Program-made: the position numbers and the translations under genes
Source of the DNA: Thermoanaerobaculia bacterium
GTDB taxonomy: Bacteria; Acidobacteriota; Thermoanaerobaculia; Multivoradales; JAGPDF01
DNA length: 32,840 nucleotides
Reading direction: 5' to 3'
Assembly (NCBI GenBank): GCA_018057705.1
Contig: JAGPDF010000051.1
Location: 1-32,840 of the forward strand
Notes under the pieces: model-generated
Database searches by the model: none
Seen by the model: only the letters and a program-made list of their open reading frames with translations
What the model was told of the DNA's origin: nothing
In this document: positions 1-32,840 of the stretch, piece by piece
Layout: each line of letters opens with the position of its first letter
Position numbering within the stretch: the first letter of the stretch is position 1

Positions 1-24
1 ACGACGAACGAGCGGTTGAGACAT
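1..24 (-). CDS. 5' end of an unknown gene running off the left edge
   Basis: Only eight codons are inside the window, reading MSQPLVRR. The start is supported by a strong ribosome binding site, AAGGAG on the minus strand at about 31-36, placed correctly before the ATG at 22-24. The gene lies downstream of the MscS channel gene on the same strand, about 120 bp away, so it may be the next member of the same minus-strand run or have its own promoter in 25-144. Nothing can be said about function from this fragment. Confidence 0.55.
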
Positions 25-144
25 TGCGATCTCCTTGGCAGGTTCCCTGTTCTCTAGTACCGCGTTTCCTTGGGGAGGAGGACAGGCCTGTGGGGGAAGG
101 TCGACGGCGCGCGGCGAGGCGACCTCAGCGCACCCAGGTGCGCG

Positions 145-1308
145 TCAGCGGGGGCCTCCCGGCCCGCTGTCGGGGCCCGCTGGCTTGTCGGATTCCTGGC
201 GCGCCGTCTCCTCGCGGCCCGGAGGATCGACCTCCTCGAGGGCGTCGTTGGACGCGAGGCGCGCTCGTTCGTCGGCGTCCAGATCGGCCACCTCCGCGGC
301 AGCTCGCGATCTCCGCGCCGGGTCTCGCGGCGGCTCGTGCGGTCGGCCTGGGATCGGAGCCAGGGGGGCGGGTGGATCCACGGCAGCCAGGTCCGGATCC
401 TGGGCCTGGCTGCGCACCCAGACCCGCGCCGCCTCCTGGTCGAGACCAAAGACCGAACGCAGGTGCAGGTCGCGTTGCGGAAACGGCACCTCCAGACCGT
501 GGCTGCGGAGAGCCGTTTCGAGTGCCCAGAAGTACGCAGCTTTCACTGCACTCGGGCGTTTGGTCGCTTCCGGGGTGAGCCACACCACCAGCTCGAAGTT
601 GAGACTGCTGTCGCCAAAGCCCACCAGCCACACTCGTGGGCGGCGCGGCCCATCCTGGGCGAGAGTGAAAGGAACCTCGGCGGCAGCTTCGAGGGCCGCC
701 TTCTTGACCAGCTCCTTATCGCTGCCGTAAGCGATCCCGAACGGAATGCGGATACGCCGGGAAAGATCGCTGAGGGTCCAGTTCACCACCCGGCCGGTGA
801 CGAACTCCGAGTTCGGTACCAGGATGTCGACGTTGTCGTTGGTCGAGATCAGCGTCGAACGGATATTGATGTCACGGACCTCGCCGTGCAGGCCCGAAGA
901 AAGCTCTACGAAGTCGCCCACCCGCAAGGAGCGCTCGAAGAGCAGGATGATCCCCGAGACGAAGTTGCTGAAGATCGCCTGCAGTCCGAACCCGAGGCCC
1001 ACTCCGATGGCACCCGCCAGCATTGCGAAGCGGCTGGTCTCGATCCCGAGAAAGCCCAGCGCGATCATGAATCCGATGCCGTAGAGAGCATAGGAGGCGA
1101 GTCGCGACAGGGTGTAGAAGGCGGCCCGGCCGGCGGCCTCGCGCGACGCCGCGCGCTGTGCGAGCGAGCGGCGCATCAGCAGCGCGAGCACCCAGACCGC
1201 GACGAGCGAGAGGGCGGCGCCGATCAGCCCGCCGACCGAAACCTGAAACCCACCAAAGGTGAGGCTGTAGTCCGCCACCGATTGCGCCTGATCGCGTGCC
1301 GAGTCCAT
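145..1308 (-). CDS. MscS-family mechanosensitive ion channel
   Basis: The 387-residue protein is a small-conductance mechanosensitive channel of the inner membrane, the family that opens under membrane tension on hypo-osmotic shock. Three membrane segments are visible at about 25-47, 67-90 and 93-124. The third is the glycine/alanine-rich pore helix (LAGAIGVGLGFGLQAI) followed by the hallmark 'FSNFVSGIILLFERSLRVGD' and the beta domain through 'ILVPNSEFVTGRVVNW'. The C-terminal 90 residues are acidic, proline-rich and probably disordered, longer than minimal MscS. The ATG has a GGGAG ribosome binding site five bases upstream. It follows the small unknown gene at 1344 with a 35-bp gap, so the two are probably co-transcribed. 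The precise gating subtype cannot be told. Confidence 0.93.
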   Translation of the reverse strand: MDSARDQAQSVADYSLTFGGFQVSVGGLIGAALSLVAVWVLALLMRRSLAQRAASREAAGRAAFYTLSRLASYALYGIGFMIALGFLGIETSRFAMLAGAIGVGLGFGLQAIFSNFVSGIILLFERSLRVGDFVELSSGLHGEVRDINIRSTLISTNDNVDILVPNSEFVTGRVVNWTLSDLSRRIRIPFGIAYGSDKELVKKAALEAAAEVPFTLAQDGPRRPRVWLVGFGDSSLNFELVVWLTPEATKRPSAVKAAYFWALETALRSHGLEVPFPQRDLHLRSVFGLDQEAARVWVRSQAQDPDLAAVDPPAPLAPIPGRPHEPPRDPARRSRAAAEVADLDADERARLASNDALEEVDPPGREETARQESDKPAGPDSGPGGPR

Positions 1309-1343
1309 GAGGCTCCCTTCGATTCCAGCTATTGGGCTGATCC

Positions 1344-1628
1344 CTAACGGTCGTTGCGTACCCAGACTTCCAGCCGGGGGGCCGAACCCTCGTACTGGGG
1401 GAATTCGGCTTCGAGCCGGTGCTGCCCGGTGAGCAGCTCGACCAGCGCGACGTCCAGCTCGCGCATGCCGCTGGTGCCGACGGCACCGCGGAAGTAGCGC
1501 TCGTTCTGTCTGAGGAGCCTCTTCGGAATGTGCTGGCGGAGGACGACCGCAGGCGGCGCGGCGCGGAGGCGGCGGATGTCGGCGCGCGTGATCGCGGCTG
1601 GGTTCGGCGATCCTCGGCGGCCGATCAT
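1344..1628 (-). CDS. small hypothetical protein coupled to the FAD oxidoreductase
   Basis: This encodes a 94-residue basic protein that I do not recognise. It has no signal peptide or membrane segment. Its reality is supported by an ATGA overlap with the stop codon of the upstream FAD oxidoreductase gene, a typical sign of translational coupling, and by its position between two convincing genes on the same strand. The C-terminal part (from about residue 55, RELDVALVELLTGQHRLEAEF) looks like a compact folded segment. It might be an accessory protein of the oxidoreductase, but that rests on position alone. Confidence 0.6.
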   Translation of the reverse strand: MIGRRGSPNPAAITRADIRRLRAAPPAVVLRQHIPKRLLRQNERYFRGAVGTSGMRELDVALVELLTGQHRLEAEFPQYEGSAPRLEVWVRNDR

Positions 1629-2836
1629 GTTTCGAACTCGAAGAGCGCGGCGTCCGCGTCGGTCGCGCCGGTGAGGTTGGCGCGCACGATCTCGGCGGCG
1701 ATGCGCGAGAAGGTGATCCCGTTGCCGCCGTAGCCCATCACGGCGTGCACGCGTGGTTTCTGAGGGAGCTTGCCGATGAACGGCAGCCCCGTGCGCGTCG
1801 TGCCGAACGCCCCGGTCCAGGCAAACTCGGGCCGCGCGTCGACCGACGGGAAGAGGCGCGCGAGCTTCGCCTGAAGTCGCGCGCTCTTCGCCGGGATCAG
1901 GGCGTCACGCGCCTGATCGTCGGCGAACTCCTCGTCCTCGCCGCCGCAGAGGATGCGGCCGTCACCGGTCGTGCGCAGGTAGAGGTAGGGGTCCGAGGAC
2001 TCCCAGATCAGCGTCTCTTCCGGCCACAGCGCGCGCGGCTGCGGGCGCGTGGCGATCGCCCAGGTCGAGATCACCGCGTGCGCCGTCGCGGGGACGAGGT
2101 CCGTCAGTTCGTAGCCGGTCGCGAGGACGACGTGGGCGGCCGAGACGACCGGTCCGTCCGCGGTCGCAACCGTCACGCGGTCGCGACCTACTTCGATGGC
2201 GGTGGCCTTCGCCGGAGCGTGGCATCGGGCGCCGCCCTCGATGGCGCGCAACAGGAGGCCGGCGGTGAGCTGCCGCGGGTCGAGCGCGAGATTCCCGGGG
2301 CTCAAGATGGCCCCGGCGCGGGCGATACCGAAGCGCTCCCGCAGTCCTCCGCGCGTGAGGTACTCGGCGTAGAGCCCGGCGGCGCGTCGTGCCTCGGCCT
2401 CGGCGCGAAGTCCGCTCGCCCCGAGGTCGTTGCCGGCGAGCAGGAGTGAGCTCCGTTCGACCTTGCCGCAGGAGATGCCGAGCTCGTCGATCCGCGCCGA
2501 GAGATTCGCGACCGCGAGACGCGAGCGTCGCCAGGCCTGCTCCGAGCGCCCGCGGCCGAGGCTGCGGGTCAGCCGCGTCAGGGGCATATCGATCTCATGT
2601 TGCACGAGCGCCGTGGAGGCCGGCGTCGACCCGAGCAGAGGACCGCGCCGGTCGAGCACGATCACCCGGAACCCAGCCTCCGTCAGCGACTCGGCGACCA
2701 TCGCGCCGCTCACCCCCATGCCGACCACGAGCACATCTGTGCGCGCATCGCGCCGGAGGCGCGAGCAGGACACGGAGGGCGCGCGGTAGGCCATCCAGAC
2801 CGGGCGCCCGGTACGCAGATCGAGGGTGCGCTTCAT
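1625..2836 (-). CDS. FAD-dependent oxidoreductase (DAO family)
   Basis: This 403-residue protein belongs to the D-amino-acid-oxidase/glycine-oxidase type of FAD enzymes, which oxidise amines or amino acids. A dinucleotide-binding strand-turn-helix is at 34-62 (VLVVGMGVSGAMVAES, GxGxxG, ending in VIVLDRR). The C-terminal FAD contact 'GYGGNGITFSRIAAEIV' lies near residue 370. The substrate cannot be deduced. The first ATG (2836) has no ribosome binding site and is itself part of an octamer tandem array, so a start at the in-frame ATG about 14 codons later is possible. An amino-terminal extension of about 30 residues before the Rossmann strand is unusual and partly matches that uncertainty. It is coupled to the small gene downstream by an ATGA overlap. 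Confidence 0.85.
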   Translation of the reverse strand: MKRTLDLRTGRPVWMAYRAPSVSCSRLRRDARTDVLVVGMGVSGAMVAESLTEAGFRVIVLDRRGPLLGSTPASTALVQHEIDMPLTRLTRSLGRGRSEQAWRRSRLAVANLSARIDELGISCGKVERSSLLLAGNDLGASGLRAEAEARRAAGLYAEYLTRGGLRERFGIARAGAILSPGNLALDPRQLTAGLLLRAIEGGARCHAPAKATAIEVGRDRVTVATADGPVVSAAHVVLATGYELTDLVPATAHAVISTWAIATRPQPRALWPEETLIWESSDPYLYLRTTGDGRILCGGEDEEFADDQARDALIPAKSARLQAKLARLFPSVDARPEFAWTGAFGTTRTGLPFIGKLPQKPRVHAVMGYGGNGITFSRIAAEIVRANLTGATDADAALFEFET

Positions 2837-2837
2837 C

Positions 2838-2901
2838 GGGTCATCGGGTCATCGAGTCATTGGGTCATGGGGGCATGGGGTGATGGAGTCGTGGCGTCGC
2901 G
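2838..2901 (+). repeat. decaying octamer tandem repeat at a start codon
   Basis: About eight copies of an 8-bp unit, consensus GGGTCATC on the plus strand, run from the start codon of the FAD oxidoreductase gene into the 77-bp gap before the phospholipase gene. The first two copies are identical and later copies drift (GAGTCATT, GGGTCATG, GGGGCATG, GGGTGATG, GAGTCGTG). On the coding (minus) strand several units hold an ATGA, so alternative start codons recur every eight bases, each in a different frame. Confidence 0.8.
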
Positions 2902-2912
2902 GACCGACACAC

Positions 2913-4193
2913 TCAAAGGTGCGACTTGATGGGCAGAATGAGTGTTTCGGCGATCCGTTCCCGGAGCGGCCGGTCCCGCCACATCGCGTAGGTGAAAGCG
3001 GTCGCGTCGCGGAGGTCGAGCTCGAACACGGAGGTCATCTGCTCGGCGAAGGGAACGTCGAACACATTGAGACTGGCTTCGTCGTTGAGCCGGAACGAGC
3101 GATAGTCGAAGTTCGTCGAACCCACCGAGACGAGCGCGGTGTCGACGACGAGCATCTTCGTGTGCATCATCGTCGGCTGGTAGAGATGGATCTCCACCCC
3201 CTCGCGCAGGAGCGGCCCCCACTCGCTTTTCGACGCGATGCGTACGGTCTCCGAGTCGATGTGCGGCCCCGGCAGGAGGACCCGCACGCGCACGCCGCGG
3301 CGCCGCGCTTCGATCAGAGCCTCGATCAGCAGCTCGTCCGGGACGAAGTAGGCCGCCGCGAGATCGATGGTCGTGGCGGCGGAGGCCACCGCCATCAGAT
3401 ACATGAGGTGCATGCTCTCGCTGCCGCCCGCTGGGGAGGCGATGAACAATTGCGCCTGCATCGTGCCGGACGGCTGAAGCTCGGGAAAGTACGCCGGACC
3501 GCGCAGCACCCGGCCGGTCATCTTCATCCAGTTGTCGTTGAACGCGGCCTGGAAGTGCGCCACGACGGGGCCGTCGACGCGGAAGTGCGAGTCTCGCCAG
3601 TGCTCCGGGTCCTCGGCCTGCCCGCCCCACTGGTCGGCGATGCCGACGCCACCGGTGAACGCAATGCGTCCGTCCACGATCAGCAGTTTTCGGTGCGTCC
3701 GATTGTTGAATCGCCCGAGGTTGTACCAGCGCAGCGGTCGATAGCGTTCGATCTCCACGCCAGCCGTCGTCATCTCGTCCACCAGGGCCTGATCCAGCTT
3801 CACGCTGCCCGCCCAGTCGATCGTGACGTGCACCGGAACCCCCGCGCGGGCGCGTTCCGCGAGCGCCGCCGAGAACTCCTTGCCGATCGCGCCGGACCAG
3901 TAGATGTAGGTCTCGAAGGTGACCGAGTGGCGGGCCGATCGGATGGCGGCGAGCATCGCCGGAAAGATCTCCGCCCCGTTCTGAAGCGCAGTCACCTGAT
4001 TGCCCTGAGTGATCGTCGGGCCGAGCATCACGGACATCTCGCGGTGGAACTGCGGATCGGTGACGGCGAAGCGATGCGTCAGACGGCGCGAGACGGTCTT
4101 GTCGGAGCGTCCGAGACTCATCGCCAAGAACACCACGATCGCGGTGATCAGGCTCGCGAGTGCAACCAACCAGAACGTGGTGTGCCGGATCAC
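2913..4193 (-). CDS. cardiolipin synthase-like phospholipase D family protein
   Basis: The 426-residue protein carries two phospholipase D catalytic HKD motifs, H167-K169-D174 (THRKLLIVDGRIAFTGG) and H344-K346-D351 (MHTKMLVVDTALVSVGSTNFD, split here only by position), as in bacterial cardiolipin synthases. These condense two phosphatidylglycerols, or PG with PE, at the inner membrane. One N-terminal membrane segment lies at about 6-28, resembling the single-anchor ClsB/ClsC-like architecture more than the two-helix ClsA type. The start codon is GTG at 4193, chosen because AAAGGAG lies nine bases upstream. Both active sites look intact. Exact substrate preference is not visible. Confidence 0.88.
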   Translation of the reverse strand: MIRHTTFWLVALASLITAIVVFLAMSLGRSDKTVSRRLTHRFAVTDPQFHREMSVMLGPTITQGNQVTALQNGAEIFPAMLAAIRSARHSVTFETYIYWSGAIGKEFSAALAERARAGVPVHVTIDWAGSVKLDQALVDEMTTAGVEIERYRPLRWYNLGRFNNRTHRKLLIVDGRIAFTGGVGIADQWGGQAEDPEHWRDSHFRVDGPVVAHFQAAFNDNWMKMTGRVLRGPAYFPELQPSGTMQAQLFIASPAGGSESMHLMYLMAVASAATTIDLAAAYFVPDELLIEALIEARRRGVRVRVLLPGPHIDSETVRIASKSEWGPLLREGVEIHLYQPTMMHTKMLVVDTALVSVGSTNFDYRSFRLNDEASLNVFDVPFAEQMTSVFELDLRDATAFTYAMWRDRPLRERIAETLILPIKSHL

Positions 4194-4196
4194 GGC

Positions 4197-4208
4197 AAGG
4201 AGCTCCTT
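4197..4208. promoter_or_regulatory. palindrome over the ribosome binding site of the phospholipase gene
   Basis: AAGGAGCTCCTT is a perfect 12-bp palindrome that contains the ribosome binding site of the minus-strand phospholipase D gene. In RNA it could not form a hairpin with a proper loop, so a protein site or chance are the alternatives. Confidence 0.3.
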
Positions 4209-4645
4209 TCACTCATCTGGAAGGTCGCTCGTCCGTCCGCCTTCGAGCCACGGTCGTAAGGCTTCGGAATCGGCTCGAGGGGAGCGGTACCGTGTTCGAA
4301 GAGTTCATGGTCCCGCCCTCCTCAGGTTCTAGTCCCGAGGCAGATCTGACCCGCTTCCAGGGTCTGCAAGAGCTCGAAGACGGAACGACTTCGGAGGTTC
4401 CGGAGAGCTTCGAAACCGCCACTGCTGGCACCGCGCGGGCGCCGCGGCTGCCGGGCGACACCGCGGCCACTCGCACCAGCACAAGGTAGCCCTTGCCCCC
4501 GCCGACCGCCAAGAGCACTAACTACTGGAGTTTCTGGCGCGACCTGAGTAACAACTACCCTTTCCATCCGCCGGCGTCCAGGGTGCCCCCTCCTGACAGT
4601 GGACCGCCCGCCCTCTGCACCGACTTGTCGCCCTGGGCCGCGATT
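4209..4645. other. intergenic region with no convincing gene
   Basis: This region lies between two divergent genes. It has short open frames on both strands, including a 101-codon minus frame, but none has a ribosome binding site, domain or neighbour support. The promoters of the phospholipase gene (minus) and the exported protein gene (plus) must lie here, but I see no hexamer pair good enough to name. Confidence 0.4.
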
Positions 4646-4665
4646 TCCCGTTCCCTTGAACGGGA
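4646..4665. promoter_or_regulatory. 8-bp inverted repeat ahead of the exported protein gene
   Basis: TCCCGTTC and GAACGGGA form a perfect 8-bp inverted repeat with a 4-base spacer, 22 bp upstream of the ATG at 4688. It could be an operator or a stem-loop in the 5' leader. Confidence 0.45.
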
Positions 4666-4687
4666 CCACTCTCGAAAGGAGTCCGCC

Positions 4688-5221
4688 ATGCCCGAAAACG
4701 CCCTCGACCGTTCCCCGCTTTGCTTCGCCCTCGCAGCCCTCCTCGTCGTCAGCGCTTCGACCGGAGCCTTCGCCCAGACGCCCGCTTCACCAGCCTCTGC
4801 CGGGAAGGCGCAGGGCCAACTCAGCCTGGCCGGGAAGACCGTACCCTTGAAGGTTGCCAATGCCATCGCGTTGACCGACCACGAGGGCAAGCCCTATACG
4901 CTCGTGCTGTTGACCGAGGCACCGATCGACCTCGCGAGCGTCGTCGCCTCACCGGATCCCCTGACGACGCTGCTCAACTTTGCACCCGTCAACGCGGTAA
5001 CGCACGCCAAGGTCTTCGTCGACGACGTGCGGGTCTACATCAATGCCCACAGCGCTGGCGACAGCGGCCAGTATCTCGCGACGCGGAAATTCGGCCTCGA
5101 AGCAAAGGTCTCCGGTGGCGGAACGAAGCCGCTCGAGGGCAGCTTGCGGTCGACGGACCCCGAAATGTCCGTGCAGATCGAAGTCACTTTCAAGGCGGAC
5201 CTCATCAAGCCCGGCAGTTGA
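4688..5221 (+). CDS. small exported protein of unknown function
   Basis: The start at ATG 4688 is preferred over the longer open frame because AAAGGAG lies six bases upstream and a clean signal peptide begins there. The peptide has a hydrophobic core at about 11-25 and likely cleavage after 'GAFA', near residue 29. The mature part of about 148 residues is rich in beta-strand-like segments (QLSLAGKTVPLKVANAIAL, PYTLVLLTEAPIDL, AKVFVDDVRVYINAHS). I do not recognise a family. It probably acts in the periplasm or is secreted. It is convergent with the kinase gene, which ends 110 bp further on. Confidence 0.75.
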   Translation: MPENALDRSPLCFALAALLVVSASTGAFAQTPASPASAGKAQGQLSLAGKTVPLKVANAIALTDHEGKPYTLVLLTEAPIDLASVVASPDPLTTLLNFAPVNAVTHAKVFVDDVRVYINAHSAGDSGQYLATRKFGLEAKVSGGGTKPLEGSLRSTDPEMSVQIEVTFKADLIKPGS

Positions 5222-5331
5222 GACACAAGATCGCCCGAGCGGATGCCCTTGGAGCCACCGCAGCGCTCCGGTAGACGACCTTCAGGCCTTCACTTCAGAC
5301 AGGCGGGGATGGAGGTCGGCCGCGCCGAAGC

Positions 5332-6759
5332 TCAGGCGCCGAGGAGAGCTCGCCGGAAGGCGGCGCGGCCCTGTTCGTCGGGGATGTTCATCTCGAGGAG
5401 GGCCACCAGGTCGCCAAGGCTGCGGGCGTGCCGGTTCCGCCGCACCAGCACGCGCGCCAGCGGTCCGATTCGCCGCGCGAGCTCGGCTTCGACCCGCGCG
5501 AGCGCCTCGTCCTGGAGCGGCCCCTGCGATTTCGTCCCAGCCCCGCTCAGGGCGTTCGACACCGGCGCGGAGACCGTCGAAATGGCGCCGCCACCCGCCA
5601 TGCATCGGGCGCGGAAGCTCTCGCGGCCCGGTCCGGGCGGAACCTGCTTCGCGAGCTCGTCGCAGAGCACGGTGAGCGACGGCGAGGTCGATGCCGTGCG
5701 ACGCACGAGCACTTTCGCCATCGGGCCGATCTGCGCCGAAAGGTGCTCCTCGATGCGCCGGAGGATTCCCGAGTCGAAGGTCGCCGGGGTGGCCGAGGTT
5801 CTCGCCCCTTCGGCAGCCGCGCCGGAACGCGACGCCTGCCCACCCCCGAAGCTCGGCAGCTGGAACTCGCTCGACACCAGCGTCGCTGTCGGCTCCTGCG
5901 CCTCCGGGGCGGCGCCCGTCTGGAGGCGGTAGAGGTCGATGTCGAGGCTCGTGACATCCGGGTAGCGCTCGTCGCGGTCGCGCGCCATCATCTTGCGCAG
6001 CACGAGGCAGCAACCTTCCGAGATCGACGGCTCGAAGTTGCGCGGATCGGGGAACGGCTCCACGAGATGCATCGACATCACGTGCGGGCCGGACGAACCC
6101 TGGAAAGGAACGCGTCCCGTCAGCAAGTGGTAGAGCGTCGCGCCCAGCGAATAGATGTCGGCGCGTCCATCGATATCGCGCTGGCCCAGGACCTGCTCCG
6201 GTGCGATGTAGTTCGGCGTCCCGATCGCCGTTCCGGTCTGGGTCATCGAAGTCTCTTCGCCCATCTGCTTGGCGATTCCGAGGTCGACGAGCTTCACTTC
6301 CCCCAAGCGGGTCAGGATGACGTTGTCGGGTTTGATGTCGCGGTGCACGAGGCCCTGGGCGTGCGCGACGGAGAGTGCGCGACAGATGTAGCGCACGATC
6401 GTGATCGCTTCATTCTCGCTCCAGCGCCCATTGGCCTTCAGGTAGTGCCCGAGGGAAAGGCCGTCGAGCAGTTCCATCGCCAGGTAGTAGACGTCCTGGA
6501 CGGCGCCGAAAGCGAAAACCTGCACGATGTTCGGATGATTGAGACGAGCTACGGCGCGTGCCTCCTTGAGGAAGCGCTCCACGAAGCTCGGTTCGTAGCC
6601 GAGTTCCGGCGAGAGCGTCTTCAGGGCGACCAGTCTGTCCAGCATCTTCTCTCTCGCCCGGTAGACGTTTCCCATCCCCCCCACCCCGAGGAGGTCGAGA
6701 ATCTGGTAGTCGCCGAACCAGCTTCCCGGTGCGAGCGGGTCGTGCGGGCTTGCGCTCAC
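5332..6759 (-). CDS. Ser/Thr protein kinase with two C-terminal IGP repeats
   Basis: This 475-residue Hanks-type kinase is apparently cytosolic, with no membrane segment. Visible elements are the glycine loop (GVGGMGNVY, 25-33), lysine K47, helix-C glutamate E67, the catalytic loop HRDIKPDN (139-146) and the APE region (YIAPEQ, about 184-189). The metal-binding 'DFG' reads DLG at 159-161, a tolerated variant. After a linker rich in Ala/Ser/Gly, two related segments of about 55 residues occur (331-388 and 418-474), each with 'IGPxAKVLVRR' or 'IGPLARVLVRR', a helical module I have seen mainly attached to such kinases. The start is GTG at 6759, four bases after the stop of the heme-sensor gene, so the two are one operon and probably one signalling unit. 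Confidence 0.92.
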   Translation of the reverse strand: MSASPHDPLAPGSWFGDYQILDLLGVGGMGNVYRAREKMLDRLVALKTLSPELGYEPSFVERFLKEARAVARLNHPNIVQVFAFGAVQDVYYLAMELLDGLSLGHYLKANGRWSENEAITIVRYICRALSVAHAQGLVHRDIKPDNVILTRLGEVKLVDLGIAKQMGEETSMTQTGTAIGTPNYIAPEQVLGQRDIDGRADIYSLGATLYHLLTGRVPFQGSSGPHVMSMHLVEPFPDPRNFEPSISEGCCLVLRKMMARDRDERYPDVTSLDIDLYRLQTGAAPEAQEPTATLVSSEFQLPSFGGGQASRSGAAAEGARTSATPATFDSGILRRIEEHLSAQIGPMAKVLVRRTASTSPSLTVLCDELAKQVPPGPGRESFRARCMAGGGAISTVSAPVSNALSGAGTKSQGPLQDEALARVEAELARRIGPLARVLVRRNRHARSLGDLVALLEMNIPDEQGRAAFRRALLGA

Positions 6760-6763
6760 CGAA

Positions 6764-7639
6764 TCAGGATTCCTCGAGCATGCTCATGGCTTTGGCGAGG
6801 CTGATGCGCATCCGCTGGAACGAGCTCGCGAGCACCGCCACCTCGTCGCGTCCGGCAATCGCCACTTCCGGAGTGTCGAAGTCGCCGGTGCTCACCCTGT
6901 CGGCCATTGCCGACAGGCGACGCAGAGGCCGGATGACGACCGCCCAGAGGAGCAGATTGAGGATCAGCATGATCAACAGGAAGATCCCGACCAGCGAGAC
7001 GAGCAGCGTGCGAAACGCCAACCGGGCCGTCGCCATCGGGACCGACGTCGGCACCGAGACGATCTGCGCGCCGATCACCTCGTTGAGCTTCCAGCCGAAG
7101 CCGGCGTTGGGGCCGTACATCCGAACGACGGAGGCGGGCGAGGTTTCGGGACTGGTATGGCAGGAGAGGCAGGCCGGGTCGGTGATCCGGATCGGGCGTC
7201 CAAGGTAGAGCGAGCGCCCGAGGGCGCCGTCGCGCTGGCCGACGATCTCCTTCAATTCGGCGTTGTCTCGAAAGGCATGGATCACGTCAGCCTCCCAATC
7301 GACCGCGCGGTCGCGCGGGTTGGTGGGGTTGAGCGTCGCCTCCTTGTAGGAGTATTCGGGATGGCTCTCGCGAACGTAGTTGAAGATCTCGGTCGCCGAA
7401 TAGGCCGGGACCGACTGCGGGATGAAGTTCTCTGCCAGCATCGGCTTGAGCAGCGGACTGATCTGCTTGCTCGTGTAGGTGCGGGTCGCCAGAGCCGTCT
7501 GCATCAGGATCCCGGCGTTCTCCAGAACCTGTTGCTGAGCGTTTCTCTCCATCGCGCTGCGCGCGAAAAACGTGGCCGGAACAAGCGCCGCCGTGAACAC
7601 CGCGAGCAGGATGAGATTGAACTTCGCGAACAGAGACAT
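6764..7639 (-). CDS. membrane heme-c sensor (Tll0287/DUF3365-like) with HAMP domain
   Basis: The 291-residue protein has membrane segments at about 6-28 and 207-235 enclosing a periplasmic domain. That domain carries one c-type heme motif, CLSCH at 157-161, within 'DPACLSCHTSPETSP', the pattern of Tll0287-like sensor domains. A cytoplasmic HAMP domain follows (about 232-285) and the protein then ends without kinase or methyl-accepting domain. A HAMP relay with no output domain suggests that the partner is the kinase encoded four bases downstream. A redox, NO or small-ligand signal at the periplasmic heme is plausible but is inference. Start ATG 7639; a TTGGGG-17-TAGAAT promoter lies upstream. 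Confidence 0.85.
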   Translation of the reverse strand: MSLFAKFNLILLAVFTAALVPATFFARSAMERNAQQQVLENAGILMQTALATRTYTSKQISPLLKPMLAENFIPQSVPAYSATEIFNYVRESHPEYSYKEATLNPTNPRDRAVDWEADVIHAFRDNAELKEIVGQRDGALGRSLYLGRPIRITDPACLSCHTSPETSPASVVRMYGPNAGFGWKLNEVIGAQIVSVPTSVPMATARLAFRTLLVSLVGIFLLIMLILNLLLWAVVIRPLRRLSAMADRVSTGDFDTPEVAIAGRDEVAVLASSFQRMRISLAKAMSMLEES

Positions 7640-7669
7640 CGCACGGCCCCCAATTGGTAGTGGCCCGCC

Positions 7670-7698
7670 ATTCTAGCCGCGAACGGCCGGGGCCCCAA
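7670..7698 (-). promoter_or_regulatory. putative sigma-70-type promoter of the heme sensor-kinase operon
   Basis: On the minus strand TTGGGG (7693-7698) and TAGAAT (7670-7675) are separated by exactly 17 bp, placing the transcription start about 25 bases before the ATG at 7639. The -10 matches five of six consensus bases, the -35 only three. Confidence 0.45.
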
Positions 7699-7997
7699 GC
7701 CCGCCCGATCGGTAGCCAAGCGAGGCACGGCCGAACCTGATTTCCCCAGATTCAGAGGGCAGATCCGGCACCCTTTGCGCCGAGAGTTCGCACTTCCGAA
7801 GGGCGCCTGACCTGCCCCGCACGGGTGCTGGCCGCGACCCTGCCTCACTTCGTCCAGCGTCTACGTCACGCGTGCTTTCGACCCCGCCTTCCTCTTCGCC
7901 CGCGGTTTCGAGGAGGACGTCCCGGCGAGCTGTTCTGCGATCGTGCCCTGAGCAGGCAGGATGTCGTCTTTCGTTGCCGGATCCCGATTCCAGGGGC
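7699..7997. other. upstream region of the propeller gene, no gene seen
   Basis: This roughly 300-bp stretch lies between divergent genes. The open frame of the propeller protein extends back into it, but the codons before 7998 lack signal-peptide character. I see no RNA gene or hairpin here. Confidence 0.4.
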
Positions 7998-9386
7998 ATG
8001 AATCTCCCCATGCGCTCGACTCGACCCGACGCTGCCGCCCCCCGTCTCGGCCGCCTCGCGGTGCTCGCCGCGTTCACACTGCTCTGCGTGCTGGCGCTCG
8101 CTGGCGCGGCGCCGGCCCGCGCGCAGTTGTCGCCCCTCGGCGGGCAGTTCCAGGTCAACAGCTACACGACGGGCATTCAGTACCATCCGGCGGTCGCTGC
8201 GGACAGCGCGGGCAACTTCGTGATCGTCTGGACGAGTTTCGGCTCGACCGGGACGGACTCGAGCAACGCGAGCGTCCATGCGCGGCGCTGGGCCGCCGAC
8301 GGTACCGCACTCGGCGGACAGATCCAGGTCAACACCTACACCACGAGCACCCAGCGTTTTCCAGCGCTCGCCGCCGCCAGCGACGGCGCTTTCGTCGTCG
8401 TCTGGTCGAGCCTCGGTTCGAGCGGGACGGACACGAGCGACGCCAGCATCCAGGCGCAGCGCTATCTTTCCAACGGCATCGCCACCGGCGCCCAAGCCCA
8501 GGTCAACAGCTTCACGACGCTCGAGCAGGAGTTCCCGGCGGTGGCCGCGGACAGCGCGGGGAACTACGTCGTCGCCTGGGAGAGCACCGGATCGACCGGC
8601 ACGGACACGAGCGGCACGAGCATTCAGGCGCAGCGCTTCGCCGCCAACGGTGCCGCGCTGGGCGCGCAGTTCCAGGTCAATACCTACACGACAGGCGGGC
8701 AGCTCAATCCGCAGGTAGCCGTGGACGACGCCGGCAACTTCGTCGTCGTCTGGAACAGCTACGGCTCGGTCGGCACGGACGGCGACAGCGCGAGCATCCA
8801 GGGGCGTCTCTACGCTGCCAACGGCTCGGCGCTCGGCGGGCAGTTCCAGGTCAACAGCTATACGACGAGCGGACAGCGCTACCCGGCGGCGGCAGCGGAC
8901 GGCGAGGGCAACTTCGTCGTCGCCTGGGACAGCTTCGGCTCGAGCGGCTCGGACACCAGCAGCTTCAGCATCCAGGCGCAACGCTATGCCGCCGACGGAG
9001 CCGCGCTCGGCGCGCAGTTCCAGGTCAATACCTACACGACGAGTGCCCAGCGCTATCCGTCGTTGGCTGCGGATAGCACGGGCAACTTCGTCGTCGTCTG
9101 GCAGAGCCTGGGCTCGGGTGGCACCGATTCGGACGATGCGAGCATCCACGGACGGCGCTTCGCCGCGAGCGGCCTTCCAGTGGGAGGCGAAGCGCAGGTC
9201 AACAGCTTCACGACGGGCATCCAGGAGCTTCCGGTGGTGGCCTCGGCCGGCGCCGGCGACTTCGTGGTCGCGTGGACGAGCGTCGGCTCGGTCGGCACGG
9301 ATTCGAGCTACTCGAGCATCCAGGCGCAGCGCTTCGGCTGCGTCTTCTGTGATGGGTTCGAAGGCGGGGACACCGACCGCTGGTAG
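7998..9386 (+). CDS. exported seven-repeat propeller-like protein with C-terminal GFEGG motif
   Basis: The start at ATG 7998 gives a 462-residue protein with a long signal peptide (hydrophobic core about 21-38, likely cleavage near 'ARAQ'). The mature protein is seven tandem 58-residue units, each built like 'QVNxYTT-(Q)-x(5)-AADSxGNFVVVW-S-GS-GTD-ASIQAQRYAADG'. Such repeats, with one W and one GTD loop each, fit a seven-bladed beta-propeller, although the fold is inferred. The last unit runs into 'CDGFEGGDTDRW' and then stop. The function is unknown; secretion or surface display is likely. A distantly similar protein is encoded at 22364-23602. The repeats are also visible as a 174-bp DNA period. 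Confidence 0.88.
   Translation: MNLPMRSTRPDAAAPRLGRLAVLAAFTLLCVLALAGAAPARAQLSPLGGQFQVNSYTTGIQYHPAVAADSAGNFVIVWTSFGSTGTDSSNASVHARRWAADGTALGGQIQVNTYTTSTQRFPALAAASDGAFVVVWSSLGSSGTDTSDASIQAQRYLSNGIATGAQAQVNSFTTLEQEFPAVAADSAGNYVVAWESTGSTGTDTSGTSIQAQRFAANGAALGAQFQVNTYTTGGQLNPQVAVDDAGNFVVVWNSYGSVGTDGDSASIQGRLYAANGSALGGQFQVNSYTTSGQRYPAAAADGEGNFVVAWDSFGSSGSDTSSFSIQAQRYAADGAALGAQFQVNTYTTSAQRYPSLAADSTGNFVVVWQSLGSGGTDSDDASIHGRRFAASGLPVGGEAQVNSFTTGIQELPVVASAGAGDFVVAWTSVGSVGTDSSYSSIQAQRFGCVFCDGFEGGDTDRW
8137..9340 (+). repeat. seven 174-bp in-frame tandem repeats
   Basis: Each unit begins near a 'GGCGGGCAGTTCCAGGTCAA'-like segment and the next follows about 174 bp later. Copies differ at many synonymous and some loop positions, so this is an old protein-coding repeat rather than a recent DNA expansion. 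Confidence 0.85.
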
Positions 9387-9438
9387 AGGCCCTGGCTCAG
9401 GGGCGCGCGAAGACCTGAACGGGGCGTCTTGCCGCCGC

Positions 9439-10923
<1,485 letters not shown>

Positions 10924-11071
10924 GGCGGCTGCCGGCGACTCTCCTGAGGGTCGCGGCTTGGGCAGGCATCGAGCTCGAAGCGCAGGAGGGTGCAAGGGCG
11001 AAGTCTAGACGATGGGCACGGCCGAGCTCACGCTGCGGACAGCTCTCGGCGCGGGATCATGCGTGCAATTA

Positions 11072-11086
11072 TGGAGCGCAGCTCCA
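11072..11086. other. small perfect inverted repeat between divergent genes
   Basis: TGGAGC and GCTCCA with a GCA loop lie in the 240-bp divergent gap between the lipoprotein gene (minus) and the small membrane protein gene (plus). Either a regulatory site or chance. Confidence 0.25.
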
Positions 11087-11164
11087 GAAATGCAAGGTTA
11101 GGAACCCGATCGCTGCCGGACCCTATGCCCTCGCGGGTGTCGACCGCATGGTAACTTCTGCCAA

Positions 11165-11596
11165 ATGTTCACCCTACCGGTGCTCATCGGCATCGCTCTC
11201 GCGCTGGCCGTCGTCGGGCTGGGGCGGCTTTCGGGCCTCGACCGCGACCGCGCGCTCTATCCGGTCACGCTCATCGTGATTGCGGCCTACTACGTCCTGT
11301 TCGCGACCATGGGCGGAGCGCCGGCACTGCCGGGCGAGTTGATGGCGGCGACGGTGTTCGTCGTCATCGCGATCGTCGGGTTCCGTACCAGCTTGTGGTG
11401 GGCTGCGGGCGGCATCGCCGGTCACGGCATCTTCGACTGGGTGGTGCACCCGCGCCTGATCGCGAACCCGGGCATGCCGCTCTTTTGGCCGGCGTTCTGC
11501 GGCTCGATCGACGTCGCGCTCGGGATGCTCCTCGCCATCCTGCTGCTTCGCGGCGCGATCCCGGCGCGCGGCGGAGCGCTCCCGCAGACCTTGTGA
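11165..11596 (+). CDS. small hydrophobic membrane protein, unknown
   Basis: This encodes 143 residues with four or five predicted membrane segments (about 3-20, 30-48, 58-75, 77-92 and 108-128). No known family motif is recognised. A short soluble loop 'GLDRDRALYP' follows helix 1. The ATG at 11165 lacks a strong ribosome binding site, but no other start would leave helix 1 intact. The gene ends ten bases before the convergent oxidoreductase gene, so it is probably a monocistron. Confidence 0.7.
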   Translation: MFTLPVLIGIALALAVVGLGRLSGLDRDRALYPVTLIVIAAYYVLFATMGGAPALPGELMAATVFVVIAIVGFRTSLWWAAGGIAGHGIFDWVVHPRLIANPGMPLFWPAFCGSIDVALGMLLAILLLRGAIPARGGALPQTL

Positions 11597-11605
11597 AGGC
11601 CGGCG

Positions 11606-12571
11606 CTACACCTGGATGACGGTCTGTCCCTGCGCGTGTCCTTCGCCCACGTACCGCAGCGCGTCGGCCGTGTCGCGGAGCGCGTAGCGGCGGTCGATCG
11701 ACGGACGGATCTTGCCGGTCTCGACCAGCTTTTTCAGGACCAGCAGGTCTCTCCGGTTGAGCGCGACAATGAAGGGCTTCAGTTTCCGGGTCGAGACGCT
11801 CGAGAGCAGCATCATGGCCGCCAGCCGCCGGAGCCAGCGCAGGCCGGACTTGCCACCGGACGTCGAAACGAACGTCCCGGTCGGGACGAGCACGCGCCGG
11901 CAGTCCGAGAGGGAGCGAGCGCCGACGGCGTCCAGCATCACATCGAAGCGCGGTCCGCCGGTGACGAAGTCGGTCGTCGTGTAGTCGATCACCTCGTCGG
12001 CGCCGAGGGCGCGCATGCGCTCGACGTTGCGCGTGCTGCAGACCGCGGTCACCTGGGCGCCGAACGCCTTGGCGATCTGGACACCCCAACTGCCCACACC
12101 GCCGGACGCTCCGTGGATCAGCACGCGGTGACCCGCCTTCACCCCGCCGGCGTCGCGCAGCGCCTGCAAGGGGGTGACGGCCCAGGGCGTGGCGGCGGCC
12201 TCCTCGAACGACAGATTGCCGGGCTTCGGCACGAGCCGGTCCGCGCGGACGACGACGTATTCCGCGAACGCGCCGGCGGTGGTCTCGCCGAACACCTCGT
12301 CGCCAGGCGAAAGCGTGGTGACCTTGGCGCCGGCCGCTTCGACGCGCCCGGCCATGGCCGAGCCCGGGACTTGGTGTGCGGGCCGGAGGAGGCCGCCGAC
12401 TGCGGGGCGGATCACGTAGGGCTTCCCGGTGACGACATGGTGGTCACCGATGCTCGCTCCGGCCGCGCACACCCGGACCAGCACCTCGTGTTCGCCGGCG
12501 ACCGGGCGGGGGATCTCCTCGTACGACAGCACGTCGGGCGTGCCATACCGCCGCCGCACGATCGCGTGCAT
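11606..12571 (-). CDS. zinc-independent MDR oxidoreductase (quinone reductase-like)
   Basis: Starting at ATG 12571 (MHAIVRRRYGTPDVL) gives 321 residues, a usual length for NADPH:quinone oxidoreductase-like medium-chain dehydrogenases. These reduce quinones or enones with NAD(P)H in the cytosol. The N-terminal GroES-like domain (about 1-115) lacks the zinc-ligand pattern of true alcohol dehydrogenases. The nucleotide-binding turn is 'IHGASGGVGSWGVQIAK' (about residues 152-168), and the C terminus 'RYVGEGHAQGQTVIQV' is typical. An alternative start 15 bp upstream (MSGGT) is possible. No operon partner; the next gene upstream is on the other strand. Confidence 0.9.
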   Translation of the reverse strand: MHAIVRRRYGTPDVLSYEEIPRPVAGEHEVLVRVCAAGASIGDHHVVTGKPYVIRPAVGGLLRPAHQVPGSAMAGRVEAAGAKVTTLSPGDEVFGETTAGAFAEYVVVRADRLVPKPGNLSFEEAAATPWAVTPLQALRDAGGVKAGHRVLIHGASGGVGSWGVQIAKAFGAQVTAVCSTRNVERMRALGADEVIDYTTTDFVTGGPRFDVMLDAVGARSLSDCRRVLVPTGTFVSTSGGKSGLRWLRRLAAMMLLSSVSTRKLKPFIVALNRRDLLVLKKLVETGKIRPSIDRRYALRDTADALRYVGEGHAQGQTVIQV

Positions 12572-12689
12572 GGTCCCGCCGCTCATCCTCGATGCCGCCG
12601 AAAGTTCGCCATGGCCGGAGTCCGCGCCGGGCATTCAACTACATGGCCACGCAGGGGCGCAAGCGGACCGTAGCGGGCCGCACACGTGC

Positions 12690-12793
12690 GCGTCGAGGAC
12701 GACCCTCACCGAGAGGTGCCCACGCTGGCGACGGCGCGTTTGCCGTCCACGGGCTTCATGCCCGCCCATCGTCCTGCGCCACGAGCCGCGCGC
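12690..12793 (-). pseudogene. decayed vapB/vapC junction, paralogous to the locus at 19284-19807
   Basis: Read on the minus strand this gives 'GMKPVDGKRAVASVGTSR' then a stop overlapped by GTG, then 'VRVVLDA'. It aligns without large gaps to the end of the AbrB-type antitoxin (GMKPADVKRAVAKARASR) and the start of the PIN toxin (MRIVLDT) at 19531-19635, including the same GTGA overlap. The N-terminal half of the antitoxin is absent: the HigBA promoter begins within about 20 bp. The toxin similarity stops after about seven codons. This is a remnant left when HigBA arrived or the locus was deleted. Confidence 0.8.
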
Positions 12794-12810
12794 GGCGGGC
12801 GCAGGGCGCC

Positions 12811-12839
12811 TTGACAGTACTAACGCCGCGCGTTACTAT
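12811..12839 (+). promoter_or_regulatory. higBA promoter
   Basis: A perfect -35 TTGACA (12811-12816) and -10 TACTAT (12834-12839) are exactly 17 bp apart. The predicted transcription start (about 12845-12847) coincides with the GTG start codon at 12846, so the toxin mRNA may be leaderless. Confidence 0.8.
12818..12838. promoter_or_regulatory. putative HigA operator
   Basis: An imperfect inverted repeat, TACTAACG and CGTTACTA with a 5-bp centre, lies between and over the promoter hexamers. HigA antitoxins are known to repress their own operon by binding such repeats; that this is the site is inference. Confidence 0.6.
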
Positions 12840-12845
12840 CGTGAC

Positions 12846-13124
12846 GTGATCCGGTCGTATCGATGCCGCGACACCGAAGCGATGTTCGGCGGCACCCGGG
12901 TCGCGAGATTCGTCGCGATCGAAGCGGTGGCCATGCGCAAGCTGGCAATGTTGAATCAGGCCGGTCGCTTCGGCGATCTGCGAGTGCCACCCGGGAACCG
13001 GCTCGAGGCGTTGCGGGGCCAGCGTGCGGGGCAGCACAGCATCCGCGTGAACGACCAGTATCGCGTCTGCTTTCGCTGGACCGACGTGGGTCCGGAGGAC
13101 GTCGAGATCGTGGACTATCACTGA
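12846..13124 (+). CDS. higB: HigB-family toxin (RelE superfamily)
   Basis: The GTG at 12846 gives 92 residues, the standard length for HigB/PmsM-type 'plasmid maintenance killer' proteins, which cleave mRNA on the ribosome. Family landmarks are 'RKLAMLNQAG..GDLRVPPGNRLEALRG', 'HSIRVNDQYRVCFRW' and the C-terminal 'DVEIVDYH'. The longer open frame upstream is excluded because the promoter lies inside it. There is no ribosome binding site before the GTG, which agrees with leaderless translation. The antitoxin follows 11 bp downstream, the toxin-first order usual for higBA. It looks intact. Confidence 0.92.
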   Translation: MIRSYRCRDTEAMFGGTRVARFVAIEAVAMRKLAMLNQAGRFGDLRVPPGNRLEALRGQRAGQHSIRVNDQYRVCFRWTDVGPEDVEIVDYH

Positions 13125-13135
13125 AGGAGCGAACA

Positions 13136-13450
13136 ATGCGAAAGGTTCCCTATCCCTCTCCCGGCGAGATTCTCCTCGAAGAGTTCCTGAAGCCGATGGG
13201 AATCACGCAATACCGCCTCGCCAAGGAGATCGGTGTTCCGCAGCGCCGCATCGGCGAGATCGTTGCTGGCGCCCGCGCGATTACGCCCGACACCGGACTT
13301 CGCCTGTCGCGCTTCTTCGCGATGTCCGACGGATTCTGGATCGGCCTCCAGGCCGACTTCGACCGCGAGAAGGTCCGCGCAACGCTGGCCAAGACTCTCG
13401 CCCGCATCAAACCCTGGCCGGAGGCGGTGCGCGCCCGAAGGAGCGCATGA
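13136..13450 (+). CDS. higA: HigA-family antitoxin (HTH XRE)
   Basis: The 104-residue helix-turn-helix antitoxin starts at ATG 13136, with AAGGAG six bases upstream. The HTH core is 'MGITQYRLAKEIGVPQRRIGEIVAG' region (about residues 21-46, split here by description: MGITQYRLAKEIGVP then QRRIGEIVAG), followed by 'TPDTGLRLSRFFAMSDGFWI', diagnostic of HigA/VapI. It neutralises HigB and should repress the promoter at 12811-12839. The strong ribosome site for the antitoxin against a leaderless toxin would favour antitoxin excess. It is immediately followed by the tRNA-like relic and repA module. Confidence 0.93.
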   Translation: MRKVPYPSPGEILLEEFLKPMGITQYRLAKEIGVPQRRIGEIVAGARAITPDTGLRLSRFFAMSDGFWIGLQADFDREKVRATLAKTLARIKPWPEAVRARRSA

Positions 13451-13457
13451 CCCGACC

Positions 13458-13480
13458 TGGCCCGGAGATTCGAACTCTCT
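13458..13480 (-). repeat. tRNA 3'-end-like relic (T-arm region)
   Basis: On the minus strand this reads GAGAGTTCGAATCTCCGGGCC-like sequence, a T-arm consensus (GTTCGAATC) followed by an acceptor-like stretch, 8 bp after the higA stop. No anticodon arm or 5' half is present. It marks the left edge of the first repA module. Confidence 0.45.
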
Positions 13481-13599
13481 CAACCCGTTGAAGCTCCGAG
13501 AAGCGTTGCGCCGGAAGGCGGCTCCGTCGGTCCAGGAGCCCGAAGGCGTCAATCTTTGCAGCAGAGTGAGATTCGAAAATGGTGGACCAAATCACTCTG

Positions 13600-13630
13600 A
13601 GTTCGAACACCCCAGGAAGTTCGAACACCC
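13600..13630 (+). promoter_or_regulatory. paired GTTCGAACACCC boxes in the repA leader, copy 1
   Basis: AGTTCGAACACCC occurs twice with an 18-bp period (13600-13612 and 13618-13630); each contains the palindrome GTTCGAAC. The pair is unchanged in copy 2 (20022-20052). They could be iterons or an initiator-binding operator. Confidence 0.5.
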
Positions 13631-13775
13631 TGATTTTCTGGCTTCGGGAGGTCGCGGCAATGAGGCAGGCGGCATGAGCTCCATGCCGGTGAAAGGCCTG
13701 TCTCCGGGTTCCGTACGCCGTCCCCGGAGGAGCCCGGCAGGGCGCCTCGCCGGGACCGGCGTCCCTCTCTGGCAT

Positions 13776-13792
13776 CCGCTGCAAGGCAGCGG
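13776..13792 (+). promoter_or_regulatory. stem-loop just before the repA ribosome binding site, copy 1
   Basis: CCGCTGC-AAG-GCAGCGG forms a perfect 7-bp stem. It ends three bases before the ribosome binding site GGAGGGG (13796-13802). In copy 2 the stem is identical while the loop is ACG, which suggests that the structure is kept. A second GC-rich inverted repeat lies about 25 bp upstream. Control of initiator translation is plausible. Confidence 0.55.
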
Positions 13793-13806
13793 AGCGGAGG
13801 GGCAAT

Positions 13807-14790
13807 ATGGCTGGAAAGACCGCTTGGAAGTCCGCGACCCCGCAGCTCTCGTTGGTCCTCCCTGGCGCCCCGGCGTCACAGTTTCATTCGACAGCTGTTG
13901 AGATCGGATCCCGCAAGGCCCGGCGCGCCGGCAGCCTGATCCGGCAGGCGCTCTACCTCGACCAGGAAGACGCCTACGCCGCCGGCGAGGTTGGCTTCCT
14001 GGCTCGGGCGCTCGTGCAGGCGACCCTTCCGCACAGCGATCCGAACGCCAACGAGTTCGTCCGGCGGAACGGACACTTCACCCTGTCCATCCTCGCCCCG
14101 AAAGACGTCGGGCTGCCGTACGGCCGGTATCCACGCCTGGTTCTCGCCTACCTCACGACCGAGGCGGTGCGCCGCAAGAGCCCGGACATCGAGCTCGGCG
14201 GCCACTTCTCGCACTTCTGTGCTGCCCTCGGGATCCCGCCGACCACGGGACCGCGTGGCTCCTTGCCGCTGCTCCGCGACCAACTCCAGCGTCTCTTCGC
14301 CTCGACCTTCCAGTGCATCTTCCACGACGAGAGCCAGGGGAGACATGCTGGCGATGGCTTCCTGATTGCCGAGAAGCGGGAGCTCTGGTGGGATTCCCGG
14401 CCAGGGAAGGACGAGGCCGCATGGGGATCTCACGTCGTCCTTTCGGACCGCTTCTATCGGGAGGCAACTGAAGCGCCGGTCCCACTGGACTTGCGGGTCC
14501 TGCGCGCCCTGCGGTCGCCGTTCGAGATCGACATCTACGTCTGGCTGACCTGGCGCTTCTTCCGGCTGCGGAGGCCGGTCACCATCCCATGGGCCTCGCT
14601 GGCGCTCCAGTTCGGGTGCGGCTACGCCAACCCCCGACACTTCAAGAAGCGGTTCCTCGGCTACCTCAAGAGCGTCATCGACTACTACCCGGAGGTGAGG
14701 CTCGAGAGCTCAGGGACGGGGCTGGTGCTCAAGCCCTCGCCGACGCACATCGCGCGACGTCTCGGCGCTCGAAGGAAGTCCATGCCCTGA
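13807..14790 (+). CDS. RepA_C-type plasmid replication initiator-like protein, copy 1
   Basis: This 327-residue protein resembles the 'plasmid encoded RepA' family found on proteobacterial plasmids. Landmarks are 'YPRLVLAYLTTEAVRRKSPDIELG', read in parts as RLVLAYLTTEAVR and SPDIELG, then 'LRDQLQRLFASTFQC', 'LRALRSPFEIDIYVWLTWR', 'FFRLRRPVTIPWASLALQFG' and 'HFKKRFLGYLKSVIDYYPE' (about residues 240-300). Such proteins bind an origin and start replication. It is about 93% identical to the protein at 20229, with many silent third-base differences, so both copies have been under selection. The ribosome site GGAGGGG lies five bases before the ATG. The C-terminal tail after 'SPTHI' differs between copies. 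No partition gene or origin is recognised nearby. Confidence 0.8.
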   Translation: MAGKTAWKSATPQLSLVLPGAPASQFHSTAVEIGSRKARRAGSLIRQALYLDQEDAYAAGEVGFLARALVQATLPHSDPNANEFVRRNGHFTLSILAPKDVGLPYGRYPRLVLAYLTTEAVRRKSPDIELGGHFSHFCAALGIPPTTGPRGSLPLLRDQLQRLFASTFQCIFHDESQGRHAGDGFLIAEKRELWWDSRPGKDEAAWGSHVVLSDRFYREATEAPVPLDLRVLRALRSPFEIDIYVWLTWRFFRLRRPVTIPWASLALQFGCGYANPRHFKKRFLGYLKSVIDYYPEVRLESSGTGLVLKPSPTHIARRLGARRKSMP

Positions 14791-14811
14791 AGGTGGTCAG
14801 CACAGGATTCG

Positions 14812-15585
14812 ATGGCTCACCCTAGTGAATCTCCGGCCCCGTGCCGGTGGGTCACGAAAGCAGCCAACGGCCGTCGACAAGATGGGCAAACACGACGAGG
14901 CTGTCTCTGGGGTCCGCGCCAGTGGTCGCGGCGAGCGCGAAGTCAATTGAAACGAGATCCCGCCTCGGTGGACTTCCGCCCGAAGGACGGTCCTCCCGGT
15001 GGTGACTCGAATGGATGGAACGACTTTCGCGGCGAAAAGCGCAGCAATGAAACGCATGCTTCGATGACTGATCCGGAATCGAGGCTGGCCCGTAAGGGGC
15101 CTGGCCGCGAGGCGAAGCTGTCTTACGTGAGTCACGTGCTGATGGAGAATCGCAACGGTTTCCTGATGGACATCCTGCTCGGCCAGGCAGACGGATTCAC
15201 TGAGCGGCGCGAGGGTGCGGCGCTCGTGGCGAGAATTGGCGGAGGACGGCGCAAGACGGTGGGCGGAGACAATGGCTACGACGCGACGGACTTTGTGCAA
15301 GCGTGCCGCGCTGCCGGCGTCACGCCGCAAGTCGCGCCGAATATCCACCGCTCCAGAAGGAAATCGGCGATCGACCAACGCACCCTTCGGCATGGAGGCC
15401 ATCGAGCCAGCCAGATCGTCAGGCGCAGAATCGAGACCATCTTCGGCTGGCTCAAGAGCTTCGGCGGAATAAAACGAAGTCGGGTCAGAGGCCTCGAAAG
15501 GACGCAGCTCGCTGCTCGACTCGCCGCTGCTGCCTACAATCTGTTGCGACTGAGTCGATTGCAGCCCCTGGAAGCCGGAACTTGA
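14812..15585 (+). pseudogene. IS5-family transposase, N-terminally truncated relic
   Basis: From about 14985 the reading frame matches the C-terminal part of an IS5-family DDE transposase: 'FRGEKRSNETHASMTDPE', 'LARKGPGREAKLSYVSHVLMENRNG' (in parts), 'VGGDNGYDATDF' with the second catalytic Asp, 'SAIDQRTLRHGGHRASQ' and 'IETIFGWLKSFGG' with the final Glu. The N-terminal half, including the first catalytic Asp, is missing, and the 170 bp before 14985 is unrelated sequence. The relic abuts repA copy 1 and has no equivalent after copy 2, so it arrived after the duplication or was lost from the other copy. It cannot be active alone. Confidence 0.85.
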
Positions 15586-15736
15586 ACCCCTCGACGAGGC
15601 GGAAGTGCTCCACGCCGAGGGTCGCAAGCACCGACGCCACGGGCTGAATCCCCTTACTGGAAGCTTCTTTTTCGACAAGACGTCACCCGCTGCCGTGCCA
15701 ATCACTGACAACGACCGTTTCTCAGCAGCCTGCTAG
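14985..15736 (+). mobile_element. IS5-family element, right part only
   Basis: The element runs from the truncated transposase to a terminal sequence TTTCTCAGCAGCCTGCTAG (15718-15736), typical of this IS group's inverted repeat. The matching left end is not found. It ends in CTAG, a YTAR-like target often used by IS5 relatives. The region 15586-15717 is non-coding IS tail. Confidence 0.65.
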
Positions 15737-16899
15737 GGTTCGGTGGCAGACCACCTCGCCGTATTCCCTGCCTCGAATCCATTCCAGAACACGGGGATCT
15801 TCAGGTTCCAATCCTGGAGCGGATTTATTCTTACGATTGCAGGTGACGTTAGTCTGTAGGCTTGTGCGGAAACAGGCGGGTCGAAGAGATGAAGTAAATG
15901 GATTGCGACGCTGCACTCTCCTAGGGCGCTGGGATCCTGTGTTTCGAGGACTAGTACTCTTAGGTCGTAGGACTCCGTGCACGGAACAATCTCGATCTGA
16001 ATGGCATGATCGTCGTTGGTTGGCGATCCTCCAACAACTCGATTCTCTCCGGTCCTCGACATCTTCACCATGTTCACGTCATCTGCGGAGAGATCAAATC
16101 GAACCTGGCCTCTTCTGGATGGGGTCTCCATCGTAGCGACCGTACCTGGGTATCCTAGGCCGAGCGGGTAGGTCGTGACTCCGTAGTTCGCGTTAGCGGG
16201 CCATGTACTCCCAGAGGTCGAAAGGTTGCTCAGCGAATAGGTGTACGTGGCGGAGCTGATGACAGTTGCATCGACGATGGCGGGATTGTTATCCGCGATC
16301 CGATACCAGAAGGTATTGGTTACTACATCAGGGTCCACGGCGTCTTGAAAATCGTCCTTCGATCCGCGGATCTCGTCGGCCCCGTCGAACATGAGCTGAC
16401 GCGATGCTCCGTAGGAAATCGTCCAAGACATGTACTGGCGTGGCGGGGGAGGCGTCAGTGGGAGGGGAGGACGGATGATGATAGTCGTGTGCCCGAGGCC
16501 CATCGCGCAGTGACCCAACTCATGCAAGACTGTGCTCGCCGCGTTGAAAGTCCCCACCGTCGGAGGCGGAACCTCATACTGCTCGCAGGAAAAGCAATTC
16601 TCCGTCGTCGGAACTAGAGCGCTCCATTTCGCTGCAGCCCACTCAACCATCTCTGGCAGACGGCCGCCAAAGTCAGGATCAACGCAGACCCTCACATTCG
16701 TAGAGCCATTGGGGTTATACGTTGAGGGGTAGACAATGCCGTCATCGTTGATAATGAAGGTCGGATGATCCTCAGGATGACCGGGTTCGCATCCGTCAGC
16801 CAGGGAGCACTTGACAGTTCTCAAGAACGTACCGGCGAAGACCAGATTGGATGAGAGAACTCCCGCGATTCCGAGCACAATCGTAGGCAGGCGATTCAC
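15733..16899 (-). CDS. secreted metzincin-type zinc metalloprotease-like protein
   Basis: The 388-residue protein begins with a signal peptide (1-22, cleavage near 'VFA-GT'). It contains HELGHCAMGLGH at 126-137, the HExxHxxGxxH zinc site of metzincins, with Glu127 as the catalytic base. A CxxC-rich stretch (NCFSCEQ, 101-107) precedes it. The region after 160 is beta-rich. The C terminus 'VFWNGFEAGNTARWS' shares the GFE-G-T--W motif with two other exported proteins here. The stop codon lies within the end of the IS5 relic, so the last few codons may be altered. A&T-richer than its neighbours. It is coupled to the upstream gene by an ATGA overlap. Confidence 0.8.
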   Translation of the reverse strand: MNRLPTIVLGIAGVLSSNLVFAGTFLRTVKCSLADGCEPGHPEDHPTFIINDDGIVYPSTYNPNGSTNVRVCVDPDFGGRLPEMVEWAAAKWSALVPTTENCFSCEQYEVPPPTVGTFNAASTVLHELGHCAMGLGHTTIIIRPPLPLTPPPPRQYMSWTISYGASRQLMFDGADEIRGSKDDFQDAVDPDVVTNTFWYRIADNNPAIVDATVISSATYTYSLSNLSTSGSTWPANANYGVTTYPLGLGYPGTVATMETPSRRGQVRFDLSADDVNMVKMSRTGENRVVGGSPTNDDHAIQIEIVPCTESYDLRVLVLETQDPSALGECSVAIHLLHLFDPPVSAQAYRLTSPAIVRINPLQDWNLKIPVFWNGFEAGNTARWSATEP

Positions 16900-17510
16900 G
16901 GAATCACCGCCTCGGTTCGCAAGCGCATTTCCGCAGCCCGGATCTTTTTGACTATTTCTCTTAGCGCTGCATATTCCTCAATGCTCGGATAGCGATTCGT
17001 CGACATGTCGCTGACAGTGAGCATGAACGTGTGGTCAAGTTCATCCTGGCCACCAGGACCTGTACCTGGGTAGAGCGAAAGGTGAATTGTGAACTCCACA
17101 GAACCTGAGTCCTCGATAGGTGGGCCCAGTCTCGGCTCGGTAACGTGTTTTGACCTCACCCGCTCTCGATCGAGCTTGTAGAGCTCTGACCTCAGTACGA
17201 CGTCGACTATCGCATCAACATCCTCGAGAGGCACCTGCGCGGTATATAGCAGGCGTGGAGTGTCCGACGCATAGCTGGAGAGAAGGACGGGTAGTCGCCC
17301 GTCGCCAAGAAGGGAGTAAGTACGAATCTCCCCGCTCGACGAGCCACTGTACTGCACCCTCAGAAGTTCCTTATCCGGTTCCAAGAGAATCGAGTCGCGA
17401 GAAGGCTCTGCGGACTGAGATCGGCTATCGGATGCTGCGCCGGCAAGTTCGTAGCTAGCGACAAGTCCTACGCCCAGCAGAATAATGGTTAAGCCGATTG
17501 CTCGACCCAT
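16896..17510 (-). CDS. exported hypothetical protein coupled to the metalloprotease
   Basis: This encodes 204 residues with an N-terminal hydrophobic segment (6-22) that may be a signal peptide or anchor. The rest is soluble, mixed alpha/beta: 'ELLRVQYSGSSSGEIRTYSL', 'LYTAQVPLEDVDAIVDVVLR', and a helical end 'EYAALREIVKKIRAAEMRLR'. I do not recognise a family. Its stop overlaps the metalloprotease start (ATGA at 16896-16899), so the two are made together. It could be an inhibitor, chaperone or pro-region-like partner, which is inference from coupling only. Composition is less GC-rich than the flanking genes, like the protease. Confidence 0.7.
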   Translation of the reverse strand: MGRAIGLTIILLGVGLVASYELAGAASDSRSQSAEPSRDSILLEPDKELLRVQYSGSSSGEIRTYSLLGDGRLPVLLSSYASDTPRLLYTAQVPLEDVDAIVDVVLRSELYKLDRERVRSKHVTEPRLGPPIEDSGSVEFTIHLSLYPGTGPGGQDELDHTFMLTVSDMSTNRYPSIEEYAALREIVKKIRAAEMRLRTEAVIP

Positions 17511-17700
17511 CGGTCACCTCCGCAGGAGAAATTCATAGCACATGCCTACGAGAGCGGCCGCACGCTTGCGGTCTGGGCACGGTCAGGGCTGGCGAGGTCG
17601 GCTCCTCTCCCCGAATCCTGATCCAGTAGGGCTCTCGTAATCGAGGTAGATTTCGGCTCGTTCACTGCGCTCCGGAGGGAGCCAGGAGGACGGGCAGAGG

Positions 17701-17802
17701 AGGAAGAGTCGCTTCACGGAGGAGCAGATCGCAATGGCGCTTCGGCAGGCCGAAGCTGGTACGACCGTCGAAGAGATCTGCCGGGCGCTGGGTCTGGTCT
17801 AA
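17701..17802 (+). pseudogene. IS3-family OrfA N-terminal relic
   Basis: The frame reads RKSRFTEEQIAMALRQAEAG then TTVEEICRALGLV and stops. This is the classical start of the IS3-family OrfA helix-turn-helix protein, cut off after about 33 residues where the family continues with 'SEATFYRW'. No orfB or terminal repeat is found. Confidence 0.8.
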
Positions 17803-17991
17803 GAGGGTGCCTATGGCCGCAACTTCAGCCCGAGAAACAGGAGCGCGAACGGCCACAATCGTCGCGTCAGGGGCGAGGGAAGGTCGGCGCATGAAGTTCG
17901 CGCACAGCCAGTAGAATTTCGAACACCGCCCAACTCGCTGAAACTGCGTGGGCTATCGCCCGGTGAGGCTCGCGCCGTGTCGTTTGGTTCC

Positions 17992-18032
17992 AAGCGTAAG
18001 TGCTTGCCTGGAATTGATTTAGAAATGGTGGA
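17992..18032 (+). repeat. 42-bp link motif, copy at the nucleotidyltransferase cassette
   Basis: AAGCGTAAG, about 20 variable bases, then AGAAATGGTGGA. Related copies are at 13543-13586 and 19967-20008. Here it runs directly into the tRNA 3'-end-like sequence. Read on the minus strand, a small hairpin (CAAGC/GCTTG) follows the CCA end, like a tRNA terminator. Confidence 0.6.
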
Positions 18033-18053
18033 GCGGAAGGGATTCGAACCCTC
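18026..18053 (-). repeat. tRNA 3'-end fragment (acceptor strand, T-arm, CCA), left flank of cassette
   Basis: On the minus strand this gives a T-arm GAGGGTTCGAATCCCTT, acceptor strand CCGCTCC, discriminator A and CCA. The 5' acceptor partner GGAGCGG and an anticodon arm are not found upstream, so it is a fragment, not a tRNA gene. It resembles tRNA-Ser 3' ends. A near copy is at 19088-19111. Confidence 0.7.
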
Positions 18054-18104
18054 GAGCAAGAGGCGAGCCACGGTCGACTCGGCTGAGGTGCTTTCCTGCG
18101 GGGC

Positions 18105-18133
18105 TTGACATAGGGCAGGAAAAGCGCTCATAT
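18105..18133 (+). promoter_or_regulatory. promoter of the winged-helix/nucleotidyltransferase operon
   Basis: A perfect -35 TTGACA (18105-18110) and -10 TCATAT (18128-18133) are 17 bp apart. The expected start of transcription, about 18139-18141, falls at the ATG at 18142, again suggesting a leaderless transcript. Confidence 0.75.
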
Positions 18134-18137
18134 GAGC
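18126..18137. promoter_or_regulatory. perfect palindromic operator over the -10 box
   Basis: GCTCATATGAGC is a perfect 12-bp palindrome that covers the -10 element. Its position fits repression by the winged-helix protein encoded immediately downstream. Confidence 0.65.
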
Positions 18138-18141
18138 ACCA

Positions 18142-18477
18142 ATGAAGCTCATGGAATCGAGCCCGTTCGGTGGGTGTACGCGGACACGCGTGCTGGTGGC
18201 GCTGAGCCTGCTTCAAACCAGCTTTGCGCGCGAGCTCGCGCGTCTGCTGCCCGCGCCTGTGTCCGGAGTTCGGCAGGCGCTCGCCAGCCTCGAGCGCGAC
18301 GGGCTCGTCGCCGGTCGACTCGTTGGCAGGACCCGCCAGGTCCAGCTCGATCCCGGGTACTTCGCGCTGAAGGAGCTCGAGGCCTATCTTGCGCGGCTCT
18401 CGGAGGCGGAGCCCGAGCTGCGGGCCGCGGTGGCTCGGCTCCGCCGGCGGCCTCGTGCGGCGGGGAAGCCGATTTGA
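18142..18477 (+). CDS. winged-helix regulator/antitoxin-like protein
   Basis: This encodes 111 residues. The first 75 form a winged-helix DNA-binding fold of ArsR/MarR type: 'RVLVALSLLQTSFARELARL', recognition helix 'VSGVRQALASLERDGLVAG', and a wing 'RLVGRTRQVQLDPGY'. A basic helix-rich tail follows. The downstream nucleotidyltransferase starts on a TTG that overlaps this gene's TGA stop (TTGA), so the two are translationally coupled. Regulator first and nucleotidyltransferase second, with a palindrome on the promoter, is the organisation of AbiE/MenAT type IV toxin-antitoxin operons, in which the winged-helix AbiEi is the antitoxin and repressor. The antitoxin role is inference. An alternative ATG lies nine bases downstream. 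Confidence 0.8.
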   Translation: MKLMESSPFGGCTRTRVLVALSLLQTSFARELARLLPAPVSGVRQALASLERDGLVAGRLVGRTRQVQLDPGYFALKELEAYLARLSEAEPELRAAVARLRRRPRAAGKPI

Positions 18478-19040
18478 GAATCGACGCGACCACGGCGCTC
18501 GAAACGGTGGCCGTCACGGTCGGCGACGCCCTCGCCGGGCGCGGGATCCGGGCCGTCCTGACCGGAGGAGCTTGCGCCGGGATCTACTCGGGAGGACTCT
18601 ATTCATCCCAGGACGTCGACTTCGTTCTCGAAGGGCGCGTCACCCTTTCGACTCTCGATGCCGTGATGGCGAGTCTCGGTTTCTCTCGGAGGGGAAACCG
18701 CTACGTGCATTCCGAGTCGCCCTTCTGGGTCGAGTTTCCCCGCGGCCCCCTCGGCGTGGGCGCCGATCTCGACGTTCGGCCGGTGTCGCTGAAATCGTCG
18801 CACCGAGAGACGCTGGCGCTCTCGCCGACGGATTCCTGCCGCGACCGCCTCGCGGCGTTCTTCCACTGGTCGGATCGCCAAAGCCTCGCCGTCGCGGTCG
18901 AAATTGCTTTTCGCAACGATGTCGATCTCGCACGGATCCGGCGTTGGAGCGCAGCCGAGGACCACGCCGCACGCTTCGCGGAGTTCGAGCGCGAGCTCGA
19001 CCGCCGTAAGCAGGGGACCTCAAGTAGATCGCCGCCATGA
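18474..19040 (+). CDS. AbiEii/MNT-like nucleotidyltransferase, candidate toxin
   Basis: Starting at TTG 18474 gives 188 residues. The nucleotidyltransferase signature is clear: 'AVLTGGACAGIYSGGLYSSQ' followed at once by DVDFVL (GG...DxD, residues about 34-59), with a third possible metal ligand in 'GADLDVRP' (about 98-105). The C-terminal half, 'DSCRDRLAAFFHWSDRQSL' and 'ARIRRWSAAEDH', is helical and typical of small stand-alone AbiEii-like enzymes. Related toxins (MenT3) add nucleotides to the 3' CCA end of tRNAs, notably tRNA-Ser. Whether this enzyme is toxic is unknown. It sits in a segment flanked by tRNA 3'-end repeats. The longer ORF start at 18132 is rejected because it overlaps the regulator in another frame. 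Confidence 0.8.
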   Translation: MRIDATTALETVAVTVGDALAGRGIRAVLTGGACAGIYSGGLYSSQDVDFVLEGRVTLSTLDAVMASLGFSRRGNRYVHSESPFWVEFPRGPLGVGADLDVRPVSLKSSHRETLALSPTDSCRDRLAAFFHWSDRQSLAVAVEIAFRNDVDLARIRRWSAAEDHAARFAEFERELDRRKQGTSSRSPP

Positions 19041-19087
19041 CCGGCGGTCGTCCGAGGCCGGAGTCTGTGCGATGGAAACGAAACGGG

Positions 19088-19111
19088 GGAGCGGATGGGA
19101 TTCGAACCCTT
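19088..19111 (-). repeat. tRNA 3'-end fragment, right flank of cassette
   Basis: It shares 22 of 23 bases with 18030-18052 (GGAGCGGA, then GGGATTCGAACCCT on the plus strand), in the same orientation, 1058 bp away. The CCA is degenerate (CCC). Together the pair forms direct repeats around the regulator-nucleotidyltransferase operon. Confidence 0.65.
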
Positions 19112-19135
19112 GAAGGCGGTCTGAGGACTGGAGAT

Positions 19136-19547
19136 CTACAATCTCTCCAGGAACTCGTCGACGAACTGTCGAGGCTTGATGACCCGCACGTCTCGCCACC
19201 CTGACTGTTCGAGCAGATGCCGGTCTCCCGAGACGAGCACAGAGACTCCCGCCGACAGAGCGCAAGCCAGGAACTTGTCGTCGTCAGGATCGACGGAGGC
19301 GGGTTCGGGGCAGCACCGGCGCGACGACGAACTCGGCAGCGACCGCAAGAAGGCCCAGAAAAGGCTCCAGGTGGACGCCTGCATGGTCGGTGCTGAGAAT
19401 CTGGCCGACGCGCTGGTACTCCGCGAGGATTTCGGCCGAAAGTACCAGCTGAACTCGACCGTCGCGCCAGGCCTCGAGGATCCGTCCGGGGAGACCGCCG
19501 AAGAAGACGGCCGAGACGAAGACGTTCGTGTCGAGAACGATCCTCAC
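19136..19547 (-). pseudogene. vapC: PIN-domain VapC-like toxin with a single-base frameshift
   Basis: The first frame (GTG 19547) reads 'MRIVLDTNVFVSAVFFGG' through 'AVAAEFVVAPVLP' and then falls into a stop. The second frame continues exactly from there as 'EPASVDPDDDKFLACALSAG' and 'VSVLVSGDRHLLEQSGWRDV' to 'FLERL'. Removing one base from a run of four G on the plus strand (19307-19310) restores a normal PIN protein of about 136 residues with its acidic residues (D6, the AE of 'SAEILAEY', DDD, SGD). It overlaps vapB by GTGA. Either a real inactivating mutation, a sequencing slip or frameshifting; family members degrade RNA. Confidence 0.85.
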
Positions 19548-19807
19548 CGAGAGGCGCGGGCCTTCGCGACGGCGCGCTTCACGTCCGCCGGCTTCATGCC
19601 CGCCTTGCGCGCAGCACCGCGAGCCGCGCGTACGAGCTCGTCGAACTCCGCCATCGCCGGCGGCGCGATCGTCTTGAGGATGACGACGTCGCGATCGCCG
19701 ACGACCACGAACTGTGTCCCTTCCTTGAGTCCGAGACGCAGACGAATCTCCTCCGGGATGACAACTTGTCCCTTGGATGAGAGCTTGGTTGTGGCGAGGG
19801 ATTCCAT
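19544..19807 (-). CDS. vapB: AbrB/SpoVT-type antitoxin of the VapBC pair
   Basis: This encodes 87 residues from ATG 19807, with GGAGG five bases upstream. The N-terminal swapped-hairpin AbrB domain is 'TTKLSSKGQVVIPEEIRLRL' and 'GLKEGTQFVVVGDRDVVIL'. The helical C-terminal part (about 50-87) would wrap the PIN toxin. It is intact. Such proteins bind inverted repeats in their own promoter, and a perfect one lies at 19818-19833. A decayed paralog of its last 18 codons is present at 12690-12793. Confidence 0.88.
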   Translation of the reverse strand: MESLATTKLSSKGQVVIPEEIRLRLGLKEGTQFVVVGDRDVVILKTIAPPAMAEFDELVRAARGAARKAGMKPADVKRAVAKARASR

Positions 19808-19817
19808 GGCGCCTCCG

Positions 19818-19833
19818 ATCTTACTGGTAAGAT
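19818..19833. promoter_or_regulatory. perfect inverted repeat, probable VapB operator
   Basis: ATCTTAC and GTAAGAT with a 2-bp centre form a perfect inverted repeat just upstream of the ribosome binding site, at the predicted transcription start of vapBC. Confidence 0.65.
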
Positions 19834-19860
19834 TCCAGGCAGAGGCAAGGAGTGGGTCAA
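19832..19860 (-). promoter_or_regulatory. vapBC promoter
   Basis: On the minus strand TTGACC (19855-19860) and TGGAAT (19832-19837) are 17 bp apart, matching five and four of six consensus bases. The operator overlaps its downstream edge. Confidence 0.55.
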
Positions 19861-19886
19861 GCAGTGGAAGGCGAGGTCGCGCGGCC

Positions 19887-19906
19887 AGAAGAGATGCGAA
19901 CACTCT
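19887..19906 (-). repeat. degenerate tRNA T-arm-like relic at repA module 2
   Basis: This matches the T-arm part of the fragment at 18037-18053 at about 15 of 19 positions (GAGTGTTCGCATCTCTTC-like on the minus strand) and occupies the same place relative to repA as the relic at 13458-13480. Confidence 0.35.
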
Positions 19907-21174
19907 CACCCCGTTGAAGCAATGGGAGTTGCTCCGGAAGGCGGCTCCAACGGGTCAAGAGCCTCGAAGCGTAAGCCTTTGCAGCAGAATGGGATAAGAA
20001 ATGGTGGACCAAATCACTCTGAGTTCGAACACCCCAGGAAGTTCGAACACCCTGATTTTCTGGCTTCGGGAGGTCGCGGCAATGAGGCAGGCGGCATGAC
20101 GTCGATGCCGGTGAAAGGCCTGTCTCTGGGTTCCGTACGCCGTCTCCGGAGGAGCCCCGCAGGGCGCCTCGCCGGGGCCGGCGTCCCTCTCTGGTATCCG
20201 CTGCACGGCAGCGGAGCGGAGGGGCAGTATGCATGGAAAGACCGCTTGGAAGTCCGCGACCCCGCAGCTCTCGTTGGTCCTCCCTGGCGCTCCGGCGTCA
20301 CAGTTTCATTCTACAGTTGTTGAGTCGAGATCCCGCAAGCCCAGGCGCGCCGGCAGCCTGATCCGGCAGGCGCTCTACCTCGACCAAGAGGACGCCTACG
20401 CCGCCGGCGAGGTCGGGTTCCTGGCCCGAGCGCTGGTGCAGGCAACCCTTCCGCACAGCGACCCCAAGGCCAACGAGTTCGTCCGGCGGAACGGACACTT
20501 CACGCTGTCCATTCTTGCCCCGAAGGACGTCGGGCTGCCGTACGGCCGGTATCCGCGCCTGGTCCTCGCCTACCTCACGACCGAGGCGGTGCGCCGCAAG
20601 AGCCCCGACATCGAGCTCGGCAGCCACTTCTCGCACTTCTGTGCCACCCTCGGGATCCCGCCGACCACCGGTCCGCGTGGATCCTTGCCGCAGCTCCGCG
20701 ACCAGCTCCAGCGTCTCTTCGCCTCGACCTTCCAGTGCATCTTCCACGACGAGAGTCAGGGCCGTCATGCGGGCGACGGCTTTCTGATCGCCGAGAAGCG
20801 GGAGCTTTGGTGGGACCCGCGGCCGAGGAAGGGCGCAGCAGCGTGGGGGTCTCACGTCGTCCTCTCGGACCGGTTCTATCGGGAGGCGACCGAAGCGCCG
20901 GTCCCGCTCGACTTGCGCGTCCTTCGCGCCCTCCGGTCGCCGTTCGAGATCGACATCTATGTCTGGCTGACCTGGCGCTTCTTCCGGCTCCGTCGTCCGG
21001 TCACGATCCCCTGGGCCTCGCTGGCGCTCCAGTTCGGATCCAGGTACACGAACCCGCGGCACTTCAAGAAGCGGTTCCTCGGCTACCTGAAGTGCGTCAT
21101 CGACTACTACCCGGAGGTGAGGCTCGAGAGCACAGCGGTGGGGCTGATGCTCAAGCCGTCGCCGACCCACATCG
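19889..21174 (+). repeat. repA module copy 2
   Basis: Second copy of the segment at 13464-14752, offset 6422 bp. It includes the link motif (19967-20008), paired GTTCGAACACCC boxes (20022-20052), leader stem-loop (20198-20214) and repA. It has an additional 7-bp inverted repeat CCCGTTG/CAACGGG at 19910-19954 that copy 1 has lost. Confidence 0.9.
20198..20214 (+). promoter_or_regulatory. stem-loop before the repA ribosome binding site, copy 2
   Basis: CCGCTGC-ACG-GCAGCGG, with the same 7-bp stem as copy 1 and a changed loop, directly before GGAGGGG. Confidence 0.5.
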
Positions 21175-21230
21175 AGCAGAGGCCGGGCAAGCGACAAAAT
21201 CTGCAGCTGGGCGGAGCCCCTCCGGCTTAG
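20229..21230 (+). CDS. RepA_C-type plasmid replication initiator-like protein, copy 2
   Basis: The 333-residue protein is a close paralog of the one at 13807, with roughly 20 differences in the shared 310 residues. These cluster in the N-terminal 40, in 'WWDPRPRKGAAAW' and near 'FGSRYTN'. The same family landmarks are present (LAYLTTEAVR, LRDQLQRLFASTFQC, RSPFEIDIYVWLTWR, KKRFLGYLKCVIDYYPE). The ribosome site GGAGGGG precedes the ATG. Its C-terminal tail after 'SPTHIEQR' is unrelated to copy 1, showing where the duplicated segment ends. It is adjacent to the VapBC pair on the opposite strand, as copy 1 is adjacent to the VapBC remnant. Replication activity is not shown. Confidence 0.8.
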   Translation: MHGKTAWKSATPQLSLVLPGAPASQFHSTVVESRSRKPRRAGSLIRQALYLDQEDAYAAGEVGFLARALVQATLPHSDPKANEFVRRNGHFTLSILAPKDVGLPYGRYPRLVLAYLTTEAVRRKSPDIELGSHFSHFCATLGIPPTTGPRGSLPQLRDQLQRLFASTFQCIFHDESQGRHAGDGFLIAEKRELWWDPRPRKGAAAWGSHVVLSDRFYREATEAPVPLDLRVLRALRSPFEIDIYVWLTWRFFRLRRPVTIPWASLALQFGSRYTNPRHFKKRFLGYLKCVIDYYPEVRLESTAVGLMLKPSPTHIEQRPGKRQNLQLGGAPPA

Positions 21231-21293
21231 ACAGGTAGAGATCGGAGGCTTTCACAACAATAGAGGCTGGCTCGAGCTACACTCGTCGGCGCG

Positions 21294-22337
21294 ATGACCT
21301 CGATGCGGCCAGGGCCCTCGAGTGGCGAGATCCTGCGTGCGTCCGTGGCGGGCATCACGCTGACGCTCGGTCTAGGCGTGCCTGCGCCGGCGGTGTCAAT
21401 TTCTGCGGGCGCTTCGGTCGAGTGCCCCACGGCGCTGGCACGCGCTCAGATCGACGCGGTCGGCGCCGCGACTTTCGCCTGGCTCACGGACCTGACCTCG
21501 GGGGCGCACGCCGGTACGCATCGAAGCTTCGAGCCTATCTGCCCCGACTCGCCACCACTCGACCTGACACGCATTCCGCCAATCAGCGGCCATATTCTCG
21601 CCCTCCTTATCGTTCCGGACTACATCGAGGCGGTGCCCCTCGACGACCCGTGGGGAAACCCCTACGAGTACCGCCTGAACGTCGCCGACCCGCTATCCGC
21701 CGACGTCATCGCCATCCGCAGCGCCGGCTCGGACGGTGTGTACGAGGGCACCACCTACGACGTCCGCTCGACCGCCGGACCGGCGGATGATCTCGTCTTC
21801 TACAACGACGCGTGGGTTCTCGACCTCCCGCGTCTAGACCCTGTCTCGCGGCAGCGAACGACGGTGGCGAGGGTGCGGGACGTTGGGGACGCCCTTTTCT
21901 CCTGGATCATCGACAACGTGTCGGGCCTCTCCATGGTTCCGTCGAACCTGTCCGAATATGCCGGATCGACTCTCGACATGGCGAACTACACACCGGTCAC
22001 CGTCGATGAGGTGACCGACCACCTAACAACGCCGCCGTGGATCTACACGCGCTGTGTCCCGAAGTTCGACGCGTGGGATAACCCCATCGAGTACCGCCTG
22101 AACGAAAACCTGCTCGGGTTCCACGTAGCCGCGATCCGAAGTCTCGGCTCGGACGCCACCGCCGAAGGCGACATCTACGACGTGGGAATATTCCCCGCCG
22201 ACGAACGCCACCGCGACATCGTCTGGGCCGACGGCTTTATGGCACGAGAGCCGGACCAAAGCGGTCTGGAAATCTTCCTCGATAGCTTTGAGAGCGGCGC
22301 TCTCTGGGGCTACTGGAGCTGTGGCCCGGGTTACTAG
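21294..22337 (+). CDS. exported protein with two pseudopilin-C-terminal-like repeats
   Basis: This encodes 347 residues. An N-terminal hydrophobic segment (about 16-38) is probably a signal peptide. Two homologous halves follow, about 50-176 and 188-313. Each has a helix (AQIDAVGAATFAWL / VARVRDVGDALFSWI), then 'DPWGNPYEYRLN' or 'DAWDNPIEYRLN', then 'AIRSAGSDG' or 'AIRSLGSDA' and 'YDV'. The W-NP-Y/IEY and 'SxGxDG' pattern resembles the globular part of GspG-type major pseudopilins, without the pilin N-terminal helix. The C terminus 'EIFLDSFESGALWGYWS' is a variant of the GFE-G-T--W motif seen in two other proteins here. Function unknown, probably secreted or surface exposed. Confidence 0.75.
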   Translation: MTSMRPGPSSGEILRASVAGITLTLGLGVPAPAVSISAGASVECPTALARAQIDAVGAATFAWLTDLTSGAHAGTHRSFEPICPDSPPLDLTRIPPISGHILALLIVPDYIEAVPLDDPWGNPYEYRLNVADPLSADVIAIRSAGSDGVYEGTTYDVRSTAGPADDLVFYNDAWVLDLPRLDPVSRQRTTVARVRDVGDALFSWIIDNVSGLSMVPSNLSEYAGSTLDMANYTPVTVDEVTDHLTTPPWIYTRCVPKFDAWDNPIEYRLNENLLGFHVAAIRSLGSDATAEGDIYDVGIFPADERHRDIVWADGFMAREPDQSGLEIFLDSFESGALWGYWSCGPGY

Positions 22338-22363
22338 GCCGGAATCACAGTAGGTTTGGCCGG

Positions 22364-23602
22364 CTACCGTCTTCCCGGCTTCAACTTTCGAGCGCGGATT
22401 TCCGGGAGGGCGTCCTGGTTTGGGTCCCACTCCCACTGCCAAACGACGATGCACGCTCCAGACGTAGCACACGCCGCGGCGGGCTGGGACAGGCCAGAGG
22501 GGACCGGCTCATTGACCTGAAGAGGTGGCGAAAGCGGCCAGAGATCCGGGGAGAAGTGCCGTGCTCGAATCGCCCAATTCGAGTCCTCAAGCTGGATCGG
22601 ATCGAGTCCCTCCCAGACAATCAGGAAGCGACCGGAGCTCGCCGCCGCGGTCGAGCCACCCGAAGCGAAAACCGGCGGTAGCTCCTCGACAGGTTCGAAC
22701 GGAACGACTCGGACGGGATCACCGGCGAGATTGCCGTTTCCATCGACCTCGCGAGCGAAGATGCCGCGCTCGGCGCCCATTCTGCCGGTCCAGATCACAG
22801 TGTATCCGCCGCCACCGCTGCGACTCGCATCGGTACAGCCCTGCTGGCCTTCGGCAGAGTTGAGAACGATGTCGCCCGAGAGCGGCTCGCCGTTTCGGAG
22901 GAATGCTCGAGCCTGGGCGCCTGCGGCGAGTTGGCCCCCCAGATTCGTGCTCCAACAGACCAGGAAACTGCCATCGCGTTGCATCGCCACTCGTGCGAGT
23001 CGGGCATCCCCCTCCGCATGGACCTGGAAGTTCGACCCGAGAGGAGCGCCGTTACGGTCGAACCGCCGCGCCACCACGGAAGCGGGATCGGGCGACCAGA
23101 CCACAACGAAACCGCCGCGATCGTCCATGTCGACGACGGGCATCTGCTCCTGGGCACCGGGAGGGAGTTCGATCGTCGAGCTGACAACGAACGGCGGGCC
23201 TTGCAGATTTCCAAAGCGATCGAATCGACGGGCGAGCACTCTGAGCCTGGCGCTCCCCTGGCCTTCGGCGACGTTTGCCGCCCAGACTGCGACGAACTGA
23301 CCCCGATCGTTGGAGGCGATCTGCAACCAGGCGGCAAACTGGTTCGCGTCTTCGCTCAGCAGAAAGGCCGGACCACGCGAATCTCCCCGCGCCGAATACA
23401 CACGCGCATAGGCGGCGCGCACGACCCATCCCACCGCGAAATCTCCGTTCGCCGAGATCGCGACCTCAGGCGAACTGCCAGTCGGGCTGACCACGAACTC
23501 GGGTTCCAGCGTGGGCGCGGCGGCCACCGCCGACGAAGCCCAGGCGCCAGCTAGTACCAGCGCCCCTACCCGCAGCCTGCAGGCTCTCATCACGTTTGCC
23601 AT
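22364..23602 (-). CDS. exported repeat protein, propeller-like
   Basis: The 412-residue protein has a signal peptide (core about 13-26, 'AVAAA'). It contains repeated segments such as 'SANGDFAVGWV', 'NDRGQFVAVWAA', 'DDRGGFVVVWSP', 'QRDGSFLVCWST' and 'SSGRFLIVWEG', separated by 'ARRFDRNGAPLG'-type strands. This is the same W-centred repeat style as the protein at 7998-9386, but with more divergent units and no C-terminal GFE motif. It is probably a beta-propeller, secreted or in the outer envelope. The start could be ATG 23602 or ATG 23590; neither has a clear ribosome site. It is convergent with the pseudopilin-like gene 26 bp away. Confidence 0.75.
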   Translation of the reverse strand: MANVMRACRLRVGALVLAGAWASSAVAAAPTLEPEFVVSPTGSSPEVAISANGDFAVGWVVRAAYARVYSARGDSRGPAFLLSEDANQFAAWLQIASNDRGQFVAVWAANVAEGQGSARLRVLARRFDRFGNLQGPPFVVSSTIELPPGAQEQMPVVDMDDRGGFVVVWSPDPASVVARRFDRNGAPLGSNFQVHAEGDARLARVAMQRDGSFLVCWSTNLGGQLAAGAQARAFLRNGEPLSGDIVLNSAEGQQGCTDASRSGGGGYTVIWTGRMGAERGIFAREVDGNGNLAGDPVRVVPFEPVEELPPVFASGGSTAAASSGRFLIVWEGLDPIQLEDSNWAIRARHFSPDLWPLSPPLQVNEPVPSGLSQPAAACATSGACIVVWQWEWDPNQDALPEIRARKLKPGRR

Positions 23603-23871
23603 CGTGTCACCGATCCGATCGAGGGGACCGCCAGCGTCATTTTGGACCCTTAGAGCGGCGGAAAAGTACCTCCTTCGAGCTCGCAGGAGGCCTAAACAGG
23701 TGAAGTGTGAGGCTTGGCAGCCAGCAAATCAGACGACGGCGGACTCGCTATCTTCCTCGAGGCAGGGAGATCGCTGATCTCTGACGCTTCTGGAAGTGGT
23801 GGCCTGGGTTCTGGCCTGAGTTCCAACCCTTGGCGGAGTCGCCGGCTTGCAGGTGTAGGCTTCATTGAGCC

Positions 23872-24921
23872 ATGCCCTTCCTATGGCCCCTGGCCGCGAC
23901 TCTTTCGGCAACTCTGGCTGCGACTTCGATCTCATCCTGGGGCATCCGGGTAGAGGTTTCAGCGCTTCCTCGCGAATACGACCGAAGAGGGAGCACGGCG
24001 GAAGATCTTGAAAGATCGGCGCACTTTCTGGGATGTTATCGACTCGAACTTTCCGAACCATTAAAGACCTCCGGTTCGTTGACGCTCGACGTTTCGCTGA
24101 CTCGATCACCCGGTGAAGCCCCAGGAGTCTTCGCCTCGTTTTTCGACCCAGAGTCCCCGCTACAAGGCACCTGGCAGACTCCCGATGGCGAGGTGGCGAA
24201 CTTTGCCTGGGCGACTGGCTTCGGTGGCCTTGCGGTGACGATGAGAAGAGCCGGCTCAGAGTACTTGGCGACCGGGGTTCGAGAGAGCGATGTGGTGAGT
24301 AGCCAACCGCGACCCTCATACCCAATCAACGTCAAACGTATTCGTTGTTCGAAAGCGCTAAGGGAGTCGCACGCAAGCCGGAGCCGGGAACGAAAGGTCG
24401 CGATCTGGGCTATGCACTCGAACCTAGAAGCGCGACGGCGTGACCGGGAGAAAAACGGCGACGTTCCGACGTCCGAGCTCATGAAGGCGCAGCGCGAACT
24501 TCTAATCGGCGCAACACTCCTAACCTCGAACGAGATCGAACGGATCGCTGAGGAAGTCGAGAGCAACAACTGGCCCGAACGGAGTGTGTGCCTCCCAAGC
24601 CACCATCGCGCATTCCGGGCCATCCCGCTACAGCTGGAATTGCCGCCAGAAGTCCGAATCGGAGCCCCTTCCGGCGATGGGTGTGTCTCGGAACACCGCT
24701 ACTTCAAGGTTACCGTGGACCCGACCGGGAGAGTGAGAGAAGCTCGGATTTCTGGTATGGAACGCCGTTTGAATCGTGAGGCGATCTCGCGCGAGGTTTT
24801 GGTCGAGGTGGATCGCGCCCTACATCGATCGAGGTGGTATCCGGCGTTGTGGTGCGGGCGACCGACCGAACGAACGATTTTCGTTACGTTGGTCCGTCGA
24901 ACTCCCTGCGCAGCGAAATAG
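23872..24921 (+). CDS. membrane-anchored protein with TonB-C-terminal-like domain
   Basis: This encodes 349 residues. There is a short hydrophobic N terminus (1-22), then an uncharacterised region with 'GSLTLDVSLTRSPGEAPGVF' and 'SPLQGTWQTPDGEVANFAW', a charged helical linker (about 165-225), and a C-terminal domain (about 250-345) 'YFKVTVDPTGRVREARI' ... 'LVEVDRALHRSRWYPALWCG' ... 'RTIFVTLVRR'. The last part has the layout of TonB-family energy-transducer C-terminal domains, which touch outer-membrane receptors or act in other envelope systems. No ExbB/ExbD genes are nearby, so a transport role is uncertain. The ribosome site is weak. Confidence 0.65.
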   Translation: MPFLWPLAATLSATLAATSISSWGIRVEVSALPREYDRRGSTAEDLERSAHFLGCYRLELSEPLKTSGSLTLDVSLTRSPGEAPGVFASFFDPESPLQGTWQTPDGEVANFAWATGFGGLAVTMRRAGSEYLATGVRESDVVSSQPRPSYPINVKRIRCSKALRESHASRSRERKVAIWAMHSNLEARRRDREKNGDVPTSELMKAQRELLIGATLLTSNEIERIAEEVESNNWPERSVCLPSHHRAFRAIPLQLELPPEVRIGAPSGDGCVSEHRYFKVTVDPTGRVREARISGMERRLNREAISREVLVEVDRALHRSRWYPALWCGRPTERTIFVTLVRRTPCAAK

Positions 24922-25343
24922 GTCAGCGGTGCGCTCAACGCAACGCGCCCCGCACGCAGAGCTCCGTTTCCTCGAACAGGTGGGTGCGGAGCGAGCCAGG
25001 GCGGTACCGCGGGCGAGCGGTTTGGGCTCGAGCTTTGGGCGGCCCCTAGACTCGCCTACGCCGCCCTCAGGGCAAGCTCGAGCGCCTGCAGGTTGCGCCG
25101 GAACTCGAGCAGCGGGACGAGGTCTAGCAGGTTTGAAGAGGCGCCTTCTTGGCGTACCGGACCAGCGTCCGTGACCGCGCGGCAGGTTTAGGGCAACCTG
25201 CCTGACACCGAAACGTCAGACCCCCGCGAGCGACCGATGAAACGGTGACGGGCGGGAGCCCAGCGCCTGCTCGGCGCCGCGTGCTGTTGCGCGCGGATGA
25301 TGGCTGAATCAGCGGTCGGGAAGCCCTTCCGGCTTGCGCAAAA

Positions 25344-25360
25344 GTTAACCCAGAGTTAAC
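25344..25360. promoter_or_regulatory. tandem GTTAAC boxes
   Basis: AGTTAACC occurs twice with an 11-bp period, framed by CGCAAA and TTTGTGCG-like inverted flanks. A third GTTAAC is at 27304-27309 beside the promoter of the HTH-radical SAM operon. A regulator site is possible; no gene reads directly from here. Confidence 0.3.
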
Positions 25361-25499
25361 CTTTGTGCGTGGCGCGAACACCCCAGGCCAAGCGATCGCC
25401 CAACTGGGACAGCCTCTTCGCCGTGGCGCAAGGGCAGGATGGCTATTTCACGACGACACAGGCCGCGCAGTCGGGGTACTCCCGCCCCCTCTTGCACAA

Positions 25500-25671
25500 G
25501 CACTAGCGAGCGGGTCGCAAACAGTACCGAGAAGGTATAGGCGACCAGCGCGGCATCGAAGTGCGCCAGGTTGCGCGAGCCGGCGACGATCAACGCGCCG
25601 AGCGCTGCGGTCGCGCCGATGCCCCAGGCAATGGGTCCGGCAGTATCACCCCTCGTCGCGTCGCGGATCAC
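25500..25671 (-). pseudogene. fragment of a membrane protein gene
   Basis: The frame gives '[19 protein letters not shown]' and '[20 protein letters not shown]', two membrane-helix-like segments resembling the N terminus of a multi-spanning protein. After 'VLFA' the sequence loses membrane character at once. Probably a 3'-truncated relic; identity not certain. Confidence 0.4.
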
Positions 25672-25753
25672 GGTGTCGAACCGACCTCCTCTCGCCAGGT
25701 CGATGCTATCCCGTCGAGGCCGGGATGGACACCCTAGCGAGCGTCTTCCTCGC

Positions 25754-27010
25754 TCAGGCGGCGTTCGTCTCGTGCATCCTGCGCAGGCGGCGATCGAAGC
25801 TGCGGCCGAAAACACTCTTCATGACGGCGAGCTTCGCGCTCTGCCAGCGATAGCGTTTCGGCGAGAGGGATCGGCACTCCTCGGGCAGCATGACGAGCGA
25901 GACATGGATGTTCGGTGCGCAGCCGATCGGCAGACCCGCCTCCATCGTCGCCTCGTAGAGACGCCGAAAGACGGGCACGAGCTCCTCGGTCTTCGGTGGA
26001 TCGGCATCCTCGAGGTCAGTGCCCACGAGCGGCCGGAAGACGCAGACGGTCGGGATCGCTCCCACCGAGGTGATCCAGTCGATCGCCGCGATGGAAGACT
26101 CCGGCGGCTCGAGCCCGGCGATGATCTCGCCGTTGGTGACCCATGGCTCGCCCTTCGGGCCGCGGCGGGCGAGCGTCGCGCAATAGCGCGTCGCCTCGAG
26201 GTAGTAGTCGAGACCGTACTCGGCATGCTTGCCCGGGCAGATCTCCTCGAACAGTTTGCGATCGAAGATCTCGAAGCAGAATGAGACGCGGTTGACGCCG
26301 ATCTCGCGGAGGCGGTCGTAACGCTTGAGGTCCCGGTGTGGCGGCGTCTGGACGCCGACCAACAGGCCGAGCTCCTTTTTGATGCGCAGGATGTACGGTT
26401 CGAGGATGTCGAGGTAGGTGTCGCCGTCGTAGTGGCCGGTGTTGAAGTCGACGTAGGTGATGCCGCTCTCCCGTCGCGCGGCGCGGATCACCGCCATCAC
26501 CTCGTCGACCGACTTCTCGTCGGCGTCATCGACTCCCAGGTTGAGGCCGACCGAACAGAACTTGCAGTTCACCTTGGTCGGCTTCTGGGTCCAGTACTCG
26601 CAGACTTTCGCCTGGTAGATGCCGAGGTAGGTACCCTGGAGTGTTCCGATGCGGGTCATCGGCTTGCCGTTCGCGAGCGCGGCATCGTACCAACCGGGCC
26701 GTGGCGAGAGCGTGACGTCGGCGACCGATGCACCGCCGTGCCGAAGCCGGTAGCGACCGCTCTCACGATGGAGCGTGTAGGAAGAACGCTGCGCGAAGCT
26801 TTCGGAGACCGGCACATTGGTCCACAACCCGCCCGGCAGGATGAGCTCGAGGCCGCTTCCGAGCCCGGCTCGCGTGCGCAGGATCTGCCGGCCGCCGTCC
26901 TCCTCGATGAAGCAGGAGTCGTCCATGCGCAGGCCCTTGCAGTAGAGATCGAGCTTGAGCAGGGCGGGGTTCGTGCGGAGCTCGGCGAGGTTGACGAGTT
27001 CGGAAGTCAT
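25754..27010 (-). CDS. radical SAM enzyme with atypical CX11CX2C cluster
   Basis: This encodes 418 residues. The presumed [4Fe-4S]/S-adenosylmethionine site is C137, C149, C152 within '[20 protein letters not shown]', that is CX11CX2C instead of the usual CX3CX2C. Following strands fit a radical SAM barrel: '[20 protein letters not shown]' (about 185-205), '[20 protein letters not shown]', '[20 protein letters not shown]' and '[20 protein letters not shown]'. The first 130 residues form an extra N-terminal domain. The substrate is unknown and no peptide precursor or partner enzyme is seen. Its ATG overlaps the stop of a small HTH gene (ATGA at 27007-27010), so the two share a transcript from the promoter at 27274-27302. 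Confidence 0.85.
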
Positions 27011-27249
27011 CGAGGCCTCCAGGGTCTGCGATCGAATGCGCTGTAGGCAGATGCGCGCCAGGCGGGTGGGAAAGGTCCCGTCAGCGCTTGAAGAGGACTG
27101 CGTAGGGTCTCCGAGGCGAGCTGGAGCGTTCCTTCGAGCTCGGCGAGCGTCGATTCGCCACGCCGCTTGAGCGCCTCGAGCAGCGCGCGCTGGCTCGCGC
27201 CGATCCCCGGGGAGGCGATTGTCCCCTCGGTCATCGCGAGTCCCGGCAC
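27007..27249 (-). CDS. short HTH protein, probably a truncated regulator
   Basis: This encodes 80 residues from GTG 27249 (or 75 from ATG 27234). Residues about 18-58, 'ASQRALLEALKRRGESTLAE' and 'LEGTLQLASETLRSPLQALT', are a winged-helix DNA-binding start of the ArsR/SufR type. The wing and effector region expected next are missing; instead there is a short Pro/Arg-rich tail. It looks like a regulator that lost its 3' part, with the reading frame then fused to the radical SAM start. It could still bind DNA. The start/stop overlap with the radical SAM gene ties their expression. Confidence 0.6.
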   Translation of the reverse strand: MPGLAMTEGTIASPGIGASQRALLEALKRRGESTLAELEGTLQLASETLRSPLQALTGPFPPAWRASAYSAFDRRPWRPR

Positions 27250-27273
27250 GCGTCGAAGTCCTTCACGGCGGTG

Positions 27274-27302
27274 ATTCTGCGGTTGACTTTCCCAATTGTC
27301 AA
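27274..27302 (-). promoter_or_regulatory. promoter of the HTH-radical SAM operon with inverted repeat
   Basis: On the minus strand TTGACA (27297-27302) and CAGAAT (27274-27279) are 17 bp apart. TTGAC/GTCAA arms (27283-27287 and 27298-27302) form an inverted repeat within it, and GTTAAC lies just upstream. Repression by the adjacent HTH protein is plausible. Confidence 0.55.
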
Positions 27303-27391
27303 GGTTAACTTCATGGCAATAGGTAAAACGACTGTCGGTGCCTGCGCCGATGGGACGTTGAGCTGCGCCGGACGCTATGGAGGCAACGACG

Positions 27392-27721
27392 ATGTACGGA
27401 GCGATCCTCTTCCTTCACATTCTGGCTGCGACGGTGTGGACCGGCGGCCATCTGGTCCTGGCGATTGCAATCCTTCCGCGCGTGCTGCGCGAGCGCTCGC
27501 CGGACAAACTGCTCGAGTTCGAGTCGGCCTACGAGCGCGTCGGTATCCCGGCGTTGGTCGTGCAGGTCGCGACCGGCCTCTGGCTCGCGCACCGGATGGT
27601 CCCCGAGCTCGGCCGCTGGCTCGCTTTCGACGATCCAGTCGGGCGCGCAGTCACGCTGAGGCCGCGAGATCGGAGTTTTCGCGCGTGCGGACGTCTTCGC
27701 TCCGAAGCCGGCGCTGGATGA
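27392..27721 (+). pseudogene. CopD-like membrane protein, 3'-truncated
   Basis: The start at ATG 27392 is chosen for GGAGG eight bases upstream. The first 80 residues 'MYGAILFLHILAATVWTGGH', 'LVLAIAILPRVLRERSPDKL', 'IPALVVQVATGLWLAHRMVP' are those of small CopD/DUF2269-like four-helix membrane proteins, which have His residues near helix 1 and usually about 150 residues. After 'DDPVGRAVTL' the expected third and fourth helices are absent and the frame reads into Arg-rich sequence. A deletion here has probably joined it to a fragment readable in another frame as 'FARADVFAPKPALDDLDGDL', ending at 27773. It likely gives no functional product. Confidence 0.6.
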
Positions 27722-27735
27722 CCTGGACGGAGACC

Positions 27736-27741
27736 TTGACA
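27736..27741 (+). promoter_or_regulatory. -35-like box upstream of tetR
   Basis: TTGACA matches consensus perfectly, but the -10 candidates 17-20 bp downstream (AAAGAT, GATAGT) are weak. The palindromic operator overlaps the expected start region. Confidence 0.35.
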
Positions 27742-27764
27742 TGGAGCCAATTCTCATGAAAGAT

Positions 27765-27782
27765 AGTAAGTAATTACTTACT
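27765..27782. promoter_or_regulatory. perfect 18-bp palindrome, probable TetR operator
   Basis: AGTAAGTAATTACTTACT is perfectly self-complementary and ends one base before the tetR ATG at 27784. It strikingly departs in composition from the GC-rich surroundings. This is the expected autoregulatory operator for the ABC-export operon. Confidence 0.85.
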
Positions 27783-27783
27783 C

Positions 27784-28404
27784 ATGAGGCGACAGATGAA
27801 GAGCCGACCCAGGAACCTCCCAGCCGATCAGCGCCGAGCCGCCACCGTCGAGGCGGTGATCGCGCTCGCCGCCGAGCACAATCCCGGCGACATCACGACA
27901 GCGGCGATCGCCGGGCAGATGAACCTGACGCAGGGTGCGCTGTTTCGGCACTTCGCGAGCAAAGAGGCGGTGTGGGAGGCGGTCATGGAGTGGGTCGCCG
28001 AGCGTCTGCTGGCACGCATCGATCGGGCGACCCGGGGCGTCGCCTCGCCGCTCGCTGCCCTCGAGGCGGTGTTTCTGGCCCACGTCGAGTTCGTTGCTCT
28101 CTATCCCGGCGTGCCGCGGATGCTGTTCGGTGAGCTGCAGCGGGCCGAGGACACCGCGGCCAAGCGCAAGGTCCGGCAACTGCTCGCGCAGTACGGCGAG
28201 CGACTGGCCGGGCTGGTCGAGGCCGGCAAGGCTGCGGGCGAGCTCACCGCGGAGGTCGGCACCGACGCTGCGGTCGCCCACTTCATCGGCACCGTCCAGG
28301 GCCTGGTGATGCAGTCGCTGCTGGCCGGAGACCCCGAACTCATGCGCTCCGGTGCTCCGAACGCCTTCGCGATCTATCGCCGCGGAATTGCGGGCGCGCG
28401 ATGA
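27784..28404 (+). CDS. TetR-family transcriptional regulator
   Basis: This encodes 206 residues from ATG 27784, or 202 from ATG 27796, which has a GAGGCG ribosome-site candidate. The N-terminal HTH is 'TTAAIAGQMNLTQGALFRHF' followed by 'ASKEAVWEAVMEWVAERLL'. The C-terminal part is all-helical ligand-binding and dimerisation sequence. It is the first gene of the export operon: its stop overlaps the adaptor ATG (28401-28404). The palindrome at 27765-27782 is its likely operator, so the transporter should be induced when an unknown ligand binds this protein. Confidence 0.9.
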   Translation: MRRQMKSRPRNLPADQRRAATVEAVIALAAEHNPGDITTAAIAGQMNLTQGALFRHFASKEAVWEAVMEWVAERLLARIDRATRGVASPLAALEAVFLAHVEFVALYPGVPRMLFGELQRAEDTAAKRKVRQLLAQYGERLAGLVEAGKAAGELTAEVGTDAAVAHFIGTVQGLVMQSLLAGDPELMRSGAPNAFAIYRRGIAGAR

Positions 28405-29594
28405 GCCGCTTCGGGATCAGCGGTCGCTCTCTCGCTCTGATCGCGGTGCTGGTGCCGCTCGCCGCGCTCTTCGTCTGGGTCGCCCTGCGCTCCGGTCCGC
28501 TGGCGCCGGTGCCGGTGACGGTGGTCAGGGTAGAAAGCCGATCGATCGCTCCGGCTCTGTTCGGCATCGGCACGGTCGAAGCCCGCTACACCCACCGGAT
28601 CGGCCCGACCGTGGCCGGTCGTGTGCTGCGCGTCGATGTCCAGGTGGGCGATCGGGTCGAGGCCGGTCAGTCAATCGGCGAGATGGATTCCGTCGACGTC
28701 GACCAGCGCCTCGCGGCGCAGGAGGCGGCGATCCGGCGCGCGCAGGCCGAGGTGCAGGCCGCGGACGCGACGATCCTCGACGCCGCGGCGCGCCGAACCT
28801 TCGCCCAGGCCGAGGAGCGGCGCTACGAGCAGCTGGCAGCCGAAGAGGTGGTCAGTCAGGAAGCGGTGGAAGCGCGCCGCCAGGAGAGCCAGATGTCCGC
28901 CGCCGGCGGCGCCGGCGCCAGCGCGAATCTCGAAGCGGCCCGGCAGGAGCTGGCGGGCGCCCGCGCCGAGCGCGAGGGGCTGGTTCGCCAACGCGCCCAT
29001 CTCTCGCTCGTCTCCCCGGTCGAGGGTCTGGTCGTGGCGCGCAACGTCGATCCCGGGACCACTGCCGTCGCCGGGCAGGCGGTTGTCGAACTGATCGCTC
29101 CCGACAGCCTCTGGATCCAGACGCGCTTCGAACAGCTCCTGTCCTCCGGCTTGGGTGCCGGTCTGCCGGTGCGCATCGTCTTGCGCTCGCGGAGCTCGCA
29201 GGAGTTGCCCGGGACAGTGCTGCGCCTCGAACCGCTGGCCGATGCGGTGACCGAGGAGAGCCTGGCCAAGGTCGTCTTCGATACCCTTCCCGATCCCCTG
29301 CCTGCGATCGGCGAGCTCGCCGAGGTCACCGTGGCGCTGCCCCCGCTGCCGGCGGCCCCGGTGGTGCCCAACGCCAGTGTGCAGCGCCTCGGCGACCGCA
29401 CCGGAGTCTGGGTGATCGAGCAGGGCGACCTCCGCTTCGCTCCGGTCCGGATCGGCGAGTCCGACCTCGAGGGACAGGTGCAGATCCTCGAGGGGCTCGA
29501 AATCGGCGCCGAAGTCGTGGTCTACAGCCAGCGCGCGCTCGGCGTCCGCAGCCGCGTCAAGGTCGTCGAACGACTGCCCGGCGTGGCGCCGTGA
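28401..29594 (+). CDS. HlyD/MacA-type periplasmic adaptor protein
   Basis: This 397-residue membrane-fusion protein is anchored by one N-terminal helix (about 9-30). It shows the first lipoyl half ('RIGPTVAGRVLRVDVQVGDR', about 66-85), a long helical hairpin rich in Ala/Glu/Gln (about 95-195), the second lipoyl half ('LVSPVEGLVVARNVDPGTTA'), and beta-barrel and membrane-proximal domains ending 'GLEIGAEVVVYSQRALGVRS'. Adaptors bridge an inner-membrane pump to the envelope or an outer-membrane channel. No TolC-type gene is in the window. Its TGA overlaps the GTG of the permease gene (GTGA). Confidence 0.92.
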   Translation: MSRFGISGRSLALIAVLVPLAALFVWVALRSGPLAPVPVTVVRVESRSIAPALFGIGTVEARYTHRIGPTVAGRVLRVDVQVGDRVEAGQSIGEMDSVDVDQRLAAQEAAIRRAQAEVQAADATILDAAARRTFAQAEERRYEQLAAEEVVSQEAVEARRQESQMSAAGGAGASANLEAARQELAGARAEREGLVRQRAHLSLVSPVEGLVVARNVDPGTTAVAGQAVVELIAPDSLWIQTRFEQLLSSGLGAGLPVRIVLRSRSSQELPGTVLRLEPLADAVTEESLAKVVFDTLPDPLPAIGELAEVTVALPPLPAAPVVPNASVQRLGDRTGVWVIEQGDLRFAPVRIGESDLEGQVQILEGLEIGAEVVVYSQRALGVRSRVKVVERLPGVAP

Positions 29595-30793
29595 TCTCGC
29601 TCGCGGGGCGCGACATCCTGCACGCCTGGGGCCGGTTCGTCTTCACCGGCCTGGGCCTCGGACTGCTCATCGGCGTGACGCTGACCATGGCCGGCGTCTA
29701 TCGCGGCATGGTGGACGACGCCAAGGTGCTGCTCGACAACAGCCGCGCCGACCTCTGGGTTGTGCAGCAGGACACCCTCGGCCCCTACGCCGAAGCCTCC
29801 AGCCTGCCGGACGATCTCTACCGCGGCATCCTCGGCATGCCGGGAGTCGCCCGGGCCGCCAACGTCACCTACCTCACGATGCAGGTGCGCCGGGGCGACC
29901 GCGACGTGCGCGCCATGGTCGTCGGCATCGTGCCCGGAGGTCCCGGCGAGCCCGGCCAACCGGGCTACCTGATCGCCGGGCGCCAGATCACGCGCAGTCA
30001 CTACGAAGCCGTCGCCGATGCCGCCGCGGGCCTGAAGCTCGGCGATCGCATCCGGATCCGCCGCAACGACTACCGCGTCGTCGGGCTGACCCGGCGCATG
30101 GTCTCGTCGAGCGGCGACCCGATGGTCTTCATCCCGCTCCAGGACGCACAGGAAGCCCAGTTCCTCAAGGACAACGACGCCATCGTTCAACAGCGCCGGC
30201 GGACCGCCGCCAATCCGGCCTTCAATCGCCCCGGCGTACCCGACCTGCTGGACGCGGTGATCACCTCGCAGACCACCAACTCGTCGGTCAACGCCGTACT
30301 GGTCCAGCTGCGCCCGAGCGCCAGCCCCGACGAGGTCGCGGCGACGATCCGGCGCTGGAAGCGCCTGCAGGTCTATACCCGCGTCCAGATGGAAGCGATC
30401 CTGGTCGGCAAGCTGATCGCCACGTCGGCCCGGCAGATCGGCATGTTCCTGGTCATCCTCGCCATCGTCAGCGCGGCCATCGTCGCCTTCATCATCTATA
30501 CCCTGACGCTGGGCAAGATCCGCGAGATCGCGGTGCTCAAGCTCATCGGCACCCGCAACCGCACCATCGCCGGCATGATCCTGCAGCAGGCGCTGGCGCT
30601 GGGAGCGATCGGCTTCGTCGTGGGCAAGATCGCCGCCACGCTGTGGGCGCCGTTCTTTCCGAAATACGTCCTGCTGGTGCCGGGCGATGCCGCGCGCGGC
30701 TTCGTCGCGGTGATGGTGATCTGCGTGCTGGCGAGCGGGCTGGCGATCCGCGCGGCGCTCGCGGTCGATCCGGCGGAGGCGATCGGTGGCTGA
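29591..30793 (+). CDS. FtsX/MacB-type ABC transporter permease
   Basis: Starting at GTG 29591, which overlaps the adaptor stop, gives 400 residues. One N-terminal membrane segment (about 16-36) is followed by a large periplasmic domain (about 40-270) and three C-terminal membrane segments (about 280-305, 330-350 and 370-392), the topology of FtsX-like permeases such as MacB, LolC and DevC. 'IREIAVLKLIGTRNRTIAGM' is the cytoplasmic coupling region that contacts the ATPase. These pumps export lipids, peptides or heme-like compounds by mechanotransmission. Cargo is unknown here. The end overlaps the ATPase start by eight bases. Confidence 0.92.
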   Translation: MISLAGRDILHAWGRFVFTGLGLGLLIGVTLTMAGVYRGMVDDAKVLLDNSRADLWVVQQDTLGPYAEASSLPDDLYRGILGMPGVARAANVTYLTMQVRRGDRDVRAMVVGIVPGGPGEPGQPGYLIAGRQITRSHYEAVADAAAGLKLGDRIRIRRNDYRVVGLTRRMVSSSGDPMVFIPLQDAQEAQFLKDNDAIVQQRRRTAANPAFNRPGVPDLLDAVITSQTTNSSVNAVLVQLRPSASPDEVAATIRRWKRLQVYTRVQMEAILVGKLIATSARQIGMFLVILAIVSAAIVAFIIYTLTLGKIREIAVLKLIGTRNRTIAGMILQQALALGAIGFVVGKIAATLWAPFFPKYVLLVPGDAARGFVAVMVICVLASGLAIRAALAVDPAEAIGG

Positions 30794-31541
30794 CCCGCAG
30801 GGCATGGGCATCCGTATCGAAGCTCTGCACAAGCGCTACGGCGAGGGAGAGACTGCCGTGGACGCGCTCAGGGGGGTCGACCTGCAGGTGGCCCCGGGCG
30901 AGGTCGTCGGTCTCATCGGGCCCTCCGGCTCGGGCAAGAGCACCCTGCTCAAGTGCCTCGGCGCGGTGATCGAGCCCACCTCCGGCCGCATGACCCTCGG
31001 CGACCAGGTGATCTACGACAACGGCTGGAAGATCCGCGACCTGCGCGCGCTGCGGCGCGACAAGATCGGTTTCGTCTTTCAGGCGCCCTACCTGATTCCG
31101 TTCCTCGACGCGACCGACAACGTGGCGCTCCTGCCGATGCTCGCCGGACGGTCGAACGCCGAATCGCGCGCGCGCGCGCTCGAGGTCCTGACGGCGCTCG
31201 ATGTCGGCCACCGGGCACGGGCGATGCCGGCAGAGCTCTCCGGTGGCGAGCAGCAGCGGGTCTCGATCGCCCGCGCCCTGGTCAACCGCCCGCCGGTGAT
31301 TCTCGCCGATGAGCCTACGGCACCGCTCGATAGCGAGCGGGCGCTCGCCGTCATCCAGATCCTCGAGCGTATGGCCCGCCAGTACCAGACCGCGATCATC
31401 GTCGTCACCCACGACGAGAAGATCATCCCGACCTTCGAGCGCATCTACCAGATCCGCGACGGTCGCACCCTGGAGACCGCCGGCGAGGGCCGCGACGCCG
31501 GTGGATCTGCGGAGGCGCCGGCGCCAAAGGCTGCGGATTGA
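30786..31541 (+). CDS. ABC transporter ATP-binding protein (LolD/MacB/DevA type)
   Basis: This encodes 251 residues from GTG 30786 (alternative ATG 30804). All ATPase motifs are present: Walker A 'GPSGSGKST' (45-53), Q-loop Q99, signature 'LSGGEQQRV' (151-159), Walker B 'VILADEPTAPLDSE' (171-184) and switch histidine H209. 'PTAPLD' in place of the usual 'PTGNLD' recalls DevA/HrtA-like subunits. It powers the permease encoded immediately upstream. A 35-residue Ala/Gly tail follows the core domain. Confidence 0.95.
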   Translation: MADPQGMGIRIEALHKRYGEGETAVDALRGVDLQVAPGEVVGLIGPSGSGKSTLLKCLGAVIEPTSGRMTLGDQVIYDNGWKIRDLRALRRDKIGFVFQAPYLIPFLDATDNVALLPMLAGRSNAESRARALEVLTALDVGHRARAMPAELSGGEQQRVSIARALVNRPPVILADEPTAPLDSERALAVIQILERMARQYQTAIIVVTHDEKIIPTFERIYQIRDGRTLETAGEGRDAGGSAEAPAPKAAD

Positions 31542-31569
31542 ATTGGGAACCGCTCGAGGAGGAGACGAC

Positions 31570-31986
31570 ATGACGGCAGAAGGAACACGACGCAGTCCGT
31601 GGATCTGGGCGATCTCGCTCGTCGCGATCGGCCTTGGCCTGCTGACCATCCGGGCGGGCGGTACCGTGCTGTTTGGCAACGACGCCGCACGATCGGCCGC
31701 GGGCCACTACGTGCCGTTCGTACTCTGGTTCAATTTTCTCGCCGGCTTCGCCTATGTCATCGCTGGAGTGGGGCTGTGGCTCGAGCGGCGCTGGGCCGCC
31801 TGGCTGGCGGTCGTGGTCGCCGCGGCGACGGCCCTCGTGTTCGCCGCCTTCGGCGTGCACGTGCTCGCCGGCGGGGCCTACGAATTGCGCACGGTGGTGG
31901 CCATGAGCTTGCGGACGCTGGTCTGGACCGCGATCGCTGTGGTCGCTCTGCTCGCCCGGCGTCGGCTGATGGTGCGAAAGTCCTGA
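31570..31986 (+). CDS. small four-helix membrane protein of the export cluster
   Basis: This encodes 138 residues with four membrane segments (about 10-28, 46-68, 72-95 and 105-127). GAGGAGGAG precedes the ATG, and the gene lies 28 bp after the ATPase stop on the same strand, so it is probably the next gene of the operon. Uncharacterised; the sequence style (short loops, 'WFNFLAGFAYVIAGVGLWLE', 'RRWAAWLAVVVAAATALVFA') is that of small integral proteins of unknown role found with metal or redox gene sets. Whether it acts with the ABC pump or with the cytochrome downstream is not clear. Confidence 0.8.
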   Translation: MTAEGTRRSPWIWAISLVAIGLGLLTIRAGGTVLFGNDAARSAAGHYVPFVLWFNFLAGFAYVIAGVGLWLERRWAAWLAVVVAAATALVFAAFGVHVLAGGAYELRTVVAMSLRTLVWTAIAVVALLARRRLMVRKS

Positions 31987-32017
31987 TCCCATGCTGGTCC
32001 ACGAGGAGATTTCAACG

Positions 32018-32602
32018 ATGGGCAAAAAGATCGAAGCTCCCAGGGCTTTCCGGGCTCTCAACGGCTCCGGGTATCTGTTCCTTGCGCTGCTGGTCGCCGG
32101 TACCGTCGCCGCCAGCGCCCAGTCGCATGAACACCCGGCGGCGGCTCCTCCCGCCGCTCTCCCCGCCGCGCCGGCGACAGCGCCCGCGGGGCCGATCCAG
32201 CAGCTGTCGCCGGAGCTGCGCGGGCTGTTCCGTGAAGAGATGGTGGCGCTCCAGGGCGCGATGCTCGAGCTCGTACCGGCCATCGCCTCCGGGGACGCGG
32301 ATGCGACTGCGCGCCTCGCCGAACGCATGCGCGCCGGCTACGTGCTGGCGCAGAGGCTCACCGACGCCCAACGGGAGGAGCTCGAACGAATGCTTCCCGA
32401 GGCGTTTCTGGAGCGCGATGGCGAGTTCCACGAGCTCGCCGGCGGCCTTGCGGAGGCCGCTCGCGAACACCGGGCGCCTCTCGTGCCGTTTTACTTCTAC
32501 AAGCTGACGGAAAGTTGCGTCGGTTGCCATGCGCGCTACGCAGCCCACCGTTTCCCGGGCTACGCGAAGCCGCCCGAGGCGAAGCCCGCGCATTCGCACT
32601 GA
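32018..32602 (+). CDS. exported c-type cytochrome, cytochrome c'-like
   Basis: The start at ATG 32018 is chosen for GAGGAG nine bases upstream; an ATG at 31991 has none. The 194-residue product has a signal peptide (core 19-33, 'ASAQS'), an Ala/Pro linker (about 38-58), a helical bundle (about 62-160) and one c-type heme site near the C terminus, CVGCH at 167-171, followed by 'ARYAAHRFPGY'. A four-helix bundle with C-terminal CxxCH is the plan of cytochrome c' and its relatives. The His-rich end 'AHSH' and 'SHEH' near the mature N terminus might bind metal. It is probably periplasmic. It follows the four-helix membrane protein by 31 bp, consistent with one transcript with the ABC export genes. 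Confidence 0.8.
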   Translation: MGKKIEAPRAFRALNGSGYLFLALLVAGTVAASAQSHEHPAAAPPAALPAAPATAPAGPIQQLSPELRGLFREEMVALQGAMLELVPAIASGDADATARLAERMRAGYVLAQRLTDAQREELERMLPEAFLERDGEFHELAGGLAEAAREHRAPLVPFYFYKLTESCVGCHARYAAHRFPGYAKPPEAKPAHSH

Positions 32603-32722
32603 GTGGTGAAACGCCCCCAGGCACAGCCAGACAGCCTGCCGAGCAGCTGCGCCTGAAGATGGTTCTGTATGGAGAGCTCGCCGGTCTTGATCTTCGCGGG
32701 TCGCCTGCCGAGCGGCCCGACG

Positions 32723-32836
32723 ATGAGGGCTGCCGATGAGGTGCCTGCCGATGAGGAGGCAGCCACTTTCACGGCGGCGGCCCGGGCGCTTCAGCGGTGT
32801 CCGGCGTGCGGCGAGGAGGCCTCAGGAGTCGGGTGA
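32723..32836 (+). CDS. possible 37-residue protein with half zinc ribbon
   Basis: The frame from ATG 32723 reads a short acidic segment, then 'TAAARALQRCPACGEEASGV' and a stop. One CPAC pair could be half of a zinc ribbon. The stop overlaps a GTG (32833) that has AGGAG five bases upstream and may start the next gene beyond the window, which mildly supports translation through this point. Too short to be sure; the 120 bp before it shows nothing. Confidence 0.3.
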   Translation: MRAADEVPADEEAATFTAAARALQRCPACGEEASGVG

Positions 32837-32840
32837 GCGC

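Follow-up and report, generated by a model that had tools for sequence, protein, structure and literature searches.

The window, by which we mean the whole analysed stretch of 32,840 nucleotides, carries on its minus strand two neighbouring genes that raise the question of how a membrane receptor ending at its HAMP domain hands on a signal, HAMP relays being usually studied as couplings within one chain. The first gene (6764-7639; PF11845 and PF00672) encodes a sensor of 291 aa consisting of a membrane helix, a periplasmic Tll0287-like c-heme Cache (sCache_heme) domain (aa 32-197; 7049-7546; PF11845, E 1.1e-41), a second membrane helix and a HAMP domain, followed by the stop codon (the helices were assigned by eye). 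A CXXCH heme c motif (aa 157-161; 7157-7171) supplies the only two cysteines of the protein and is the putative site of a covalent heme. The HAMP (aa 235-281; 6797-6937; PF00672, E 1.9e-12 to 3.7e-12) is the sole cytosolic domain, and its match leaves only 10 residues before the C terminus; this end carries RMRxSLxxA, which motif comparison marks as a proposed docking tail (aa 276-291; 6767-6814). The nearest Thermoanaerobaculia (Acidobacteriota) record holds a sensor 96% identical to this one.

Downstream, after a spacer of 4 bases (6760-6763), lies a gene with a GTG start for a soluble Hanks-type Ser/Thr kinase of 475 aa (5332-6759; PF00069). Its catalytic domain (aa 18-266; 5962-6708; PF00069, E 3.7e-51) shows the motifs VALK at 44, HRD at 139, DLG at 159 and APE at 186, and is followed by a linker and two domains of ~55 residues with the motif IGPxA, hereafter IGP domains, each with four predicted helices (domain 1, 5602-5766, profile E 1.0e-18; domain 2, 5347-5508, profile E 2.3e-18). 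With E values of ~1e-18, chance as the source of the repeats was discarded. The catalytic domain is shared with PknB/Stk1, from which the window kinase differs in that its match to the PASTA kinase model NF033483 (E 4.8e-93) scores 313 bits, below the cut-off of 450, and is restricted to the catalytic part. No sensor domain was found in the kinase by the Pfam family scan. Open reading frames, family scans, the CXXCH motif, the terminal HAMP and the IGP profile thus all agree with the preliminary description of the locus, which had named a sensor with a c-type heme motif and a HAMP and without output domain, a kinase four bases downstream without sensor domain, and two IGP repeats at the C terminus of that kinase. 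A profile scan of the window genome returned 16 HAMP domains, one of which, that of the window sensor, is protein-terminal, with 3 aa after the HAMP profile as against 216-495 aa in the other 15. As both IGP matches of this genome fall within the window kinase, its sole HAMP-terminated protein and its sole IGP protein are adjacent.

We propose that the two genes encode a split transmembrane signalling pair, in which a heme sensor with a bare HAMP relays to an IGP-bearing kinase in trans, and we put the probability of this reading at roughly 0.78. The periplasmic c-type heme Cache domain would detect nitric oxide, or else a change of redox state, and transmit this across the membrane, whereupon the dimeric HAMP would change state; since the receptor stops at the HAMP, reading the signal would fall to a second protein. 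The two IGP domains that end the kinase, STAC-like in our reading, would dock on the HAMP, most likely at the end of its second helix with its RMRxSLxxA tail, and recruitment or rearrangement at the HAMP would switch the attached effector, here the Ser/Thr kinase. We infer this HAMP-IGP contact, its site and the direction of control. The same receiver domain would plug other effectors into other HAMP-terminated receptors.

Seen from the sensor, the pairing is conserved. A contig scan gave 325 relatives of the sensor, and the best 80 of these, a set biased toward close relatives, span Acidobacteriota and Pseudomonadota. An IGP gene is adjacent in 75 of these best 80 of 325 loci, directly downstream in 72, downstream with a broken frame in 1, and upstream in 2 (L083 and L087). 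In three more of the 80 (L050, L053 and L076) the contig stops within the neighbouring kinase gene, while in the remaining two (L072 and L097) a gene that looks by eye like a glycosyltransferase follows the sensor, and the IGP gene is unlinked. These two were dismissed as counterexamples; as their genomes (G598 and G599) carry exactly one IGP gene each, elsewhere, they are exceptions to adjacency only. The preliminary description had named loss of the pairing in related genomes as the finding that would speak against a link, and the pair is instead kept in 75 of the best 80 of 325 loci, across two phyla. The 80 loci cannot count as independent, since L049 and L112 belong to a single strain and Zoogloea, Massilia and Xenophilus contribute many of them, and such close kinship is what one would expect if the two genes were operon neighbours without functional link, whose adjacency was inherited or spread by co-transfer. 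The co-occurrence of unlinked sensor and IGP genes in G598 and G599 argues against that explanation.

Seen from the IGP side, a 25-row alignment searched against 247 Acidobacteriota genomes found the domain in 27 of them, in 28 genes, a patchy distribution which suggests transfer and to that extent fits the absence of a functional link. A HAMP-terminated membrane protein lies beside all 28 genes, receptors with unrelated sensor domains included; 27 of the 28 pairs have overlapping frames or frames within about 170 bases of each other, and the other (L163) has a gap of 662 nt. The regions inspected were the window, 11 from a set of 12 and a further 16; in these 16 the HAMP profile ends 1-5 residues before the frame does. 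The weakest IGP matches, with E near 1e-4, also have a HAMP-terminated neighbour, which validates them. Around positions 4400-6400 of L138 and L140, from two related genomes, both the sensor and the kinase frames are broken, through either joint decay of the pair or sequencing errors.

Co-occurrence holds in both phyla. The Tll0287-HAMP sensor is present in 9 of the 247 Acidobacteriota genomes, and all 9 are IGP-positive. In Pseudomonadota an IGP match was found in 5 of 299 genomes, 4 of them credible, and the sensor adjoins the IGP gene in 4/4; the fifth match (L197 in G322, E 7e-5) was rejected as a false positive, lying in the middle of a protein that resembles a CorA-type transporter by eye. 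The sensor itself matched in 14 of the 299, the 4 strong matches (E 1e-77 or better) being exactly the 4 credible IGP genomes. The remaining 10 have E values of 1e-26 to 1e-32 and, one apart, frames of 451-982 aa, which therefore carry more parts; the single short frame, of 307 aa (L247 in G329), is a Tll0287-HAMP protein with 21 aa after the HAMP, without IGP and without the RMRxSL tail. In a reverse control on 31 HAMP loci of the window genome and its relatives, IGP accompanied both of the HAMP-terminated proteins (2/2) and none of the others (0/29). Departures from IGP-HAMP adjacency were seen at L190, where the region begins at a contig end, and at L192 (4886-6046), the third IGP protein of G297, which has no HAMP neighbour, is cyclase-like by eye and gave no Pfam match; as this genome has one known sensor, the protein possibly shares it. 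Together with the two unlinked pairs, both from Acidobacteriota, L192 counts against the proposed relay.

The part that stays constant in these pairs was revealed by the exchange of the others. IGP domains occur with six outputs: kinase, class III cyclase (L074, L080 and L081 by Pfam, L084 by similarity to those three), TIR (L092, L143, L144 and L146), histidine kinase, DUF4388, and a roadblock-like domain (L148, below the Pfam cut-off, with L147 and L149 similar by eye). The sensors beside IGP genes are likewise varied (Tll0287-like, dCache_3, sCache_3, and some with HAMP as the sole match), and the two genes of a pair may lie sensor first, effector first or convergently. A tree of 91 sensors shows 7 changes of the kinase label, of which well supported branches force at least 6, besides 4 of the cyclase label and 3 of the TIR label. 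Such repeated exchange of outputs, the unrelated sensors and the three gene orders, convergent pairs included, leave very little credence for functionally unrelated neighbours that merely travelled together. The kinase as invariant partner was discarded, given the cyclase, TIR, DUF4388 and other outputs found with IGP. Since the IGP domain stays by HAMP-terminated receptors through exchange of both output and sensor, it is this domain, and not the kinase, with which the bare HAMP is constantly paired. The pairing of heme sensor and kinase put forward in the preliminary description therefore stands as a conserved pair, though not as a partnership with kinases as such, while its suggestion that the IGP repeats are the candidate contact surface is strongly supported by the genomics, IGP remaining with the bare HAMP despite the swaps.

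Several individual loci deserve mention. TIR proteins with a C-terminal IGP domain stand beside a heme c sensor at L092:2639-3319, L143:4579-5367, L144:4311-5198 and L146:2059-2904; TIR proteins under a membrane redox or NO receptor would be unusual. At L064:3-1598 a GAF-histidine kinase that ends in an IGP domain (by eye) is located upstream of a like sensor-kinase pair, with a response regulator-cyclase between them. At L193:4893-9052 (the same site as L081) IGP genes stand on both sides of the sensor, one with a cyclase and the other with a kinase output, and a small protein that seems to be secreted is encoded in between, an arrangement in which branching of one signal is possible. Finally, L099:6921-7424, next to a sensor, encodes a protein that has two IGP domains but lacks any output, and so resembles the archaeal protein Af1502 as a bare adaptor.

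Two IGP copies are found in 74 of 78 distinct kinases and in all 4 cyclases, and one copy in nearly all other outputs; the copy number may reflect the copies needed per dimeric HAMP. The same numbers would fit self-assembly, that is, an IGP domain serving as an oligomerisation or scaffold module of the effector, with sensor and effector sharing a pathway (for example, the kinase phosphorylating the receptor or a common target) and no HAMP-IGP contact. Af1502 forms a dimer in the crystal, as this explanation would have it, but is monomeric in solution (PMC4834066, in the part consulted). A scaffold is harder to reconcile with IGP following HAMP-terminated receptors whatever the output or the sensor, no other feature being common to the pairs, and with the IGP domains of L099, which have no output to assemble. 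We consider it unlikely, and retain the relay from HAMP to IGP in trans.

The end of the HAMP differs between receptors with and without a fused output. The pattern [RK]M[RK].S[LMV], chosen post hoc from sequences already inspected, is present in 49 of 60 distinct HAMP-terminated proteins, a set that contains a few frames truncated at locus ends, versus 0 of 36 fused HAMPs. It also closes HAMP-terminated receptors with unrelated sensors.

As to the nature of the IGP domain, it falls outside all Pfam and NCBIfam models, and a family scan of 25 members gave 13 families, each matching one member, with a best E of 0.019. In 42 domains the motif reads hydrophobic-G-P-x-A, the G being invariant and the P and A conserved at 90% or more. 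AlphaFold2 predicts four helices per IGP domain, the first two joined by the IGP turn, both in the window tail (pLDDT 78) and in a DUF4388-type IGP domain (pLDDT 90); an hhalign comparison shows the two types to be homologous (probability 98.4, E 5.5e-15). Such a predicted four-helix bundle of two hairpins, in which an LGPx(x)A-type motif would join helices 1 and 2, recalls the STAC domain. Af1502 of Archaeoglobus fulgidus is itself described as a four-helix bundle with LGPx(x)A between helices 1 and 2, akin to the STAC domain of CbrA, and as coupled to Af1503, a receptor whose sole cytosolic part is a HAMP (PMC4834066, in the part consulted). Where STAC has about nine linker residues between the hairpins, the IGP models differ, with nine in the DUF4388-type domain (one helix ending at 44, the next starting at 54) and only three in window domain 1.

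Af1502 (5A1Q) was also the best natural PDB match of both IGP profiles, at E 0.013 and 0.022, each below significance; for the profile with E 0.013, 8eoz, a designed repeat protein to judge from its name, ranks ahead. In a Foldseek search with the DUF4388-type model, chains of 5A1Q rank 1 and 2 of 350,542, with non-significant E values of 0.54 and 0.61, and superposition on 5A1Q covers 69/69 residues (Z 7.7, rmsd 2.9; next unrelated match 6.0; helical bundle). The model of the window tail reaches only Z 4.5 against 5A1Q, at rank 2, and Foldseek with this two-domain tail returned nothing significant, Af1502 being absent from its 9 matches. The agreement of sequence, predicted fold and gene context, the last including the coupling of all 28 IGP genes in the 27 Acidobacteriota genomes to HAMP-terminated receptors, leads us to regard the IGP domain as STAC-like; it seems to be related to the STAC domain already described. 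A link to SLC5 transporters marks the multidomain branch of STAC and not the stand-alone domain. The Pfam scan found no SLC5 match in the window sensor or kinase, and for this reason we use the label STAC-like rather than STAC; a search for CbrA-type SLC5 proteins from which to build a STAC profile yielded none that was usable.

We read the window pair as a bacterial, effector-fused version of Af1503/Af1502, a HAMP-to-effector relay in trans. In both, a HAMP-only receptor is genomically coupled to a four-helix protein, here a predicted one, whose GP motif joins the first helix to the second; the archaeal genes are translationally coupled (PMC4834066, same part), the window genes four bases apart. 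The systems differ in that Af1502 has no output domain, whereas the STAC-like domain is fused to a kinase in the window and to a cyclase, TIR or other output in relatives, and in that the window sensor, unlike Af1503, is a heme c Cache protein. Because of that fusion, the path from HAMP to effector becomes visible here. CbrA and CrbS (SLC5-STAC-histidine kinase) resemble the window pair in that STAC joins a membrane part to a signalling output (PMC5715377, in the part consulted), within one polypeptide in their case and in the second protein of a pair in ours. That same part calls the role of STAC unknown and reports its deletion in CbrA and CrbS to have no obvious phenotype (PMC5715377), so that signalling does not necessarily require a STAC-like domain. 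Among open-licence papers, a scope outside which the founding STAC paper falls, we found no account of IGP-bearing effectors.

The closest characterised counterpart of the sensor is an sCache_heme-HAMP protein of Pseudomonas azotoformans, which likewise has two membrane helices, a c-heme Cache domain, a terminal HAMP and no output, and which shows the properties of an NO sensor, with slow NO release and no axial Cys (PMC12889525, a 2026 preprint, in the part consulted). By analogy with this protein, the ligand of the window sensor would probably be NO. Stand-alone members of the sCache_heme/Tll0287 family behave as redox proteins (PMC12889525, same part), and the window sensor might accordingly respond to a redox or electron-transfer state instead, which would leave the split relay unchanged. 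We hold this to be the less probable option, if a serious one, since the window sensor, whose only cysteines are the two of CXXCH, has no axial Cys and in this resembles the NO-holding, slow-releasing P. azotoformans protein (PMC12889525, same part). The preprint names no partner for the latter protein, the words 'serine', 'threonine' and 'operon' occurring in it 0 times, whereas for the window sensor a partner is proposed here; among the loci examined, the pair nearest to the P. azotoformans protein is that of Pseudomonas reinekei (L101).

Beyond this locus, the IGP/STAC-like domain probably serves, though with less assurance than attaches to the pair itself, as a general trans-acting receiver of HAMP signals, a plug-in through which bacteria can link receptors ending in HAMP, whichever they are, with soluble effectors of any kind. 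If so, IGP would be for HAMP what receiver domains are for histidine kinases, and the same principle would account for the output of receptors of the Af1503 type. A domain that reads the HAMP from outside would show what signal the HAMP end presents. It would also identify the output so far missing for HAMP-terminated receptors, among them the class to which the measured NO sensor belongs, and would offer a portable module for coupling sensors to kinases, cyclases or TIR proteins. The question of the partner of HAMP-terminated receptors is directly testable with two small soluble constructs. Elsewhere in the window, on the plus strand at 8013-9386, an open reading frame with no significant Pfam family encodes a predicted exported protein built of repeats of ~50 residues.

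Follow-up and report, generated by a model that had tools for sequence, protein, structure and literature searches.

A short terminal tag of exported Acidobacteriota proteins and its proposed docking to a strand-deficient jelly-roll-like protein

Introduction

Dockerins are folded calcium-binding domains of about 60 residues that are bound by complete cohesins. In chaperone-usher donor-strand complementation, an incomplete beta-sandwich gains its missing strand from another polypeptide, which donates a terminal extension of 10-20 residues (PMC3960871). The MYXO-CTERM/myxosortase, GlyGly-CTERM/rhombosortase and PEP-CTERM/exosortase systems use tripartite tags (a motif, a transmembrane helix and a basic cytoplasmic cluster), which are processed by a membrane enzyme (PMC11980579, PMC3237569, PMC1569441); sortase-like systems require the membrane helix and the basic tail (PMC11980579).

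We consider here a tag with the consensus hFxDGFESGxTxxWSxxxP-stop (the position after ESG is typically D or N), which closes three proteins in a window, i.e., the whole stretch of 32,840 nucleotides analysed, from contig C51 of a 5.08-Mb draft genome (96% complete). The tripartite signal of the PEP-CTERM, GlyGly-CTERM, MYXO-CTERM or LPXTG kind is absent: the C-terminal copies have neither a hydrophobic helix nor a basic cluster. A search of the literature on jelly-roll strand donation, on the class to which the genome belongs and on C-terminal sorting returned known systems only.

Results

The initial annotation described a common ending of three exported proteins with unrelated bodies, and all three C termini read as it gave them (Table 1). 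VFC-DGFEGGDTDRW and a stop close a repeat/propeller-like protein (D codon at 9351, stop 9384-9386), IPVFW-NGFEAGNTARWSATEP and a stop close a metzincin-like protein on the minus strand (stop 15733-15735), and IFL-DSFESGALWGYWSCGPGY and a stop close a T2SSG-like protein (D codon at 22281, stop 22335-22337). The bodies are unrelated indeed, the second containing the metzincin motif HExxHxxGxxH and the third matching PF08334. Translation of the first protein likely starts about 40 codons into the ORF, at the ATG of MNLPMRSTRPDAAAP, and a signal peptide follows. The AlphaFold model of this propeller protein computed without an alignment (mean pLDDT 38) was disregarded.

Table 1. Tagged proteins of the window and their tags
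Feature	Position	Strand	Basis
Tag VFCDGFEGGDTDRW and stop, Cys-flanked variant, on repeat/propeller-like exported protein	9342..9386	+	sequence reading
ORF, repeat (propeller-like) exported protein	7872..9386	+	no Pfam match above cut-off
Tag IPVFWNGFEAGNTARWSATEP and stop on metzincin-like protein	15733..15798	-	tag profile, E 2.1e-10
ORF, exported metzincin-like protein (HELGHCAMGLGH)	15733..16899	-	direct reading; no Pfam match
Tag IFLDSFESGALWGYWSCGPGY and stop on T2SSG-like protein	22272..22337	+	sequence reading
ORF, exported protein, two GspG C-terminal-domain-like repeats by eye	21294..22337	+	PF08334, E 4.6e-6 for one repeat

Some other features of the window can be listed. The 21294-22337 protein apparently has no pseudopilin N-terminal helix despite its GspG C-terminal-domain-like repeats. 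The stretch 22364-23602 encodes a second exported repeat/propeller-like protein, which resembles the 7872-9386 one in style and is without the tag. Near-identical segments (96% over 300 nt) are found at 13577-13876 and 19999-20298, 6.4 kb apart; both run into ORFs of the plasmid RepA_C type (13807-14790 and 20229-21230; PF04796, E 1e-32 each), and the metzincin and other genes sit between these two RepA_C-linked copies. At 12863-13450, a HigA-like antitoxin ORF follows a HigB-like stretch, judged by eye only.

The tag is abundant in the source genome. Searched as DNA patterns, D-[GS]-F-E-x-G matches 75 sites genome-wide (2 when reversed) and F-x-D-G-F-E-x-G matches 82 (none when reversed), and a 21-column tag profile has at least 150 matches (best E 1.6e-11). 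Out of the 75 matches, 62 are C-terminal (D to stop within 40 aa), seven stand at the mature N terminus right after the signal peptide (L010, L016, L038, L043, L049, L060, L066), two precede a shortened copy of the jelly-roll-like domain described below (L039, L044), and four are noise. Signal-peptide-like N termini, called by a crude home-made rule, are present in 31 of 45 tagged versus 46 of 168 untagged ORFs (p = 5e-7). The short conserved tag on unrelated secreted proteins that the initial annotation described is borne out, with a strong enrichment at C termini. Its remark that no named system is known for the ending also agrees with our searches: neither Pfam nor NCBIfam contains a family above cut-off for the tag, and the papers searched do not mention it (DGFESG occurs in none of them, and variant strings occur only in unrelated peptides).

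A broader collection of 71 C-terminal tags shows no variation at F and E of DGFE and very little at D, G and W, and in 42 of them the distance from D to the stop is exactly 16 residues. The codons differ between copies (GAG or GAA, all four Gly codons, varying third positions), and no conservation was seen in the 120 bases 3' of the stop in these 71 cases. We conclude that selection acts on the peptide, since the codons vary and the downstream DNA is unconserved; the same two facts rule out a mobile DNA repeat as the source of the common 3' end.

We mapped the tag over 111 class genomes that are at least 90% complete, scoring it by a strict DNA pattern; the reversed-pattern controls are near zero across them. 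The counts are bimodal: 4 to 142 in 39 genomes, 2 in two, and 0 or 1 in 70, the tag-negative status of most genomes being that given by the strict pattern and most genomes being drafts. One order is tag-rich apart from its large genus g4 (20 genomes), which is without the tag, and family f10 is split, with the tag in a part of it only. The C-terminal form is identical in genomes of many families. In the phylum outside the class, the tag is essentially absent according to the F-x-D-G-F-E-x-G pattern. Carriers of a strict codon version are mostly Acidobacteriota, one Thermoanaerobaculia among them; the underlying scan used one narrow codon pattern, and other phyla may hold the tag too. From these carriers, we assign the source genome to Acidobacteriota and most likely to the class Thermoanaerobaculia.

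Some proteins (L091, L095, L096) contain a domain of roughly 200 residues that begins with the tag motif. In multi-domain proteins, where the domain is often in tandem, its beginning is the motif or a sequence closely resembling it; for example, a full domain in alignment A4 starts with FSDGFESGDLSAWDVTDTGGG-ALSVQSSAALEGTYGLEA. The domain also exists as stand-alone secreted copies, read in 34 class genomes and in two from outside the class, where the next segment directly follows the signal peptide and the motif is absent. An example is AFA-QNSLDVNADAAIVGNFGLEV, and the typical beginning is (A/Q)N(S/T)L.V...AA..G..(F/Y)GLEV. In hhalign, the stand-alone profile aligns to columns 22-204 of the full domain (probability 100), i.e., the first 21 columns or so are missing. 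The tag, in turn, stops a few residues past its W, exactly at the point where the stand-alone protein starts. The truncations are complementary, and since the end of the one matches the start of the other, we consider the tag and the stand-alone protein (in the source genome, the gene at G000:C81:18899-19501) as two halves of one domain, the tag matching in sequence what would be its first strand, strand A.

As for the fold, neither Pfam nor NCBIfam has anything above cut-off for the full or the strand-less domain beyond a weak PF14099 similarity. This polysaccharide lyase family matches 6 of 19 domain members at E below 0.1 (best 3e-4), and PDB 2zzj matches the full domain marginally (E 0.033). 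This weak similarity suggests a jelly roll in which the tag would be the first strand. For a Saprospiraceae domain that starts in the same way, the AlphaFold model without an alignment (mean pLDDT 33) was disregarded, and its sole PDB matches, the designed Pizza propellers, were judged spurious.

Two variations of the domain were noticed. In tag-poor genera g215 and g217 of the tag-rich order (G411, G412, G415, G416), there are 7-11 domain copies, several of them at the C terminus of proteins of about 600 residues; the whole C-terminal domain in these four genomes is possibly a covalent alternative to the tag. In L096 (with L110, at G416:C9), an insert after the tag splits the domain and resembles the NCBIfam GCX_COOH family (3-coathanger stack; E 0.004, below cut-off), and L092 (G412:C35) shows a similar gap in its profile match.

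Full domains that start with the tag sequence indicate a common origin of the two, and it could be supposed that the tag is a vestige, left by repeated truncation of a complete jelly-roll domain or by a neutral repeat that spreads via gene ends. Against this, F and E are invariant and D, G and W near-invariant in 71 proteins with varied codons, the downstream DNA is unconserved while the length to the stop has a preferred value, and the tag is kept by many families within one order and by a part of another family. We regard a vestige as most improbable, because this conservation pattern points to purifying selection on the peptide.

The domain was then compared with the tag across the class using a profile free of the motif (A2, then A3). 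It is present in 36 of the 39 tag-positive versus 4 of the 70 tag-negative genomes (p = 8e-21, a value that ignores phylogeny); the counts of domain and tag by genus are 26/2/2/31, which again ignore phylogeny. The strand-less protein is typically encoded once per tag-bearing genome. As to the exceptions, G200 and G144 are tag-negative by the strict pattern and contain the strand-less gene, and the profile finds a C-terminal tag in each; G444, also tag-negative, has only the full domain; tag-rich genomes without a detected receptor are G407, G417 and G440, which are drafts with completeness of 91-94%.

The enzymes covered by this comparison were exosortase and sortase. Exosortase (PF09721) does not track the tag, being found in 30 of 39 tag-positive versus 42 of 70 tag-negative genomes (p = 0.09), and neither does sortase (PF04203; 17 of 39 versus 27 of 70, p = 0.69); G413 and G414 are tag-rich without exosortase. 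No processing enzyme is thus indicated among these two in the class genomes. The phylogenetic profiling that the initial annotation proposed as a search for a co-occurring enzyme did yield a clear partner, which is the domain, and left exosortase and sortase unassociated.

These figures bear on the possibility of a classical sorting or processing signal, recognised by a dedicated membrane enzyme of the sortase, exosortase, rhombosortase or myxosortase type, which would cleave it and attach the protein. A short C-terminal tag on exported proteins, many to one per genome and bimodal across genomes, is what such a signal would look like; however, the motif has no transmembrane helix or basic tail and typically ends 16 residues after its D, 7 of the 75 copies occupy mature N termini, and the two enzymes are distributed as described. 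We find this explanation very unlikely. Of the sorting or anchoring signal suggested by the initial annotation, the sorting part in the usual enzyme-read sense is not supported, and anchoring by strand donation fits better, because the co-distributed partner, secreted and jelly-roll-like, is short of precisely the strand that would come from the tag.

Some genomes combine the two halves in operons. In G198, the single strong domain match in the phylum sample outside the class, the strand-less gene is immediately preceded by a gene that overlaps it by ATGA and whose product has the tag as its mature N terminus; in the congener G372, an N-terminally tagged gene has the same position with a 9-nt gap. 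The directly upstream gene is also tagged in G405 and G406, where it looks subtilisin-like by eye, and in G432 and G433 (a metalloprotease), while that of G420 has a looser match, which makes six to seven lineages in all; in 30 of 37 distinct receptor loci, the directly upstream gene is without the tag. Sulfatase-like genes recur near the strand-less gene (13 of the 20 loci L167-L186), a large family whose recurrence may be unspecific.

In G372, a single polypeptide comprises a metalloprotease and the complete domain. The counterpart in G433, a homologue with 42% identity (E 4e-110), terminates behind the tag; 39 nt further downstream begins the strand-less domain, which has a signal peptide of its own. 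Such a pair, fused in one genome and encoded by neighbouring genes in another, is conventionally used as an argument for physical interaction.

Several strand-less proteins continue into other domains: SLH in G432 and G406 (PF00395, E 8.6e-17 and 4.7e-12), with the G405 protein resembling that of G406 by eye, and a dockerin in G144 (PF00404, E 9e-7). Most receptors end with the domain and have no recognisable anchor domain, so that surface attachment is suggested for some lineages only.

The tag could also be an outer-membrane secretion signal (for type II or another, unknown system), which the stand-alone jelly-roll protein would read as a secretion adaptor or periplasmic chaperone. This partner is exported and near-universal in tag-bearing genomes, reading by strand addition would be similar to that by pilus chaperones, and one tagged protein of the window resembles GspG C-terminal domains. 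But SLH and dockerin on some partners suit an extracellular anchor better than a chaperone, and in the full-domain fusions the strand is permanently bound. This reading seems to us unlikely.

Discussion

Considering that the tag matches the strand missing from a separate secreted protein, docking by fold completion is probable. We believe that the tag probably donates strand A to a shared strand-less receptor in a manner similar to donor-strand complementation. The tag would be an orphan strand A of the jelly-roll-like domain of about 200 residues, carried by dozens to more than 100 exported proteins per genome, mostly at the C terminus and sometimes at the mature N terminus. Outside the inner membrane, these proteins would insert the tag into the open edge of the receptor, which would complete the receptor fold and give a tight, non-covalent attachment. 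The strand-less protein would serve as a shared receptor or hub, and those with SLH or dockerin would attach their clients to the surface of the cell or to a larger assembly. From the sequences we infer the jelly-roll fold, the physical binding, its stoichiometry, the assembly site and the purpose, which we presume to be surface retention. One receptor serving more than 100 clients would have to be abundant.

In broader terms, we lean towards a many-to-one, enzyme-free attachment system of Acidobacteriota, in which exported proteins have built-in donor strands for a single strand-deficient jelly-roll hub; the hub would have split from (or been fused into) a protease-jelly-roll protein and be anchored via SLH or dockerin in some lineages. 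Attachment of protein to protein outside the cell by this route is apparently undescribed, and we could identify no known family to which the system belongs.

If this is true, a principle of attachment or display exists that requires neither an enzyme nor a membrane anchor in the client and derives from one split domain. It would account for the cohesion of a large exported proteome in these Acidobacteriota and provide a shared function for at least a hundred "hypothetical" proteins per genome. The tag would also be a natural split-protein tag of about 16-20 residues, apparently tolerant of either terminus, for use in surface display and protein assembly.

Among the known systems, the PF14099 lyases (glucuronan lyase, PDB 2zzj) share with the domain a weak similarity that includes a G-x-L-x-x-W segment; the scores are only the marginal ones given above (E 3e-4 and 0.033), and nothing indicates lyase activity. 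The CTERM systems are similar in that dozens of unrelated exported proteins per genome share a single short C-terminal tag, which is paired with one partner, whereas the tag considered here lacks the helix and basic tail, is N-terminal in some proteins and has a secreted beta-domain protein as its partner. With cohesin and dockerin it shares the docking of many secreted proteins on a common scaffold through a terminal module, and the scaffold here sometimes has SLH or dockerin itself; unlike a dockerin, the tag has about 16-20 residues and would be a part of its partner's own fold.

Donor-strand complementation is similar in that an incomplete beta-sandwich receives a short terminal strand from another protein, which is here proposed from sequence. 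In the chaperone-usher pathway, pilins, chaperone and usher are the partners, with an Ig-like pilin that lacks strand G as the acceptor, whereas here the proposed acceptor is jelly-roll-like and lacks strand A, and the donors would be many unrelated exported proteins with a mostly C-terminal strand; pilin families are not found among the Pfam matches of the domain members. By analogy, the tag system is one that would work like donor-strand complementation and is not a member of that system.
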